DNA from: Akkermansia muciniphila | GTDB taxonomy: Bacteria; Verrucomicrobiota; Verrucomicrobiia; Verrucomicrobiales; Akkermansiaceae | DNA length: 64,000 bases | Direction: 5' to 3' | NCBI RefSeq assembly: GCF_002884975.1 | Contig: NZ_PJKB01000002.1 | Coordinates: 765,369 to 829,368, forward strand | In this document: positions 1 through 64,000 of the stretch, in pieces | Position numbering within the stretch: the stretch's first letter is position 1 | Layout: every line of letters begins with the position of its first letter | Notes under the pieces: model-generated | Database searches by the model: none | Seen by the model: only the letters and a program-made list of their open reading frames with translations | What the model was told of the DNA's origin: nothing | Program-made: the position numbers and the translations under genes

Positions 1-221
1 ATGGAGAGTGGCATGGTGTATATATGAATCAAGTCCGGAAGAAAGTTAGTTTTAACAAACTAACAAGTCAATGATATTGTGCGGCTGTGTTTTTGGTTTT
101 CATGATATTTGTTCATCATGAATAAATTGTGCATTAGTTTAATCTAAGTATGACGCAGAGGGAGGGGCAGGGAAAGGGCGCTTTCCAATCATTCCGTCCG
201 TCACGCCTGGTGCAGGAACGC

Positions 222-255
222 AAAAAGCCGCGCCATGGGGATCCATGGCGCGGCT
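222..255 (-). terminator. Factor-independent terminator of the peroxidase gene
   Basis: A perfect 13-bp inverted repeat (226-238 with 243-255, loop GGAT) is followed on the minus strand by a run of five T. It sits just past the stop of the peroxidase gene at 281. The AT-rich stretch at 1-150 shows no gene I can support. Confidence 0.85.
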
Positions 256-280
256 GGGAAAAGAGGATTTTTACTCTAAC

Positions 281-1660
281 TCAGGAGGCGGGGCAGACTT
301 CGCCCTGGACGGGCTTGCCCTTGTATTCCCCGGTCAGGGTTTTCAGGAAGGCTACCAGGAGGCTCACTTCCTTCTTGTCCAGTTTATCATAGCCAAGCTG
401 GTAGTGGTACATCTTGGTGATGGCTTCCTCCAGCGTCTGGGCGGAGGCGTCATGCATGTACGGCCAGGTAAGCTCCACATTGCGGAGGGTGGGGACGCGG
501 AAACGGTGCTTGTCTGATTCCTTCTTGGAGAAGTTCATCAGGCCGTTGTCGTCATTGGTCTTGGCGCGTCCGGCGAAGAAGTCGCCCTTGAGGTCCGCGT
601 ATTCAAAGGACTGGCCGCCCATGGCGGGGCCGGTATGGCAGGTCTGGCAGCCCAGCTTGAGGAAAAGCCTGTAGCCCTTCTTGGCGTTGTCGCTGATGGC
701 GTTTTCATCACCCTTCAGATAACGGTCAAACGGGCTGTTGGGCGTGATGAGGGTCTTTTCATATTCCGCAATGGCGTTCGTGATGGTTTCACCGGTGAAG
801 CCCTGGGGATAGACTTTCTTGAATTCCGCTGCAAAGGCGGTGTCCTGGTTCAGCTTGGCGGCGATCTGGTTCCAGTCGTCCGGGTGTTCGTAGCCCATTT
901 CCACCGGGTTCAGGGGAGGCCCGCCCGCCTGTTCCTGGAGGTTGGCGGCGCGTCCGTCCCAGAACTGCTTGGTGTGGAAGGCTGCGTTAAACACGGTGGG
1001 GGCGTTGATGCCGCCCTTCTGGCCGCGGACCCCGGTGGAGGTGGCCAGGTTGTCCGTACCGGCCTTCTCCAGAGAGTGGCAGGTGGCGCAGGAAACGGTA
1101 TTGTCCGTGGAAAGGCGCACGTCATGGAACAGCTTGTCGCCCAGGGCCACCTTGGCCGGATCCGTGGGGAGGCTGTCCGGAATGGGGGCGATGGCGGTGA
1201 TGGCGTATTCCTTGCCCACCATGTCGCCGAAGATTTTCAGGCGTTCATCCTTGATCCACTGGAGCATGGCGGCCTTTTCCCGCAGAGTGAGCGTGCTGCC
1301 CCAGTGCACCATGGTGTAGGAGGTGGGGGGCATGGAATTGATCTGGAGCACGTGTTCCAGCTTGGAAAGGGTTACGGCGGTGGGCGCTTCATCCATATTA
1401 TAGCTGCGCTGGCCGTCCCGGATATGGCGCGCCAGCAGGCCGCCGGAAAGGGTATTCACCAGTTGGGAAATGTGGGTGCCGGGCTTGTGGCAGTCCGCAC
1501 ACTTGGAGTTCATGGCCTGTGCCGTGATTTCCGCCGCCTGGGAGGGCGTCAGGGGCTTGACATTCTGGTCCGGCAGGAACAGGGGCGCGACTGCCGCCGT
1601 CACGATGACCGTGCCGCACAGGATGGCTCCGGCTGTAAAGAAGGAACGTGTTTTGCTCAT
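281..1660 (-). CDS. Tri-haem cytochrome c peroxidase (YhjA-like, MauG/CcpA family)
   Basis: This predicted periplasmic enzyme of 459 residues reduces hydrogen peroxide with electrons taken from quinol or cytochrome c. An N-terminal membrane segment (about residues 7-30) is followed by three covalent haem-binding motifs: CADCH at 54-58, CATCH at 191-195 and CQTCH at 338-342. The last two define the classical di-haem peroxidase core. The extra N-terminal haem next to a membrane anchor is the layout of the E. coli tri-haem quinol peroxidase YhjA. The gene is probably transcribed alone: it has its own promoter (1690-1718) and terminator (222-255). A peroxidase able to take electrons from the quinone pool would suit an oxygen-tolerant gut anaerobe. 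The family assignment is firm; the electron donor is inferred from the architecture. Confidence 0.9.
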   Translation of the reverse strand: MSKTRSFFTAGAILCGTVIVTAAVAPLFLPDQNVKPLTPSQAAEITAQAMNSKCADCHKPGTHISQLVNTLSGGLLARHIRDGQRSYNMDEAPTAVTLSKLEHVLQINSMPPTSYTMVHWGSTLTLREKAAMLQWIKDERLKIFGDMVGKEYAITAIAPIPDSLPTDPAKVALGDKLFHDVRLSTDNTVSCATCHSLEKAGTDNLATSTGVRGQKGGINAPTVFNAAFHTKQFWDGRAANLQEQAGGPPLNPVEMGYEHPDDWNQIAAKLNQDTAFAAEFKKVYPQGFTGETITNAIAEYEKTLITPNSPFDRYLKGDENAISDNAKKGYRLFLKLGCQTCHTGPAMGGQSFEYADLKGDFFAGRAKTNDDNGLMNFSKKESDKHRFRVPTLRNVELTWPYMHDASAQTLEEAITKMYHYQLGYDKLDKKEVSLLVAFLKTLTGEYKGKPVQGEVCPAS

Positions 1661-1689
1661 GAGATTCTCAATGACGTGGGATTGCCTGT

Positions 1690-1718
1690 ATGGTAGAAGG
1701 TGAAGAGTAATAAATCAA
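1690..1718 (-). promoter_or_regulatory. Candidate promoter of the peroxidase gene
   Basis: On the minus strand TTGATT (1713-1718) is separated by 17 nt from TACCAT (1690-1695). The -10 ends 29 nt before the ATG at 1660, leaving a leader of about 22 nt. Spacing and -35 are good; the -10 is a moderate match. Confidence 0.5.
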
Positions 1719-1726
1719 GATTTATT

Positions 1727-2665
1727 CTAAAGTTCGCCGGCCTTTCTCAAGTCTTCATTGATGGCCTCCAGAACATCCGCTTCCGGGGTGAAATTGGCGG
1801 CGTGGTAGGAGCTGCGGACCAGCGGGCCGGACGCCACGTGCCTGAAGCCCTTGGCGCGCGCGATTTCCTCATACCGGGCAAAGTCGTCCGGGTGGATGTA
1901 CTTGACCACCGGCAGGTGCTTGCGGGAGGGGCGCAGGTACTGCCCCAGCGTCAGCACGGAGACACCGTGTTCCAGCAGGTCGTCCATGGACCGGAAAAGC
2001 TCGTCTTCCGTTTCTCCCAGGCCCAGCATGATGCCGCTCTTGGTAGACACCTTGCCGTCCACGCAGTCCAGCGCCATCCTGAGAACGCGCAGGGAACGCC
2101 GGTACTGGGCGCGGAAACGCACCATGGGCGTGAGTCGCTCCACCGTTTCCAGGTTGTGGCCGAAAATGTGCGGCCGCGCCGCCATCAGCGTCTGGATGGA
2201 GGAGGGCTTTTCATTCAGGTCTGAGGCCAGCACCTCAATGATGGTGGAAGGGCTGGCCTTTCTGACGGCCCGGATCACCTGGGCGAAATGGGCGGCGGCC
2301 CCGTCCGGAAGATCGTCACGGGTGACCATGGTGATAACGGCGTGGCGCAGCTTCATGTGCACGACGGCTTCCGCCACGTGCCGGGGTTCCTCCGGGTCCA
2401 GGGGATCGGGCCTGGCCGTCCGGGTGGCGCAGAATCCGCAGGCGCGCGTGCACCGTTCCCCGGCAATCATGAACGTGGCCGTGCCCTGGTTCCAGCATTC
2501 ATAGCGGTTGGGGCAGTGGGCTTCTTCACAGACGGTGAAGAGGTTCTTGCCTTCCACAAGCTGCTTGACGTCCCAGAATTCCCGGCCGTTGGGCAGGCGC
2601 ACCTTGATCCAGGACGGCTTGCGTTCCATCCCTTCCGCAGTCTCATTGTCGTTCCGGCGTTCCAT
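1727..2665 (-). CDS. lipA: Lipoyl synthase
   Basis: This radical SAM enzyme inserts two sulfur atoms into octanoyl groups on lipoyl domains, as used by pyruvate dehydrogenase and the glycine cleavage system. Both iron-sulfur sites are visible: the auxiliary-cluster cysteines 46, 51 and 57 in the CEEAHCPN region, and the radical SAM motif C72-x3-C76-x2-C79. The conserved RSSYHA sequence near the C-terminus supplies the serine ligand of the auxiliary cluster. At 312 residues it has the normal length. A second in-frame Met at residue 13 (MERKPSW) is an equally possible start. tadA lies 50 nt upstream on the same strand, so the two may share a transcript. No octanoyltransferase (lipB) is nearby. 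Confidence 0.95.
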   Translation of the reverse strand: MERRNDNETAEGMERKPSWIKVRLPNGREFWDVKQLVEGKNLFTVCEEAHCPNRYECWNQGTATFMIAGERCTRACGFCATRTARPDPLDPEEPRHVAEAVVHMKLRHAVITMVTRDDLPDGAAAHFAQVIRAVRKASPSTIIEVLASDLNEKPSSIQTLMAARPHIFGHNLETVERLTPMVRFRAQYRRSLRVLRMALDCVDGKVSTKSGIMLGLGETEDELFRSMDDLLEHGVSVLTLGQYLRPSRKHLPVVKYIHPDDFARYEEIARAKGFRHVASGPLVRSSYHAANFTPEADVLEAINEDLRKAGEL

Positions 2666-2715
2666 AGCCCCGCTAGCTTGCCGTGACTCCGCCGCTTTGG
2701 CAAATGCAAAGTGTT

Positions 2716-3273
2716 TTATTCAGGGCTGTCTTCACCGTTTTCATCCGGGGCTGCGGGGGAGTCCGCAGACAGCTTCTTCCGTTCTTTGGCCGCCAGCCGC
2801 GCCGCCCGGAAAAATTCCTGGAGGTGGTGCAGGCATTCATCCCCCAGCACGCCGGGGCGCACCTCGCACTTGTGATTGAGGGGCGGGTTGGAATCCAGCA
2901 GGTTGATCCAGCCGCCCGCGGCTCCGGTTTTGGCGTCCGGGCAGCCGAACACCACGCGGTCCGGGCGGCAGTGGACGATAGCCCCCGCGCACATGGGGCA
3001 CGGTTCCTTGGTGACGTACAGGGTGCAGCCTTCCAGCCGCCAGTCCCCCAGCGCCTCCTGGGCCGCCGTCAGGGCGATCATCTCCGCATGGGCCGTGGCG
3101 TCCTTGAGGGTTTCCACCTGGTTCCAGCCCCGGCCGATCACGCGGCCGTCCTTCACCACAATGGCCCCGATGGGCACCTCCCCCTTCACGAGGGCTTTTC
3201 TGGATTCCTTCATGGCTTGGTGCATGAACCACTCGTCCGAACCGGGCATTTCCATCATCACGGCGGTTATCAT
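2716..3273 (-). CDS. tadA: tRNA adenosine(34) deaminase
   Basis: TadA converts the wobble adenosine of tRNA-Arg(ACG) to inosine and is normally essential. The zinc site of the cytidine/deoxycytidylate deaminase fold is complete: HAE at 62-64, with Glu64 as the proton shuttle, and PCPMC at 91-95. At 185 residues it is slightly longer than usual because of a polar, acidic C-terminal tail and possibly the N-terminus. Internal Met residues at 6-9 are alternative starts. It precedes lipA with a 50-nt gap and is divergent from the ROK kinase. Confidence 0.93.
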   Translation of the reverse strand: MITAVMMEMPGSDEWFMHQAMKESRKALVKGEVPIGAIVVKDGRVIGRGWNQVETLKDATAHAEMIALTAAQEALGDWRLEGCTLYVTKEPCPMCAGAIVHCRPDRVVFGCPDAKTGAAGGWINLLDSNPPLNHKCEVRPGVLGDECLHHLQEFFRAARLAAKERKKLSADSPAAPDENGEDSPE

Positions 3274-3382
3274 GGACCGGACGGAGCGCCTCTGGCAAGC
3301 TATTTCTGGAGGATATTTATTGTAATTTATACAAGAAGTAAGGCATGCCGCGAAAAGGGATGGGGGTGAATGCTTTTTTGCG

Positions 3383-3411
3383 TTGATTCCGGAGGGTGCG
3401 TGGCATAAGTA
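3383..3411 (+). promoter_or_regulatory. Candidate promoter of the ROK kinase gene, leaderless
   Basis: TTGATT (3383-3388), a 17-nt spacer and TAAGTA (3406-3411) lie directly before the ATG at 3418. Only six bases separate the -10 from the start codon, so transcription would start at or next to the A of ATG. There is no ribosome binding site. Confidence 0.5.
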
Positions 3412-3417
3412 TGGACC

Positions 3418-4416
3418 ATGAGCTTTTCAGAACCCTGCGCATTGGCCGTGGACTTTGGCGGTACGAGCATCAAGATGGGCGTGACGGCGGGGGACCGCAT
3501 TCTGGCGACGGCTGACCGCATCCCCACCGCCATGTTCGAGAGTCCCCAGGCGATTATTGACGCCATGATCGCGGCGGCCCTGAACCTGCGCGAGCAATTC
3601 CCGTCCGCCTGCGTGATGGGCATGGGGATGCCGGGGTGGTGCGACTACCACCGAGGCGTGCTTTACCAGCTTACCAACGTCCGGGTATGGGACCATGAAA
3701 TTCCGGTGAAGGAGCTGATGGAGCAGGCGCTGAGCCTGCCCGTGGTGCTGGACAATGACGCCAACTGCATGGCGTATGCGGAATGGAAGCTGGGCGCCGG
3801 GCGCGGCATGTCCAGCCTGGTGTGCCTGACCATGGGAACGGGCATTGGCGGCGGCATTGTGGTGAATGACCGCATGCTGCGGGGTAAACGGCTTTCCACC
3901 GGGGAGCTGGGACAGACGAGCATTCATTACCAGGGCAAGCCCGGGCCGTTCGGCAACCGGGGAGCCATAGAAGAATACATTGGCAACAACGAGCTGGCGG
4001 CGGAAGCGGTCAAGCGGTATGCCGGGGCCGGAATCGTCAAGACCGTGAACGAATGCACGCCCAGGCACCTGGACGAAGCGGCCCGCGCGGGCTGCCCCAT
4101 CGCCCTCCAGCTATGGGAGGACACGGCGGAAATGCTGGCTTGCCTCATCATGAACCTGATGTACGCGCTGGTGCCGGACGCCTTCATCATTGGCGGCGGC
4201 GTGGCCAAGGCCGGGGACCTGCTGATGAAGCCCCTGCTGAAGAACCTCAGGGCGCAATTGTTCCCCATGCTCATGGAGGAGCTGAAAATCCTGCCCGCCA
4301 GGTTTGGCGCGGAAGCGGGGCTGCTGGGAGCCGGAGCCATGGCGATGGATGAATTCCTGGGGCAGGGGGTTCTGGAACGTTTTAAGAAAGAAGAAGTAGC
4401 AAAAGTTCTTTGTTAG
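3418..4416 (+). CDS. ROK-family sugar kinase lacking the zinc cysteines
   Basis: This cytoplasmic sugar kinase of 332 residues is probably glucokinase-like. The phosphate-binding DFGGTS is at 12-17, the catalytic Asp is in NDAN (Asp114), the second glycine-rich motif TGIGGG is at 141-146, and a GGG-V adenosine motif lies near residue 260. Most ROK proteins carry a CxCGxxGCxE zinc motif after a conserved His. Here the frame is kept (His170; GNRG-x2-E ending at Glu185) but all three cysteines are replaced, by Gly176, Phe178 and Ala183. No helix-turn-helix domain is present, so it is a kinase rather than a repressor. The substrate cannot be read from the sequence; glucose, N-acetylglucosamine and N-acetylmannosamine are all possible for a mucin degrader. 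Confidence 0.85.
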   Translation: MSFSEPCALAVDFGGTSIKMGVTAGDRILATADRIPTAMFESPQAIIDAMIAAALNLREQFPSACVMGMGMPGWCDYHRGVLYQLTNVRVWDHEIPVKELMEQALSLPVVLDNDANCMAYAEWKLGAGRGMSSLVCLTMGTGIGGGIVVNDRMLRGKRLSTGELGQTSIHYQGKPGPFGNRGAIEEYIGNNELAAEAVKRYAGAGIVKTVNECTPRHLDEAARAGCPIALQLWEDTAEMLACLIMNLMYALVPDAFIIGGGVAKAGDLLMKPLLKNLRAQLFPMLMEELKILPARFGAEAGLLGAGAMAMDEFLGQGVLERFKKEEVAKVLC

Positions 4417-4417
4417 A

Positions 4418-4446
4418 TTGAACTAACATAGGGCTTGCCATAAAGA
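4418..4446 (+). promoter_or_regulatory. Candidate promoter of the P-type ATPase gene
   Basis: TTGAAC (4418-4423), a 17-nt spacer and TAAAGA (4441-4446) lie 28 nt before the ATG at 4475. A short AGGT ribosome-binding-like sequence lies just upstream of the ATG. The promoter starts right after the stop codon of the ROK kinase gene. Confidence 0.5.
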
Positions 4447-4474
4447 AGCCGCAGGCGTACAAGCGGAACAGGTC

Positions 4475-6400
4475 ATGAGTACGGAACATTCCCACGAACA
4501 TTTTCCAGAAGGAGCTTCCTGCTGCGCCGGAGGGTGCTGTTCCGGAAGCTGCTGCGGCTCCGGAGACGCCATCAGGCCGGTTCCCGCCGTGCTGGGCATC
4601 GCCCTTTTCATTGCCGCCCTGGTGCTGGGGGGCGATTCCTGGAGCGGCAGGGCTGCCTACGCGGGCGCCTACCTGCTGATAGGCTGGGATGTATTGAAGG
4701 CGGCTTTTCTGGGGCTGAGGCACGGCCGTGCCATGGATGAAAATTTCCTGATGAGCATTGCCTCCCTGGGGGCGATGTTCCTGGGGGATTATTCCGAGGC
4801 GGTGGGCGTGATGCTTTTTTACCGCGTGGGAGAATACCTTCAGGAGCGCGCGGTGGGCAGTTCCCGCCGGTCCGTGAGCGAACTGATGAATCTGAGGCCC
4901 GAGTTTGTCCATGTGAAAGAGGGCGGAGAAATCCGTGACCTTCCACCTGCGGAGGTGCCGCCCGGTTCCCTGATTGAAGTGCGCCCCGGCGAGCGCGTTC
5001 CTCTGGACGGCGTGGTGACGGGCGGGAATTCCGTGCTGGATACCTCCGCCATGACCGGTGAATCCCTGCCGGTGGAGACCGGGGCCGGAAGCTCCGTGCT
5101 GGCGGGTTGCATCAACGGCCAGGGCGTGCTGGAAGTCCGTACGGAACGGGACTGGCGGCATTCCTCCCTGGCGAGGGTCCAGGAGCTGGTGGAGGCCGCA
5201 TCCGGCCACAAATCCCCGCTGGAAGGAAGATTGTCACGGTTCTCACGCATTTACACGCCGCTGGTGATTTCCATTGCCGTGCTGGTGTTTCTGCTCTATC
5301 CCTTCGTAACGGGGGGAAGCTGGTCTGACGGCCTGTTCCGCGCGCTGGTGCTGCTGGTGATCTCCTGCCCCTGCGCGCTGGTGCTCTCCATTCCCCTGGG
5401 CTTCTTTGCCGGGATAGGTAGGGCCGCGCGGGAGGGAATTCTGCTGAAAGGGAGCAATTACCTGGATGCCCTGCGGAAGGTGAAGACAGTGGTATTTGAC
5501 AAGACGGGAACCTTGACGGAAGGCGTTTTTTCCGTGGATGAAGTGCTCCCCTGTGACGGAGTTTCCCCGGAAACCCTGCTGTACTGGGCGGCGCATGCGG
5601 AGAGTTCCGCCTCCCACCCCTTGGGGCGTTCCATTGTGAAAGCGTATGAAGGCCGTTTGTTCCCGGACCGCGTGGCGGAGCTGGTGGAAGTGACCGGGGG
5701 CGGTGTTTCCGCCCGGGTGGAAGGAAAGGCCGTGCTGGCGGGGAAGAAGGCTTTTCTTCAGGAGGCCGGAATAAGGACAGGAGATGGAGAAGACCGGGGC
5801 GTGACCATTTACGTGGCGCTGGACGGCGTCCTGCTGGGGCGGCTGCGCCTGTCCGACCGGATCAAGCCGGGGGCGGAGCAGGCTGTGCGGGAACTGAGGG
5901 AGCTGGGCGTTTCCAACCTGGTGATGCTGACGGGGGATTCCTCCTCCGCCGGGCCGGAGGTGGGGCGCAGGCTGGGGCTGGATGAGGTGTTCAGCGGGCT
6001 GATGCCGGAGGACAAGCTGGAGCATGTCCGGCGCTTGAAACCGGAAGAGGGGCTGCTCGCCTTTGTGGGGGACGGGATGAATGACGCTCCCTCCCTGGCT
6101 GCCGCGGACATCGGCATAGCCATGGGCGGCGTGGGGTCTGATACGGCCCTCCAGGCGGCTGATATGGTAGTAATGAAGGGCGATCCCGCTGCCGTTCCGC
6201 AGGGGATGCTTTTGTCACGGGCGACGGAGCGCATCATCGTGCAAAACATCATCCTGATTCTGGGCGTCAAGCTTCTGGTGATGGTGCTGGGTATCCTGGG
6301 ACTGGCCGGAATGTGGGCCGCCGTCATGGCGGACGTGGGCGTGTGCCTGCTTGCAGTGGGCAACTCCATGCGCATTTTCCGGGTGAGGCTGGGCGTGTAA
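4475..6400 (+). CDS. Zn2+/Cd2+/Pb2+-type P1B-2 ATPase
   Basis: This heavy-metal efflux pump of the inner membrane has 641 residues. The catalytic core is complete: TGES at 194-197, the transmembrane metal site CPC at 298-300, phosphorylation motif DKTGT with Asp342, the HP dipeptide at 381-382, and GDGMNDAP at 532-539. A Lys in the penultimate helix (Lys599) and an Asp in the last helix (Asp620) are the signature of the Zn/Cd/Pb subclass. Copper pumps do not have it. In place of a ferredoxin-like metal-binding domain, the N-terminus is a short tail rich in His and Cys (His5, 7 and 9, then CC pairs at 16-17, 21-22 and 26-27). No metal-sensing regulator is adjacent. Confidence 0.92.
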   Translation: MSTEHSHEHFPEGASCCAGGCCSGSCCGSGDAIRPVPAVLGIALFIAALVLGGDSWSGRAAYAGAYLLIGWDVLKAAFLGLRHGRAMDENFLMSIASLGAMFLGDYSEAVGVMLFYRVGEYLQERAVGSSRRSVSELMNLRPEFVHVKEGGEIRDLPPAEVPPGSLIEVRPGERVPLDGVVTGGNSVLDTSAMTGESLPVETGAGSSVLAGCINGQGVLEVRTERDWRHSSLARVQELVEAASGHKSPLEGRLSRFSRIYTPLVISIAVLVFLLYPFVTGGSWSDGLFRALVLLVISCPCALVLSIPLGFFAGIGRAAREGILLKGSNYLDALRKVKTVVFDKTGTLTEGVFSVDEVLPCDGVSPETLLYWAAHAESSASHPLGRSIVKAYEGRLFPDRVAELVEVTGGGVSARVEGKAVLAGKKAFLQEAGIRTGDGEDRGVTIYVALDGVLLGRLRLSDRIKPGAEQAVRELRELGVSNLVMLTGDSSSAGPEVGRRLGLDEVFSGLMPEDKLEHVRRLKPEEGLLAFVGDGMNDAPSLAAADIGIAMGGVGSDTALQAADMVVMKGDPAAVPQGMLLSRATERIIVQNIILILGVKLLVMVLGILGLAGMWAAVMADVGVCLLAVGNSMRIFRVRLGV

Positions 6401-6439
6401 CGGAAAAATACCTCCGCCCTTTCTCCGCCCCGGAGACCC

Positions 6440-6466
6440 ATTAAGTCCATTAAGTCCATTAAGTCC
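6440..6466. repeat. Three tandem copies of a 9-bp unit
   Basis: ATTAAGTCC occurs three times head to tail between the P-type ATPase gene and rho. It lies outside any supported gene. A repeat this short is a candidate for slippage-driven copy-number variation between strains. Confidence 0.9.
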
Positions 6467-6511
6467 ATCATCCCGCCGTGGGAACCGGGAATAACGGGGA
6501 ACAGCCCCATC

Positions 6512-6537
6512 AAAAAGCCCCCGCCCCCCGGCAGGGG
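6512..6537 (-). terminator. Possible terminator of the coaE-rho unit
   Basis: On the minus strand a G/C-only stretch able to fold into a short hairpin (CCCC pairing with GGGG) is followed by five T. It lies about 40 nt past the rho stop. The stem is short and other pairings compete, so this is tentative. Confidence 0.35.
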
Positions 6538-6573
6538 AACGGAGGCGTAAAAACGGAAAAAAGGCAGTAATCC

Positions 6574-8019
6574 CTACCGCAGCCCTGTCAGCAGAAGCTC
6601 CGCATTGTTCTGCGTCTTGGAGATATTTTGAAGGAGGGCCTGAAGGCCTTCCCAGCCCGGCTTCATGGCGAGCTGGCGGCGGAGTTGCATGATCTTCACG
6701 AACTCCTGTTCATTGTACAGCCTGTCGTCATTGCGCGTGCCGCTCTGGGAGAGGGAGATAGCCGGATAAATGCGCCGTTCGGAAAGTTCCCGGTCCAGGC
6801 GGATTTCCAGGTTGCCCGTTCCCTTGAATTCTTCAAAAATCACTTCATCCATTCTGGACTCCGTATCCACCAGGCATGTGGCGATGATGGTCAGGCTGCC
6901 GCCTTCCTCCACGTTGCGCGCGGCGGAAAAGAACTTGCGCGGTTTTTCCAGCGCATTGGAACCCAGGCCGCCGGACATGATGCGTCCGCCCGTCTGGTTG
7001 GCATTGTAGCCGCGGGCCAGGCGCGTCAGGGAATCCAGCAGGATCACCACGTCCTTGCCCATTTCCACCAGGCGCTTGGCCCGTTCAATGACCAGGTCGG
7101 AAACCTGGGCGTGGCGGCGGGAAGGTTCGTCAAAGGTGGAGGCGTAAACCGGGGCGTCCACGGTTTCTTCAAAATCCGTTACTTCTTCCGGGCGTTCGTC
7201 CAGCAGCAGCACAATCAGTTCCACGTCCGGGTAGTTGGCCCTGATGGAGCGGGCGATGGTCTTCAGCAAAACGGTTTTCCCGCCGCGCGGCGGGGCTACG
7301 ATCAGGCCGCGCTGGCCCTTGCCGAAGGGGGTCATGAGGTCCAGCACGCGCATGGCGCCGGAATTGACCTCCTTGTTTTCCAGAAGAAGGCGTTCCTTCG
7401 GGAACAGGGGGGTGAGGCGCTCAAAGTCGGCGCCTGCCCGGTAGTCCTCCGCGGGAATGCCCTCCACGCTGATGACGGCGGAGGCGGAAAGGTACTTGTC
7501 ATGGGGCCGCAGCTTGCGCAGCCTGACCTTGACCTGCTGGCCCACGCGCAGGCGCATGGGCTTGATGAGGTTGCCGCCCAGGTAAATGTCATCCGGAGAA
7601 GTGCGGAAGCTTTTGACGGGGTCCCTCAGCATGGCGTAGTTATCCTTGGCCTGTTCCATGACGCCGGAGACGACCACTTCATGACCCTTGGCCAGAAGCT
7701 GTTTTCCCAGTTCAAAAATCAACTGGGACTTGGTGAGGGAGGCCGCGTTCCGGATGGGGAGGCCTTCCGCCATTTCCTGAAGGTCGTTCAGGGGGCGTTC
7801 ACGCAATTCATTGATGTCAATCTGCTCCAGAACGGGAGCGGCGGATTCCTGGGCCTGATCCCGGACCGCCGGAGCGCAGGCCGGCGCCTCTGCATCCTGT
7901 TCCGGAGCAGGGGCGGCTTGTTCCGCGGAAACCTCTTCCGGAGCCGGAAGAGCCTTGGGGGGGGCGGACTGTGCGTCCTCTCCGGAGGGAAGGGAGTTGT
8001 TGTCGAGTTCTTCAGTCAT
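6574..8019 (-). CDS. rho: Transcription termination factor Rho
   Basis: Rho is the hexameric RNA-dependent ATPase that ends transcription of untranslated RNA. From the chosen start the protein has 481 residues. An acidic, Ala/Pro-rich extension (about 1-70) precedes the Rho N-terminal domain (about 70-115), the cold-shock RNA-binding fold (about 120-200) and the RecA-type motor. Walker A is APPRGGKT at 242-249, and the [10 protein letters not shown] segment lies near 270-285. The ATG at 8019 overlaps the coaE stop (ATGACTGA), indicating translational coupling. The frame runs open upstream to 8148, but that part lies inside coaE and is not Rho-like. The extension is longer than in E. coli Rho; such inserts are common outside Proteobacteria. 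Confidence 0.96.
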
Positions 8020-8617
8020 GAAAAAAATGTTGGTGAAGTCTTTGGGTTTGCCGGCGGAGCAGGGGCGGAGGCCCTTCATTCCAGATGACGAAATCGGCCG
8101 CGGCCACTTTTTCCATGATAGGACGCTGAGCCGCCAGAATGGCTTCAATCATATCCCCACGGAATCCGTTCCTGAGAGCCAGGCGGGTCTTCTGCGTTTC
8201 CCGGGAAACGGCTACCACGCATACGGCGTCCTGGCGGTAGCATGCCGATGTTTCAAAAAACAGCGGCACGTCAATGACAAACCCGTCTACCGCCGCATTC
8301 TGACGCGCCGTCTCCATTTGCGCAAGACATTCTTGGTGCAGCAGGGGATGAATGATTCCCTCCAGCCTCCGGCGGCTTTCCGGGTTCCGGAACACGAGCT
8401 CCCGCAGGAAGCCCCTGTCCGCCCGTCCCGAGGCGTCCACGCTGGCGGGGCCGAAGGCGGCGGAAAGGCTTTCTTTCAGCCTGCCGCCGTCCAGTAGCCT
8501 GCCTGCCTCCGCGTCACAGTCAAAAAGGCGCAGGCGCGGTCCTCCCGTCTCCATCAGCAGGCGGATGGCGGTGGATTTTCCGGTGGCTATTCCGCCGGTC
8601 ACGATCAGGGTTTTCAT
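8012..8617 (-). CDS. coaE: Dephospho-CoA kinase
   Basis: This enzyme catalyses the last step of coenzyme A synthesis, phosphorylating the 3'-hydroxyl of dephospho-CoA. The P-loop GGIATGKST is at residues 8-16, and the FDCDAEAGRLL segment matches the family's substrate-binding region. The chosen ATG at 8617 gives 201 residues and places the P-loop at its usual distance from the N-terminus. An upstream TTG at 8650 would add 11 unconserved residues. The gene overlaps rho by 8 nt and is separated from the secretin operon by the terminator at 8646-8686. Confidence 0.93.
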   Translation of the reverse strand: MKTLIVTGGIATGKSTAIRLLMETGGPRLRLFDCDAEAGRLLDGGRLKESLSAAFGPASVDASGRADRGFLRELVFRNPESRRRLEGIIHPLLHQECLAQMETARQNAAVDGFVIDVPLFFETSACYRQDAVCVVAVSRETQKTRLALRNGFRGDMIEAILAAQRPIMEKVAAADFVIWNEGPPPLLRRQTQRLHQHFFHD

Positions 8618-8645
8618 GAAGAGAGGGGAAACGGGGTATGCATGG

Positions 8646-8686
8646 GACAAAAAGAGCGGGTGAAAGGTTCACCCTTTCACCCGCTC
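8646..8686 (-). terminator. Terminator of the Amuc_1098-1102 operon
   Basis: A perfect 14-bp stem (8654-8667 with 8673-8686, 5-nt loop) is followed on the minus strand by TTTTTGT. It lies 25 nt after the secretin stop codon and insulates coaE-rho from the operon. Confidence 0.9.
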
Positions 8687-8710
8687 CAATATGGACGTTA
8701 TGCAGGCCGC

Positions 8711-11449
8711 CTACATGGGGGGCAGCAGGCCTTCGGACGCAGGCAGGGCGCTTTCCGGAGCCGCGGCGTTTGCCGTGGTGGGAAGGGCGTTGCCGCGTAC
8801 GGGCTGGCCGGTGGCATCAATGATCTGACCCGTCACGAAGATCATCAGGTTCTTCTTGATATGGTTGTCAGAGTTGCTGCGGAAGAAGCGTCCGATGAGA
8901 GGCAGGTCACCGAAGATCGGCACCTTGTCTTCCACCGTCTGCACGTTTTCCGTGATCAAACCACCGATTGCCACGGTGTGGCCGTCGTAGATGAACAGGG
9001 ACGTTTCAACGGAACGCTTGGAGAAGATGGGCTGCTCAATGCGGTTTTCCGTCAGAGTCAGGGACATCGGCTTGCCGTCGGAACCAACGCCGGTGGACTG
9101 GATCGGGCTGCCGTAGTTCACGAAGCCTTCAAATTCCACGATGCTGGGCTTGAAGTTGAGGTCAATGATGTACTTGTTGTCACCAATGGTGGGCACAACT
9201 TCCAGGGTCACGCCAACGGGTTTCATTTCAAACACGCCGGGAGTGGCGGGAGTGACGGGGAAGCTGGTGACCTGGGCCGGGTTTTCGGTGCCTACAAGGT
9301 CATCCAGAACGTTGTTCCGGTTATTGTAGTTGCCGCCGCCCCAGCTGCTCACGTTGTTGGGAAGTTCCGGGGGTTCGTATTCGGTGGGGTACCAGAACTC
9401 GCGGATGATTTCAATCTTGGCGGTTTCACCGGACTTGGCGGTTACGCTGGGAGCGGTGAGAACGTCGGAGCCCTTCTTCTGGGACAGGCCGCGCATCAGC
9501 ATCTGGAAGGCGCCTTCGTCATAAATGCCCGTGAGGGACATGATGCCGGGAGCCGGGTTCTTCTTGGTGGCTTCAGAACGGTTGGTGCTGTTCAGCAGGT
9601 TGTCCACGGAGTTCTTGGAGATGGCATAGTCGCCCGTGCGGTTGCCGCCGGTAGCGAGGCCGTTGATCAGGCCGTTGCCGTCCGTGTTGGAGCTGTTGTT
9701 GTTTACGGGCCAGCCGCTCACGCCGCCGGGGGACTGGGTGAAGTCGTCCGGGATGAGGCCGGTGCCGTAGTTCGTGCCGCCGCCCAGGAAGGTGCTGCGG
9801 TCGTTACTGACGGAGAATGGAGTGACGATCCAGTCAAAGCCGAGCTCTTCCGTGTTTTCCTGGGTCACTTCCACGAACTTGGTCATGATGCGCACCTGCT
9901 GGGATTCACCGCGGGTGTTTTCAATGAGGCCTTCAATGAGGTCCAGGTTGCCGGAGGTGTTGCGGACGACCAGGGAGGAGTTGCCGTTGACAAGGAATGC
10001 CGTGGCGCCTTCCGGGAAGCTGATGCCGCTCTTTTGCAGCAGGCTGCGGATGGAGGGCATGGGCTTGAGGCCGGAGGAGCTTTCACCGCCGCCGCCGAAG
10101 GGGTCTTCAGTGCCGCCGCCATCGCTGTCTCCAACGGTGTTGCGGAGGGAGGACTGGAAGCCCGGAGGCACGGAGAAGGTGCGCTGGTAGAGGTCCACGT
10201 CATTGCCGCCGGCGGGAAGGATGGTGACTGCATAGTCTTCCACCTTCTGGCGCAGGCCTGCGTTACGGCAGATGAAGCGCAGCACTTCCAGCATGGGGAC
10301 GTTGGTCAGCTTGAGCTGGCCGATCTTGCGGGTGCGGATGCTTTCCTGCGGAGCGGCTGCCGGAGCAACTTCCGTAATTTCCGTGGACTCTTCGCCGAAG
10401 CCGGGGTCCTCAGCAGGGGGAGCTGCGGGGGTAACGGCTGCGGGCTGGGCGTCATTGATTACAAAGTTGATGCCGCGTTCGCCGTTCGGGCCTACGGTGC
10501 GGTCCAGTTCAATGGACTTCTTGCGCAGGTAGTCGATGGCGTCTTCCACGGTGGTGTCTTCAAAAGAGACGGAGGGGATGATGATGCTCTTGAGCTTCAT
10601 CAGGTTGGCGGTGGCGCCGTTGACGTCGGTCATCGGGGTGTTGTCCAAGCCGTCGGCTCCGGTCGGAGCTTCCATCGGGATGGGGCGTTCCCACATCTTG
10701 TCCACTTCCGCAAGCATGGTGCTGCGGGTTTCGTCATAGGCGGCGGCGTAATAGGCCATCCTGCGGCGGTTGACCGTTTCCTGTCCGCGGCGGGCCGCCA
10801 CGTTGTACGGGTCAATAACAAGAACCTTGTTGAACTCGGCGATGGCTTTGTCGTAGTCGCCGAGGTCATAGTAACCATAGGCCATGTGAAGGAGGGTGTT
10901 CACCTTTTCCACGTTCTTGACGTGCTCGGGGGTGAGCGCCGGATTCGTGCGAATCGGGTCCTTCATGTATTCGAGCGTCTGCTTGGCAAGCTTGACGTCC
11001 CGGGGATTGAGCTTGATGGCATCCTGAAGAAGCTTCTCAGCTTCGTCATAGCGGCCCACTTTGATGTATTCCTGAGCAACGGCGATGCTGGCGTCACCAA
11101 TGTTGTTGGCAATGGCTTCCTTGCGCTGGTCATTGATCGGCGCGGCGGGCAGCATGTTGTAAGCGGCATTGAATTTGTCCAGGGCTTCCTTGTACTTGCC
11201 TTCGCGGTACAGGTTGCGGCCTTCGGCAAGAAGCTGCATGGCTTCCTGGGTCTGCGCTTCGCGGCGTGCCATGGCTTGGCGCGCTGCATCGGACTGGTAG
11301 TAACTTCCCGGTCCGGCGTAGGACGAGCCATAAGCACTGGAGGTTCCGACGGCGCCGCCATCACCAGCCTGCGCAAACGGGCAGGAGGCAGCAATGGCCA
11401 TCAGCGCGATCAGAGAACGCTTCGGTTGATAAAGTGGTGCGTGGTCCAT
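8711..11449 (-). CDS. Secretin with N-terminal TPR repeats (Amuc_1098 homologue)
   Basis: This outer-membrane channel protein of the type II/III/IV pilus secretin family has 912 residues. A signal peptide ends in the FAQA region (about 1-28). TPR-like helices occupy roughly 40-235, including [13 protein letters not shown] and [14 protein letters not shown]. Two small secretin-type ring domains follow (about 285-325 and 375-425). The C-terminal secretin domain runs from about 500 to 880, with [15 protein letters not shown] and KKNLMIFVT near the end as in PilQ/GspD. It is the last gene of the five-gene operon. The TPR module fused to a secretin is unusual: in classical systems pilotin or TPR functions are on separate proteins. 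I know it as Amuc_1098 of A. muciniphila. What the channel exports is not evident from sequence. Confidence 0.93.
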
Positions 11450-11520
11450 AGTTAGGTTCTTCTTTTTACATGTTTTTCGGATTTGTGAAGCTTTTTTTTC
11501 AGAAAAGTTTAAATCCGGGT

Positions 11521-12534
11521 CTATTTTTTCTTGCTCAGTGTTGTTTGTTCTCCAGTTGTTTTGTTGGCAATGGTTACGGTCTGCGTAGCATTATCAACGG
11601 TTTTCAGCGTGTAGGTCTGTTTGGTGTCTCCCGGGATCTGGAAGTCGGCTCCTTCTTCCACCTCGAAGCTGGTGTCCCTGCTGGGGCCGGCGGCGATAGT
11701 AAGGTTTGCTTTCTTATCAATGATTGGAATGACGTATTTTGTGCCGCGCCTGATGGTGTAGGTCTGGCCGTTTTTGGTCGGCTTCAGGTCCTTGACAACG
11801 GCTTCTTCATCCGTCTCCACCATGTCCAGGCTGGGATTCTTGAATTCCTTGTTGGTGACGCTGACAAGCTCAAACCTGGGTTTGTCTTTTGTATTTTTCC
11901 GGGTGCCGAACTGGCCGTTAACCTGGACGACGTTTTTCCAGAGCTCCTGCTTGGCGCGGTTTAATCCCTTGAAGGTAAAATCGTTGCCGTCAGCCTGCGT
12001 GAAGCCCAGGAAAAAGCCGAACTGCTTGATTTCATCAACAAAGAGCTTGTTGACAAGGGGCGGGTGGCTGTTGGGGTCATTGGGAAGCGTCTTGGCCTCA
12101 TATTCCTCCTGCACCGTGAATCCGTCGTTGTCCGGGTCGCGGGTGAGGACGTCCGAGTAAACGAATTCATTTTCCAGGCCGTTGTCCAGGAACCATTTGT
12201 TCGGAATATTGCCGTGGATGGGAGGGCCGGAGACGATGTCAAAGGGTTCCATCCCCCCTTCCTTGATCCAGAGGCTGGGCGCTACGAAGCCCACGTATTG
12301 CTGGGTTTCCTGTGCAATGGGCTTGAGCTCATGGGAGGCGGAAAGCTCCTGATTGACCTCCGCGGCCTTTTTAATGCCGGCGGGCGGTTCAATCGCCTTT
12401 TCTGAAACCTGCGTGGTGAACTTGTACTTGTCATTCAGTCCCAGAAGGGTCAGCGTACCGTAGGCGGCTACCCCCAGGCCCAGCACGATGCCGGAAGCCA
12501 GCAGGATCTTGTCGTAGTTTTGTTTTTCAGACAT
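11521..12534 (-). CDS. Amuc_1099 homologue, bitopic membrane protein of the pilus-like operon
   Basis: This 337-residue protein has a short cytoplasmic N-terminus, one membrane helix (about 10-32) and a periplasmic body. The C-terminal part contains repeated short beta-rich stretches around [13 protein letters not shown] and [16 protein letters not shown], suggesting two related beta-domains. It lies between Amuc_1100 (33 nt upstream) and the secretin (71 nt downstream), where classical pilus operons place PilP, the lipoprotein linking PilN/O to the secretin. I see no sequence proof of PilP homology, and a lipobox is absent. The positional role is an inference; the identity as Amuc_1099 is by recognition of the locus. 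Confidence 0.88.
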
Positions 12535-12567
12535 GTTGAAAGTATTTGCTGCGGTTGGTTGCCGTAA

Positions 12568-13527
12568 TTAGTCTTCAGACGGTTCCTGCGCCTTGGGCTG
12601 GTTGAAGTGGACCAGGTTCAGGGAGACCTGGACAAAGATTTGCTCCTTGCCCATGTAAGGCTTGATGACTTGCTGGATGGCCGGAGCCGCGGATTGGGCC
12701 GCCGCTTCATCCGCCGGCCTCAGGTCCGCCGCTCCCGCGGCGGACTGTGCCGCGGCAGGCTTGGGCGCCGCCGGTCCGGCGATGGGGGGTGGCATCATCC
12801 GTTCATTGCGGATTCTGATGGAGTTGACCGTGAAAAGGTAGTCCTGGGAGTCCGTGATGGCGTTCATGGCCTTCAGCACGCTTTCCCGGTCGCCCTGGAA
12901 GGCAATTTCCAGCGGCATGGGGGACCAGGGCGCCTGGTTGGGTTCCTCCGCTTCCTCTTCCGGGTTGTTCGCCGGGTTTTCAATAGGAAGCTGGGGACGG
13001 TACACCTTGATGAATTTGGTCAGTCCGCAATCCGTCAGCTTGTTAGCGAGGCTGTTGACCGCTTTCAGTTCAAAGCCCAGCGTGGAGGCTGCCTGGACGC
13101 TGGGGGCCTGGGTGCTGTAAACCTGGAAGCCGAGCCAGGAGGAGGTGTCCGTAATCTGGATATTCTTTTTCTTGCAGGCGGCGATCAGGGCGTCCCTGAA
13201 CGTTTTCAGTTCATTCTGGAACGCGGTGGGCGTGGTGGGAACCAGCGCGGAGGAAGCCAGGAAAGGCTTGTAGGCCGTTTCCAGGTTGGTGACCGCCTTG
13301 GCATAGCGGTTCAATTCCTTTTCCAGCTCATTGTTCGACGTGCGGCTGGGCGTGATTTCAGCCGCGTTGGCGGACTTGATCTCCTTGGAGGCGACGCTGA
13401 TTTTCTTGTCCAGCTCACTGCGTTTGGAATTGACCATGTATCCCGTCACGGATAACCCCACGAATAAGAGAAGCCCCACGCCCGCTACCATGGCGGCGGG
13501 CTTGTTGTCTGTAATCCAATTGCTCAT
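12568..13527 (-). CDS. Amuc_1100 homologue, PilO-like membrane protein
   Basis: Amuc_1100 is the abundant envelope protein of A. muciniphila reported to signal through TLR2 and to improve metabolic health in mice. This 319-residue homologue has a membrane helix at about 11-33, a coiled-coil stretch (about 36-90), a compact alpha/beta region and a Pro/Ala-rich linker (about 250-290) before a conserved tail. The fold order (helix, coiled coil, ferredoxin-like domain) resembles PilO. Compared with the type-strain protein as I remember it, there are scattered substitutions and the Ala/Pro linker differs, pointing to another strain or species of the genus. The ATG lacks a Shine-Dalgarno sequence. 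Confidence 0.95.
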   Translation of the reverse strand: MSNWITDNKPAAMVAGVGLLLFVGLSVTGYMVNSKRSELDKKISVASKEIKSANAAEITPSRTSNNELEKELNRYAKAVTNLETAYKPFLASSALVPTTPTAFQNELKTFRDALIAACKKKNIQITDTSSWLGFQVYSTQAPSVQAASTLGFELKAVNSLANKLTDCGLTKFIKVYRPQLPIENPANNPEEEAEEPNQAPWSPMPLEIAFQGDRESVLKAMNAITDSQDYLFTVNSIRIRNERMMPPPIAGPAAPKPAAAQSAAGAADLRPADEAAAQSAAPAIQQVIKPYMGKEQIFVQVSLNLVHFNQPKAQEPSED

Positions 13528-13556
13528 AAAATATGTCTTGTTCGGGTTGGGTAATC

Positions 13557-15395
13557 TTATTTGTTAAAGTGCACGGGAATGGGAGTTTTCAACGGAAGCA
13601 CCAGCTTGAAGGGAACAAAGGGCCCGGCCGCCGCGTCTATCTTGGCGTCCTTGGCGCCCAGTTCCATGATCTGGCGGGCTTCCAGCTTGACGTCTCCGTG
13701 CTTGAAGGTGAACAGGGAGTCCTTGTTCCCGTCTATTTTTGCCTGGAGGTCCTGGATGATTCTCTGTCCGCCCAGGCTGCGGCGGACAAAGCCGGTCAGG
13801 CGCAGGGCGTTAACGCTGTAAACGGTTTGCTCGTCATCATTGGCGGCATTCGCGGCGGCTTCCGTCCTGATGTCATCCACCAGGGACGTGTTCTTGTCAG
13901 ACGTGAAGGAGTCCTTGATGACGGAGTAGCCCGTGATCTGGGTGGTATCCTCCGGGTTGAAGTGCGCCAGCGGTTCAAAATCCGTGAACCAGTAGGGGTA
14001 CTCCTTGTGTTCCGACTGTTCCAGCAGATGCTTGATAATATCCGCGTAACCGTAGCGCTGGAGCGTGAGCTGCTGGTAGGCGGCCAGGGTGGAGTCCAGC
14101 TTTTTCAGTTCCTGCTCCTTCTGGCGCAGGGCGGATTGTTCCGACTTGATGGAAGTGACGGTGGGCTGGACGTTTGCCAGGGTCTCCTCCGCCTTCTTGA
14201 CGCCCATGTACCCCGTTACGGCATAGGCCGCGGCGCCGATGACGGCGATGGCAACCCCCGCGATGATGGCGGGCATCTTTTTCTGGTTGGCCCGCTTTTT
14301 GGCAATTGCCGTGGGTTCCAGGTCAATGTTGAGGGAGGCCCTCCCGATGGCGTTGACGGCGGTGCCGATCAGGCCGCCCAGAATGAAGGCTTCACGGGAA
14401 ATGGTGTTGACATCCACGCCGGAGCCCACGCCCACATTGTGCATGGGGTTGAAGAAGGAGATCGGTATGCCCAGCTTGTCTTCCAGGAATTCCTTGGTGT
14501 AGGGCAGGGATGCGCCGCCGCCGCACAGGTATGCCTTGACGGGCGCGCTTCCGTTCATCTGGGCGCGGTAATGGTTGGTGGTGCGCTGGATTTCAGACGC
14601 GAGCCGGGTCATGGCCGTGCGGATGACGGTAGCCAGGTTGGCCGTGGCGGGGTCCAGCCCCTCCGTCTGCCCGTTGCTCATGGAAACGAGTCCGCTGGTA
14701 GTCTTCAGGCGTTCCGCCTCCATGAAGGGGACGTTGAATTCACGGGCGATGGCGGATGTAACGAAAATGCCGCCTGCGGAAATGCTGCGGGTGAAGAAGC
14801 GTCCCTGTTCGCTGTAAATGAGGTCCGTGGACTTGGCGCCGATGTCGATGAGCATCACCGGCTCCGTTTCTTCCGGGTAGCTGTCCACATAAGCGTTGTA
14901 CAGGGAAGTCAGGGCGCAGTCCACCTTGCCGGTGGAAAGACCGTGGGAGACGATTTCATCATTAAGGGTGTCCAGGTCTTCCGCCTTGATGGCTACCAGG
15001 ACGGCTTCACGTTCCAGGCCCTTGGCCGGGAGAAGGTGGTAGTCCCACACCACTTCATCCAGCGGGAAGGGGACGTGCTGCTGGGCTTCAAAGCGGATGA
15101 GCTGTTCCACATCCGTATCATCCAGAGCCGGAAGCTTGACGAAGCGGATGAATACGGATTGACCGGAAACGGAATAGTTGGCGACGCTGCCTTTGACATT
15201 GAGCTCCTGGACGAGGTCGGCGATTGCCTCCCCTATTTTCGTCAGGCGCAAGCCTTCCGCTGACGGGTCCAGCACTACGAGGCGCGTAGCATAGCGGTCC
15301 AGAATGAGGGCGTCCTTGGAGGTCTTGGAAAAGACGCCCATGGATACTCTCTGGGAACCTACGTTTAATGCGACGATTTGTCGTGAATTAGCCAT
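13557..15395 (-). CDS. PilM-PilN fusion protein (Amuc_1101 homologue)
   Basis: The first 345 residues form an actin-like ATPase domain of the PilM type: ALNVGSQ at 9-15 is the first phosphate motif, and LIDIGAKSTDL near 182-192 the second. A PilN-like half follows: NIDLEP near 356-361 corresponds to the INLLP motif that starts PilN. After it come a membrane helix (about 375-397), a coiled coil (about 400-440) and a periplasmic domain to residue 612. In classical pilus operons PilM binds the cytoplasmic tail of a separate PilN through that same motif, so fusion locks the pair together. Amuc_1100, in the PilO position, follows 29 nt downstream. I know the gene as Amuc_1101. Confidence 0.9.
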   Translation of the reverse strand: MANSRQIVALNVGSQRVSMGVFSKTSKDALILDRYATRLVVLDPSAEGLRLTKIGEAIADLVQELNVKGSVANYSVSGQSVFIRFVKLPALDDTDVEQLIRFEAQQHVPFPLDEVVWDYHLLPAKGLEREAVLVAIKAEDLDTLNDEIVSHGLSTGKVDCALTSLYNAYVDSYPEETEPVMLIDIGAKSTDLIYSEQGRFFTRSISAGGIFVTSAIAREFNVPFMEAERLKTTSGLVSMSNGQTEGLDPATANLATVIRTAMTRLASEIQRTTNHYRAQMNGSAPVKAYLCGGGASLPYTKEFLEDKLGIPISFFNPMHNVGVGSGVDVNTISREAFILGGLIGTAVNAIGRASLNIDLEPTAIAKKRANQKKMPAIIAGVAIAVIGAAAYAVTGYMGVKKAEETLANVQPTVTSIKSEQSALRQKEQELKKLDSTLAAYQQLTLQRYGYADIIKHLLEQSEHKEYPYWFTDFEPLAHFNPEDTTQITGYSVIKDSFTSDKNTSLVDDIRTEAAANAANDDEQTVYSVNALRLTGFVRRSLGGQRIIQDLQAKIDGNKDSLFTFKHGDVKLEARQIMELGAKDAKIDAAAGPFVPFKLVLPLKTPIPVHFNK

Positions 15396-15444
15396 GGGTG
15401 ATTTCTGTTAAATAAAAATGAAGGGTGGATAATGTTGAAGGGCG

Positions 15445-16164
15445 TTACTCGCCGTCCGCCGCCGGGGTTTCCGCGGGGGCGCCGAACGGGGCGGGTTCCG
15501 GGCTGGAAGTCGGCTGCGGGCTGTTGGGCCTCATGATTTCCGGATAGCGGTCATACCAGTACACGGAGAAGGGCGTTTCATCCTTGTTCAGCAGGGGGTA
15601 ATAGGATGTTTCCACGATGCTGGGGGACTGGATGGTCCACCATTTTTCCATCTTGCCGCGTTCGGAGGAATAGGTGGCGACTATTTTGCCGTTGTATTCC
15701 ACCACCACGCCCTGGTACTTCACCCATTTGCCCCTGCCGCCTTCGGAACCGGTGATGCGCTTGACGGAAGAGGGAGACAGGTAGACGGAGGCATACGTGG
15801 CCTCCCCTACGGGAACATTGACGTATTTGACTTCCTTGTAAAGTTTCAGGTACTGGCGGGCGCGGTCCGGATTGACCACGGCAATATAGAATTTGAACGT
15901 CAGGGAATCGATGTAGCCGGACTTGGGAGCGGGAGCCGCGTCCACCTTGAAGGGTATCTCAAAATCCGCCCATCTCTTCGGCTTGGGCAGGGGCCGGGGG
16001 TCGTCCTGGGTCATGACGTTGGGGGACTGGCGCATGTACAGGGACAGCTTTTCCAGCGTGACCTTCACCTGCATTCTGGGGTTGCTGGTGGTTTGCGCCG
16101 ATGCCACAGGGATGAAAAGCACCGCAGCCAGCATGGCCGTGATAGTGTTAAGGATGGATTTCAT
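15445..16164 (-). CDS. Amuc_1102 homologue, secreted protein of the pilus-like operon
   Basis: This is the first gene of the operon, 49 nt before the PilM-PilN fusion. The 239-residue product has a signal peptide (about 1-23, ending VASAQ) and no further membrane segment. The mature part looks like a beta-rich domain, with a Pro/Ala tail from about residue 210. The locus makes it Amuc_1102. I do not recognise a wider family, and nothing indicates an enzyme. Co-transcription suggests it assists assembly of, or sits on, the secretin complex. Confidence 0.85.
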   Translation of the reverse strand: MKSILNTITAMLAAVLFIPVASAQTTSNPRMQVKVTLEKLSLYMRQSPNVMTQDDPRPLPKPKRWADFEIPFKVDAAPAPKSGYIDSLTFKFYIAVVNPDRARQYLKLYKEVKYVNVPVGEATYASVYLSPSSVKRITGSEGGRGKWVKYQGVVVEYNGKIVATYSSERGKMEKWWTIQSPSIVETSYYPLLNKDETPFSVYWYDRYPEIMRPNSPQPTSSPEPAPFGAPAETPAADGE

Positions 16165-16311
16165 AGCACAATTCGATTCCCTGATTAGTTACACCAAAAA
16201 CCGAACTGTGGCTAGCAAAAATCTCTTGTTTCTTTCCCCGGAACGGGTGCGGCGCGGTCCGGAGCTTCTCCCGGCACAGTCAAGAAAAAATCATGCGGCA
16301 TGGCTGCGGGC

Positions 16312-16340
16312 TTGACCTGGAAGGGGTGTTTTCACATGCT
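16312..16340 (+). promoter_or_regulatory. Candidate promoter of the M42 peptidase gene, leaderless
   Basis: TTGACC (16312-16317), a 17-nt spacer and CATGCT (16335-16340) end six bases before the ATG at 16347. The weak -10 is offset by the same spacing to the start codon seen at other genes here. Confidence 0.35.
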
Positions 16341-16346
16341 CGGTCC

Positions 16347-17426
16347 ATGGCGATTGATTCGGAGCTGCTGGGAAAGTTTTCAGAGGCCCATGGCATTTCA
16401 GGGCACGAGGATGAAGTGCGGAACCTTGTGGCGCGGGAGCTGGCGGGATGCGGGGAATTCTCCTCCGATGGTTCCGGCTGCCTTTTCTGCGCCAATGGCA
16501 ATTCAGGCCCCCGCGTGATGCTGGCCGCCCACATGGATGAAATTGGCTTCCTGGTGCAGAATATCACCGGAAACGGCTTTCTGCAGCTGGTGGGCATAGG
16601 CGGGTGGTGGCCGCATACCCTGTTAAGCCAGCGTGTTCTGGTGAAGACGCGCTCGGGTCGCAGCATTCAGGGGGTGATCGGCTCCAAGCCGCCCCATTTT
16701 CTGCCGGAAGGCCAGCGCAACAGCGTCATGAGTATGGAGGCCCTGTTTGTGGACGTGGGCGCTGAAAGCGCGGAACAGGCTCGGAATGAATTCGGCATTC
16801 ACCTGGGTGATCCCGTGGTGCCGGACGTGAAATTCACATCTCTGGAAAATCCGTTCCGGGTGATGGGCAAGGCCTTTGACAACCGCGCCGGCCTCTCCGT
16901 AATGATAGAAGCGTTCAAGACGCTGTGCCGGGAAGGGCACCCCAATACTCTGATTGCCGCCGCTACGGTGCAGGAGGAAGTAGGGACCAGGGGCGCCAGG
17001 ACGGCCGGAGTCGCCATGCGCCCGGATTGCGTCATTGTGCTGGAAGGACCGCCTGCGGACGATACCCCCGGCTTTACGGCGGCGGACTCCCAGGGAGCCC
17101 TGGGCGGCGGCGTTCAGATCAGGCTGTTTGACCCTACGGCCATCACCAACCCGCGGCTGGTCGCCCTGGCTGAGGAAGTGGCGGAGAAGGCAGGCATCCC
17201 CTTCCAGTTAACGGTGCGCCGCTCCGGTGGAACGGATGCGGGCGCCCTGCATCTCTCCGGCAAGGGAGTCCCTTGCATTGTGCTGGGAATCCCCACCCGG
17301 TACATCCACGCCCATAACGGCGTGCTGGACCTGCGGGATTACCGTGCGGCGGTGGAACTGACGGTGGCGCTGGCGCGTGCCCTGGACCATGAAACCGTGG
17401 AAGCCCTCACTCATTACCTGCCCTGA
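16347..17426 (+). CDS. M42-family metallo-aminopeptidase
   Basis: This cytoplasmic di-metal aminopeptidase of the TET/glutamyl-aminopeptidase type has 359 residues from the chosen start. The metal-site residues are in place: His62 in AAHMDE, bridging Asp178 in FDNRAG, catalytic Glu210 and Glu211 in VQEEVGTRGA, the Asp of DDTPG near 239, and a late His in YIHAHNG. The ATG at 16347 puts the FSEAHGISGHE segment at the normal distance from the N-terminus. The frame is open upstream to 16293, but those residues are unconserved. lgt follows 11 nt downstream, so the pair is probably one transcript. Such enzymes trim peptides taken up or released by the proteasome-like machinery; the substrate preference cannot be read here. 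Confidence 0.9.
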   Translation: MAIDSELLGKFSEAHGISGHEDEVRNLVARELAGCGEFSSDGSGCLFCANGNSGPRVMLAAHMDEIGFLVQNITGNGFLQLVGIGGWWPHTLLSQRVLVKTRSGRSIQGVIGSKPPHFLPEGQRNSVMSMEALFVDVGAESAEQARNEFGIHLGDPVVPDVKFTSLENPFRVMGKAFDNRAGLSVMIEAFKTLCREGHPNTLIAAATVQEEVGTRGARTAGVAMRPDCVIVLEGPPADDTPGFTAADSQGALGGGVQIRLFDPTAITNPRLVALAEEVAEKAGIPFQLTVRRSGGTDAGALHLSGKGVPCIVLGIPTRYIHAHNGVLDLRDYRAAVELTVALARALDHETVEALTHYLP

Positions 17427-17437
17427 AAGAAACGCTC

Positions 17438-18496
17438 ATGAACCCGACTGCTTACGTACACGACCTGGACCCCGTCATCTGGCAGGTTACGGACTCCATT
17501 GCCCTGCGCTGGTATGGCCTGGCTTACCTGATGGGCTTCATCGGAGGATACTTTCTGCTCTCCTGGCTGTCCCGCCGGAAACTGTACCCCATTCCGCAGG
17601 ACAAGCTGGCGGACTTTGTCACCTATGTGGCGATCTTTGGCGTCCTGATCGGCGGACGGCTGGGGTACGTGCTCTTTTACCAGATACCTAATCATGGCTG
17701 GTCCCAGTTCCTCGCGGACCCGCTGATGGCTCTGCGGGTATGGGAAGGAGGCATGGCAAGCCACGGAGGAATGATCGGCGTGGGGCTGTACACGTTCTAT
17801 TACGCGTGGAAGCACCGCGTTAAATGGGTGGCCCTGCTGGACGGCCTAGCCATTGTGGCTCCCGTGGGGCTGTTCTTTGGCCGCATGGCCAACTTCATCA
17901 ATGGGGAGCTGTACGGGCGCATTGTATCCCCCGGTTCCACGCAGGGAATGATCTTTCCGGCGGAACTCTCCCAGGACCCGGACTTGTTTGTCCGGGTGGC
18001 CTCCCGCATTTATGAAACGCCCGGCTTGGTGGACAAGCTCTCTCTTTCCGGGGTGGCTGTTCCGGAACATATGAACGCCGCCTGGGTGGTTGACCGGGTG
18101 AGGGATACGCCCGCCATCAAGGAAATTGTGAGCGAGATGATGCAGGACCATGCGCGCTACCCCTCCCAGCTATATGAGGCATTTGCGGAAGGAGTGCTTC
18201 TTTTTGCGGTCCTGTGGTTCATCCGGGTGAAATTCCCGCGGGCGTGGAACGGCGTCTTCTGCGGCGTCTTTGCCATTCTGTATGCTGTCGGCAGAATCGT
18301 TTGCGAGGAATACCGGGAACCTGATTCCCCCTTCTCCATGGGCCTGACCCGCGGGCAGTTCCTTTCCGTCTTCCTCGTGCTGGTGGGCGTAGCATTCTTT
18401 GTCTATGCCTTTAAAACCAGGCAAACGGTTCAGGAATGCAACTTCTATGATCCGGAGAAGAAGAACAAGGAGGAGTCAGCCGGGAAGACTGCTTAA
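17438..18496 (+). CDS. lgt: Prolipoprotein diacylglyceryl transferase
   Basis: Lgt transfers diacylglycerol from phosphatidylglycerol to the lipobox cysteine of lipoprotein precursors in the inner membrane. It is a 352-residue polytopic protein. EGGMASHGGMIG is at 103-114, with a His at 109 as in the family, and the signature GRMANFINGELYGR is at 148-161. An Ala replaces the second Gly of the usual GRxGNFxNxE. An insert of roughly 60 residues separates this signature from the conserved YPSQLYEA segment, longer than in E. coli Lgt. The stop codon overlaps that of the convergent lipoprotein gene by about 3 nt. Two lipoprotein genes, which would be substrates, lie directly beside it. Confidence 0.94.
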   Translation: MNPTAYVHDLDPVIWQVTDSIALRWYGLAYLMGFIGGYFLLSWLSRRKLYPIPQDKLADFVTYVAIFGVLIGGRLGYVLFYQIPNHGWSQFLADPLMALRVWEGGMASHGGMIGVGLYTFYYAWKHRVKWVALLDGLAIVAPVGLFFGRMANFINGELYGRIVSPGSTQGMIFPAELSQDPDLFVRVASRIYETPGLVDKLSLSGVAVPEHMNAAWVVDRVRDTPAIKEIVSEMMQDHARYPSQLYEAFAEGVLLFAVLWFIRVKFPRAWNGVFCGVFAILYAVGRIVCEEYREPDSPFSMGLTRGQFLSVFLVLVGVAFFVYAFKTRQTVQECNFYDPEKKNKEESAGKTA

Positions 18497-19227
18497 AACG
18501 GGTCCAGGTCAAAGTTGCCTGTCTTGGGAATGTAGCTGGACGGGCCGCCTTTGAAAATGGAGGAAATTCCACTGGCGAAAAGCCGCAGATTCCGCTGGTC
18601 AAAGGCGAAGCGCTCAAACTCCTTCACGGAAAACAAGGTGATGGGATCCGTATTATAGGCCTTGAACTCCATGATGCTGGTGCCTGTACGCATATCGGAC
18701 AGGCGCCCTTCAATGCCCACGTCCCCGCTCATTAAATTACCCAGGATCAGGGAAGTGCCCGGAAGGGGGGAGGCCAGGGAAACGAGGTCGGACAGGACAT
18801 TGCCGCCCACGTCTGTGGGCTTCAGCTTCACCATGGCGATATAAAGGGTCACGCCTCCCGGGGAGGGGCGGTCAACCAATTGCCACTTGATTTTTCCTCC
18901 GGTCTGCTTGGCTCTGTTTTCCAGCACCCTTTGAATGTCTTTCTGAAGCTCTGTTCTGAATTGTTCCGCCAGGGCCGGAGCTTCCTTCGGGAACTTGGTC
19001 TTGATGTAGTCGATATTGACGGGCGCTACATACACCTTCAGGCGCGGAGAATTCCAGATGGACTGTTCCCTGGGATTGTACCAGACGCCCTGAAAGCAGC
19101 TCTGTTTGGGATCCGCCTTAAGGGGGTGGGTAATCAGGGGGGAGGTGGGCATGGGCCGGGAGCTGGAACAGGAAAAAACCAGTCCCGTTCCCAGTGCCAG
19201 CAAGAGCTTAGGAATAGCACCGTACAT
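18493..19227 (-). CDS. Lipoprotein, paralogue of 19309-20010
   Basis: This 244-residue protein has a signal peptide with lipobox LVFSC (Cys near 20), so it should be lipidated. I do not recognise an enzyme family. It shares a common core with the neighbouring lipoprotein: a SPLITH start after the lipobox, GVWxxP, YVAPV(N/D)I, a DRP motif, LKPTDVGG and SGxVGIEG, in the same order. Both are therefore products of a tandem duplication. The gene is convergent with lgt. The similarity to DUF3313-type outer-membrane lipoproteins is only a guess. Confidence 0.8.
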   Translation of the reverse strand: MYGAIPKLLLALGTGLVFSCSSSRPMPTSPLITHPLKADPKQSCFQGVWYNPREQSIWNSPRLKVYVAPVNIDYIKTKFPKEAPALAEQFRTELQKDIQRVLENRAKQTGGKIKWQLVDRPSPGGVTLYIAMVKLKPTDVGGNVLSDLVSLASPLPGTSLILGNLMSGDVGIEGRLSDMRTGTSIMEFKAYNTDPITLFSVKEFERFAFDQRNLRLFASGISSIFKGGPSSYIPKTGNFDLDPF

Positions 19228-19308
19228 GCAGGTTAAGACGGGGTCTGCGTGCCCGGTGTTCGAGTCATGACCCGATTGACATCAAGAGTTTTTCCGGCAT
19301 GGAAAAAA

Positions 19309-20010
19309 TCAGGACCGTACCGGATTTTCCGCCAGCATTTCCGCAATCTGCCGGGCAAAGCGGTCCAGGTTGTATTTGTCACAGGCGAACTCCTCAAAAC
19401 TGTTGCAGGAGAAAATATTGATGGGATCCCGGTTGCGTCCGTAAAACTCTTTCAGGACGGTCCCGTTGTCCATGGCTGTGATGTTGCCTTCAATTCCTAC
19501 GGCTCCGGAAGCGAGATGGTTGATGAGGAAGGAAATACCCGGAATGGGAGAAACGATGCCCACGCCCACGGCGGCTACTTTTCCGCCCACGTCCGTGGGC
19601 TTCAGATGGACGATCGCCAGGGAAACCTTCACTCCGGGAGTGCGTGGCCGGTCGCTCAGCACCCAGTGGGGATGAGCGCCGGGCTGCGCGTTTCTGCGGT
19701 CAATGAGAAGGCGCACCTCCTTTTGCATGGAATCCCGGAATTCACGTGCCAGGTAAGCGGATGCTTCCGGAAACTCCTGCTGCACGGCCTGGATATCCAC
19801 TGGCGCTACGTAAACATACTGCCGTTTCTGCTTCTTCCAGAGGAATTGTCCGGCGGAGGGGTGGCACCAGACGCCGCTGAGGCTGCCGCGCGCCTCCTTG
19901 ATATCTGCGGCATGCGTAATAAGCGGGGAAACGGGCCGGTAAGGGCCGGACGAACAGGAAACCCCCAGGAAAAGAATGGCCGCGGCGGAAAAAACTGCAC
20001 GGAGAAGCAT
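19309..20010 (-). CDS. Lipoprotein, paralogue of 18493-19227
   Basis: The ATG at 20010 gives 233 residues beginning with a signal peptide and lipobox FLGVSC (Cys near 18). The frame is open further upstream to 20280, but that part lacks conserved features and would bury the signal peptide. Core motifs match the downstream paralogue: SPLITH, YVAPVDI, LKPTDVGGK, SGAVGIEG. The product is probably anchored to the inner leaflet of the outer membrane. Its function is unknown. A -35/-10 pair placed just before the ATG supports this start. Confidence 0.82.
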   Translation of the reverse strand: MLLRAVFSAAAILFLGVSCSSGPYRPVSPLITHAADIKEARGSLSGVWCHPSAGQFLWKKQKRQYVYVAPVDIQAVQQEFPEASAYLAREFRDSMQKEVRLLIDRRNAQPGAHPHWVLSDRPRTPGVKVSLAIVHLKPTDVGGKVAAVGVGIVSPIPGISFLINHLASGAVGIEGNITAMDNGTVLKEFYGRNRDPINIFSCNSFEEFACDKYNLDRFARQIAEMLAENPVRS

Positions 20011-20017
20011 AAAGTCC

Positions 20018-20046
20018 AGAATGGACAAAAGAATCCCTGCGTGCAA
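20018..20046 (-). promoter_or_regulatory. Candidate promoter of the second lipoprotein gene, leaderless
   Basis: On the minus strand TTGCAC (20041-20046), a 17-nt spacer and CATTCT (20018-20023) end seven bases before the ATG at 20010. This supports the short form of the gene. Confidence 0.4.
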
Positions 20047-20094
20047 GAACTTAATAAGCGATGCCGGAAGGCCGTTCCGTGTCCGGATGGATGA

Positions 20095-20122
20095 TTGACA
20101 AGCTGGAAAAGCGGGGCATGCT
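20095..20122 (+). promoter_or_regulatory. Candidate promoter of pepP, leaderless
   Basis: A consensus TTGACA (20095-20100) and CATGCT (20117-20122), 16 nt apart, end six bases before the ATG at 20129. No ribosome binding site is present. Confidence 0.4.
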
Positions 20123-20128
20123 GTCCGT

Positions 20129-21412
20129 ATGAGATACGAGCCGCTTCCTTCCTCCTTTTTTGCCGGCAATCGTGCGGAACTGGCCTCCCGCCTGCCCGCC
20201 GGCAGTATGCTGGTCCTGCATGCCAATGACGTATTCCCTACGAATGCGGACGGCACCTTTGCCCTGCACCAGAATGCCAACCTCTTTTATCTCACCGGAA
20301 TTGACCAGGAGGAAACCGTCCTGATCATGACCATCCGGGAAGAGGGCTGGGATGAAATCCTGCTATTGCGGGAAACGAATGAGCAAATAGCCATCTGGGA
20401 AGGGGCCCGCCTCACGCAGGACCAGGCCCGGGAGCTGAGCGGCATCCAGGACGTGCGCTGGACCAATGAATATGATGCTCTGCTGGACAACTTGGTGCCG
20501 GCAGCCACCATGGTCTTTGTGGAAGCCAACCAGCATCCGCGCTGCACGTGCCCGGTGGAAACGCGCAATGCCCGCATGACCAAGGACCTGAAAGAAAAAT
20601 TCCCGGACGCGATCCTGAAAAATGTCTATGAACTTTTGTCCGACATGCGGCAGATCAAGAAGCCGGAGGAAATCAAGGCGCTCAAGAAGGCCTGTGAAAT
20701 CACCAATGAAGGTTTCCGCGCGCTCCTTGGGTTTATCAGGCCGGGCGTGGGGGAATGGCAGATAGAAGGCTTCCTTGCGAACGAATTCATCAGCCGCGGG
20801 CCGCGTAAATTCTCCTTCCTCCCCATCATCGCCTCCGGAAAAGACACCTGCGTGCTGCACTACATCCAGAATGACAAGCGGTGCGGGGACGGCGACCTGG
20901 TGCTCATGGACATAGGCACGGAATACGGCAATTACAACTCCGACATGACCCGCACCGTTCCCGTGAACGGAAAATTCACCCCCCGCCAGCGCGCCGTGTA
21001 TGAAAGCGTGCTGAACATGATGACCTACGCCAAAAGCATTCTGCGCCCTGGCATCCTGAAATCGGAATACGAACGGCTGGTGCGCGTCTTCGCCGCCGGG
21101 GAGCTCGTCAAGCTGGGGCTCATCACGCCCGCGCAGGTGGCGGAAAAGCCGTCTGATCCCACCATCGTGCGGAAATACTACATGCACGGCTGCTCCCACT
21201 TCCTGGGGCTGGATGTGCATGACGTAGGGGAGCCCAACCCCGTCGTGCTCCCGGGCATGGTCTTCACCATTGAGCCGGGCATCTACATTGCGGAGGAGGG
21301 CATAGGCATCCGTCTGGAAAACGACATCCTGATCGGAGAAAAGGAAAACATGGACCTGCTGGCGGACGTTCCCCTGCTGCCGGATGACATTGAACGGCTC
21401 ATGGCCCGGTAA
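20129..21412 (+). CDS. pepP: Xaa-Pro aminopeptidase (M24B)
   Basis: This cytoplasmic di-manganese enzyme removes N-terminal residues that precede proline. It has 427 residues, with an N-terminal aminopeptidase-P domain (about 1-165) and a C-terminal pita-bread domain. The five metal ligands are visible: Asp261 in MDIGTE, Asp272 in SDMTRT, His357 in CSHFLG, Glu382 in EPGIY and Glu397 in RLEND. The further conserved His364 is present in DVHD. The gene is monocistronic or followed by hisG after 65 nt. An aminopeptidase for proline-rich peptides suits an organism living on mucin, whose backbone is Pro/Thr/Ser-rich, but this link is an inference. Confidence 0.93.
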
Positions 21413-21477
21413 AATGGGCCGGATTCGGTTCTGAACTTGACAATGAGGCCCGGGTGGGTTTTCATTTCCGTCCCATC

Positions 21478-22353
21478 ATGTCGAAGAAACTCAAAATAGC
21501 ACTTCCCAAAGGCAGTTTGCAGGACTCCACCGTGGAATTGTTCCGCAAGGCCGGCTACAATGTATATGTGTCCAGCCGCGGGTACCGCCCGACTTGCGAC
21601 GACGACGATCTGGAACTCTTTCTGATCCGTGCGCAGGAAATCGGACGTTACGTCAATGACGGTTTCATCGACTGCGGCATTACCGGACGCGACTGGATTT
21701 ATGAAAACCGCGCGGACGTGGAAGTGCTGACGGACCTTCAATACTCCAAGGCCACCTCCAAGCCCACCCGCTGGGTCCTGGTGGTACCGGAAGACTCCCC
21801 CATCACCTGCGCGGATGACCTGCAGGGCAAGCGCATCGCCACGGAAGGCGTGGGCATCACGGAACGCTGGCTTCAGGAAAAAGGCATCAAGGCCCATGTG
21901 GAATTCTCCTGGGGCGCCACGGAAGTGAAAGTGCCGGAACTGGTGGACGCCATTGTGGACATCACGGAAACGGGCAGCTCCATCAAGGCTAACAAGCTCC
22001 GCATTGTGGACACCCTGATGACCTCCTACCCCCAGTTCATCGCGAACCGGGAAACCATGCAGGACGAATGGAAGAAGCAGAAGCTGGAAAGCCTGGTCAT
22101 GATGCTCAGGGGCGCTCTGGAAGCCCGCCGGAAGGTGGGCTTGAAAATGAACCTCCCCGCCGCTTCCCTCAATGGCCTGGTGGAAGCCCTGCCGTCCCTG
22201 CGCCGCCCCACCATCTCCCATCTGGCGGAAGAAGGCTGGCTGGCCGTGGAAACCGTCATTGACGAATCCGTCGTGCGGGATATCATTCCCCAGCTCAAGG
22301 CCCTCGGCGCGGAAGGCATCATCGAATACCCGCTCAACAAGCTGGTCTACTAA
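21478..22353 (+). CDS. hisG: ATP phosphoribosyltransferase, long form
   Basis: HisG catalyses the first step of histidine synthesis, joining ATP and PRPP. The ATG at 21478 gives 291 residues beginning [11 protein letters not shown], the usual start of the family; the frame extends 8 codons further up without conservation. [10 protein letters not shown] and the [11 protein letters not shown] segment match the catalytic domains. The C-terminal about 75 residues form the PII-like regulatory domain, so it is the long, HisZ-independent form subject to histidine feedback. A TTGACA lies at 21437-21442 with a weak TTTCAT 17 nt further on. No other his gene is nearby. Confidence 0.95.
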
Positions 22354-22395
22354 CTTTTTTTCTCACCACAGTAAAACAACAAACGAACCACAATC

Positions 22396-22500
22396 ATGGG
22401 ATCGCTCAAAAAACGCCGTAAAGCAAAAATCAACAAGCATAAGCGCAGCAAGCGCATGCGTCAGAACCGTCACAAGAAGCGTTTGCGTTACAAGTCCTAA
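22396..22500 (+). CDS. 34-residue basic protein of the AURKAIP1/COX24 (mS38-like) type
   Basis: The frame reads MGSLKKRRKAKINKHKRSKR and continues with MRQNRHKKRLRYKS to a TAA. Roughly two thirds of residues are Lys, Arg or His. The K-K-R-R-K...K-H-K-R-x-K-R pattern is that of the AURKAIP1/COX24 domain, known from mitochondrial ribosomal protein mS38 and from tiny proteins in Bacteroidota and Verrucomicrobiota genomes. A role on the small ribosomal subunit is therefore likely but not shown here. It lies 42 nt after hisG and before a strong terminator, so it is probably transcribed with or right after hisG. No Shine-Dalgarno sequence is seen. Confidence 0.8.
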   Translation: MGSLKKRRKAKINKHKRSKRMRQNRHKKRLRYKS

Positions 22501-22555
22501 GGTTTGTGCGCTTCGCTGCTCAAACTGGCAGTCTATCCGATTTCCGGAAAATCCC

Positions 22556-22590
22556 GGCGTCCTCCGTACCACGGAAGGACGCCGTTTTTT
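22556..22590 (+). terminator. Terminator after hisG and the small basic protein
   Basis: A stem of 12 bp with one bulged A (22556-22567 with 22571-22583) is followed by GTTTTTTG. It marks the left border of the AT-rich island. Confidence 0.9.
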
Positions 22591-22701
22591 GTTATATTTA
22601 TTTTTGTGTTATCTGAAAACATGGCTGATATCCTTTAGGGAAAGTTTCCTCATATGTTGGTGTACAATTCGCGGGTAAAAAATTATTAGATCAAATGATG
22701 A

Positions 22702-22874
22702 CTTCAGATAAAAAGCTCTATTGTTGTGCGGGATAAAAGTGAACCATACTGGGTAGGTTTATATTAACAAAAGATGAGCAGAGAGATATCTGCAATGATT
22801 GGTTTTGATCAAAAGCGTATAATGAATCAATCAAAGGAAGAAATGCTTTATTAAAAATTTTTGATGAAATATTA
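22702..22874 (+). pseudogene. Decayed reading-frame fragment in an AT-rich island
   Basis: Protein-like sequence can be read only by changing frame and passing stops. One frame from 22702 gives VVRDKSEPYWVGLY and stops at 22765. The frame starting at 22764 carries on with TKDEQRDICNDWF, a TGA at 22806, then SKAYNESIKGRNALLK and IFDEIL to 22874. The joins suggest one frameshift and at least one nonsense mutation. Base composition is far more AT-rich than the flanks. I do not recognise the family. Upstream sequence (22640-22700) has similar but weaker remnants. Confidence 0.5.
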
Positions 22875-23024
22875 TAATGGTATTCCATTATTTTTTAAAC
22901 TATACTTAAATTTTAATTTTATCATAAATATCTTACGAAAAAAATTATAAAAAAGATCAAATTGGTTTTACTGGAAGCAGTTCAAGGCTGTTTTTTCAGG
23001 AATTAATTGTTTGCGTTAGCATGA

Positions 23025-23380
23025 TATGAAATTGGAACTAAGGCAGAATTGAAAGAAGTATTTGATTATGTTATCTATCCTGTGTCCTGACATGATGATG
23101 GGCCTTTGAATGCTGAAGATGTATACACTACAATTTTTGTACCTTGGTGTAGAAGATAATCCCATCATTTTTGAGCCATCAGAAAACGACACTTCTGGTT
23201 CTTAGTTTTTTGGATAATAATTTGACGTGTGAAGGAAGAACAATTTTATCTTGTGCTGATTTCAAGTTAGCTGTCTAGTTGGAACAAGTGAACAAAAACT
23301 GTTATGCTCAGGAAAATAGCGAAAATGGGAGCAAAGAGAAGACGATCAATTGGAGGATAAGAAAACATGATATATTTTAG
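23025..23380 (+). pseudogene. Decayed gene with two frameshifts and two in-frame stops
   Basis: Three consecutive segments on the plus strand read like one protein. Frame A, 23025-23159, has EVFDYVIYPVS, a TGA at 23088, then HDDGPLNAEDVYTTIFVPW. Frame B, 23140-23205, has GVEDNPIIFEPSENDTSGS. Frame C, 23207-23380, has FLDNNLTCEGRTILSCADF, a TAG at 23276, then LEQVNKNCYAQENSENGSK. Each open piece ends close to where the next begins, which fits a single gene disabled by indels and nonsense mutations. The ancestral function is unknown. Confidence 0.55.
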
Positions 23381-23542
23381 GTCAGAGGGAAAGAATCATT
23401 AGAATTTCAATAATAAATATACTTCAAAAATAAATAAAAAACCAGATGGTAATATTGTATATTTTATTGAATTTTCATACTTTATGAATATTTCTAACAA
23501 TTATGTTGTATTGTTAGAAGTATTGGTGAATACAAAATATTT
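23381..23542. other. AT-rich spacer with a possible frameshifted gene start
   Basis: This stretch is very AT-rich. An ATG at 23484 opens a frame reading MNISNNYVVLLEVLVN that ends after 24 codons. The neighbouring frame, which leads into the ORF at 23543, could represent its continuation after a one-base indel. Otherwise I see nothing in it. Confidence 0.4.
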
Positions 23543-23986
23543 TTGGAAAATGAATTGACATGGATAGGTTTTTTTAATAGGAAATCGCGGCTGTTTGGCA
23601 CATATATTATGAACAAGAGAAATTTTGAAGATTTTTTTAGAAACCATGGGTTTGATTTATCAAGAGTACATCATATGGGCGTGCATAATTCCCATACCAA
23701 TCTCCAAGAACGTTTGGTAGATGTTAAAAGAATTCGTCCCAATCAGAATAATGCCGTAATTTGGAGATCTCAGTCTTATATGTATAGACGTGCTCGGACA
23801 GAGTTGGCTAATCCAGGGATAGGGACAGGTTTTCGTCTCCATAAACCTTATTTAGAGGGCAGGATGACGATAGATTTTTCTGAAATAGTAGAATTGAATG
23901 AATTAAGTAGACATGCCATAGTGATTCATCTCACTGATGGAAGTACGATACAACTTTACTTAGAGAAAACTTATCATTATCTGTAA
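23543..23986 (+). CDS. Orphan hypothetical protein, possibly 5'-truncated
   Basis: This is the only intact frame in the AT-rich island, 147 codons from a TTG; the first ATG is at 23609 (125 residues). The product is mixed alpha/beta, rich in Arg, His and Asn, with no signal peptide or membrane helix. A C-terminal segment reads HAIVIHLTDGSTIQLYLEK. I do not recognise it. Codon use (AT at third positions) is unlike the rest of the window. The frame is open upstream to a TAA at 23495 without a standard start, and an ATG-initiated frame upstream is shifted by one base, so the 5' end may be damaged. A good terminator follows. It may be an orphan immunity or accessory gene, but that is speculation. 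Confidence 0.5.
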   Translation: MENELTWIGFFNRKSRLFGTYIMNKRNFEDFFRNHGFDLSRVHHMGVHNSHTNLQERLVDVKRIRPNQNNAVIWRSQSYMYRRARTELANPGIGTGFRLHKPYLEGRMTIDFSEIVELNELSRHAIVIHLTDGSTIQLYLEKTYHYL

Positions 23987-24008
23987 TAGAACTTGATTTT
24001 TGATTGAT

Positions 24009-24049
24009 AAAGAACAGCATTTTTTATAAGTGCTGTTCTTTTTGTTTTT
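24009..24049 (+). terminator. Terminator after the orphan ORF
   Basis: AAGAACAGCA at 24010-24019 pairs with TGCTGTTCTT at 24031-24040, followed by TTTGTTTTTG. It closes the AT-rich island and abuts the stop codon of the convergent histidine kinase gene. Confidence 0.85.
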
Positions 24050-24051
24050 GA

Positions 24052-25272
24052 CTAGAAAGTCCGGAACCGTTTCAGGGGAATGGTGATGGTGAAGACGGTT
24101 TCCCGGTGGGGAAGACTGGAGACGGTGATGGCGCCGTCGTGGGCTTCCACGGCGCGTTTCACGATGGAGAGGCCCAGGCCCGTTCCCTTGATTTCAGAGG
24201 AGTGGTGGGTTTCCACCCGGTAGAAGCGGTTGAAGAGGAAGGGAAGGCTTTCCGCGGGGATGCCTACGCCCGTGTCCGTGACGGTGATCACGCAGGCTTC
24301 CGGCGTTTTGGCGGCTGCCACAGTGACGGAAAGGCCCGGTTCCGTGTTTTGCTTGAGGGCGTTTTCCACCAGGTTAAACAGGACCTGCGTCCAGTAGAAG
24401 GGGTCCCCGTAGAGTTCCCAGTCCGGCGGAATGTCCATGTGCAGGGCGGCTTGTTTTTTCTCCCGGATGGAGTCCAGGCGGGAGAAGACATCATCTACGC
24501 AAGAGGTGATGTGGAACCACTGTTCCTTCAGGATGGCCTTGTGGCCTGATTCCAGCTTGGAGATCATGAGCATGTCTTCAATGATGTTCATGAGCCGCTG
24601 GCTGTTCTGGTGCATGACGCCGATGAATTTGCGCGCCAGTCCGGGGCTTTCCTCCATCAGATCGTCTTCCATCAGGTTTTCCAGATACCCCACGATGATG
24701 GTGAGCGGCGTGCGCAGCTCGTGGGACGCGTTCGCCACAAAGTCCCGGCGCATCTGGTTGGTGAGGTAGTTCTGCGTGACGTTGCGCAGCAGGATGCGCT
24801 TTTCCCTGATCGGGGTGTCCGTGATGGCGCTGTCCAGGTGCCAGGCCGTGATGCCGTTCTGCACGCCGCCGGGGGAGTTGACGGCGCTCAGCGTGAATTC
24901 CTTGACCACGGGGCCGTCCGTGTCAAAGGCTTCCTGAACGTGCCCCAGCAGTTCCTGGTTGCAGACCAGGGCGTCCGTTTTGCGTCCTTCCAGCCTTTCT
25001 TCCTGAAAGAGTTCCCTGGCCAGCGTATTGGCCAGCACAATGTGTCCGGCGGGTCCGATGAGCAGGAAAGCCTCCCCCAGGGCTTCCAGAAAGCGCCGTT
25101 TATCCGCAATGGCCTGTTCCTGGGCTTCCTCCCCGCGCTTCAGCAGCCGCTGCGCGTCCCGCAGGGCCTTTTTCCTGGCTTTCATGGCGGACCGGCATAC
25201 CTGGACCAGATGCCAGTTCAGGTACAGGGAGGCCAGAACCAGGATGATGAGGATATAGTCGATGACCGACAT
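24052..25272 (-). CDS. PhoR-like sensor histidine kinase
   Basis: This 406-residue kinase has one N-terminal membrane helix (about 5-25), a basic/coiled-coil linker and a PAS domain (about 60-165). The dimerisation/phosphoacceptor helix follows, with NASHELRTP (His184), then an HATPase domain with the N box NLVENALKQN, the DTGVGIP G1 box and the GTGLGLSIV G2 box. With only one helix there is almost no periplasmic sensor, so the signal is probably sensed by the cytoplasmic PAS domain or a membrane partner, as for PhoR. The regulator gene lies 12 nt upstream, forming an operon. Phosphate control is a family-based guess; no pst or pho genes are in the window. Confidence 0.9.
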   Translation of the reverse strand: MSVIDYILIILVLASLYLNWHLVQVCRSAMKARKKALRDAQRLLKRGEEAQEQAIADKRRFLEALGEAFLLIGPAGHIVLANTLARELFQEERLEGRKTDALVCNQELLGHVQEAFDTDGPVVKEFTLSAVNSPGGVQNGITAWHLDSAITDTPIREKRILLRNVTQNYLTNQMRRDFVANASHELRTPLTIIVGYLENLMEDDLMEESPGLARKFIGVMHQNSQRLMNIIEDMLMISKLESGHKAILKEQWFHITSCVDDVFSRLDSIREKKQAALHMDIPPDWELYGDPFYWTQVLFNLVENALKQNTEPGLSVTVAAAKTPEACVITVTDTGVGIPAESLPFLFNRFYRVETHHSSEIKGTGLGLSIVKRAVEAHDGAITVSSLPHRETVFTITIPLKRFRTF

Positions 25273-25284
25273 GGAACAAGAGCG

Positions 25285-25989
25285 TTAGGCCTCTTCCGTC
25301 CGTGGACGCCTCCCCGGCAGGGTAAAGCGGTAGCCGATGCTGCGGACGGTTTCAATGCAGTCCGCATAGGAGGACAGTTTCTGGCGCAGCCGTTTCATGT
25401 GCGTGTCCAGCGTGCGGCTCTGGGCCTGGTGGCTGTAGCCCCATACGCAGCTCAGCAGGTCGTTGCGGTTCAGGGTCTGGCCTTCCCGTTCAACCATGTA
25501 GATCATGAGTTTGAATTCCGTGGCCGTCAGTTCCGCTTCCTCCTTGTCGATGTAGAATTTGAGGGCGTTCTTGTCAAAGGTGAAGGGGCCGTATTCCGCA
25601 ATGACGCTGCCCGGCGTGTGTTCGCACCGTTTCAGCACGCTGGCTACGCGCAGCACAAGTTCCTTGGGGCTGAAGGGCTTGGTCACATAGTCGTCCGCGC
25701 CCAGCTCCAGCCCCTGGATGCGGTCTTCCGCCTGGGCCTTGGCGGTCAGGAAGATGACGGGAATGTTCTGCGTGCGGCTGTCCCGGCGCAGTTCCCGCAG
25801 CACGCCGTGGCCGTCCATGCCGGGCATCATCTGGTCCAGCAGGATCAGTTCCGGCTTGTCCCTGCGCGCCACTTCCAGCGCGGTCAGGCCGTCATAGGCC
25901 GCCAGGGGCGTATGGCCTGCGCGTTCCAGGTTGTAGGCCACGAGGTCTGAGATGGCGTGATCGTCTTCAGCGATAAGAATGGTTGCCAT
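25285..25989 (-). CDS. OmpR/PhoB-family response regulator
   Basis: This two-domain regulator has 234 residues. The receiver domain (about 1-120) has the acidic pair Asp9-Asp10, the phosphoacceptor Asp52 in LILLDQMMPG, and Lys in FLTAKAQ. The C-terminal winged helix (about 130-228) contains the GYRFTLPG hairpin typical of PhoB. It is the first gene of the two-gene unit with the kinase at 24052-25272 and diverges from ilvD. Confidence 0.92.
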   Translation of the reverse strand: MATILIAEDDHAISDLVAYNLERAGHTPLAAYDGLTALEVARRDKPELILLDQMMPGMDGHGVLRELRRDSRTQNIPVIFLTAKAQAEDRIQGLELGADDYVTKPFSPKELVLRVASVLKRCEHTPGSVIAEYGPFTFDKNALKFYIDKEEAELTATEFKLMIYMVEREGQTLNRNDLLSCVWGYSHQAQSRTLDTHMKRLRQKLSSYADCIETVRSIGYRFTLPGRRPRTEEA

Positions 25990-26191
25990 GGCTATTTTTT
26001 ACGATGAAGGGAGGGGCCGTGTCCCGATATTAGATGTGACGATTCGTTCACATTTCCCCGTCCGGAGGGCGTTCCCGGGCGGAAAAGGCCTTTCCTTATG
26101 CAAACGGACTGTAACGGAGGCATTTCCGTTTTGCAAGACTGGCCTAGATTCAACTTCTCTTCCCTGCGTCATGTGATACACTGGCGCCGCA

Positions 26192-26203
26192 ACAATATAT
26201 TGT
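26192..26203. promoter_or_regulatory. 12-bp perfect palindrome next to the ilvD start
   Basis: ACAATATATTGT ends one base before the ilvD ATG at 26205. It is a candidate operator or unusual initiation-region element. No convincing -35/-10 pair was found in the 215-nt divergent spacer. Confidence 0.35.
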
Positions 26204-26204
26204 C

Positions 26205-27881
26205 ATGCGAAGCGATAGAGTTAAAGCAGGTTTCGAGCGTGCGCCGCACCGCAGTCTGATGCGTGCCACGGGAATGACGGATGAAGATTTAAGCCGTCCC
26301 TTCATAGCCATTTGCAATTCCTTTAATGAGGTGATTCCGGGCCATGTCCACCTGAACAAGGTAGCCGCCCTCATCAAGGAGGAAGTGCGCAAGGCCGGGG
26401 GAACCCCCGTGGAGTTCAACCTGCCCGGCGTTTGTGACGGCATTGCCATGGGGCACGGCGGCATGAAGTTTTCCCTGCCCAGCCGTGAACTGATCGCGGA
26501 CAGCGTGGAGACGATGCTGAGCGCCCACGCGTTTGACGCCATGATCTGCATTCCGAATTGTGACAAGATTGTTCCCGGCATGATCATGGGCGCCCTGCGC
26601 TGCAATATTCCCACCATTTTCTGCAGCGGCGGCCCGATGGCCGCAGGCATGGCGGAGGACGGCACCGTGCTGGACCTGAACAGCGTGTTTGAGGCCGTGG
26701 CCCGTTTCAAGGCAGGCAAGATTAATGCGGCGGAACTCCATTCCCTGGAATGCCGCGCCTGCCCCGGCGCCGGTTCCTGTTCCGGCATGTTTACGGCCAA
26801 TTCCATGAATTGCCTGAGCGAGGTGATCGGCCTGGCCCTTCCCGGCAACGGTTCCCTGCTGGCTACGTCCGAGGAGCGCAAGGAGTTCTGGAAGCAGACC
26901 GCGCGCCGCGCCGTGGAGATGGCGAAGGCGGACGGCCCCCTGCCGCGCGACATCGTGAACCGTGACGCCATTGACAACGCCTTTGCGATCGACATGGCGA
27001 TGGGCGGCAGTTCCAACACCGTGCTCCATACGCTGGCAATCGCCCGTGAGGCCGGGGTGGAATATGACCTCCAGCGCATCAATGACATTTCCAAACGCAC
27101 CCCGAATATCTGCAAGGTGGCTCCTTCCTCCCATTTCCACATGCAAGACGTTCTGCGCGCCGGCGGCGTGAGCGCCATCATCCATGAGATCGCCCGCATT
27201 CCCGGCGCCCTCCATCTGGATGCCGTCACCGTCAGCGGAAAGACGCTGGGTGAAACCGTGGAAGGGTGCGGCATTACGGATGAAACCGTAATCCATCCGC
27301 TGGAAAAGGCTTATTCCCGTGACGGCGGCCTGGCGATTCTGTTCGGCAACCTGGCCCAGGAAGGCGCCGTGGTGAAGAAGGCCGGCGTGCATCCGGATAT
27401 GATGAGCTTCAGCGGCCCTGCCGTAATTTTCGAGTCCCAGGAGGAAGCCTGTGAAGGCATCCTCGCCGGAAAGGTGAAATCCGGGGACGTGGTCGTCATC
27501 CGCAATGAAGGGCCCAAGGGCGGACCCGGCATGCAGGAGATGCTGGCTCCCACCTCTTATATCATGGGGCAGGGCCTTGGCGCGGAAGTGGCGCTGATCA
27601 CGGACGGCCGTTTTTCTGGCGCCACCCATGGCGCCTGCATTGGCCATATTTCCCCGGAAGCGGCGGAAGGCGGCCTCATCGGCCTGTTGCGGAACGGGGA
27701 TATCATTGAGTATTCCATCCCGGACCGTACGCTGAACGCTCATTTGAGTGAAGAGGAGATCGCGCGCCGCCGTGCGGACTGGAAGCCCTCTTACAACAAG
27801 GTTTCTTCCTCCTGGCTGGGCCGTTACCGCCAGTTGGCCACGAATGCCAGCAACGGCGCCGTGCTCCGGAAAGGGGAATAA
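26205..27881 (+). CDS. ilvD: Dihydroxy-acid dehydratase
   Basis: IlvD makes the 2-keto acids that lead to valine, isoleucine and leucine, using an iron-sulfur cluster and Mg2+. It has 558 residues, the normal length. Conserved cluster regions are visible: CIPNCDK with Cys119 and the [11 protein letters not shown] segment with Cys192. [14 protein letters not shown] near 37-50 is the usual N-terminal motif. The [11 protein letters not shown] and [11 protein letters not shown] segments of the C-terminal domain are intact. It is monocistronic, with a strong terminator after it, and divergent from the two-component regulator. Confidence 0.96.
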
Positions 27882-27900
27882 TCAGGCATTTTAAATAGCC

Positions 27901-27936
27901 AGCCGCTTTCCCTGGTATGGGAAGGCGGCTTTTTTA
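27901..27936 (+). terminator. Terminator of ilvD
   Basis: AGCCGCTTTCCC (27901-27912) pairs with GGGAAGGCGGCT (27919-27930) with one mismatch, followed by a T run. Confidence 0.88.
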
Positions 27937-28007
27937 TGCCTGTCTCCGTTTATTACCTGGCTACCCGTTCGTGCCGGAGGCGGCAGAGGTGAAGGAGCTC
28001 CCGGTTT

Positions 28008-28928
28008 CTATTCTTTGGGCAGAAAGTAGCCGCGCTGTTTTTCAGAGACGGGCATGCCCATGCGTTCCATGACGGCCAGCATATCCTCCCAGACCTTGCG
28101 TTTTTCCCGGGGATTGTCTGATCTCAGCAGGTAGCTGGGATGGTAGGTGACGCGCACGGGAATGCCGTTGAGGTCGTGGAATCTGCCGCGCATGGAGCTC
28201 ACGGAACCCTGAATGCCCAGCAGGCCTACGGCGGCGGTTCCGCCCAGGGCGACGATCATCTTCGGCTGGATGACCTGGATTTCATGCATGATGATGGGCA
28301 GGCAGGCTTCAATTTCTTCCGGCGTGGGGGCGCGGTTGTTGGTTCGCTGGTTGGGGAGGGCAGGGCGGAATTTAACGATGTTGGAGATGTAAACCATGTC
28401 CCTGGAGAGCCCCATGGCTTTCAATATCTGGTTAAGTTTTTCCCCGGCGCGGCCCACAAAGGGCTCCTGCTGCACTTCTTCATAATATCCCGGCGCTTCA
28501 CCGATGAGCATGAGCTCCGTATGGGGATTGCCCGTGGCAAAGACCATGGTGTCGCGCAGGGAGTTGAGTTCCCTGGCCGGCTGCCAGTTCTGCGCCAGGT
28601 TCCGGAGGTACTGCAGCTTGTCTTCCATCGTCCCCTCCGGGAGCGCTACGGCAGAGGCCGGTTCCCGGCTTTCCGGCAGGAGTTCCGGGGTTACGGAAGG
28701 CGCGGGCGCCGCGGCGGGTTCCGGTTGCGCCGCCGGCTCCGGAGGCGCCGGAGCGGCTGCGGGTGCGGCTGGCGTTGCCGCAACGGCCGGGCGTCCTCCC
28801 TGTTTAGCGGCCACGTACCATGTCCGCAGAACGTTTCTGGCTTCATCCGTCAGGCTGGCGCGTGTCGTCCCCCGTTGAATCAGGGAGTCGAGATAGTGGC
28901 GGAAAAGGCTCTTAGGCGTGGCAGTCAT
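28008..28928 (-). CDS. Family-4-type uracil-DNA glycosylase without iron-sulfur ligands
   Basis: This enzyme removes uracil from DNA. The 306-residue protein has a disordered Ala/Pro-rich stretch (about 48-95) between a small N-terminal helical part and the catalytic domain. Motif A is GEAPG at 143-147 with PFVGRAGEKL following, and motif B is HPSYLLR at 263-269. Family 4 enzymes hold a [4Fe-4S] cluster with four cysteines: two before motif A, one in the NIVKCRPP segment and one later. Here the first pair is absent, NIVKFRP (183-189) has Phe in place of Cys, and only Cys209 remains. A cluster therefore cannot be built in the usual way. The related folds UdgX and family 5 are less likely because motif A is family 4-like. 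Confidence 0.85.
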   Translation of the reverse strand: MTATPKSLFRHYLDSLIQRGTTRASLTDEARNVLRTWYVAAKQGGRPAVAATPAAPAAAPAPPEPAAQPEPAAAPAPSVTPELLPESREPASAVALPEGTMEDKLQYLRNLAQNWQPARELNSLRDTMVFATGNPHTELMLIGEAPGYYEEVQQEPFVGRAGEKLNQILKAMGLSRDMVYISNIVKFRPALPNQRTNNRAPTPEEIEACLPIIMHEIQVIQPKMIVALGGTAAVGLLGIQGSVSSMRGRFHDLNGIPVRVTYHPSYLLRSDNPREKRKVWEDMLAVMERMGMPVSEKQRGYFLPKE

Positions 28929-29118
28929 GAGAGGATAAGGCCAGATTAGTCCATGGGAGGCCGTCTGTCACGACGATTTGCAGGGTACGCCTTTCTTCAT
29001 GGAGAGAGCCTCTTCCGGGAATGACACGGTAAAAGATGGAATCCCCTGTGGAGGAGGAGGCAAATTGAACGCCCTCCGGTTCAGGCATGAAAATGCCGTC
29101 CAGCAGCCGTTCTCTCAC
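28912..29118 (-). CDS. Possible small protein overlapping the UDG start
   Basis: This frame of 68 codons begins with ATG at 29118 and overlaps the UDG gene by 17 nt. The product (MPEPEGVQFASSSTGDSIFY, then RVIPGRG and LQIVVTDGLPW) has ordinary composition and no signal peptide. I do not recognise it. It fills the otherwise empty spacer between UDG and thiH and could be translated ahead of UDG, but it may equally be chance. Confidence 0.35.
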   Translation of the reverse strand: MRERLLDGIFMPEPEGVQFASSSTGDSIFYRVIPGRGSLHEERRTLQIVVTDGLPWTNLALSSHDCHA

Positions 29119-29137
29119 TTTTTACCTTATTTTTTCC

Positions 29138-30274
29138 ATGTCTTTTTCTGAAGAATTAAATGGTCTGATGGACCGGCCCTCTTCCCTGGTCCGCCGTTTC
29201 ATGGCATTGCTGGAACCTGCGGACGACGCGCGGCTGGAGGCGATGGCGCAGGAAAGCCGCCGCCTGACGCGCCTGCATTTCGGCCGCACCATCCGCCTGT
29301 TCGCCCCCATTTACCTGTCCAACGAATGCATCAATAATTGCAAGTACTGCGGTTTTTCACGGGATAATCCCATCATCCGCACCACTCTCACGGTGGATGA
29401 AGTGGTGCAGGAGGCCCGCTATCTGCACGGGCTGGGCCTGCGCAGCATTCTGCTGGTGGCCGGGGAGCATCCCAAGTTCGTTTCTGACGGGTACATGCAG
29501 GAGTGCCTGGACGCGCTGCATACCTTTATTCCGTCCCTGGGGCTGGAAATAGGGCCGCTCCCGGATGACCGCTATGCGGAGATCGTCCACCACGGGGCGG
29601 AACAACTGGCCGTTTACCAGGAAACTTACAACCGGGAGGTGTATGAAACCCTGCACACGGCGGGCATGAAGAAGAATTTCAACTGGAGGCTGGATTGTCC
29701 GGAACGCGCCTACCAGGGCGGCTTCCGCCGCATCCAGATAGGCGCCTTGTTCGGGCTGTCCCCCTGGCGGAGGGAGGCCATGGCGCTGGCCACCCATCTG
29801 GATTATTTGCAGAAACATTGCTGGAAGTCCGCTCTTTCCGTGGCTTTCCCGCGCATGCGGCCCTACGCCGGAAATTACGAGTATGAACCGGATCCGGAAC
29901 TGATGCTGGATGACCGGAACTTTGTCCAGTTGATGGCCGCCCTCCGCATCTGCTTCCCCAGGATCGGCATGTCCGTAAGCACCCGTGAACCTGCTCCCAT
30001 GAGGAACGCCCTCATGCATCTGGGCATGACCCACATGTCCGCCATTGCCCGCACGGAGCCCGGAGGCTACACGGGGGCGGGAACGGCCAGCGCCCATTTG
30101 ACGGTGCGGGGCAACCAGGTGGATCTTCCGGAAGACAGGAAAGGCCGCTGCAAGGCTACGGAACAGTTTGAAATTTCCGACCAGCGCACTCCGGAACAGG
30201 TGGTAGGCGCCATCCGGAGCGCGGGCCTGGAGCCTGTCTGGAAGGACTGGGACGCCGCGCTGGATGTGGTGTAA
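29138..30274 (+). CDS. thiH: 2-iminoacetate synthase (tyrosine lyase)
   Basis: ThiH is a radical SAM enzyme that cleaves tyrosine to p-cresol and dehydroglycine for the thiazole ring of thiamine. The ATG at 29138 gives 378 residues. The radical SAM motif is Cys64-x3-Cys68-x2-Cys71 in CINNCKYCGF. The QETYNREVYETLH and SVSTREPAPMRN segments are typical of ThiH rather than of HydG or CofH. HydG carries an extra C-terminal cluster domain that is absent here. No thiG, thiF or thiS lies next to it, and no TPP riboswitch is recognisable upstream. Confidence 0.9.
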   Translation: MSFSEELNGLMDRPSSLVRRFMALLEPADDARLEAMAQESRRLTRLHFGRTIRLFAPIYLSNECINNCKYCGFSRDNPIIRTTLTVDEVVQEARYLHGLGLRSILLVAGEHPKFVSDGYMQECLDALHTFIPSLGLEIGPLPDDRYAEIVHHGAEQLAVYQETYNREVYETLHTAGMKKNFNWRLDCPERAYQGGFRRIQIGALFGLSPWRREAMALATHLDYLQKHCWKSALSVAFPRMRPYAGNYEYEPDPELMLDDRNFVQLMAALRICFPRIGMSVSTREPAPMRNALMHLGMTHMSAIARTEPGGYTGAGTASAHLTVRGNQVDLPEDRKGRCKATEQFEISDQRTPEQVVGAIRSAGLEPVWKDWDAALDVV

Positions 30275-30340
30275 AGGGCGCCCGCCCGGCGGCCGCGCCG
30301 CGGAATGGCAGCCATACTTCCGTGATGCTGTGATGGAGCA

Positions 30341-30369
30341 TTGACAGCATGCCCCGTCTGCCATATTTC
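30341..30369 (+). promoter_or_regulatory. Candidate promoter of the LTA-synthase-like gene, near-leaderless
   Basis: A consensus TTGACA (30341-30346), a 17-nt spacer and TATTTC (30364-30369) end eight bases before the ATG at 30378. A GGAGG lies between the -10 and the ATG, but the predicted transcript would start at or after it. Confidence 0.5.
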
Positions 30370-30377
30370 CGGAGGCG

Positions 30378-32264
30378 ATGATTCGTTATTATTGGGGGAG
30401 GTTTTGGCCGTTCCTCCTGCTTGCGTTCGGTATTGAGGCGGTGGAAAACCTGTTTACGGTGTTTTTCGAATACCGCAACATGGATTTCGGGGTAATTTCC
30501 CTTCTGAAGACGGCATACATTTTCGTGACGGAGTTTTCCATCACCATGTGCTACTGGCTTCTGCCTTATGCCGTTTATTTGTGGATTCTGCCGCGGGGGA
30601 AAGCGGGTGGAAAGGCGGACCGTTGGATTACTTGCGCATGGTTTTTCCTGTTTGTGCTCGCCAATCTGTTTGAGGACGTGGCGGAAGCCTTTTTCTGGAA
30701 TGAGTTTGAAGCCAGCTTCAATTTCATTGCGGTGGACTACCTGATTTATACCAAGGAGGTCATCGGGAATATTTATGAATCCTACCCCATTATTCCGATT
30801 CTTATCGGCGTTCTGGCCGCATCCGTTCTGGCCGTCTGGGGAATGAAGCGGTTTCTCATTCCCCGCCGCGGGGAAGCTCCCGCGGGATGGAAGCGGGGCT
30901 GCGTGGTGCTGTTCCTGCTGGCGTGCATTACGGGAGGGTACTGGCTGGTGGATATCAAGGACGCGGATGCCGTGAACAACCGCTATAATTCGGAGATGGC
31001 CAAGGACGGCCTTTACAGCCTGTTCAGCGCCTTCCTGAAGAATGAACTGGATTACCGCGACTACTACAAGACGCTGCCGGACGCGGATGCGGCGGCGTTT
31101 CTGGCCCGCGAGTTCACGGCGGATGACACGTCCGTGCCTGACGCCGCATCCGGCAGCGTGAAGAGGCAGGTGCGCCCCTCCGGGGTGGCCATCCATCCCA
31201 ACGTCGTGGTTGTGGTCATGGAGAGCATGGGGGCGGAGTTTTTAAACGAGTGCCGGGAGGATGGCGCGAACGTCACGCCGTGCCTGAGCCGTCTGGGCAA
31301 GGAGGGCATTTTCTTCCCGAATACCTATGCCACGGGCACCCGCTCCGTGCGCGGGCTGGAAGCCGTCAGCACATCCATGCCTCCGCTGCCCGGCATGTCC
31401 ATCCTTCGCCAGGAGGGGAACGAGCATTTGCAGACCATCGGGTCCATATTCAGGGACAAGGGGTATGACCTCAAGTGGATTTACGGGGGGTACGGGTATT
31501 TTGACAACATGAATTACTTCTTCGGGAACAACGGCTTCCAGGTTCTGGACCGTAATTCCATGGATGATTCCGAGGTGACCCACTCCACCATCTGGGGCGT
31601 CTGTGATGAAGACCTGTTCCGCCGCGCCGTGCGTGAGGCGGATGAGTCCTTTAAAAGCGGCTCTCCTTTTTTACAGGTGGTGTTCACCACGTCCAACCAC
31701 CGCCCTTACACCTATCCGGAAGGGCGCATAGACATTCCTTCCCATACCGGGCGCATGGGTGCCGTCAAGTACGCGGATTATGCCGTGGGGGCCTTTGTGG
31801 AGGAGGCCAGGAGCAAACCGTGGTTTGAGAATACGCTTTTCGTGTTCGTGGCGGACCATGGCGCGGGCAGCGCCGGGAAACAGACGCTTAATCCGGAAAC
31901 GCACCGCATTTTCTCCATTTTCTACGCCCCGGCCCTGCTGAAGCCGGAACGGATTGAGACGCCTGTCAGCCAGATTGACGTGCTCCCCACCCTGCTCGGC
32001 CTGCTGAAATGGCCGTATGATGCGGCGTTTTACGGAAAGGACGCCTTGAAGCCCTCCTACCAGTCCCGGTATTTTGTGAGTAATTACCAGTACATCGGCT
32101 ACTTGAAGGGAAGGGACATGGTAGTGCTTAAACCCCAGCGCGGCGCGGAGTTTTTCCGTGACGGAGAGCCTGTGAAGCCGGATGCCCGGATGAAGGAGCT
32201 GGAGAAGGAGGCGGTTTATTATTATCAGCACGCTTCCGGCTGGCGCACCAGTTTGAAGGAATAA
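30378..32264 (+). CDS. LTA-synthase/OpgB-like membrane phosphotransferase (sulfatase fold)
   Basis: This 628-residue membrane protein has about five N-terminal helices (spread over 5-195) and a large extracytoplasmic alkaline-phosphatase/sulfatase-fold domain from about 270. Visible metal-site elements are VVVMESMG with Glu282, the nucleophile loop TGTRSVRG around 319-326, a NHRPYTYP segment, and FVADHGAG. Relatives transfer phosphoglycerol (LtaS, OpgB) or phosphoethanolamine to glycans or lipids. In many homologues the nucleophile loop has Thr where this one has Ser323, so either Thr321 or Ser323 may act. Gram-negative verrucomicrobia make no classical lipoteichoic acid, so a periplasmic glycan or lipopolysaccharide modification is more likely. 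The gene is convergent with the metzincin; the spacer holds an imperfect hairpin (32280-32309) without a T run. Confidence 0.85.
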   Translation: MIRYYWGRFWPFLLLAFGIEAVENLFTVFFEYRNMDFGVISLLKTAYIFVTEFSITMCYWLLPYAVYLWILPRGKAGGKADRWITCAWFFLFVLANLFEDVAEAFFWNEFEASFNFIAVDYLIYTKEVIGNIYESYPIIPILIGVLAASVLAVWGMKRFLIPRRGEAPAGWKRGCVVLFLLACITGGYWLVDIKDADAVNNRYNSEMAKDGLYSLFSAFLKNELDYRDYYKTLPDADAAAFLAREFTADDTSVPDAASGSVKRQVRPSGVAIHPNVVVVVMESMGAEFLNECREDGANVTPCLSRLGKEGIFFPNTYATGTRSVRGLEAVSTSMPPLPGMSILRQEGNEHLQTIGSIFRDKGYDLKWIYGGYGYFDNMNYFFGNNGFQVLDRNSMDDSEVTHSTIWGVCDEDLFRRAVREADESFKSGSPFLQVVFTTSNHRPYTYPEGRIDIPSHTGRMGAVKYADYAVGAFVEEARSKPWFENTLFVFVADHGAGSAGKQTLNPETHRIFSIFYAPALLKPERIETPVSQIDVLPTLLGLLKWPYDAAFYGKDALKPSYQSRYFVSNYQYIGYLKGRDMVVLKPQRGAEFFRDGEPVKPDARMKELEKEAVYYYQHASGWRTSLKE

Positions 32265-32328
32265 GCCCTTTCCCGTGATGCGGATGCCGCCGTCTCCGCG
32301 GCAATCCGCCAAGGGAGGGGGAAACGGT

Positions 32329-33486
32329 TCAGGATTTGGGCTCGTCTCTGTAGTCCTGAAGGGCATCCCAGTGGAACGTGAAATGCTTCTGCATGTGCAG
32401 CCCGTTGGCGAGGATGAACATGAGGGAAATGCGGAATTCGTTGTTGGTCAGCCCGTCCAGTTCCTTCTTGTCAATCTTCATGGAAAACTTGCCGCTCTTT
32501 TTCCCCAGGCGCTGGGAGAAGGAAACGGCGTCATAGTCCTGATTGACTGCATAGGGCGGGTCCTGGACGTAAACGTTCAACGCCTTGACGGTCTGGGGGC
32601 TCTTGTAGCTTCCGGAAATGAGAATCTGGTCTCCCTTGAAGGAAATGGCCGTGTCCTTGATTTCCACCTCCGGCCTGCCTTCGTAGAATTTTTGTGCCGG
32701 AGTGACGGAAAATACTTCACAGGCGTCCAGCAGGGCGCAGCTTGCGGGGGTCAGGAACGTGGGGCTGGTGCCGAACGTGTAGTTGCCCGCGCCCATCAGG
32801 GCCGTGCCGTACTTTTTGCCGTCCGAGGCGGTCTGGTGGTTGTGGGGCAGGTTGAGGCCGTGGCCCAGCTCGTGGGCCAAGCCGCCGTACCATTTGGTCA
32901 GCAATTGTCCTTCCCTGGTTTTCTGGCCCAGATGCTTGATGTCAAAGGCAGGGTAATCCAGGGCAAAGCAGTTGCGGCCCATGCCGTAGAAGGGAACGCC
33001 GCCGGGATTGTCAGGGCCGTTCTTTTCATCGTTCCAGGTGGGCATGATGACCAGGGTGTGCTGTCCTTTTTTCTTGTCTGGATTGGCCTTGAAAAACTCG
33101 TCAAGCTCCTGTGCTGCCTTCCAGCCGCCCCCGTTTTCATACGGATAATGCGCCGCCGGGTTCTTGGCCTTGTATTCAATGATGTTCACGCGGCCGGGGG
33201 ATTTCATGTCCAGGCCGAAGGAGCGCGCGCCGTAGCCGTGGCGCTGCATTTCCTTGCCGTAAAACTGCTGGAGGTAAAGCAGCAGTTCGCTGAGGCGGCG
33301 TTCGTAGTCCGGAACGGGTTTCGTGTCACTGCCCAGGAAGTAAACGACGTTGAGCTGGCTGGCCGTCTTTTTCAGGGCAATCCGGTCTTTCAGGATGTCC
33401 GGAACGGTGACCCCGGCAGAGGATATTCCGGAGGCGGTCCCCAGAAGAGCCAGGGAAAAAAGTACGGAGAGAAGGCGTTTAAACAT
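32329..33486 (-). CDS. Secreted metzincin-type zinc metalloprotease
   Basis: The ATG at 33486 gives 385 residues with a clear signal peptide (about 1-24). The zinc motif HELGHGLNLPH at 205-215 fits HExxHxxGxxH of metzincins except that Asn stands for the usual Gly before the third ligand region. A Met-turn candidate (TALMG, Met231) follows at the right distance. The C-terminal about 120 residues are beta-rich and may bind substrate. The exact MEROPS family is not clear to me. It is divergent from the GH95 fucosidase, and both are exported, so a joint role in mucin breakdown is plausible. An upstream frame extension to 33522 is not supported because it would displace the signal peptide. Confidence 0.82.
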   Translation of the reverse strand: MFKRLLSVLFSLALLGTASGISSAGVTVPDILKDRIALKKTASQLNVVYFLGSDTKPVPDYERRLSELLLYLQQFYGKEMQRHGYGARSFGLDMKSPGRVNIIEYKAKNPAAHYPYENGGGWKAAQELDEFFKANPDKKKGQHTLVIMPTWNDEKNGPDNPGGVPFYGMGRNCFALDYPAFDIKHLGQKTREGQLLTKWYGGLAHELGHGLNLPHNHQTASDGKKYGTALMGAGNYTFGTSPTFLTPASCALLDACEVFSVTPAQKFYEGRPEVEIKDTAISFKGDQILISGSYKSPQTVKALNVYVQDPPYAVNQDYDAVSFSQRLGKKSGKFSMKIDKKELDGLTNNEFRISLMFILANGLHMQKHFTFHWDALQDYRDEPKS

Positions 33487-33676
33487 GGTTGTTAAAAGTA
33501 GAGGCCCTCCCCTTAAAGACAAGGAAATTTACTGTCCTCGCTACCATTGGCAAAAGAGGTCCCGGGGCACGGGGAAAAAGGCGGGAAGAGGGGCTGTCAC
33601 GTGGTGACGATAAGTTTGGAAAGGTTGAAAGATAGAGATTGCGGCGGCAGTATATTTATGACATCCTTACCAAAGC

Positions 33677-36067
33677 ATGCATCTCCAATCTCTTTTCTTA
33701 TCTGCTCTTTCCGTGAGCGCTATTTCCCTGGGGTGGGGCGCGCTGGACAAGCCTTCCGCCTCCAACCTGATCTGGTCTGACCAGCCTGCCGTGGTAGTTT
33801 ATCCGCAGGAGGACAAGAACCCTGACGGCAACTTCGGCAAGTACAAGAAGCCTTCCGCCGTCTGGGAAGCTGAGGGGTACCCGATTGGCAACGGACGCGT
33901 GGGTGCCATGATTTTCAGCGCGCCCAACCGCGAGCGGTTTGCCCTGAATGAAATCAGCCTCTGGTCCGGCGGAGCCAATCCCGGCGGCGGGTACGGTTAC
34001 GGGCTTAACGCGGGAACCAACCAGTTCGGCAACTACCTGCCTTTCGGCGACCTGTTCGTAGATTTCAAGAAGGGGGACCAGCCGGCTTCCGTTTCCGTAG
34101 AGGATTTTACGCGTGCCCTGGATTTGCGCGACGGTATTCACAAGGTAAATTACAAGTCGGACGGCGTGACGTATGACCGGGAGGCATTTGCCAGCACGCC
34201 CGCCAATGTGCTGGTGCTGGAGTACAGGGCCAGCAAGCCCGGCCAATTCAGCGCGGACTTTTCCATCAACAGCCAGCTTGAATCCACAATCTCCGCCAAG
34301 GGCCCCGTCATCACCTGGAAGGGAACCCTGAAAAACGGCATGAGCTATGAAGGCCGCGTCCTGGTGCGTCCCAAAGGCGGTACGCTTTCCACCGCGGACG
34401 ATAAGATTTCCGTGAAAAACGCGGATTCCTGCATGGTGGTCGTCGCCATGGAGACGGATTACCTGATGGATTACAAGAAGGACTGGAAGGGTGAGGCTCC
34501 CGCCAAGAAGCTGGACCGTTATGCGTCCAAGGCCGCCGCTGGGGACTATGCCGCCATGAAGCAGGCCCACATCGCCCAGTACAAGTCCATGTTTGACCGG
34601 GTGAAGGTCAACTTCGGCAAGACGGAGGCGGACGTGGCCAAATTGCCTATTCCGAAGCGCCTGGAAGCCTACAAGAAGAATCCGGTGGATCCCGATCTGG
34701 AAGAAACCATTTTCCAGTACGGCCGTTACCTGCTTCTGTCCAGCTCCCGGCCCGGCACGCTTCCGGCCAACCTCCAGGGGCTCTGGAATGTCTACCTCAA
34801 TCCGCCGTGGGCCTGTGACTACCACAACAACATCAATGTCCAGATGGCCTACTGGGGCGCGGAACCCGCCAACCTGTCCGAATGCCACGAGGCGCTGATC
34901 AATTATGTGGAAGCCATGGCTCCCGGCTGCCGCGACGTTTCCCAGGCCAACAAGGGATTCAATACCAAGGACGGCAAGCCTGTGCGCGGCTGGACGGTGC
35001 GCACCTCCCAGAACATCTTCGGCGGCAACGGCTGGCAGTGGAATATTCCCGGCGCGGCGTGGTATGCGCTGCATATCTGGGAACATTACGCGTTCACCGG
35101 TGACAAGAAGTATCTGGAGAAGCAGGCCTATCCCCTCATGAAGGAAATCTGCCATTTCTGGGAAGACCATTTGAAGGAACTGGGCGCCAAGGGAGAAGGA
35201 TTCAAGACGAACGGCAAGGACCCGAGCGAAGAGGATAAAAAGGACCTGGCGGACGTGAAGGCCGGCACCCTGGTGGCCCCCAACGGCTGGTCTCCGGAAC
35301 ACGGCCCCCGTGAAGACGGCGTGATGCATGACCAGCAGCTTATTGCGGAACTCTTCACCAATACGATCAAGGCGGCCCGCATTCTGGGCAAGGACGCCTC
35401 CTGGGCCAAGAGCCTGGAAGGCAAGCTGAAGAGGCTGGCCGGCAACAAGATAGGCAAGGAAGGGAACCTTCAGGAATGGATGATTGACCGCATTCCCAAG
35501 ACGGACCACCGCCACACGTCCCACCTGTTTGCCGTTTTCCCCGGCAACCAGATCAGCAAGCTCAAGACGCCCAAGCTGGCGGAGGCCGCCCGCCTTTCCC
35601 TGGAATGGCGCGGCACCACCGGAGACAGCCGCCGTTCCTGGACGTGGCCGTGGCGCACGGCCCTGTGGGCCCGCCTGGGGGACGGGAACAAGGCTCATGA
35701 AATGGTGCAGGGGCTTCTGAAATTCAATACCCTGCCGAACATGCTCACCACGCACCCGCCCATGCAGATGGACGGCAACTTCGGCATTGTGGGCGGCATT
35801 TGTGAAATGCTGGTGCAGTCCCACGCCGGGGGGCTGGACATCATGCCTTCTCCCGTGGAGGCATGGCCGGAGGGTTCCGTGAAGGGACTGAAAGCCCGCG
35901 GCAATGTCACCGTGGACTTCACCTGGAAGAACGGCAAGGTGAGCAACCTCAAGCTTTATTCCGACCAGCCCAAGGTGGTGCCCGTGCGCGTCAATGGAAA
36001 GATGACGCGCGTGAAGACCCTGCCTCTGAAGCCCGTTGCGGAAGCGCGCCAGACTGCGGCCAGGTAA
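33677..36067 (+). CDS. GH95 alpha-L-fucosidase
   Basis: GH95 enzymes release terminal fucose, mainly alpha-1,2-linked, as found on mucin O-glycans and blood-group antigens. The 796-residue protein starts with a signal peptide (about 1-22), then the N-terminal beta-domain (with the GYPIGNGRVGAMIF motif near 68-81), a helical barrel and a C-terminal beta-domain. Catalytic elements known from bifidobacterial AfcA can be placed: Asn385 and Asn387 in HNNINVQ, Glu541 in SPEHGP and Asp699 in MDGNFG. From memory it corresponds to the fucosidase Amuc_1120. It is monocistronic with a terminator. Some GH95 members act on galactose, so linkage specificity is not settled. Confidence 0.93.
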   Translation: MHLQSLFLSALSVSAISLGWGALDKPSASNLIWSDQPAVVVYPQEDKNPDGNFGKYKKPSAVWEAEGYPIGNGRVGAMIFSAPNRERFALNEISLWSGGANPGGGYGYGLNAGTNQFGNYLPFGDLFVDFKKGDQPASVSVEDFTRALDLRDGIHKVNYKSDGVTYDREAFASTPANVLVLEYRASKPGQFSADFSINSQLESTISAKGPVITWKGTLKNGMSYEGRVLVRPKGGTLSTADDKISVKNADSCMVVVAMETDYLMDYKKDWKGEAPAKKLDRYASKAAAGDYAAMKQAHIAQYKSMFDRVKVNFGKTEADVAKLPIPKRLEAYKKNPVDPDLEETIFQYGRYLLLSSSRPGTLPANLQGLWNVYLNPPWACDYHNNINVQMAYWGAEPANLSECHEALINYVEAMAPGCRDVSQANKGFNTKDGKPVRGWTVRTSQNIFGGNGWQWNIPGAAWYALHIWEHYAFTGDKKYLEKQAYPLMKEICHFWEDHLKELGAKGEGFKTNGKDPSEEDKKDLADVKAGTLVAPNGWSPEHGPREDGVMHDQQLIAELFTNTIKAARILGKDASWAKSLEGKLKRLAGNKIGKEGNLQEWMIDRIPKTDHRHTSHLFAVFPGNQISKLKTPKLAEAARLSLEWRGTTGDSRRSWTWPWRTALWARLGDGNKAHEMVQGLLKFNTLPNMLTTHPPMQMDGNFGIVGGICEMLVQSHAGGLDIMPSPVEAWPEGSVKGLKARGNVTVDFTWKNGKVSNLKLYSDQPKVVPVRVNGKMTRVKTLPLKPVAEARQTAAR

Positions 36068-36117
36068 CAAGCGGTTTTATTATCCGGGAGTATCTCCCGC
36101 AGGAAGAACAATCATGG

Positions 36118-36154
36118 CTTCCAGCTTCCTTTTGGGGAGGCTGGAAGTTTTTTT
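36118..36154 (+). terminator. Terminator of the GH95 gene
   Basis: CTTCCAGC (36118-36125) pairs with GCTGGAAG (36140-36147), extended by further inner pairs, and is followed by seven T. Confidence 0.85.
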
Positions 36155-36220
36155 ATTCCGCTGGCGCCATGGCGTCAAAAAACCGGAGTCTGATTCGGGA
36201 AAAGGAAGAAGGGAGCACGC

Positions 36221-37591
36221 TCATTTCTTTTCCAGCCGCCCGATCAGGGTGCAGAGGGCGCAGGAATGGCGGGAGCACAGGTCCTCATGAATTTGAAGCA
36301 GCGCCTGATGGTGCCACTCCTTCGCAAGAAAAGCCTTTGCATCCGGCCTGCGGCCCAGCAGGGATTGATGGACGGCCAGCACTTTTGTTCCCGCCTGTCC
36401 GGCCCTGAGGGAGAGGTAGTGTTTCCACGCGCGTTCCCCTCCCTCCGCAGGCAGGAGGTGGTTGACGGCCAGGGCCTGGATTCTGTCCCGCCCCATCAGG
36501 GCCATGGGGCGCGGGGAAGGTGCGGAAGGCAGAGTCACATGGGTGCTCCAGTAGGGATGCGCCAGGGAGGAAAGATAGTTTGCCAGGCCATCCCCGTAGC
36601 CAGGGCGGCAAAGCCTCTTGAAGGTATCAAAATCCCCGGCGATGGCTGCCAGCGCCCCCACGCGCCTCTGCGGGTGGTTGGCCGGCCTGTTTCCGGAGAG
36701 CGTCCAGGGGAAGGTACGGTCCGGCGCCAGTTCAAATTGTTCCCGGAGAGGCCACCATTCCGTCCAGAGCTTTTTGTGGTGGGCTACTGCCTCCGGCGTG
36801 CAGGAGTCCGGCAGAACGGGAATCAGGAACCCGGCGGCGCCAAAGAGAAGGGCTTCCGGACACTTCCGGATGGCATGCAGGGGGGCGCGCAAGGCCAGGT
36901 GGCGCATGGCGGTTTTATTGGCATGGTAGCCCAGCGTTTCCGCCAGGCTTTCAAAAAGGGCTTGCTCCTCTCCTGCGTATCTGGCGCGTTCCGCATGGCG
37001 GCGGTGCTTGTTCCGGAACCGGTAGGCCGCCGCCGCTTGAAGGAGGGTCTCCAGAAGTTCCGGAGCCATGGAGCCCAGCGCGCTTGTGTGGCGGCAGTAG
37101 CGTTCCGGAGCTTTTTCCGGCGGCTTTTCTGCCAGAGCCGGCGCAGAGGGCGGAATGACGGCCAGGGGTATGCGCTCATGCCTGGCATTGCGGGTGAACC
37201 ATTCCCGGCGGCTGGGCATGCAGGCCAGATGCAGGATGACTCCGTTAAAGGCCGGATTGGAACCGTGACCGTGGCGTTCCCAGTCCTCCGGAGCAGGATC
37301 CACTTCAATGTCACCAATCTGCGGGACGCCGTCTATTTGTATCCGGGCGTTCAGGAAATCCGGCCCTGCGGATTTGTTCCAGTCCCCGAAGTCCAGAATG
37401 AGGATGTTCCTGCCCAAGTCATCCGTAAATGAGGTCCCGAACCTCCCTTCCAGCAGCAGGAGCTGGAGCGTCCGTTCGTCCGGGAGCCCGGAACGGAGGG
37501 AAGAGGCGTGCTCCCTTACGGTATCCGGCTCTTCCTTTTCTGCCGCGGAAAGGGCGTCCCCGTACAGGGAGGCCATGGAGCGCATGTCCAT
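36221..37591 (-). CDS. DUF2851-family protein
   Basis: This 456-residue soluble protein belongs to DUF2851. The family hallmark is visible near 70-125: GDWNKSAGPDFLNA, then GDIEVDP, DWERHGHG and NGVILHLA. These acidic and His residues resemble a restriction-endonuclease-like metal site, but no activity is established. The C-terminal half is helical. STAS lies 15 nt upstream on the same strand, so the two are probably co-transcribed. No link between the two functions is known to me. Confidence 0.85.
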   Translation of the reverse strand: MDMRSMASLYGDALSAAEKEEPDTVREHASSLRSGLPDERTLQLLLLEGRFGTSFTDDLGRNILILDFGDWNKSAGPDFLNARIQIDGVPQIGDIEVDPAPEDWERHGHGSNPAFNGVILHLACMPSRREWFTRNARHERIPLAVIPPSAPALAEKPPEKAPERYCRHTSALGSMAPELLETLLQAAAAYRFRNKHRRHAERARYAGEEQALFESLAETLGYHANKTAMRHLALRAPLHAIRKCPEALLFGAAGFLIPVLPDSCTPEAVAHHKKLWTEWWPLREQFELAPDRTFPWTLSGNRPANHPQRRVGALAAIAGDFDTFKRLCRPGYGDGLANYLSSLAHPYWSTHVTLPSAPSPRPMALMGRDRIQALAVNHLLPAEGGERAWKHYLSLRAGQAGTKVLAVHQSLLGRRPDAKAFLAKEWHHQALLQIHEDLCSRHSCALCTLIGRLEKK

Positions 37592-37606
37592 GTGGGTGGG
37601 AAGGGA

Positions 37607-38134
37607 TTATTTATCCTTCTGCCGTTCCAGTTCCTCCTTCAGGCAGTCGGTTACATTGCGGAATTTTTCTTCGTTCTCTTCACTTAATTCGCTCAGCGTC
37701 AGGTGGGAATTGAGGACGTGAAGTGTCTGGTCCTTCGCGTCCAGATGGACGGTGGGGGCGGTCTCCGCACTCAGGCTGGCGCGTATCTGGTCCACTTTCC
37801 CCCGCCAGGGAGCCGTAGGCGGCTCAATGCTGAGCAGGGCGTCCAGCCCCAGGCTTTCCAGCGCGCACAGGCAGCGTTCGCTGGGAGAGGCGATTTGCAC
37901 GGCTCCGCCGATGGGAAGCAGCCTGCGCGACAGCCCCGCAAGAGTGCCCATAAAGGTGGAGTCAATGCCGGAACAGGTTTCCAGGTCAATGACGATCAGG
38001 CGACCTCCGGAAGCGATGTAGTCATCCCCCAGGGATTTGACGGTGGGGCTGTTGGCAAAACTTCCGCGTCCGGAGCACCGGATCCAAAGAAATTCATCAA
38101 AAAGGCCGAAAAGAATGGAAGAGTTGTTATTCAC
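37607..38134 (-). CDS. STAS-domain protein (anti-sigma factor antagonist-like)
   Basis: The core (about residues 10-110) fits a STAS domain: beta strand LIVIDLETCSGIDSTFM, then the helix MGTLAGLSRRL. The conserved Asp-Ser pair (GIDS) is where SpoIIAA-type antagonists are phosphorylated. A C-terminal helical tail rich in Glu and Lys follows. The GTG at 38134 is chosen, giving 175 residues; an in-frame TTG at 38167 would add 11. The natural partners, an RsbW-type kinase and a PP2C phosphatase, are not nearby. A long inverted repeat (38211-38254) lies upstream. Confidence 0.75.
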   Translation of the reverse strand: MNNNSSILFGLFDEFLWIRCSGRGSFANSPTVKSLGDDYIASGGRLIVIDLETCSGIDSTFMGTLAGLSRRLLPIGGAVQIASPSERCLCALESLGLDALLSIEPPTAPWRGKVDQIRASLSAETAPTVHLDAKDQTLHVLNSHLTLSELSEENEEKFRNVTDCLKEELERQKDK

Positions 38135-38210
38135 GTCGTTGGAAAATGGAAACCGTATGAATAACAAGAGAAAGAGCTGCGGTCAAGTCAGGATTTAACA
38201 TGCAGCCGAT

Positions 38211-38254
38211 CCGGAAGAAGGCCTGTCCTCCCGGCGTGCGGGGCCTTCTTCCGG
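38211..38254. repeat. 13-bp perfect inverted repeat between STAS and the prenyltransferase-fold gene
   Basis: CCGGAAGAAGGCC (38211-38223) pairs exactly with 38242-38254 around an 18-nt loop. There is no T run on either side, so it is either a Rho-type or processing hairpin, or a protein site. It lies just past the stop of the gene at 38290. Confidence 0.6.
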
Positions 38255-38289
38255 CGGCTGCCTCCTGTTCAGGGAAGGGGGCGGGCAGT

Positions 38290-39816
38290 TCAGGAATTCC
38301 TGGTGCCTTCCCCCGTTCCGGGAAGGAAGCGGTAATATACCTCCAGCATCAGCGTAGCAAGGCACTGGCGGTAAATCCGGTCGTTGGCATGCCGGTTCTG
38401 GCTGGTCTGGACAACGCCGCCGGGGCCTCCGAATCCGTTGGGAATGAAACTGCCGTCAGGAGACTGGGCTTTCAGCACCGCGTCACGGAAGGCGCGGTTA
38501 TAGGCCTTCCATACGTCACCGCCGCAGTTCATGGCCGCCTGCACCCCGTAGTAATGCTGGTAGAGGTTGGACGTGGTGTTGCCGGCTTTCCAGTTAAAGG
38601 GCTGGCTGGTATTCTTGAGCATCCAGTCCAGGCCCCTGCGCGCTGTGCCGTCCGAGCCGTTGCCGCACATCTGCAGGGAAAGCACTCCTACGCCCACCAG
38701 GGAGGGCCTGGGTTCGCTGCCGTTCTCCTGATAGGAGAAGAGCCCGTTTGAAAGAGACGTTTTGCGGCAGTACATGGCCGCCCTGTTCAGGGCGGTGCGT
38801 ATTTTGCCCCTGGTGGGCTTGATGCCGCCGTGCTCGGCGGCCTTGAGCGCCTGAATATTCCACCCCGTCACGGAAAGGTCCGTATGGGCGCCGGGGCGCG
38901 TGCTGTAATGATAGGCCCAGCCTCCGTTGGAGTTCTGCCCCTTCATGATCTGGTCCACCGCTTTCACGGCTACTCTCTCCAGATTGGCGATGGTGGAGGC
39001 GTCCATCTGCTTGCACAAGGTGTAGGCCTCGCACAGGGCATAGGTGGCGATGGCGTGGTCATAGCTGACTTCATTCATCTGCGGAACCAGGGAAATGACG
39101 GGAGATTGCATTCCCCGGTCCACCAGGAAGGAGATTCCCTTCAGGACAGTGTCTCCAAAGTCTTCCGAAAGAGGAGTTTCACAATGGGCCAGGTAGGAGA
39201 GCAGGGCGAGCCCCGTCATGGCGCACTTGTAATTCTGTGGGCCGTCTCCCCAGGAACCGTCCTTGTTCTGCTGCTTCTGGAGCCACTTGAGGGATTTGAC
39301 CACGGCTTCCTCGCACTGGGGGGTGCCGCCGTTTTCCGTGATGCGCTTCATGCGGTTGTCCAGGCCGCAGCGTTTGGACAGGATTTCGGGGTTCGGGCCG
39401 CTGGGGCCCGGTCCCTCTCTGTCGTCGAACCCGAAATCAGTGCCGATGTCGATGCCTGACAGGAGCGATTCCGAGGGTTCGTCCATTTCAGTATCCGGAA
39501 TTCTAATGGCTGTATCCAGGGTTGCATCCGTGGCGATGATTCTTACCTGCTGCTCCATGGCGGGACTGCTGGGGCGCTGGGCTTTCTGGACGAGCTCTGG
39601 TTTTTCAGGTTCCTCCGTCCCTTTTTCCACAACCTCCGGGTAAACGATCGTGGCCGGAGGTTCCGGGAGGAAGGTGATGATATTGACCAGATAGAGCAGG
39701 AGGCTCATCATGGCGGCGCCGAGGACGGAAACGGATACCGCCGCCGCCAGGTTTTTAACGCGCTGTCTTTTCAGCTCCGCCAGGGCGTCTTCCGTACTTT
39801 CAATATGCAGGCTCAT
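38290..39816 (-). CDS. Membrane-anchored prenyltransferase/squalene-cyclase-fold protein, copy 1
   Basis: This 508-residue protein has a basic cytoplasmic N-terminus (begins MSLHIEST), one membrane helix (about 25-47), a Pro/Glu-rich periplasmic linker to about 160 and an alpha-toroid domain. The toroid shows QW-like repeats (KSLKWLQKQQNKDGSWG near 190), a central DLSVTGWNIQALKAAEHGG and a late QSPDGSF. The DxDD acid motif of true squalene cyclases is missing, and a periplasmic site would be odd for terpene cyclisation. A binding or complement-like role is thus as likely as catalysis. It is the most divergent of three tandem copies in its N-terminal third, but its C-terminal part closely matches copy 3. 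Confidence 0.82.
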   Translation of the reverse strand: MSLHIESTEDALAELKRQRVKNLAAAVSVSVLGAAMMSLLLYLVNIITFLPEPPATIVYPEVVEKGTEEPEKPELVQKAQRPSSPAMEQQVRIIATDATLDTAIRIPDTEMDEPSESLLSGIDIGTDFGFDDREGPGPSGPNPEILSKRCGLDNRMKRITENGGTPQCEEAVVKSLKWLQKQQNKDGSWGDGPQNYKCAMTGLALLSYLAHCETPLSEDFGDTVLKGISFLVDRGMQSPVISLVPQMNEVSYDHAIATYALCEAYTLCKQMDASTIANLERVAVKAVDQIMKGQNSNGGWAYHYSTRPGAHTDLSVTGWNIQALKAAEHGGIKPTRGKIRTALNRAAMYCRKTSLSNGLFSYQENGSEPRPSLVGVGVLSLQMCGNGSDGTARRGLDWMLKNTSQPFNWKAGNTTSNLYQHYYGVQAAMNCGGDVWKAYNRAFRDAVLKAQSPDGSFIPNGFGGPGGVVQTSQNRHANDRIYRQCLATLMLEVYYRFLPGTGEGTRNS

Positions 39817-39991
39817 GGATGGGATGGGGTTTGATTAGGATTTCACCATCCCTCCAAGCCTGTGCAGATTCAAGCATGAAATTTATAATATGCTTGTATT
39901 TAGTGTGTTGTTATCAATTTGTTACTTAGGGAGAGCTGGGTTGCCGGAGAAGAGGGGCTGCCGTCACGCGCCGGAGGCGGCAGGGAAATGA

Positions 39992-40026
39992 AAAGCCCTC
40001 TTTCCCCGGAAGGAAAAGAGGGCTTT
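39992..40026 (-). terminator. Terminator after copy 2 of the triplicated family
   Basis: AAAGCCCTCTTT (39992-40003) faces AAGAGGGCTTT (40016-40026), giving a stem of about 11 bp. The T tract on the minus strand is short (TTTT), but the hairpin lies 20 nt past the stop codon at 40047. Confidence 0.75.
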
Positions 40027-40046
40027 AAAGAATCCGGTGAATGGCG

Positions 40047-41549
40047 TCAGGAATTCTTGGTGCCTTCACCCGTACCGGGCAGGAAGCGGTAGTAGGTTTC
40101 CAGCATCAGCGTAGCCAGGCACTGGCGGTAGATGCTTTCCGACTTGTTAGTCAGGCCGGAAACGTACCCGACGTCATTTTTCCTGAAGCTGCCGTCCGCA
40201 TTCTGTCCGCTGAGCACGGCGTCACGGAATGCCTTGTTGTAGGAGGTCCATACATCGCCGCCGCGGTTCATGGCCGCCTGAACGCAGTAGTAGTGCATGT
40301 AAAGGTTGCTCTTGACGTTTTCCGTGCCGGAACCCTGTCCCCACTGGAGGGTTTTGACGTTGTTCTTGATCCAGTCCAGACCCTTGCGGGCCGCGCTGTC
40401 GGAACCGTTTCCGGTCATTTGCAGGGAGAGCACGCCCACGCCCACCAGGGAGGAACGGGGCATGTTGCCGTTTTCCTTGTAGGCGAATTTGCCGTCCGGC
40501 ATCACGTTCTTGCGCACGTAGCTGGAAGCCTTGCGCAGCGTGGAGCGTATTTCACCCTTGGTGGGCTTGATGCCGCCGTGTTCCGCCGCCTTGAGCGCCT
40601 GGACGTTCCACCCCGTGACGGAAAGGTCAATGTCCGGATTGATCTTGTTATTATAGCTGTAGCCCCAGCCCCCGTTAGGGCATTGGGCTTCTATGATCCT
40701 GTCCACGGCCTTGATCACGACTTTTTCCAGATTGGCGATGGAAGGGATGTCCATCTGCTTGCAGAAGGTATAGGCCTCGCACAGGGCGTAAGTGGCCACG
40801 GCGTGGTCATAGCAGATTTCCTTCAAGGCGGGTTTTTCGGAAATCACGGGATTCTTCATTCCCAGGTCCACGAGGAAGGAAATGCCTTTCAGGACGTTTT
40901 CCCCGAATTCCTCGGAAAGGGGCGTTTCACAGTGGGCCAGGTAGGCCAGCAGGGAAATTCCGGTCATGGAAGCGCGGAACTGGCCCTCACCCCAGGAACC
41001 GTCCTTGTTCTGCTGCTTTTTAAGCCAGCGGAGGGATTTGACCACGGCTTCCTCACACTGGGGAGTGCCGCCGTTTTCCGTGATGCGCTTCATGCGGTCG
41101 TTCAGGTCGCACCGCTTGGAAAGAATGCCGGGAATGCCTCCTCCGTCTCCGTCCCCCGTGCCGGTGCCGAAGCCGTCGCCGATGTCGATGCCCATGGAAA
41201 GCTCTTCCGAGGGGACTTCCACTTCAATGTCCGGGTTGACTACCGCCACATCCGCCGTAGCAACGGCGGCAATGACCTTCACCTGAGCGGCGGTGGAGGA
41301 GCTGCTGGGCCGCTGGGTGGTTTGGGTCACTTCCGGGGTGTCAATATCCGGATTGTCGCCTTCCTGGGTGGCATAAGCCACCATGGGCGGATCTTCCGGA
41401 ATGGCGACGATGATGTGTACCAGATAAAGGAGAAGGCCCATGAGGGCAACGCCGAGGAAGGAGACGGAGAAGGCGGCGGTCAGCGTCTTGACGCGCTGCT
41501 TCTTCAGTTCCGTAAGGGCTTCATCGGTACTTTCAATATGGAGACTCAT
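40047..41549 (-). CDS. Membrane-anchored prenyltransferase-fold protein, copy 2
   Basis: This 500-residue protein has the same architecture as its neighbours: basic N-terminus, membrane helix (about 25-47), an acidic and Gly/Asp-rich linker (GDGFGTGTGDGDGGG near 125-140), then the toroid with KKQQNKDGSWG and DLSVTGWNVQALKAAEHGG. Residues 1 to about 185 are almost identical to copy 3 (also at the DNA level), while the rest is the most divergent of the three. The Cys of the SKRC and QCEEA motifs are shared by all copies and may form a disulfide in the periplasm. Function unknown. Confidence 0.82.
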   Translation of the reverse strand: MSLHIESTDEALTELKKQRVKTLTAAFSVSFLGVALMGLLLYLVHIIVAIPEDPPMVAYATQEGDNPDIDTPEVTQTTQRPSSSSTAAQVKVIAAVATADVAVVNPDIEVEVPSEELSMGIDIGDGFGTGTGDGDGGGIPGILSKRCDLNDRMKRITENGGTPQCEEAVVKSLRWLKKQQNKDGSWGEGQFRASMTGISLLAYLAHCETPLSEEFGENVLKGISFLVDLGMKNPVISEKPALKEICYDHAVATYALCEAYTFCKQMDIPSIANLEKVVIKAVDRIIEAQCPNGGWGYSYNNKINPDIDLSVTGWNVQALKAAEHGGIKPTKGEIRSTLRKASSYVRKNVMPDGKFAYKENGNMPRSSLVGVGVLSLQMTGNGSDSAARKGLDWIKNNVKTLQWGQGSGTENVKSNLYMHYYCVQAAMNRGGDVWTSYNKAFRDAVLSGQNADGSFRKNDVGYVSGLTNKSESIYRQCLATLMLETYYRFLPGTGEGTKNS

Positions 41550-41699
41550 AGAGGGACGTGTCTGGTTGGTGTACCTGCAAATGCTCCCGCATCCTTGAAA
41601 ATGGAGGAGAATTGCCAGGGTACGGGTAAATGCTGCTGGCCTGCCTGTTCACGAGGCTGGCAGCATACTAAAACCAGACGCGCCGGTCTGTCAATCAGA

Positions 41700-43223
41700 T
41701 TAGGAATTCTTGGTGCCTTCACCCGTACCGGGGAGGAAGCGGTAATACACCTCCAGCATCAGCGTAGCCAGGCACTGGCGGTAAATCTTGTCATTGATGC
41801 TGCCCCCGTTGGTGTTCACGAGGCCCCCCGGGCCGGGGAAGCCGTTCGGGGCAAAGCTGCCGTCGGAAGACTGTGCGCCAAGGGTGGAATCCCGGAAAGC
41901 CCTGTTATAAGCCTTCCATACGTCCCCGCCGCGGTTCATGGCCGCCTGCACGCCGTAATAATGCTGGTAAAGGTTGGAGGAAGTGTTGTTCGCCTTCCAG
42001 TTAAAGGGCTGGCTGGTATTCTTGAGCATCCAGTCCAGGCCCTTGCGCGCCGCGCTGTCGGAACCGTTTCCGCACATTTGCAGGGAGAGCACGCCCACGC
42101 CCACCAGGGAGGGGCGGGCCGTGGCGTCTTCCCGGCCTTCCTGCATGTAGGTGAACAGGCCGTCAGGCTTGCCGCACTTGCGGCAGTAGGAGGCCGCCTT
42201 GCGCAGGGCGGTGCGTATTTCACCCTTGGTGGGCTTGATGCCGCCGTGCTCCGCCGCCTTGAGCGCCTGGATGTTCCACCCCGTCACGGAAAGGTCCGTA
42301 TGGGCGCCTGCCTTGGTATTGTAATTATAGGCCCAGCCGCCGTCCACATTCTGGTTGTCCAGAATCTTGTCCACGGCCTTGATGACGACTTTTTCCAGGT
42401 TGGTGATGGAGGGGATGTCCATCTGCTTGCAGAAGGTGTAGGCCTCGCACAGGGCGTAGGTGGCCACGGCGTGGTCATAGCTGACCTCATTCCTCTGCGG
42501 TACCAGGGAAAGGACGGGGTTCTTCACGCCCAGGTCCACCAGGAAGGAAATGCCTTTCAGGACGGTTTCTCCAAAGTCTTCGGAAAGGGGCGTCTCACAG
42601 TGGGCCAGGTAGGAGAGCAGGGCGAGCCCCGTCATGGCGCACTTGTAATTCTGGGGGGTTCCGCCCCAGGAGCCGTCCTTGTTCTGCTGCTTCTGAAGCC
42701 ACTTGAGGGATTTGACCACGGCTTCCTCACACTGGGGGGTGCCGCCGTTTTCCGTGATGCGCTTCATGCGGTCGTTCAGGTCGCACCGCTTGGAGATGAT
42801 GCCGGGAATGCCGCCTCCGTCGCCGTCCCCCGTGCCGGTGCCGAAGCCGTCGCCGATGTCAATGCCCATGGAAAGCTCTTCCGAGGGGACTTCCACCTCA
42901 ATGTCCGGATTGACGACGGCCACATCCGCAGACGCTACGGCGGCAATGACCTTCACCTGCGCGGCGGTGGAGGAGCTGCTGGGCCGCTGGGTGGTCTGGG
43001 TCACTTCCGGGGTGTCAATATCCGGATTGTCGCCTTCCTGGGTGGCATAAGCCACCATGGGCGGATCTTCCGGAATGGCGACGATGATATGAACCAGATA
43101 AAGGAGAAGGCCCATGAGGACAACGCCGAGGAAGGAGACGGAGAAGGCGGCGGCCAGCGTCTTGACGCGCTGCTTCTTCAGTTCCGTAAGGGCTTCTTCT
43201 GTACTTTCAATGTGCAGGCTCAT
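41700..43223 (-). CDS. Membrane-anchored prenyltransferase-fold protein, copy 3 (mosaic)
   Basis: This 507-residue protein looks like a hybrid of the other two. Its N-terminal part up to the QCEEAVVKSL region matches copy 2 nearly residue for residue. From about residue 190 it follows copy 1 instead: CAMTGLALLSYLAHCETPLS, TSQPFNWKA, NLYQHYYGVQAAMN and PNGFxGPGG are shared with copy 1 but not with copy 2. It has one membrane helix and a periplasmic toroid. All three copies end in RFLPGTGEGT(K/R)NS. It is probably transcribed first in the array, from a TATACT-type -10 at 43249-43254. Confidence 0.82.
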   Translation of the reverse strand: MSLHIESTEEALTELKKQRVKTLAAAFSVSFLGVVLMGLLLYLVHIIVAIPEDPPMVAYATQEGDNPDIDTPEVTQTTQRPSSSSTAAQVKVIAAVASADVAVVNPDIEVEVPSEELSMGIDIGDGFGTGTGDGDGGGIPGIISKRCDLNDRMKRITENGGTPQCEEAVVKSLKWLQKQQNKDGSWGGTPQNYKCAMTGLALLSYLAHCETPLSEDFGETVLKGISFLVDLGVKNPVLSLVPQRNEVSYDHAVATYALCEAYTFCKQMDIPSITNLEKVVIKAVDKILDNQNVDGGWAYNYNTKAGAHTDLSVTGWNIQALKAAEHGGIKPTKGEIRTALRKAASYCRKCGKPDGLFTYMQEGREDATARPSLVGVGVLSLQMCGNGSDSAARKGLDWMLKNTSQPFNWKANNTSSNLYQHYYGVQAAMNRGGDVWKAYNRAFRDSTLGAQSSDGSFAPNGFPGPGGLVNTNGGSINDKIYRQCLATLMLEVYYRFLPGTGEGTKNS

Positions 43224-43248
43224 GCAGTAATAGGAGGTTCCTGGCCGT

Positions 43249-43254
43249 AGTATA
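43249..43254 (-). promoter_or_regulatory. Candidate -10 element upstream of copy 3
   Basis: TATACT on the minus strand lies 25 nt before the ATG at 43223, with an AGGAACCTCC sequence in between. No good -35 is found at 17 nt. Confidence 0.35.
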
Positions 43255-43426
43255 GCGTTTTTTCCGGTTGGGACGAGTGCAAAGATTTTATTATTTCCAT
43301 GGCCTGCATGATGACCAGATGTAGATGGAGGAATAATTCATGATAAGTAATTTATGTCCGCCGCTGTGGTCTTCAGGCGGGAATTGGGCGTTTCCGGAAG
43401 TTCCGTATCAGAGACGTTGACGGTAG

Positions 43427-43461
43427 AAAAAACGCCCTGCCATGAATTTCATGGCAGGGCG
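43427..43461 (-). terminator. Terminator of galE
   Basis: A 14-bp perfect inverted repeat (43433-43446 with 43448-43461, one base between) is followed on the minus strand by six T. It lies 33 nt past the galE stop. Confidence 0.9.
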
Positions 43462-43493
43462 GGAAAGGAACGGTTCTCCTTATGGAGTAGGAA

Positions 43494-44483
43494 TCAATAA
43501 TGGCCCTTGCGCGGACCGGTCATCCATTTCCAGGCGGTCTCCACAATGGCTCCGGCATCTTTGCACTGGGCTTCCCAGCCGAGGATTTCTTTCGCCTTCT
43601 TCGGATTGGCGATCAGGCGGGGCGGATCGCCTTCACGGCGGGGGCCGTAACGGACGGGGATTTTCTTCCCGGTGACTTTTTCTGCCGTTTCCAGGATTTC
43701 CCGGACGGAAAGCCCCAGGCCGGTTCCCAGGTTAAAGCATTCCGTGGAGCCGCCTTTCATCAGGTAGTCCACTGCTCTCAGGTGGGCGTCCGCCAGGTCA
43801 TTAACGTGGATATAGTCGCGGATGCAGGTGCCGTCCGGCGTGTCGTAATCCGTGCCGAAGACTTCAATGTATTCCTTTTCCCCGGTCAGCGTGAGCAGGA
43901 TGTTGGGGATAAGATGGGTTTCCGGATCATGGTCTTCACCGATGAGGCCGTCCTCACTACAGCCGGAAGCGTTGAAATAACGCAGGAAAACGCTCTTCAG
44001 CCCCCAGGCGCGGTCGCAGTCCTGGCAGACTTTTTCCAGCATGTACTTGGAGCTGCCGTAAGGGTTGATGGGATCCTGCTTTTCCGTTTCCGGAATCGGA
44101 ATCTGGGTAGGAACGCCGTAGGTGGCGCAGGTGGAGGAGAAGACGAAGCGCTTGACGCCCGCGGCCTGCATGGCGCCCAGAAGGACGAGGGGCCGGGCGA
44201 TGTTGTTCATGTAGTACTTCAGGGGATTCTGGACGGATTCACCCACGTTGATGAAGGCGGCGAAGTGGATCACGGCGTCAAAGCTGCCCTGCATCAGGAG
44301 CGGATACACGACGGAGGCGTCTCCCAGGTCTCCCTTGACCAGTTTCACTTCCGGGTCCACAAGGGCCCCGATGTGGCCGTACACCATGTTGTCCAGCACG
44401 GTCACGTCAGCGCCGATTTTGACGAGCTGGCGCACTGTGTGGGAACCAATATATCCGGCGCCGCCGGTTACAAGTACTTTCAT
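43494..44483 (-). CDS. galE: UDP-glucose 4-epimerase
   Basis: GalE interconverts UDP-glucose and UDP-galactose (or their N-acetyl forms). From the ATG at 44483 it has 329 residues, with the NAD motif GGAGYIGSH at 7-15, the catalytic Ser/Thr region FSSTCATYG and the YGSSKYMLEK active-site Tyr/Lys. The frame is open upstream to 44615, but those 44 codons are not part of the fold. It is probably monocistronic. A mucin degrader would use it to convert released galactose to glucose metabolism. Confidence 0.94.
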   Translation of the reverse strand: MKVLVTGGAGYIGSHTVRQLVKIGADVTVLDNMVYGHIGALVDPEVKLVKGDLGDASVVYPLLMQGSFDAVIHFAAFINVGESVQNPLKYYMNNIARPLVLLGAMQAAGVKRFVFSSTCATYGVPTQIPIPETEKQDPINPYGSSKYMLEKVCQDCDRAWGLKSVFLRYFNASGCSEDGLIGEDHDPETHLIPNILLTLTGEKEYIEVFGTDYDTPDGTCIRDYIHVNDLADAHLRAVDYLMKGGSTECFNLGTGLGLSVREILETAEKVTGKKIPVRYGPRREGDPPRLIANPKKAKEILGWEAQCKDAGAIVETAWKWMTGPRKGHY

Positions 44484-44805
44484 GATCTTATCAAATTGCT
44501 GTTGGGCCGGTTCAACCTTTTCACCGGCAAGGGCGTCCGTACATTCCAGAGCCTGCGGAAGCTTCCGGTTCACGGCAGGCGGTGTCACTGTTCCAGACGC
44601 CTGTAAAAGTGACATGTTTTCCCCTTTTTGTCAATTTGGGATATGTCTGCCGCCGGGCAGATGGAGGCCGCGGGGACCATGGAACGGAGCTTCGCATTGA
44701 TTAGCCCCTTCCGGCAGAGCGGCGCACGGGGCGCATCCGTTCCGATGCCGGAAACTGCCCCGCTTTTTACTGGCTCCGGATGTGCATTTTTGAGAACATC
44801 GGCCC
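44484..44805. other. 322-nt divergent spacer between galE and rsmA
   Basis: No supportable gene. The galE side has TTGAAC and a GATAAG/TAAGAT hexamer crowded against the ATG; no clear promoter is seen on the rsmA side. A minus-strand frame at 44585-44815 has no conserved look and is not called. Confidence 0.5.
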
Positions 44806-46158
44806 ATGAAACCATCCGAGATCAGGAATGTTCTGGAAGATCACGAAGTGCGCCCCAGCAAATCCCTGGGACAGAATTTTCTGACGGATGAAAATGTGGC
44901 CCGCTGGATTGTGGACCAGCTTGAGATTCAGCCGCAGGACTGCGTGGTGGAAGTGGGGCCCGGAACGGGCGCCCTGACGGAGCACGCCGCCCCCCTCTGC
45001 CGCAAGTTGATTCTGGTGGAATTCGACTCCCGCCTGGCGGAATACCAGAAAGAACGCTGGGCCGGAGACCCCCATGTGGAAGTCCACCATGCGGACGGCG
45101 CCACCTGGGACCCCCGGGGCTTGTTTGCGGAGGCTCCCGTCAAATTCCTGGGCAATCTCCCCTATTCCGCGGGCGGCGCCATACTTCAGAATTTCCTGTC
45201 CCGTCCCAGCGCGGTGGAACGTGCCGTGGTGATGCTCCAGAAGGAGTTCATTGACCGCATCCTGGCGACCCCGGATGATGACGCCTTCGGGCTGCTGTCC
45301 CTCCGCATCCAGAAAAACTGGATTCCCCGCGCCCTTAAGACCATTCCCCCGGAAGCGTTCCATCCCCGCCCCAGGATTGACTCCACGGTGATGCTGCTCA
45401 CGCCGCGCCCCGTCCGCGATCTGCCGCCGTATGACGACCGGCTGATGGACGAGCTGATGCGCAAGGCTTTTTCCCAGCGGCGCAAGCAGTTGAAAAAACA
45501 GCTCCCCCCCTCCCCTCCCTGGGAGGAAGTGGCTTCAACCCTGGGGCTCTCCCCCTCCGCCAGGGCGGAGGAACTGAATTTGTCCCAGTGGGTGCAGCTG
45601 GCGCGGGCCTATGACGCCAACCCCCTCAGGGATGTGGCGCAGAGCGGTGATGAATTGTTTGACGTGGTGGACGGGCTCAACCAGATGACCGGGCAGGGAA
45701 CGCGCCGGGAAATCCATGAAGGGAACCTTCTCCACCGTGCCGTGCACATGTTCCTGGTAAACAAGCATGGAGCCGTGCTGCTTCAGAAAAGGTCCATGTG
45801 GAAGGACAGGCAGCCGGGCAAGTGGGATTCTTCCGCAGCCGGGCATCTGGATGCCGGGGAAAGCTATGAGGAAGCCGCCGTGCGGGAGCTGAAGGAGGAA
45901 CTGGGCGTCTCCGGCTGCGAACTGCGGAAAATCGCGGACTTTGACGCGAGTGAAAGCAACGGCTGGGAATTCATCGCCCTGTATGAGGGAAGATATTCCG
46001 GGAAGGTCCGTTTTCCCGCGGCGGAAGTGGACAGCGTGCAGTGGTTTACGCCGGAGCAAATACAGGCATGGGTGGAACGCCGCCCGCAGGACTTCTCCCC
46101 CGCGTTCATCCCGTGCTGGAATGCATGGCTGGCCGCGAACAAAAAGGCATCATCCTAA
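44806..46158 (+). CDS. rsmA: 16S rRNA dimethyladenosine transferase fused to a Nudix hydrolase
   Basis: Residues 1 to about 275 are RsmA (KsgA), which dimethylates two adjacent adenosines near the 3' end of 16S rRNA. The start SKSLGQNFLTD, the SAM motif VEVGPGTG (48-55) and the catalytic NLPY (117-120) are intact. Residues from about 280 to 450 form a Nudix domain of the IDI/YfcD-like type: ELFDVVDGLN, then HMFLVNKHGAVLLQKRS and the full Nudix box at 346-368 (Gly346, Glu352, Arg360-Glu361, Glu364-Glu365, Gly367). The frame is continuous through the junction with no stop or restart. It is the first gene of a four-gene run (15-57 nt gaps). What the Nudix domain hydrolyses is unknown. Confidence 0.9.
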   Translation: MKPSEIRNVLEDHEVRPSKSLGQNFLTDENVARWIVDQLEIQPQDCVVEVGPGTGALTEHAAPLCRKLILVEFDSRLAEYQKERWAGDPHVEVHHADGATWDPRGLFAEAPVKFLGNLPYSAGGAILQNFLSRPSAVERAVVMLQKEFIDRILATPDDDAFGLLSLRIQKNWIPRALKTIPPEAFHPRPRIDSTVMLLTPRPVRDLPPYDDRLMDELMRKAFSQRRKQLKKQLPPSPPWEEVASTLGLSPSARAEELNLSQWVQLARAYDANPLRDVAQSGDELFDVVDGLNQMTGQGTRREIHEGNLLHRAVHMFLVNKHGAVLLQKRSMWKDRQPGKWDSSAAGHLDAGESYEEAAVRELKEELGVSGCELRKIADFDASESNGWEFIALYEGRYSGKVRFPAAEVDSVQWFTPEQIQAWVERRPQDFSPAFIPCWNAWLAANKKASS

Positions 46159-46172
46159 CTCAAATACATATC

Positions 46173-46634
46173 ATGATTACCCCTGATCAATTATCTCCGG
46201 AGCAGGTCCGGTCCATCCGGGACTGGGCGGAAGAAGGGCTGGATTTAAACGCCATCCAGAAAAAACTGCATGAGGACCTGGGCATCAAGCTGACGTTCAT
46301 GGATACCAGATTCCTGCTTCAGGACCTGGACATTCAAATCAGGCAGCCGGAACCGGAACCCCAGGCCGAGCAGCCGCAAGACGCCCCCGGAGCCATGGCT
46401 CCCCCGGCCTCCCTGCTGGGCAAAACCCAGGTAACCGTGGACGAGGTGACGCCCCCCCATGCCCTGATGGCCGGCAAGGTTCTGTTCAGGAACGGGGCGC
46501 AGGGTGTCTGGGACATTGACCGCACGGGCCGCATTAACTGGGACGCTACGCTTGGGGAGCCCACGGCGGAGGAACTCCGGGAATTTGAAACGGAATTGCA
46601 GGCTGTCATCCGCAGCCGCATGGGCGCCATGTAA
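46173..46634 (+). CDS. Conserved-looking small protein of unknown function
   Basis: The ATG at 46173 gives 153 residues starting 15 nt after rsmA-Nudix. The N-terminal about 50 residues (SPEQVRSIRDWAEEGLDLNA, then IQKKLHEDLG) look like a small helical, helix-turn-helix-like module. An acidic Pro/Gln linker and a C-terminal beta-rich part (GVWDIDRTGRINW) follow. The frame is open upstream inside rsmA, which is a shadow. I do not recognise a family; position suggests a link to translation or RNA. Confidence 0.7.
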   Translation: MITPDQLSPEQVRSIRDWAEEGLDLNAIQKKLHEDLGIKLTFMDTRFLLQDLDIQIRQPEPEPQAEQPQDAPGAMAPPASLLGKTQVTVDEVTPPHALMAGKVLFRNGAQGVWDIDRTGRINWDATLGEPTAEELREFETELQAVIRSRMGAM

Positions 46635-46653
46635 AAACAGCAGACAAGGTTTT

Positions 46654-46917
46654 ATGGAAATACCTGATGAAATGATTGAGACGCTGGTCCCCGCCGTGCG
46701 GGAGCAGCTGGAGGCTCCGGACACCGCTTACGTCAAGGCATGCCTGGAACGCCTGACGGGGCAGGAAAAACTGGAGGAGCAGGACGCCCTGGAGCTGATG
46801 GCGCAGGCCCTGGCAATCACCATTAATGAAATGGTGGTGGGAGGCCGTCCCTTTGATTCGGGAAGGTACAAGGCGCTTTTGAAAGATTTGCCTGCCCTTC
46901 CGGATGAGGCTCCGTGA
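46654..46917 (+). CDS. Small helical acidic protein
   Basis: This 87-residue protein, MEIPDEMIETLVPAVREQLE onward, is predicted almost entirely helical and acidic. It lies 19 nt after the previous gene and 56 nt before the H1-like gene. An AAGG-like sequence precedes the ATG by about 6 nt. No family recognised. The frame extends upstream into the previous gene, but the conserved-looking part starts at this Met. Confidence 0.65.
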   Translation: MEIPDEMIETLVPAVREQLEAPDTAYVKACLERLTGQEKLEEQDALELMAQALAITINEMVVGGRPFDSGRYKALLKDLPALPDEAP

Positions 46918-46973
46918 TAAATCTCGACAATCTCCGGAATTGATTCATAATCCTTTCTTTCACTTGAAATTTT

Positions 46974-47792
46974 ATGGCAAAAAAACCATTAGAAACAGGT
47001 GCTCCGGAAGCGTCCGCAGCCAAGAAAACGGCTGCACGCAAGACGGCTGCCAAAAAAACGGCGTCTACGACCAAGAAGGCCGCCGCGGCTGAAAAGAAGC
47101 CCGCTGCTGACGCCGCTTCCGTAGAAGCACCCAAAACCAAAATCAAAACGGTCAAGTCCGCCACGAAAACCGCGGCCAAGGCAAAGACCGTGAAAACCGC
47201 CAAAAAGGCGGTTGACAAGAAGGTTCCCGCCGCTGAAACGGTTGCTCCTTCCGTGACCCCGGCTCCCGCCGCCCCCGTTGAAAAGACCCCCGCTCCCGAG
47301 GCTTCCCAGAAGCCGCAGGCTGCCGCTCCGGTCAAGGTCAAGCGTGAATCATTCCGCCCCAACCGCAGCCCTGAACAGCAGGAACGCCATGAACAGCACG
47401 GCGGAGACACCTTTGCCCAGCCGGAAACCGTGGGCGGAGCGTCTGAAGGCACCTTCAACAAGCGCAAGCGCCGCCGCCGCAATAAAAAGGGCAACGGCTC
47501 CGAAGACCGCCAGCCCATGCAGGAATCCGCTTCCTTCAAGCATCTGGACGGCAAGAAAGTGGCCGCCCGGGCCTGGAAGATGTTCCTGGCGGAAGTGTCT
47601 GAAGAAGGGCTTGCCCTGATGGATGACCAGACGGCGCGTGAAGCCGCCCGCCGCGCCTTCCGCTGCGCGGAATTCTTCATGATGGAGGAATCCCGCCGCA
47701 AGCAGTCCCAGAAGGGCGCCCCCCAGCAGCAGGAAAAAGCTTCCTCCCCGGAGGAAGAACGTGATTCCGAAGAAGAATCCGGCGAGGAATAA
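46974..47792 (+). CDS. Histone H1-like Lys/Ala-rich protein
   Basis: The 272-residue protein has an N-terminal tail (about 1-90) of KTAAKKTA-type repeats like eukaryotic H1 and chlamydial Hc. A Pro/Ala linker and a highly basic cluster (NKRKRRRRNKKGNG near 162-175) follow. After these comes a compact helical domain (about 188-245, KVAARAWKMFLAEVSEEG onward) and an acidic tail. The first parts should bind DNA or RNA without sequence specificity. The helical domain is not known to me. Last in the rsmA-Nudix run, it is closed by a terminator. Confidence 0.8.
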   Translation: MAKKPLETGAPEASAAKKTAARKTAAKKTASTTKKAAAAEKKPAADAASVEAPKTKIKTVKSATKTAAKAKTVKTAKKAVDKKVPAAETVAPSVTPAPAAPVEKTPAPEASQKPQAAAPVKVKRESFRPNRSPEQQERHEQHGGDTFAQPETVGGASEGTFNKRKRRRRNKKGNGSEDRQPMQESASFKHLDGKKVAARAWKMFLAEVSEEGLALMDDQTAREAARRAFRCAEFFMMEESRRKQSQKGAPQQQEKASSPEEERDSEEESGEE

Positions 47793-47812
47793 TTACTCCC
47801 TGTTCCGTTTTC

Positions 47813-47842
47813 GCCCTGCGGCTTTTGCCGCGGGGCTTTTTT
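47813..47842 (+). terminator. Terminator of the rsmA-Nudix/H1-like run
   Basis: GCCCTGCGGC (47813-47822) pairs with GCCGCGGGGC (47827-47836, one G-T pair), followed by six T. Confidence 0.9.
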
Positions 47843-48002
47843 ATGCCCCTGGAAATGCCGGGAACGCGGAGGCCGTTGCCCCGGAATGGGGTTGTCCCAT
47901 TACGGCGGGTCTGTCCGCACGGCGTTTGGGAAGGGCAGGGCTTCCCGTATTCCGCCTGCCGGCAGGGTGAAGTATTCCGGACGGCTCCCGGCTTATTCTC
48001 TC

Positions 48003-49340
48003 TTAAACCTTTTTACCGCGCCATTTTCCGCTCTTGAGGTACCACCATGCCAGGATGATCAGGGAGAGGCCGTAAACGTGCTCGGAGAACCAGCAGAGGG
48101 CCACATCCGGCTTGAGCCTGATGACGATGAAATAAACGGCGGCGGTGTAAACGGCCAGGGACATCATCTCCATGATAAAGCCTGCCTTCGTATTGCCCGT
48201 GCCGGATACGGCATTGAACAGGATGAACGCCGGAGCGATGACCAGGGTGGAAGTGGCCATCACGTACACGGAATTGACGCTGGCGGCGATCAGGGACGGG
48301 TTATCCGTGAAAACCCTGAGGACGGGTTCCGGAAACAGGCACAGGACGATAAGCAGGGGAACCAGGATGGCGTATGTCAGGTTGACCGTCATGCCGCAGG
48401 TCCGGAACACGTAGCGCTGTTCCCCGGCGCCGATCTGGTTGCTGACGAGGGCTCCCGCTGTGGTGGCGAAGCCGCTGATCACCATGATGAGCATGGCGGA
48501 AATGTTGCGCACGATGTTGGTGACGGCCAGGGGGCGTTCCCCCAGGTGTTCGATCGCCAGGAAAAAGATGAACCAGATGGAGACGGAAATGAAGGACTGC
48601 ACCATGGTCCATCCGGAAATGGACAGCATGCCTTTCAGCAAATGGGGGCGGAATGTAAACGCCCTGCGGAAGCCGTACTTTCTCTTATCCGCCTTGGCGC
48701 CCGTGTAAAGGATGAAGAAGAGGAGGGAAACGGCCTCCGACACGCTGGAGGCGATGGCCGCCCCGGCAATGCCCATGACGGGAAAGCCACCTTTGCCGAA
48801 GATGAGGCAGTAATTCAGCACCACGTTGCTGAGGAGCATCACGATGGAATTGACCGTGAGAATCTTGGTCTGGGTAATTCCCACGTAATACGCGCGGAAC
48901 ATCACGCAGAGGAAGGAGAAGAAGACGCCGTAGGTGCGCCAGTGGATATAATCCACCGTGGCACCGTACACCTGGGGGGATTCAATGATGTCCCGCAGGA
49001 TGATGGGGGAAAAATACTGGGAGGCGGTAAAAAGGGCCACTGCCAGGGCCAGCATGAAGTAACAGCCCTGTACCATGGTGGGCCCGATGCGGTTGTACCG
49101 CCGCTCTCCGTTGCGGCGCGCGATGATGATCTGCGCCCCGAAGCCGAAGCCGAAGGCCAGCATGAACATGGCCATGTAATACACGCCGCCCAGAGCGCAC
49201 GCGCCCAGCGCCACGTCCCCCACGCGCCCCAGGAAAACGGCGTCCGTCAGGCCGATCATGTGCTCAATGATCAGGCTGATCATGAGGGGATAGGACATCA
49301 GCCATATCTTTTGATAGGAAATAGAGGAAGGATTATTCAT
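48003..49340 (-). CDS. MATE-family multidrug/Na+ antiporter
   Basis: This 445-residue inner-membrane protein has about 12 helices in two similar halves. The N-terminal half has IGLTDAVFLGRVGD and the second half has the matching GALVSNQIGAGE. MATE proteins expel cationic drugs or metabolites using Na+ or H+ gradients. The ATG at 49340 places the first helix at residue 15; the frame is open to 49418 but without conserved features. Substrate unknown. Confidence 0.88.
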   Translation of the reverse strand: MNNPSSISYQKIWLMSYPLMISLIIEHMIGLTDAVFLGRVGDVALGACALGGVYYMAMFMLAFGFGFGAQIIIARRNGERRYNRIGPTMVQGCYFMLALAVALFTASQYFSPIILRDIIESPQVYGATVDYIHWRTYGVFFSFLCVMFRAYYVGITQTKILTVNSIVMLLSNVVLNYCLIFGKGGFPVMGIAGAAIASSVSEAVSLLFFILYTGAKADKRKYGFRRAFTFRPHLLKGMLSISGWTMVQSFISVSIWFIFFLAIEHLGERPLAVTNIVRNISAMLIMVISGFATTAGALVSNQIGAGEQRYVFRTCGMTVNLTYAILVPLLIVLCLFPEPVLRVFTDNPSLIAASVNSVYVMATSTLVIAPAFILFNAVSGTGNTKAGFIMEMMSLAVYTAAVYFIVIRLKPDVALCWFSEHVYGLSLIILAWWYLKSGKWRGKKV

Positions 49341-49480
49341 AACAAGGGCGCGCTGCGGGCTTGATTTGCCGGGAGCAGGCGCTAAAGGTCCGGCATTCTT
49401 GACGCAAACCGGATTCATGCAAGAAAGAAATGCGTTTGTTTTCCATGTATGTCATGAAAAACGGCAGAAGGAAACGCAGG

Positions 49481-51280
49481 TCAGCTGAGGGGCAGCCGGG
49501 TTTCCGGATACCGGAGCGGGGACTTGGTAGGCTGTTTCATGAAAGCCAGAACAAAGGCCACCATTCCCACGCGGCCCACGATCATGTTGAACACAATGAT
49601 CCATTTGCCTGCATCACTGAGTTCCGGCGTGACGTTCCAGGAGAACCCCACCGTGGCAAAGGAGCTCACCACCTCAAAAAACAGGCGTTCCAGGCTAAGG
49701 GCCGGCTCCGCAAAGCACATGACTGTGGTGATCATCCCCACCCAGGCCCCGGCCAGGATGACGGTGATGACGGCGCGTTCCACCACGCTGCGGGCGATTC
49801 TCCGCTTGTTCATCACCACGTCCTGCTTGCCCTGCAAAATGCGCGCCACCTCCCCGCAGGAAACGGCGAACGTGGTGGTGTGGACGCCGCCCGTAGTAGA
49901 ACCGGGATTGCCGCCGATGAACATGAGCGCCGCCAGGAACAGCGCATACGGGATGCTGTTAAGCGCCATGTCTGAAATATTGAAGCCGGCGGTGCGGGCC
50001 GTGGCATTGAACAGGCTCTCCCACAGAATCCAGTACCAGGGATCGGCTGAAGTGAACAGGCTGCCGTCAATCATCTTGGTCAGGAACAGGATCAGCCCTC
50101 CGCCCAGCACCAGCGCCGCTGTCATGCGCACGACCAGCCAGCTGTACGTGGACCAGTGGCGGCTGATGGTGTTCCGGTTGTCCCAGCCCAGGGCCACCCG
50201 CGCCCTGCGGACGATTTCCAGGTACATGGCAAAGCCCAGGCTTCCGCAGAGCACCATGACCATGATGGTAATCTGGCCTCCCATGTTATAGGCTACGTCC
50301 GGCGTAGCCAGGTTGTCTGCAAACAGGCTGAACCCTGCATTGCAGAAGCCGGAAACGGAATGGAACACGGCATACCACCAGAGGGTGTCCCCCTCCAGCC
50401 CGGGCACGTTTCTCCAGGAGAAATAAAGGGCGATGGCCCCCAGAGCCTCCACCCCGAACGTGACGGCGATGATGTTTTTAATGAACCGGTCCACCTGGGC
50501 GATGCCTTCTTCGTCCAGCAGGTTGCTGATGGTGACCTTGGAACGCAGGCTCAGGCCCTGGCCCACCATCAGGGAGACGAAATAGGTGAACGTCATGATG
50601 CCGAAGGCGCCCACCTGGAAAAGCACCAGCAGGATGGTCTGCCCGTAATTGGTGAAATGCTCATGGACGTTCAGGGGCACCAGCCCTGTGACGCATACGG
50701 CGCTGGTGCTGATGAAATAGGCGTCCGTTGGAGAAAGCACGATGCCATCCTTGGTGGCTCCCGGAGACATGAGCAGGGTGCCTCCCAGCGTGATGAAGAC
50801 CACCAGGGTAAGCAGGAAAAGCAGGGCCGGGCGGATGCGGGGCATGTGAAACCCCCGGTTCCTGCGGGCCACGCGGAAAAAATACTCCTTCAGGTTCAGC
50901 AGGGGGGCTGCTCCGTAACAGAGGCAGAGGACGCGGAAAATGTTCTGGAGCTCTATTCTGGAAATAAAAGTGGAATTGAAAAAATTCCCGGCCAGCATCA
51001 CCAGAATGATGATGCCCAGCCCCAGTTCCATCCACCGCGGGTTCCGGATGGACCTGGAAAGCCACTTCTCCCGCAGGATGCCGAGAACCCCGGTAAGCTG
51101 GCCGAGCACCAGCAGGGACAGGATTTCCCGGAAATAACGCAGGGAAAGCTGGTCCTCATGAATCTCGCCGAAGCCGTTCCACCACAGCAGCCACATCAGG
51201 GCAGCCAGCGTACACAGGCCGAACCCCATTTCCATGACCTCAAAACGGTTCAATAGCGGTTTTTCCCTCGTCTCATTCAC
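49481..51280 (-). CDS. trkH: TrkH/KtrB-type K+ channel subunit
   Basis: This 599-residue membrane protein is the pore subunit of a potassium uptake system. Pore-loop filters are visible: TSAVCVTGLVPL near 190-200, a SGFCNAGFSLF segment, the ATARTAGFN loop and GGNPGSTTGGVHTTTF. An N-terminal about 140-residue region with four extra helices precedes the standard core, longer than in KtrB. The cytoplasmic gating partner TrkA/KtrA is not in the window. MATE lies 140 nt downstream on the same strand. Confidence 0.88.
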   Translation of the reverse strand: MNETREKPLLNRFEVMEMGFGLCTLAALMWLLWWNGFGEIHEDQLSLRYFREILSLLVLGQLTGVLGILREKWLSRSIRNPRWMELGLGIIILVMLAGNFFNSTFISRIELQNIFRVLCLCYGAAPLLNLKEYFFRVARRNRGFHMPRIRPALLFLLTLVVFITLGGTLLMSPGATKDGIVLSPTDAYFISTSAVCVTGLVPLNVHEHFTNYGQTILLVLFQVGAFGIMTFTYFVSLMVGQGLSLRSKVTISNLLDEEGIAQVDRFIKNIIAVTFGVEALGAIALYFSWRNVPGLEGDTLWWYAVFHSVSGFCNAGFSLFADNLATPDVAYNMGGQITIMVMVLCGSLGFAMYLEIVRRARVALGWDNRNTISRHWSTYSWLVVRMTAALVLGGGLILFLTKMIDGSLFTSADPWYWILWESLFNATARTAGFNISDMALNSIPYALFLAALMFIGGNPGSTTGGVHTTTFAVSCGEVARILQGKQDVVMNKRRIARSVVERAVITVILAGAWVGMITTVMCFAEPALSLERLFFEVVSSFATVGFSWNVTPELSDAGKWIIVFNMIVGRVGMVAFVLAFMKQPTKSPLRYPETRLPLS

Positions 51281-51428
51281 AAGCCTGAAATGGTGGTGCC
51301 TCTGATTCCGGAGCGAGACTACTGCATACCGGAGGATTTGAGAAGCCCTTATATCGTTTCCATGCCGTGCGGAGCGGCACGGAGGCGGAGGCCCGGAAAA
51401 ATATTTTTTTCCATGTGCAGGAAAATAG

Positions 51429-51456
51429 TTGCCAATCCGCCGCCGCCGTGCATAAT
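51429..51456 (+). promoter_or_regulatory. Promoter of tRNA-Leu
   Basis: TTGCCA (51429-51434) and CATAAT (51451-51456) are 16 nt apart; the tRNA begins 25 nt downstream. It has the best -10 of those examined in this window. Confidence 0.6.
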
Positions 51457-51481
51457 AAGCCCCGTTCTTACCAAACCATGT

Positions 51482-51568
51482 GCGCTCGTGGCGGAATTGG
51501 TAGACGCGCTAGATTCAGGTTCTAGTGGGGGTTCCCCCGTGAAGGTTCGAGTCCTTTCGGGCGCACCA
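51482..51568 (+). tRNA. tRNA-Leu (anticodon CAG)
   Basis: An 87-nt gene including an encoded CCA. The 7-bp acceptor stem is GCGCTCG with CGGGCGC. The anticodon stem CTAGA/TCTAG holds loop TTCAGGT with CAG at 51516-51518, the long variable arm (TGGGGGTTCCCCC region) marks a class II tRNA, and GGTTCGAGTCC forms the T arm. It reads CUG, a major Leu codon in these GC-rich genes. Confidence 0.97.
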
Positions 51569-51571
51569 AAC

Positions 51572-51604
51572 AAGGCCCTGCAAGTTAACTGCTTGCAGGG
51601 CCTT
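51572..51604 (+). terminator. Hairpin directly after tRNA-Leu
   Basis: AAGGCCCTGCAAG (51572-51584) pairs perfectly with CTTGCAGGGCCTT (51592-51604) around a 7-nt loop. It is not followed at once by T residues; a T run comes about 30 nt later. It is probably a 3' processing or termination hairpin of the tRNA transcript. Confidence 0.6.
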
Positions 51605-51752
51605 ACTGGTTTCTTGGGGCAGAGTATGTTGCTTTTTTAATTGTGTGGATTCCGGAAGGTTGAAACGGCATGGTGGCGGGTGGTTTTGCAGGGGGTGGAA
51701 TGAACGCGGGGAGCGCCGGATTTGTCTGTAGTCCATAGGAAGCTTTCATCCC

Positions 51753-52799
51753 ATGTTCCCCGTTAAATGTTTTGTCTTTTCCGCCGCCCTTGTTTTATTT
51801 CTTACAGGCGCTTTCGCTGCATCCGGTGATGCGGAGGCGAAGATTGAGGATGTCGCCTCGTTCAAGGGGGCGCAGGTGACCGGGGTTACGGTGACGGACA
51901 AGGGCCGGATTTTTGTCAATTTTCCCCGCTGGAGGGAGCATATTCCGTGCTCGGTGGCGGAGGTGGGTAAAGACGGCGGTTACACTCCTTATCCGGATGA
52001 AAAGACCAACCGATGGGGAAAAGGCGCGCCCGGGGACGGGGATGCGTTTGTGTGCGTGCAGTCCGTGGTGGCAGACGGGGACAGGCTTTACGTGATTGAT
52101 ACGAAGAACCCCATGATCGGCAAGACCGTCGCCGTGCCCACGCTGTACGTGTATGATCTCAACACGGACAAGCTTGTCAGGAAGTACCCCCTGGCGCAGT
52201 CCACCAGGCCGGGGTCCTATGTGAATGACCTGCGCGTGGACCGCGACCATGGCAAAATTTATTTTACGGATTCCAATGATCCGGGCCTGATCGTACTGGA
52301 TATGGAGAGCGGAGAGAATTACCGCATGCTGGACCGTCACCCCTACACGACCGCGGAACAGGACCACATCACCATAGGCGGCAGGAGGCATGACGGGAAA
52401 GTCCATTCCGACGGGATTGCCCTGGACCGGAAGAACGGCATTCTTTATTTCCACGCCCTGACGGGTAAAACCCTGTACGGGATTCCGACAAGCCAGCTCA
52501 TTGGCCGTCATGTGGATGAAGGGAAGATTTCATCCATGAAGACGCCTTTCCCGGATGGAATGATCATGGATGACCGGGGCAATCTGTACATGGGGGACCT
52601 GGAGAAGAGCCGCATCGTTTACGTCACTCCGGACCGCGGGGAGATCAAGGTGCTGGCTTCCGGGGACGGCATCAGCTGGCCTGATACGTTCAGCATCCAT
52701 GACGGCTATCTTTACTTTACCAATTCCCGCATCCAGGAGGCCGGAGGGGATATTTCCAACATGGAGTTCACGCTGAAAAGGGTGAAACTGCCGGAATGA
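51753..52799 (+). CDS. Secreted MRJP/yellow-family beta-propeller protein
   Basis: The 348-residue protein starts with a signal peptide (about 1-23, ending GAFAAS). The rest resembles the major royal jelly protein/yellow family of six-bladed propellers related to SMP-30 gluconolactonase. Typical segments are GRIFVNFPRW, SYVNDLRVD, KIYFTDSNDPGLIVLD, HSDGIALD and YFTNSRIQ. In bacteria these proteins are mostly unstudied; lactonase or ligand-binding roles are both possible. A TTGTCT (51722-51727) lies 17 nt before a poor TTCATC next to the start. Confidence 0.85.
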   Translation: MFPVKCFVFSAALVLFLTGAFAASGDAEAKIEDVASFKGAQVTGVTVTDKGRIFVNFPRWREHIPCSVAEVGKDGGYTPYPDEKTNRWGKGAPGDGDAFVCVQSVVADGDRLYVIDTKNPMIGKTVAVPTLYVYDLNTDKLVRKYPLAQSTRPGSYVNDLRVDRDHGKIYFTDSNDPGLIVLDMESGENYRMLDRHPYTTAEQDHITIGGRRHDGKVHSDGIALDRKNGILYFHALTGKTLYGIPTSQLIGRHVDEGKISSMKTPFPDGMIMDDRGNLYMGDLEKSRIVYVTPDRGEIKVLASGDGISWPDTFSIHDGYLYFTNSRIQEAGGDISNMEFTLKRVKLPE

Positions 52800-52894
52800 G
52801 GGGTTTTCACCGGAACGTTCCGGAAGGGTGCGGTTCATCTTCCTTTACATGAAGGGGCGCCGGGGCTATGGTCCCCGCGTTTTTCAGGAAGGCA

Positions 52895-53932
52895 ATGATT
52901 CTTTTCAACTGTGACTATAGCGAAGGCGCCCATGCGGATATTCTCCGCAGGCTGGCGGAGACGAATATGGAGCAGACGGCCGGGTACGGGGAGGACCCCT
53001 ATTGCGAACGGGCCCGGGAGCTGATCTCCGGCTTGTGCGGCAGAACGGACCTGGATATTCATTTCCTCATTGGCGGAACGCAGACCAATTTCACGGTGAT
53101 TGCAGCGGCGCTGCGCCCCCATCAGTGCGTGCTGTGTGCGGATGCGGGCCATATCAACGTTCATGAATCCGGCGCCGTGGAGGCTTGCGGCCACAAGGTT
53201 TCCGCCATTCCCACTCCGGATGGGAAGCTCACGGCCCGGCAGATTGAGGAGGCATGGCATGCCCATTGGGACGATGAAACCCATGAACACATGCCGCAGC
53301 CCAGGATGGTTTATATTTCCCAGCCAACAGAGCTGGGAACCATTTATTCCCGGAAGGAACTTCAGGAGATTTCCGAAGTCTGCCGCCGCCGGGGGCTGTA
53401 CCTGTACATGGACGGCGCGCGCCTGGGCTACGGCTTGTGTGATAAGGATAATGATCTGGATTTGCCAGCGATTGCCTCCCTCTGCGACGCCTTTTACATT
53501 GGCGGCACGAAAGTCGGCGCCCTGTTCGGGGAAGCCCTGGTCCTGCGCCACGACGCCCTGAAGGAGGATTTCCGCTATATCATGAAGCAGAAGGGCGGCC
53601 GCCTTGCGAAAGGCAGGCTTCTGGGCATCCAGTTTCTGGAACTGTTCCGGGACGGCCTTTATTTCCGGCTGGCTGCCCATGCGGACCGCCTGGCCGTGAT
53701 GCTGCGGGATTTCTGCCGTTCCAGGGGGCTTGCGCTTCCTGTTGCCAGCGGGACGAACCAGCAGTTTGTCACGATGCCCGATTCCGTTCTGGATGAATTG
53801 AGGAAGAAGTACGGCTTTGCCTACCTGCGCCGGGAGGATGAAACCCACAGCACGGTGCGTTTCTGCACAAGCTGGGCCACGCGGGAGGAAGATGTGCGGG
53901 AGTTGATGGCGGATATCGCCCGCTTGTGCTGA
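52895..53932 (+). CDS. Low-specificity L-threonine aldolase family (PLP)
   Basis: This cytoplasmic fold-type I PLP enzyme cleaves L-threonine or allo-threonine to glycine and acetaldehyde. The protein has 345 residues. The LIGGTQTNFTVI cofactor loop, the DGARLGYGL segment with its Asp-Ala-Arg, and the lysine of GGTKVGALFGE that binds PLP are visible. An AGGAAGG sequence lies just upstream of the ATG at 52895, which supports this start over one nine codons earlier (52868). Some members act as beta-eliminating lyases instead. Mucin is rich in Thr, so threonine catabolism is plausible. Confidence 0.88.
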   Translation: MILFNCDYSEGAHADILRRLAETNMEQTAGYGEDPYCERARELISGLCGRTDLDIHFLIGGTQTNFTVIAAALRPHQCVLCADAGHINVHESGAVEACGHKVSAIPTPDGKLTARQIEEAWHAHWDDETHEHMPQPRMVYISQPTELGTIYSRKELQEISEVCRRRGLYLYMDGARLGYGLCDKDNDLDLPAIASLCDAFYIGGTKVGALFGEALVLRHDALKEDFRYIMKQKGGRLAKGRLLGIQFLELFRDGLYFRLAAHADRLAVMLRDFCRSRGLALPVASGTNQQFVTMPDSVLDELRKKYGFAYLRREDETHSTVRFCTSWATREEDVRELMADIARLC

Positions 53933-54007
53933 AATTCCCTTCCTGCCGGGGATGCCGGAAGATACGGGGAGAGGCTTTTTCCTCGTCCGTTTGCGGAGAA
54001 GTATTTT

Positions 54008-54036
54008 TTGTCTTTCCGGGGCGCAAAGGATAAGTC
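54008..54036 (+). promoter_or_regulatory. Candidate promoter of the coiled-coil membrane protein gene
   Basis: TTGTCT (54008-54013), a 17-nt spacer and TAAGTC (54031-54036) end 11 bases before the ATG at 54048. Confidence 0.45.
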
Positions 54037-54047
54037 ATGATGCGGCT

Positions 54048-55364
54048 ATGTCCTTAACAGTGCGACAGGAATGGCAGGGGCGGATTTCCCGCATGCAGTG
54101 GCTGCTGAATGCCGTGATAGCGGTGGAGTGCCTCTGCATCCCCTTTTTTGCCGCCGGGGCGGTGGTGGGGATGGTGTGGTACGGCGGCCGCAGGCTGGGG
54201 GCGGACTGGGGATTGCTGGCGGGAGTGTCCCTTTCCGCCGCGGTTTTATTTCTGGCGGCGTGGGGATGGATGCGGCTCCGGGGGCGTTTTTTCAGCAGGC
54301 GTGATGCGGCGGCTTTCCTGGATGAACAGATGGGGCTGCACGCGGCGTTGAGCGCCGGAGAGGAGTGGGGGGATTCCGTGGAGAACGTTGGAGAAGACGT
54401 GCGGAAGAATTCCGTGCTGCGGGTGCGCTCCGTGTGGTGCCTGGGCTGGCTGGCGGGAGGCGCGGCGCTGATGGCCTGCGGGGCTCTTTTGCCGCTGCCC
54501 GTTCAGCAGGTTGCGCAGCAGCTTCCGGACCTGCCGCCCGTCCTGGCCCAGGTGGAGGAAGCCCTGGACCGCATGGCGGAAATGGAGAGTGTGGACGGGA
54601 AGAGCCTGGAGCCTTTCCGGGAGCAGTTGGAGGAGTTGAAACAGATGTCCCGGAATGAGATGTATTCCCATGCGGGCCTGGAAGCGGCGGATGCCCTGAA
54701 GGAGAAGACGGCGGCAGCCGTTGCCGGATTGTCCAACCAGATGTACCAGGCGGATTCCGCGCTGTCCCTGCTGGACAGCAGGAATGGAGCATCCAGCCCG
54801 GAGGCCATGCAGTCCCTCCAGGAGGCGTTGAAGGGGATGGAGCCTCTCTCGCTTCAGCCGGGCGGCATCATGAGCCGCCAGCTTCAGGATTTGAAGGGTT
54901 CCCTGCCTTCCCGGCAGATTGATCCGGAGACGGCCCGCCGTCTGAAGGAGCAGCTGGAACGCGCCGCCCAGCAGCTGCGGAGCATGTGCGGGCAGTGCGG
55001 CATGTCCTTGATGGCGTCACCGGATGAAAACTCCGTGGTGAAGTCCGGTCAGGGGGGAGGGGACGGAACTGAACCGGGCAGCGGCGGAGTGAGCCGCGGG
55101 CGCGGGGACGCTCCGCTGGCTTTTGGCATGGAGGAGCGCGAACAGCTTGATACGGTTTCCAGACGGGCGGTGAATGAGGATTTGAGCCGCGCCGCGCTGG
55201 GCGAGGCGGCGGGGGTGGAAACGGCGGCTCCCTCTCCGGAAGGGGAGAGGGAAGGCCTGGAACACGGCGGCCGGGGAACGCGCCCTGCCCGTGGGGGTGA
55301 TGCCGTATGGTCGGACGACCTGACGCCTCAGGAACAGTCCGCGCTGAAGGGAATTTTCAAGTAG
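54048..55364 (+). CDS. Coiled-coil membrane protein convergent with the VWA cluster
   Basis: The 438-residue protein has two N-terminal helices (about 18-70), a soluble stretch, a third helix (about 130-150) and a long, Gln/Glu/Leu-rich coiled-coil region (about 160-340). A Gly/Glu-rich disordered tail and a short conserved-looking end (DDLTPQEQSALKGIFK) follow. The RRDAAAFLDEQMGLHAALSAGEEW segment after the helices resembles the start of DUF4175-type proteins, which tend to accompany BatA/VWA operons in Planctomycetes-Verrucomicrobia. That is a recollection, not a search. The stop is 3 nt from the stop of the convergent VWA gene. Confidence 0.75.
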   Translation: MSLTVRQEWQGRISRMQWLLNAVIAVECLCIPFFAAGAVVGMVWYGGRRLGADWGLLAGVSLSAAVLFLAAWGWMRLRGRFFSRRDAAAFLDEQMGLHAALSAGEEWGDSVENVGEDVRKNSVLRVRSVWCLGWLAGGAALMACGALLPLPVQQVAQQLPDLPPVLAQVEEALDRMAEMESVDGKSLEPFREQLEELKQMSRNEMYSHAGLEAADALKEKTAAAVAGLSNQMYQADSALSLLDSRNGASSPEAMQSLQEALKGMEPLSLQPGGIMSRQLQDLKGSLPSRQIDPETARRLKEQLERAAQQLRSMCGQCGMSLMASPDENSVVKSGQGGGDGTEPGSGGVSRGRGDAPLAFGMEEREQLDTVSRRAVNEDLSRAALGEAAGVETAAPSPEGEREGLEHGGRGTRPARGGDAVWSDDLTPQEQSALKGIFK

Positions 55365-55366
55365 GC

Positions 55367-57934
55367 CTATTTTTCTCCGGTAGGGGAGGTGGGCGGGAGG
55401 TTCTGCGGCAGCCGCCTGCGGGGGAGCAGCCCGGTTTTGGTGAACAGGGCGTCCAGCACCAGGAGGGCGCAGGCTCCCCACAGCAGGAAGGGGCGGAGTT
55501 GAAGGCTTGTGCCGGGCCTCGGTTCCTGGAAAATGGAGGGGAGGTCCATGCGCTCCCTGCCTCCGGTGCGGTTTACCAGGTCCAGGAAGGCGTTCCTGGC
55601 CGCGGGCGGCATGGCCCATTCCGGGTCCACCTGCTGGCTGACGGGGCCGAAGGGGATGACGCTGTTCCCGATGCGGACCGCGCCCCGCGCCATGACGCCA
55701 TGCGGCAGCGGAAAGCTGCACTGGAATACGCCCGGCTGCAGATGCTCCCAAATGCCGTTTTGCGTGCGGGAGCCTTCCTTTCCGGAGAATTCCATGGATA
55801 CCTCCGGCATATGTTCCGCCAACCGCGGGATGTTCCCGTCACTGTAGTAAAGGCGTACCCGGAGCCTGTCCCCCGCCGCATCCGCCCGCACGGAATAGCC
55901 CTGCGGGGGATTCTGCCTGTTGAGCCACCGGGCCAGGGTCTGGATGAGGTCTCCGTAGCCGTCCCATTGCTGGATGGTTTGCCCGTATTCGCCGCCCATG
56001 GCGAACGTGACGGCGGCGGCCCGCCCCGCGCCCCGGTTCCAGAAGGAGATGAGGGGCGCCTCGTTTCCGTCTTGCGTCACGCAGGCCGCCGTAGCTCCGT
56101 CCCTTAAGTAGCACAGGTTGTAGCCGTCCACGGCAGGGGGCCACGCCGGCTGCTGCGCCGCGATCTGGAGCCAGCCTGCCGTGCCGTGCAGGGGCGTGCG
56201 TTCCCGGATGAAGGCGGCGCGCGCCACGCTGATGGTTTCCTGGGCAAAGATGTTGGGGATGTCCCCCGGGCGGTCGCAGAAGAAGATGCGGCCCTGCCCC
56301 AGCTCCGCTATTTCCTTGAGCAGTGCGGCATCTGCGCTTTTTTCCGTTCCCAGGGCAATCACGCTTACGGTGCTCCCTTCCTTGACCATCTCTTTCAGGG
56401 TTTTCCGGTAGTTGGCCGGTTCCTCGGAATCGTCGGCGTCCGCAAAAAGAATCAGGTGCCGGATTCCCGCCACGGAGCGCTGAAGTTCCTTCCAGCCCGC
56501 TTCCAGTCCCTCGCCAATGAAGATGCCTCCGCCCATGGAGGCAATCCGGGAGACGGTGGAGAGCATTTGCTTGCGGTTGGGCCCCAGCCTGGTCAGGGTG
56601 ACGATGGGGTGCGGGGCGCTGTCCACGGCGTGGACGGAGATGAAGTCCTGGTCGGAAAGCAGGGAAATAGTCTGGCAGGCTCCGGCGTTGGCCAGGTCCA
56701 TTTTCGTTTTCCCTCCGGAGACGGAACAGGCCATGGAGCCGGAACGGTCCAGAACGATGCTCATGGCCGTAATGAGTTTCATCTTGTCCTTTTTCATTTC
56801 CATGGAGACGGGCAGCAGTTCGTCAAGGGGGGAGGAGAAGTAACCCCCGGAACCGAAGCTTTGCCTGCCTCCGCACATGAGCAGGCCGCCGCCCTGCTCC
56901 CGTACGTAGTAGTCCAGGGCATGCAGAAAATCCGCAGGTATGGCGGAGGCGGAGAGGTTGTTGATGATGACCAGTCCCGCGCCGGAGAGGTGGCGCGCGT
57001 CCAGCTGGCGCAGGTTGGCGGGGCGCTGGACGCGGAAGCCCTGCGCTTCCAGGTAGGGGGCCAGGGGGTCGCGGTCATAGCCGGAGACCAGCAGGATGTT
57101 GTTTCCTCCCGTCACTTCAATGAAGTTGACGGCGCGGTTGTTTTCAGGGATGGGGTCGTTCTGCGGGGTAATGGTCATTTCATACGCGGAGCAGCCGGGA
57201 GTGGTGAGCCGGTCTGTCAGCCTCACCGTAGCCTTGCCGTTAACCAGGGTGGCTTCCCCTTTCAGCGGAGGGCCTCCGTTTTTGCTGATTTGCCACGGAA
57301 CCGTGACGGAGGGGCCGGGAGGTCCCGCCAGGGCGGCTTCCAGAATAAAGGCTTCCCCCGGCCGGATGCGGACCGGGGTCTTGATCTGTTCTATGCGGAC
57401 GTCCGCTTCCCGGCGGGTGACGGCCAGCCGGTAGTCCACCGGAATGCGGGAATGGATGAGCTGTTCCGCCGCATGGTCCAGGGGCGTGGTGGGCCAGCCG
57501 TCCGTCAGCATCAGGATGCGGTTCACCCGGTCCGGCTGCATCTGGGCCATCGTGTAGGCCAGGGCCTGTTCCATGTCCGTTCCTGCGGTTCCTCCGGCAA
57601 AGACGGGGTCTCCATGTCCCTGAAGCACGGCGGATTGCGCGAAGTCCACCAGGCGGATGCTGTCTCCGGAATGCTTGTGCCGTTCCAGAATGGCCTGGAT
57701 TTCCTCCGCTCCGGCGGCCGGAATTCCTGCGGCGGAGTTGGATTTGTCCACCAGCACCCACAGGTCCATGCCACTGCCGCCCTTATTGAAGACGGGCTGC
57801 GCCAGGGCTAGCAGGAGGCAGGCCAAGAGCAGGAGCCGCAGAGGGGAGCCCAGGCGCAGGCGCTTGTATTTCCAGCCGGCCGCCAGCAGCAGGGGAACCA
57901 GGAAAAACCATTCCGGGGAGTTGAATTGAATCAT
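55367..57934 (-). CDS. Membrane protein with two VWA domains (BatB-like)
   Basis: This 855-residue protein has two N-terminal helices (about 8-48), as in BatA/BatB. A first von Willebrand A domain follows with DKSNS (about 62-66), then a beta domain and a class I glutamine-amidotransferase-like region (about 235-390, ILLVSGYDRDPL to GGLLMCGG). A second VWA domain begins near 395 with the complete MIDAS motif DRSGS, and a final membrane helix lies near 828. VWA domains bind protein partners through a metal ion. The first MIDAS is DxSNS, likely still functional. The gene overlaps the upstream BatA-like gene by 4 nt, so they are translationally coupled. Confidence 0.85.
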   Translation of the reverse strand: MIQFNSPEWFFLVPLLLAAGWKYKRLRLGSPLRLLLLACLLLALAQPVFNKGGSGMDLWVLVDKSNSAAGIPAAGAEEIQAILERHKHSGDSIRLVDFAQSAVLQGHGDPVFAGGTAGTDMEQALAYTMAQMQPDRVNRILMLTDGWPTTPLDHAAEQLIHSRIPVDYRLAVTRREADVRIEQIKTPVRIRPGEAFILEAALAGPPGPSVTVPWQISKNGGPPLKGEATLVNGKATVRLTDRLTTPGCSAYEMTITPQNDPIPENNRAVNFIEVTGGNNILLVSGYDRDPLAPYLEAQGFRVQRPANLRQLDARHLSGAGLVIINNLSASAIPADFLHALDYYVREQGGGLLMCGGRQSFGSGGYFSSPLDELLPVSMEMKKDKMKLITAMSIVLDRSGSMACSVSGGKTKMDLANAGACQTISLLSDQDFISVHAVDSAPHPIVTLTRLGPNRKQMLSTVSRIASMGGGIFIGEGLEAGWKELQRSVAGIRHLILFADADDSEEPANYRKTLKEMVKEGSTVSVIALGTEKSADAALLKEIAELGQGRIFFCDRPGDIPNIFAQETISVARAAFIRERTPLHGTAGWLQIAAQQPAWPPAVDGYNLCYLRDGATAACVTQDGNEAPLISFWNRGAGRAAAVTFAMGGEYGQTIQQWDGYGDLIQTLARWLNRQNPPQGYSVRADAAGDRLRVRLYYSDGNIPRLAEHMPEVSMEFSGKEGSRTQNGIWEHLQPGVFQCSFPLPHGVMARGAVRIGNSVIPFGPVSQQVDPEWAMPPAARNAFLDLVNRTGGRERMDLPSIFQEPRPGTSLQLRPFLLWGACALLVLDALFTKTGLLPRRRLPQNLPPTSPTGEK

Positions 57935-59658
57935 GGGCGCGGGAATTTGTCAGGGATGGAAGGGAGCCAGGAAATGACCAGGGCCAGGACGGCCAGCGCC
58001 AGCCAAAGCGGGGCGAGCGGGTCATGTTTCATGTGCCGGAGCGTTTCCTCATGGGGCCGGGGAAGGCCTGTGTCAAACGTGGAGCAGTGGGAAAAATCCC
58101 CCATCCGGGCATCGGAAAACCAGACGGAGCCCTGGAACAGGGGCGTTTTTTCCGTGCCGGGGGAAAGGATTTCCACATATCCGGCCTCTTCCGGAAGCCT
58201 GCCGGAGAAAACGGATTCACGGCGTTCCCCTCCGGGCGTCGTCTGAATAAGTTTTCCGCCCGCGGGCACGGATAAAAGGGTGCCTCCGGGAAGGTTGCCG
58301 TAACGCGTGCCGGGCAGTTGCTCCTGCACGGACTGCATGAATCTGCGGATCATGAGCAGAGGGGCCGGGACGCGGTCCGCATTGGATTTTTCCCAAGGCC
58401 AGTTGAGGAAAAGGCGCTTCCCTTCCACCCAGGCAAGAGGCTCCTCCCCCTGCCAGAGCAGGACGGAGGCTTTTTCTCCCGGGCTCATGGCGCCGATGGA
58501 GGGGACGAGCAGGCCGCTCCAGTTCAGACCGTCAGTCAGCGGGTGCTGTTCCGCCGTGACGGGGCCGGATGAGGGTTTGCCGCCGGCTGCCAGCATGATG
58601 GACGGGCTGCCGGTCTTCCCGGCATCCTCCGTTTTTTCCGTCAGCAAGCGGAGGGAAGGCGCGGAGCCTGCCGGGGCCGGAGTGAAACCCGGAAGGCCGT
58701 CCATGATGTTGTGGAACGTTTCTCCGGCTTTTTCCGGCACGTCCATGCCGACGGTGACGGGTTTGGGGACGGTGCGGACCAGCAGGAGCGCATCATCCGC
58801 CGGGAAGGCGTCCGGCGGAAGCCGGAGCACGGCTTTTCCGCATTCCGGGGGGAGGCTGTATTCAAATTCCGTGACGGCCCCGGGGTTCAGATGCAGGGGG
58901 CGTTTGGCAGGCGGCCGCCCGTCTTCCGTGTGGATGATAACCGCACTCTGAAGAGGTGCTGAGCTGTTGTTTTTAACGGCAATCCTCCAGCGGGCGGGGC
59001 CGGAGTCCTCCACCGGGGTGATTCCCGCAAATCCCGCATTGTCCAGCGGCCTGCCCACGCCCCGTGCGGATTGGCCGGGGGGAACCCGGCGGCCGGTGGA
59101 GGTGACCAGCCGTGTGATGCCCGTGGGCCCGGCAATGGCCGTGGCGGTGCGCAGGGCCGGGGACAGGTCATGCGTTCCTTCGCGCGGCTGCCAGAGGTCC
59201 AGGGCGTGCAGGGCCTGGCGGGAGTCCGTCCCGCGGTAGAGCGGGCGGCTGGAAGGGCGGCTGCCCAGGAGGACCCAGTTAGCCGGGATTCCGGACTGGC
59301 GGATGACGTCCATGTCCCCGGAAACGGCGCGCACGGCTTCTTCACGGAAAGGGGCCATGTCCGCGGAATCGTCCAGGATGAAGACAACGGTCTGGCGGGC
59401 GTCTTTGCCGGGCCAGGCGGGCGCCGCCAGAACCCAGGTGAGCAGAAGGGCGGCCAGGATTTGCATCCAGAAGGCGCGGGAAGTGCGCAGCCTGTCCCAG
59501 ATGTTTCCTTCATGGGCTTCCGGAGCCAGCGCTTCCAGCAGGAAGAGCGTGGCCGTGGGTTGCACCTTTGTCCGGTGCTGGAGGAAGTGGACGGCAATGA
59601 TGAGGGGGATGGCCAGAAGCGCCCATAACGCAGCCGTATTGGTAAAATGGGGAATCAT
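57931..59658 (-). CDS. BatA-domain membrane protein with a degenerate VWA domain
   Basis: This 575-residue protein starts with the BatA/aerotolerance N-terminal region: two helices (about 5-24 and 65-83) around LLAIPLIIAVHFLQHRTK. A VWA-like domain starts at FILDDSADMA (near 92) with only part of the MIDAS motif. A large beta-rich periplasmic region follows, with one more helix near the C-terminus (about 550-567). It is preceded by DUF58 (30 nt gap) and overlaps the double-VWA gene by 4 nt. Such proteins are membrane partners of MoxR chaperone systems. Confidence 0.85.
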   Translation of the reverse strand: MIPHFTNTAALWALLAIPLIIAVHFLQHRTKVQPTATLFLLEALAPEAHEGNIWDRLRTSRAFWMQILAALLLTWVLAAPAWPGKDARQTVVFILDDSADMAPFREEAVRAVSGDMDVIRQSGIPANWVLLGSRPSSRPLYRGTDSRQALHALDLWQPREGTHDLSPALRTATAIAGPTGITRLVTSTGRRVPPGQSARGVGRPLDNAGFAGITPVEDSGPARWRIAVKNNSSAPLQSAVIIHTEDGRPPAKRPLHLNPGAVTEFEYSLPPECGKAVLRLPPDAFPADDALLLVRTVPKPVTVGMDVPEKAGETFHNIMDGLPGFTPAPAGSAPSLRLLTEKTEDAGKTGSPSIMLAAGGKPSSGPVTAEQHPLTDGLNWSGLLVPSIGAMSPGEKASVLLWQGEEPLAWVEGKRLFLNWPWEKSNADRVPAPLLMIRRFMQSVQEQLPGTRYGNLPGGTLLSVPAGGKLIQTTPGGERRESVFSGRLPEEAGYVEILSPGTEKTPLFQGSVWFSDARMGDFSHCSTFDTGLPRPHEETLRHMKHDPLAPLWLALAVLALVISWLPSIPDKFPRP

Positions 59659-59688
59659 GGCTTAAGGGGAGAAGGAATGGAGGAAGGT

Positions 59689-60561
59689 TCAGGAGAGTTC
59701 CACGGCTCCCTGCCGGAATGCTTCCCCGGCCAGGGACTCCGTCAGGGCGCCCGTGCAGGGAACGCGGGCAAAGACGGCCTGGTGGCGTAGGCAGGCGGAG
59801 GCCCACAGCTCAAAGTGGGCGGCGTAGGCGCGGGCATACCTCCGGGACAGGGAGGGGGTGATGAGCTGGCGGCGCAGGAGGCCGGATTCACAGTTTTTAA
59901 GTTTTACGTTCCCGGCGGCGGGGAGTCCCGCTTCTTCCGGCAGCGTGGGGGCCAGGATGACGGACAGGCCTTTCCGGGAGGTCATGGCGCCCAGCAGGGT
60001 GTCCGGTTCTCCGGGGTAGAGCAGGTCTGAAATGAGGATTTTCATTCCGTTAGCGCGCCAGACGGAAACGGAGGGCATGGATTCATCCGGGGGAAGGTCC
60101 TGAAGCCGGGCGAGCCATTGGCCGGAGAGGATGTCCGCATTTTCCAGAGGGACGGTACGGCGCCCTTTCACCGCGTGGAGCCGCACCTGGGCTCCCGTTG
60201 CGGTGGCGGAGAGCAGGCAGAATTGAAGCAGGCCCTGCGTGCGTGCCGCGCGGGCTTCATGAAAGAACATGGATTCGGAAACATCTACTGCCACGTCCAC
60301 CCGCGGGGACAGCTCCGCCTGGAAGACTTTCATGGTGAGCTGCCCGGTTCTGGCATACGCGGCCCAGTGGATGTCCCGCGGGTCGTCCCCCCACTGGTAG
60401 GAGCGGTTTCCCTGGAAGTCAATGGAACTGCCGGCCCCCGTTCCCGTCCAGTTGCCCTGCGCGCCGCTCCAGGCGCGGCTGGAAAAAGGCAGGCGGAAGC
60501 GCCGCGCCGCCTGCTCGGCGTCCGGCTGGATTCCCTGGCGGGGTGGCGGGGAAAGGGGCAT
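59689..60561 (-). CDS. DUF58-family protein
   Basis: The 290-residue protein carries the DUF58 signature GDDPRDIHWAAYARTGQL near 58-75, followed by a VWA-like fold (VAVDVSESMFF, near 90). DUF58 proteins occur directly with MoxR AAA+ ATPases and BatA/BatB in many bacteria. Here the MoxR gene is not in the window; the neighbour upstream is an ABC permease (33 nt gap). No membrane helix is predicted, unlike longer DUF58 proteins. Confidence 0.88.
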   Translation of the reverse strand: MPLSPPPRQGIQPDAEQAARRFRLPFSSRAWSGAQGNWTGTGAGSSIDFQGNRSYQWGDDPRDIHWAAYARTGQLTMKVFQAELSPRVDVAVDVSESMFFHEARAARTQGLLQFCLLSATATGAQVRLHAVKGRRTVPLENADILSGQWLARLQDLPPDESMPSVSVWRANGMKILISDLLYPGEPDTLLGAMTSRKGLSVILAPTLPEEAGLPAAGNVKLKNCESGLLRRQLITPSLSRRYARAYAAHFELWASACLRHQAVFARVPCTGALTESLAGEAFRQGAVELS

Positions 60562-60594
60562 AAGGTCCTGGGATGTAAAACCGCGGCTGAAAGT

Positions 60595-62043
60595 TTATTC
60601 CTGTTCCGGGAGGACGTTTTCCGGTTTCCGGCGCGGTGAAGAGGAGGAGTTCCGGAACACGTCAAACCAGTGTTTATTGGTGAGGGACAGCATCGCTATT
60701 CCGGCCGCCAGGTCCATCAGGCTGAACAGGGAGAATTTGCTGAAGGGCGGCAGTGATTTTTCATCCAGCAGTTCATATAAATAGCCGCCGGGAAGAAGCG
60801 GGACGGGCATGTGGATGGCGTCCAGCACGTTCAGCACCAGGAAGAGGATGAGCCAGACCAGGGCGTATGCCAGAAGAGTGTTGTTCTTCAGTTTTTTCCA
60901 GAGCGGCTTCAGGAGCATGGCCGGCATGGTGATGCCGTACCAGACGCTCACCGTAAGGCAGAAGAGCATTTGAAGGGACTGGAATTTGGAAGTGACCATG
61001 ATACGGTCGACCAGGTACACGGCAAGCGCCGTCAGGATGCTGAGCAGGAGCGTGAAAAAGACCCCGCCCGGCAGGCCGGGGAGGAACAGTAGCTTCTGGA
61101 GCCTGGAAAATCTTTTGTTGTTCATTTTCTCCACATGAATGGGGAGAAGGTAGGCCGGGTCAGTCAGGTTGACAATCATCAGGAAAGCTCCGTAAATCAT
61201 CATGAAGATGAAGTTTCCGGTCATAATATCCTGGATGGCGGAGCTTGCGTTCTCCAGAAAGGCAAGGGGGATGATGGAGGCCGCGAAAAAAGCCAGCAGC
61301 AGCTTCCGCAGGGGGGCCGCCGTATTCTGTGCGGCGGGGGAAAACCATTCCCTGGCCAAAAGAAGCAGGGATGAGATGACCAGGAATGCATCCGCCAGAA
61401 TGAGGAACGCCAGAAGGATGCCGTCCCATGGTCCTTCCCGGAAAAGGTTCAGGTCCGTATAGTTGCTGCTCAGGATCACCACGCCGATGCCCAGAAGGAA
61501 GAAGGCGATGGTACGCAGCAGGGAGGGCATGGCGGAGGCCCACAGGGTGTACGCGGTCAGAATGCCGGACCCCAGGTAAAGAAGGGAAAACACGGTCACG
61601 TCCTGCACCAGGTTGATTTCCCCGTAATAATACCGGATCAGGAAGAAGGGCAGGGAGATGAAGACAATCAGCAGGGACTGGGCCATGAAGGATATCCATT
61701 TTCCCAGCACGATGCGGCCCGCGCCCTGCCTGGTGAGCAGCAGCAGTTCATTGTTACGGGAAAGCAGCTCGTCCCTGATGGAGGAGGACGCCCTCAGCGG
61801 CATGATGAAAAGCAGGGTGACGACCATGGTTATCCAGAAGATGGCCTGGCAGCCGTCGGGGCTGATGAAGGGTTTCCCTTCAAGAGGATTGATGATAAAA
61901 CTGAACAGGAAGAAGAAGGAGAGCAGGGTGGGGAACAGGCTGACCAGCAGGATGAACGTCGGCGTCCTGAGGCCCTGGCGCAGTTCCTTGACCAGGGCGG
62001 AGGGGACCCAGATGGGGAAATCCAGAGAGCGGGAGTTATTCAT
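60595..62043 (-). CDS. ABC transporter permease
   Basis: This 482-residue membrane protein has about 12 hydrophobic segments in two groups of six. The first helix is near 30-52 and followed by a periplasmic loop and FWITMVVTLLFIMPL; the order matches ABC-2 type/GldF-like permeases. It overlaps the ATPase gene by 4 nt. The direction of transport is presumably export. No substrate can be inferred. Confidence 0.85.
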   Translation of the reverse strand: MNNSRSLDFPIWVPSALVKELRQGLRTPTFILLVSLFPTLLSFFFLFSFIINPLEGKPFISPDGCQAIFWITMVVTLLFIMPLRASSSIRDELLSRNNELLLLTRQGAGRIVLGKWISFMAQSLLIVFISLPFFLIRYYYGEINLVQDVTVFSLLYLGSGILTAYTLWASAMPSLLRTIAFFLLGIGVVILSSNYTDLNLFREGPWDGILLAFLILADAFLVISSLLLLAREWFSPAAQNTAAPLRKLLLAFFAASIIPLAFLENASSAIQDIMTGNFIFMMIYGAFLMIVNLTDPAYLLPIHVEKMNNKRFSRLQKLLFLPGLPGGVFFTLLLSILTALAVYLVDRIMVTSKFQSLQMLFCLTVSVWYGITMPAMLLKPLWKKLKNNTLLAYALVWLILFLVLNVLDAIHMPVPLLPGGYLYELLDEKSLPPFSKFSLFSLMDLAAGIAMLSLTNKHWFDVFRNSSSSPRRKPENVLPEQE

Positions 62044-63038
62044 AAGGCGGTAGTAGTGGAGGGAGTTTCCGGGGAAACGGCGGTAGCCGGTTCCTGGTCG
62101 CGGTGGATGAGGATGTCCACAAAGGCTTCTTCCAGGCGGCGTTCACTGCGGTGGAAGTCAATCACGGGGAGGTCGCGGCAGAGCTGGCGGAGTTCCGCGG
62201 CCACGGCGTCCGGCTCACAGGAGGCAAAAGTGGCCACCACCCCCTGTTTCTGCACGGAACGCACGTCCCAGCCCTGGTGCAGGGCCAGCCACTCCTCCAG
62301 CAGGGCGGTGGTGTCTCCGGCGGTGCGGATTTCAAAGGCATAACCGGATTCCGTCTGGCGGTGCAGCAGGTCTTCCATATCCCCGTCATGGACGATGGAC
62401 CCCGCGTCCATGAAGATGAGGGAATCGCACATTTCCCCCAGTTCCGAGAGGATGTGGGAACTGATGAGCAGCGTTTTCCCGCGGGCCTTGAGAAGATGGA
62501 CCAGGTTTTTGAATTCAATGCGGGCCTTGGGGTCCAGCCCCGCCGCCGGTTCATCCAGAATGAGGAATTGCGCGTCGCTGATCAGGGTGCGCGCCAGGCA
62601 GAGCCGCTGCGTCTGCCCCTTGGAGAGCTTGTTGATCATCTGGTCCTGAAGTCCGCCCAGCTCCGTGAAGTCAATCACTTCATCCACGGTGTCCAGCAGC
62701 CGTTCCCTGGTGATGCCGTAGGCCCTGGCGAAGAAGTCCAGGTATTCCCGGACGCTGGTGTTTTTATAGGGGTGGAAGTAATCCGGCATCCACCCGATCA
62801 GGGGGCGCACCAGTTCGGGATGATCCACAACGTCGGTTCCGTTGATCCGGATATGGCCGGAGTCAGGCATGTCCAGCGTGGCCAGCATGCGCATGACGGT
62901 GGTTTTCCCGGCTCCGTTGGCGCCGATCAGGCCGACGACCTGGCCCTGGCGGATGCGGAAGGTGGCATTGTTGACGGCTTTCAGCGTCCCGAACGATTTG
63001 GACAGGCCGGAAACTTCCAGCAGAGGTGGCGTGCTCAT
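62040..63038 (-). CDS. ABC transporter ATP-binding protein
   Basis: This 332-residue protein has Walker A GANGAGKTT at 39-47, the ABC signature LSKGQTQRL (a variant of LSGGQ), Walker B FLILDEP and the switch His in LLISSH. The C-terminal about 95 residues resemble the extension of the ABC-2/CcmA/GldA group. It partners with the permease downstream through a 4-nt overlap and is 2 nt from the membrane protein upstream. Confidence 0.93.
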   Translation of the reverse strand: MSTPPLLEVSGLSKSFGTLKAVNNATFRIRQGQVVGLIGANGAGKTTVMRMLATLDMPDSGHIRINGTDVVDHPELVRPLIGWMPDYFHPYKNTSVREYLDFFARAYGITRERLLDTVDEVIDFTELGGLQDQMINKLSKGQTQRLCLARTLISDAQFLILDEPAAGLDPKARIEFKNLVHLLKARGKTLLISSHILSELGEMCDSLIFMDAGSIVHDGDMEDLLHRQTESGYAFEIRTAGDTTALLEEWLALHQGWDVRSVQKQGVVATFASCEPDAVAAELRQLCRDLPVIDFHRSERRLEEAFVDILIHRDQEPATAVSPETPSTTTAL

Positions 63039-63040
63039 GG

Positions 63041-64000
63041 TTATTCGTGTGGCTGGGGAGTGACGGAAACGGGGCCGGAAACGGTGATGACGGTTTTTTC
63101 CCAGTTGATGGCCGGCAGGGTGGGGATGGGTTCCAGTTCCCCGGGCGCCGGTTCCATGGACGCCAGGAAGTGCTCCGGAGGCGGTGCGGACAGTTCTTCT
63201 TCCGGCACATGCGGGACGGCCTGCATTTTTTGGCCGGGGAGCAGTTGTTCAATGGTCCAGTATTTCCCGGAGGCGTCCCGGTAGGTAAGGCCGTTCAGGG
63301 TTCCGGGGAAGGTGCTTTGGAACACAGGGGCGCCGTCCGGAAGCGTTTCCAGCAGGGTGAGCGCCGCCCTGGTGGAGACGGGCATGATGAGACGGTGCTT
63401 GAGCGTGGAACGGCTGGTGAACCAGTTTCCTTCACATTGCCCGCCCTGCCGCGCCGCGTTTTCTATGGTTTCCCCCCGTGTGGAGCTAAGTGCTTTTTTC
63501 TGTCGGGTTCCGGTGATGCCGGCATTCTCCGGCAGTTTGAAGGTGTTGTTCAGAAGGACGGAGGTTTTGCAGATCTGGCTTTGGGTAATCAGGGCGGTGT
63601 GGTCCTGCGGGTTGACTTGGATAAGCACCTCCCGGCTGCCCGTGCCCCCCGTGCCGTCCCCGGCCAGGATAAATAAAAGAAGCAGGATGGAGAATCCTAC
63701 GGAAATGGAGGGAACCAGCAGGAAAAGCCTCTGCCTCTTGCCCGCGGGAGCCCACAGGAACAGGCACAGCGGGCCTACGAATACGGCAAAGATGATCAGC
63801 ATCAGCCCCAGCATGGTGGAAGGGGTGGAGAAATAATAGGAAGCGGTGGAGGCAAGCTTCGGATAACTGTCTTCCTTCTCATGGAGTTTGACGAATTCCG
63901 CGAGCTTCAGCTTTTTTTCCGTTTCCGGCAGTCCGTCCAGGGACGGCACGCGCAGGATGCGGCCATGGCCCAGCAGCCGGGTGGCGACGGGCTGCCCCTT
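63041..64000 (-). CDS. Membrane protein of the ABC/DUF58 cluster, 5' end outside the window
   Basis: The reading frame is open to the right edge of the window, with no stop before 64000, so only the C-terminal 319 residues are visible. They contain two hydrophobic helices (near 65-85 and 93-115) and a beta-rich periplasmic or soluble domain, with a Pro-rich stretch near the end. A GTG at 63949 could serve as a start, but the upstream residues (VATRLLGHGRIL) read naturally into it, so the true start is probably beyond the window. It ends 2 nt before the ATPase gene. Family not recognised; the equivalent position in GldA/F-type clusters holds GldG-like proteins, but I see no proof of that. Confidence 0.7.
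   Translation of the reverse strand, partial: KGQPVATRLLGHGRILRVPSLDGLPETEKKLKLAEFVKLHEKEDSYPKLASTASYYFSTPSTMLGLMLIIFAVFVGPLCLFLWAPAGKRQRLFLLVPSISVGFSILLLLFILAGDGTGGTGSREVLIQVNPQDHTALITQSQICKTSVLLNNTFKLPENAGITGTRQKKALSSTRGETIENAARQGGQCEGNWFTSRSTLKHRLIMPVSTRAALTLLETLPDGAPVFQSTFPGTLNGLTYRDASGKYWTIEQLLPGQKMQAVPHVPEEELSAPPPEHFLASMEPAPGELEPIPTLPAINWEKTVITVSGPVSVTPQPHE

Follow-up and report, generated by a model that had tools for sequence, protein, structure and literature searches.

Concerted evolution of tandem paralogues is generally recognized when one segment is homogenized within a genome and the trees of different segments conflict. The three tandem genes described here (A, B, and C) share these features, but their homogenization is largely limited to a module encoding a membrane anchor, the heads remain distinct, and the pattern occurs in more than one genus. 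At the protein level, the closest described systems are the C-terminal toroid of squalene-hopene cyclases (PF13243) and class II terpene cyclases (1sqc, 8paj, and MstE), with which A, B, and C share an alpha6/alpha6 toroid and QW-like repeats. Unlike squalene-hopene cyclases, however, they carry an N-terminal transmembrane (TM) anchor and a long linker, contain a single toroid without a DxDD motif, and are predicted to be periplasmic. A study of bile tolerance in the type strain MucT listed six "terpene cyclase" genes (RS02875, RS03775/03780, RS06010/06015, and RS10605); RS06010/06015, counted as "hopanoid biosynthesis" genes in its model, were slightly upregulated in ox-bile (log2FC 0.26-0.27) (PMC7671984).

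Our preferred reading, to which we assign a probability of roughly 0.8, is that A, B, and C are anchored, specialized toroid paralogues in which the B and C anchors evolve in concert through recombination, while the heads are kept distinct.

A tandem toroid locus in Akkermansia

The window of 64,000 nucleotides analyzed here comes from G000, a 2.90 Mb Akkermansia genome. At the coordinates given in the initial annotation, its minus strand carries three intact ORFs arranged in tandem: gene A (38290..39816; 508 aa), with its own divergent anchor and an A-type head, gene B (40047..41549; 500 aa), and gene C (41700..43223; 507 aa), with a B-type anchor and a C-type toroid head. The motif DLSVTGWN(I/V)QALKAAEHGG, proposed to be invariant, was found in all three. 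The C-B-A array is flanked by galE upstream and by genes for STAS and DUF2851 proteins downstream, and a genome search recovered only these three full-length copies in G000. Consensus matches alone identified a promoter-like TTGACA-18-TAGTAT directly 5' of B (41665..41694, minus strand) and two terminator-like hairpins on the minus strand, one 3' of galE and 5' of C (43433..43461) and the other 3' of B and 5' of A (39996..40013). A 1069-aa open frame runs antisense across B, the intergenic region, and C (40041-43250, plus strand); it is most likely a by-product of the codon composition of the coding strand. A role in anti-phage defence was also considered and rejected, as PADLOC returned no match for A, B, or C, nor for the STAS and DUF2851 neighbours.

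Among 76 Akkermansia genomes, one per species, close relatives of the full-length gene were present in 13 (G000 included), with one additional distant match in G015; ten related genomes formed the comparison set for recombination. In the human-associated group, one to three copies occupy the same site between galE and STAS-DUF2851. Gene A is missing from MucT-like genomes, including the single-contig genome G114 (2,664,102 bp; C and B present), which we take to be that of the type strain MucT. A plasmid collection yielded only one toroid, a distant one from Planctomyces.

The GH95 neighbour of the locus is Amuc_1120, which anchors the Amuc_1123/1124 numbering (PMC10886448), and a fosmid gene table places Amuc_1123/1124 beside galE, STAS, and DUF2851 (PMC3861447); this neighbour and the table order together indicate that the MucT orthologues of B and C are probably Amuc_1123 (AMUC_RS06010) and Amuc_1124 (AMUC_RS06015), respectively. 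Toroid loci lie at 617, 820, 1345, and 2414 kb in G114, and the gene order and pairing reported in PMC7671984 match them, which likewise suggests that RS06010/06015 are B and C. A second adjacent pair of toroid genes in MucT (G114:C1:819761-821083; ~410 aa) is probably AMUC_RS03775/03780. In our literature search, Amuc_1123/1124 appeared only in the fosmid gene table.

Two copies are frameshifted, namely B in G004 and A in G037. The former, which comes from a single-contig assembly, is broken by a small change that does not involve a homopolymer (L045 near 6450-6459), and the latter breaks at a run of nine G in a low-coverage metagenome-assembled genome (MAG; L047 near 4980-4990). Phase variation at this run was considered and rejected: gene A of G004 has no such run at the same place, so a poly-G switch is not conserved here.

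Recombination among A, B, and C

The mosaic relationship noticed in the initial annotation is real. Overall nucleotide identity in a codon alignment was 70% for A/B, 77% for A/C, and 83% for B/C, but these averages conceal a sharp break. Over alignment codons 1-170, B/C identity was 94.8%, falling to 80, 80, and 70% in successive segments, whereas A/C identity rose from 67.5% to 84, 79, and 79%. C had been described as nearly identical to B over its first 185 or so residues; the near-identity held, and the sliding-window profile placed the break at codon ~170-178 rather than revealing uniform divergence. The homogenized segment comprises codons 1-177 in both genes (C, 42693..43223; B, 41019..41549; both minus strand), as delimited in B by the identity profile and trees; from hydropathy and charge in C, it is predicted to encode the cytoplasmic tail, a TM helix (residues ~25-50), a Pro/Ser/Gly linker, and the first toroid helix. 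The breakpoint zone of C, in which B/C identity falls and A/C identity climbs, lies at 42654..42701 (minus strand; codons ~175-190) in the first long loop.

Beyond this zone, C is patchy: most of it resembles A, parts resemble B, and the head has drifted away from both of them. In C, the sequence CAMTGLALLSYLAH spans 42600-42641, and A carries it at 39184-39225; these positions are close to those first quoted for this match, and identity there was 92% for A/C versus 73% for B/C. Runs of shared polymorphic sites reached 42 for B/C and 17 for A/C, whereas 2000 shuffles never gave runs longer than 18 and 11, respectively (p<=0.0005). Wherever A, B, and C are all present, the anchor of C is B-like and its head is nearer to A than to B; because this combination is found in the species examined, the mosaic is old. 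What had been viewed as a mosaic of A and B thus reflects old descent with later patches, and not a single fresh splice in this genome.

The same contrast holds within every species that carries both copies, with B/C identity of 93.8-98.2% in the anchor and 66-83% in head segments, and no fixed difference separates B from C in the anchor. The conserved protein sequence of the B and C anchors would also be expected from an old triplication without recombination, in which the anchor was merely more constrained than the head. Synonymous sites, however, are homogenized as well, indicating copying between genes and not selection on the protein: B/C dS was 0.088 in the anchor and 0.999 in the head in MucT, and 0.195 and 0.524 in the window. 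The MucT value compares with a dS of 0.46-0.61 between its anchors and the orthologous anchors of the window; the window value was lower than its dS to G017 (0.34-0.36) and not lower than that to the close relative G056 (0.11-0.20). In anchor trees, B largely paired with C by species (support: MucT, 99/94; G116, 100/98; G017, 94/93), and monophyly was rejected by AU tests for both B anchors (p 1.7e-41) and C anchors (p 1.2e-11), whereas head trees grouped sequences by copy type, with all B heads in one clade (98/100). Together with the highly divergent anchor of A, these results leave a history without recombination scarcely credible.

The grouping of anchors by species is nevertheless not complete. 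In the species group of the window (G000, G056, and G109), the anchors of B cluster apart from those of C, in a neighbouring group. No full homogenization is therefore seen there since these genomes split, and the process is episodic; the last homogenization in this group seems to predate the split.

We also considered whether the mosaic is an artefact of assembling repeats, given that some MAG contigs terminate inside these genes (G047 and G053). The pattern is, however, present in the single-contig genomes G114 (MucT), G109, G116, G004, and G052, and in other genera as well, so we regard such an origin as highly improbable.

More recent events are also visible. In G116, a single-contig genome of 3.17 Mb, the head of A is 100% identical to that of C over ~1 kb. 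Codons 151-270 of B are 100% identical to A in G053, and codons ~331-450 of A are 99-100% identical to C in G037, although both of these tracts (two of the three 100% tracts) come from short-read MAGs in which chimeric assembly is possible. G052 retains a single fused C/B copy: compared with L041 (G115), to which its flanks are 96.8-98.9% identical, the last 150 nt upstream are 100% C and the 3' part is B, with the switch from C to B at gene nt ~506-532, the usual breakpoint. Judging from these sequences, G052 lost C by a crossover between C and B. Homogenized synonymous sites, conflicting trees, 100% identical tracts, and this crossover deletion strongly support the gene conversion or unequal crossing-over between tandem copies that the initial annotation had proposed, and place that claim on firmer ground.

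The sequences thus show that recombination has time and again replaced the anchor segment of B with that of C, or the reverse, from the start codon to codon ~170-178. Now and then a longer event rewrites a head (that of A from C, or that of B from A) or removes a copy. The machinery would be ordinary homologous recombination, presumably halting where the head loops differ too much.

The initial annotation had further connected the mosaic to antigenic or specificity variation. In this view, conversion would produce novel heads on which immune or ligand selection acts. Head replacements do occur (G116, G053, and G037), copy number ranges from one to three, and A evolves fastest (dN/dS of 0.34-0.37 in the anchor and 0.11-0.17 in the head). 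On the other hand, dN/dS of orthologous B and C heads was 0.01-0.10 as whole-domain averages, a range that points to strong purifying selection, and conversion chiefly homogenizes the anchor, erasing differences. The locus has three intact ORFs and no silent donor cassettes, and the MucT genome was reported to be stable over 1,000 generations, with no change described at this pair, as judged by Illumina sequencing only (PMC13055324). With both diversifying selection and donor cassettes lacking, this part of the earlier claim is not supported, and we consider antigenic or specificity variation improbable.

Predicted architecture and the terpene cyclase assignment

Under our preferred reading, each paralogue would be a periplasmic protein anchored in the inner membrane, in which a short tail in the cytoplasm is followed by a single TM helix, a flexible linker rich in Pro, Ser, and Gly, and one alpha6/alpha6 head. 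A hydrophobic N-terminal stretch (residues ~22-53) is preceded by a basic patch of the KKQRVK type, and no lipobox was found in the first 40 residues; by the positive-inside rule, this suggests an N-in orientation with a periplasmic head. AlphaFold2 predicted a 12-helix alpha6/alpha6 toroid for residues 163-496 of C, within a head spanning residues 163-507 (41703..42737, minus strand), and the same fold with better confidence (mean pLDDT 80.1, pTM 0.87) for the head of B (residues 163-500; 40050..41063, minus strand). Foldseek ranked squalene-hopene cyclases first (best E 1.6e-7), followed by other class II cyclases, GH76 mannanases, and AprG. Hydropathy, charge, and these predictions are consistent with the membrane-anchored, periplasmic alpha-toroid described at the outset.

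Long and short loops alternate in the predicted heads. Fixed differences between B and C affect 48 of the 100 residues in long loops, 20 of the 201 in helices, and none of the 24 in short loops, placing B/C divergence mostly on one face of the toroid. Such loop enrichment is common among paralogues generally, the structure is a prediction, and in the better model the two loop faces did not differ significantly for A/C (p 0.46). An alignment of 33 family members has 65 invariant residues, among which Y249, D310, S312, Y419, Y422, and Y423 are predicted to lie at inner-helix tips beside the long loops. The pairing of a conserved pocket with a rim that varies suggests that the heads share a chemistry or mode of binding but differ in specificity. 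Differences in the long loops of one face around conserved polar tips, combined with the purifying selection on B and C, lead us to propose that the heads may be specialized for different ligands or substrates.

A further question is whether A, B, and C are terpene cyclases of a hopanoid pathway, as their MucT orthologues have been treated (PMC7671984). They match PF13243 above the cut-off (37-47 bits), their nearest folds are squalene-hopene cyclases, and the genome contains two squalene/phytoene synthase-like genes (C1:1186953-1187705 and C2:288622-289248). However, all three lack the catalytic acid motif DxDD (D.DD) and have a single toroid domain in a head predicted to be periplasmic, whereas the alpha/alpha toroid fold and QW-like motifs are retained in the predicted structures. 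The full-length cyclase models TIGR01507 and TIGR01787 scored 21-32 bits against cut-offs of 431 and 323, and MucT has no PF13249 match above the cut-off. Canonical squalene-hopene cyclization by A, B, or C thus appears unlikely from these sequences; a hopanoid role of the type-strain orthologues is unsupported by sequence, and we rejected identity as hopanoid cyclases as an improbable account of these genes. No full-length squalene-hopene cyclase was seen in G000, and our literature search found no paper pairing Akkermansia with the phrase squalene-hopene cyclase. Within the heads, there is also a weak profile match to the SCO2321 family membrane protein (NF053823; 41 bits for A and C, 26 bits for B), far below the curated cut-off of 300.

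The anchor in other genera and its significance

Other genera of the wider family (L071-L097) also commonly encode anchored toroids, 480-510 aa in length. Of the 60 genomes and 16 genera sampled, 48 and 14, respectively, were positive for the anchor alone. Five tandem toroid pairs from other genera were compared: anchors were 98-100% identical and heads 56-86% in L078, and 88-99% and 57-88% in L090; the contrast was weaker in L079 and absent in L088 and L093.

The anchor is also found with other heads. Across Akkermansia, anchors of the MSLHIE type are fused to PA14-like heads (e.g., L055:3139-4413 in G000, L058, and L059), and in G013, six PA14-like genes lie in tandem (L058:4848-13614), some neighbours having near-identical anchors and divergent heads. 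In copies 2-3 of this array, identity was 84-98% over the anchor and then 46-78%. These proteins share with A, B, and C a homologous anchor/linker of 140 residues, with anchors homogenized between some L058 copies, but bear in place of the toroid a PA14-like head, matched at or below the Pfam cut-off.

One tentative explanation, which we consider rather unlikely although it deserves mention, is that this family-wide 140-residue anchor, which would bear heads as varied as several toroid types and PA14-like domains, docks tandem copies onto one shared envelope partner, so that recombination keeps the anchors alike because all dock on that partner; the array would then form a multi-head periplasmic complex for sensing or binding, with heads of separate conserved specificities. 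A conserved operon partner in other genera was considered and rejected: when the ORFs of 20 distant loci were clustered, the toroid was the only gene that most of the loci had in common. ExbB/ExbD-like genes, named by sequence appearance, lie near the toroid in three loci only (L081, L090, and L092).

The absence of DxDD from these anchored, single toroids means that the "hopanoid biosynthesis" assignment (PMC7671984) needs retesting. The locus also cautions against basing phylogeny or strain typing on the 5' halves of these genes. The genes occur in human-associated Akkermansia, the type strain MucT included, and the locus is a clear natural case in which recombination between tandem paralogues acts chiefly to homogenize their anchor module, a pattern repeated beyond a single genus. 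It thereby offers a clean system for studying the evolution of arrays with homogenized anchors and specialized heads.
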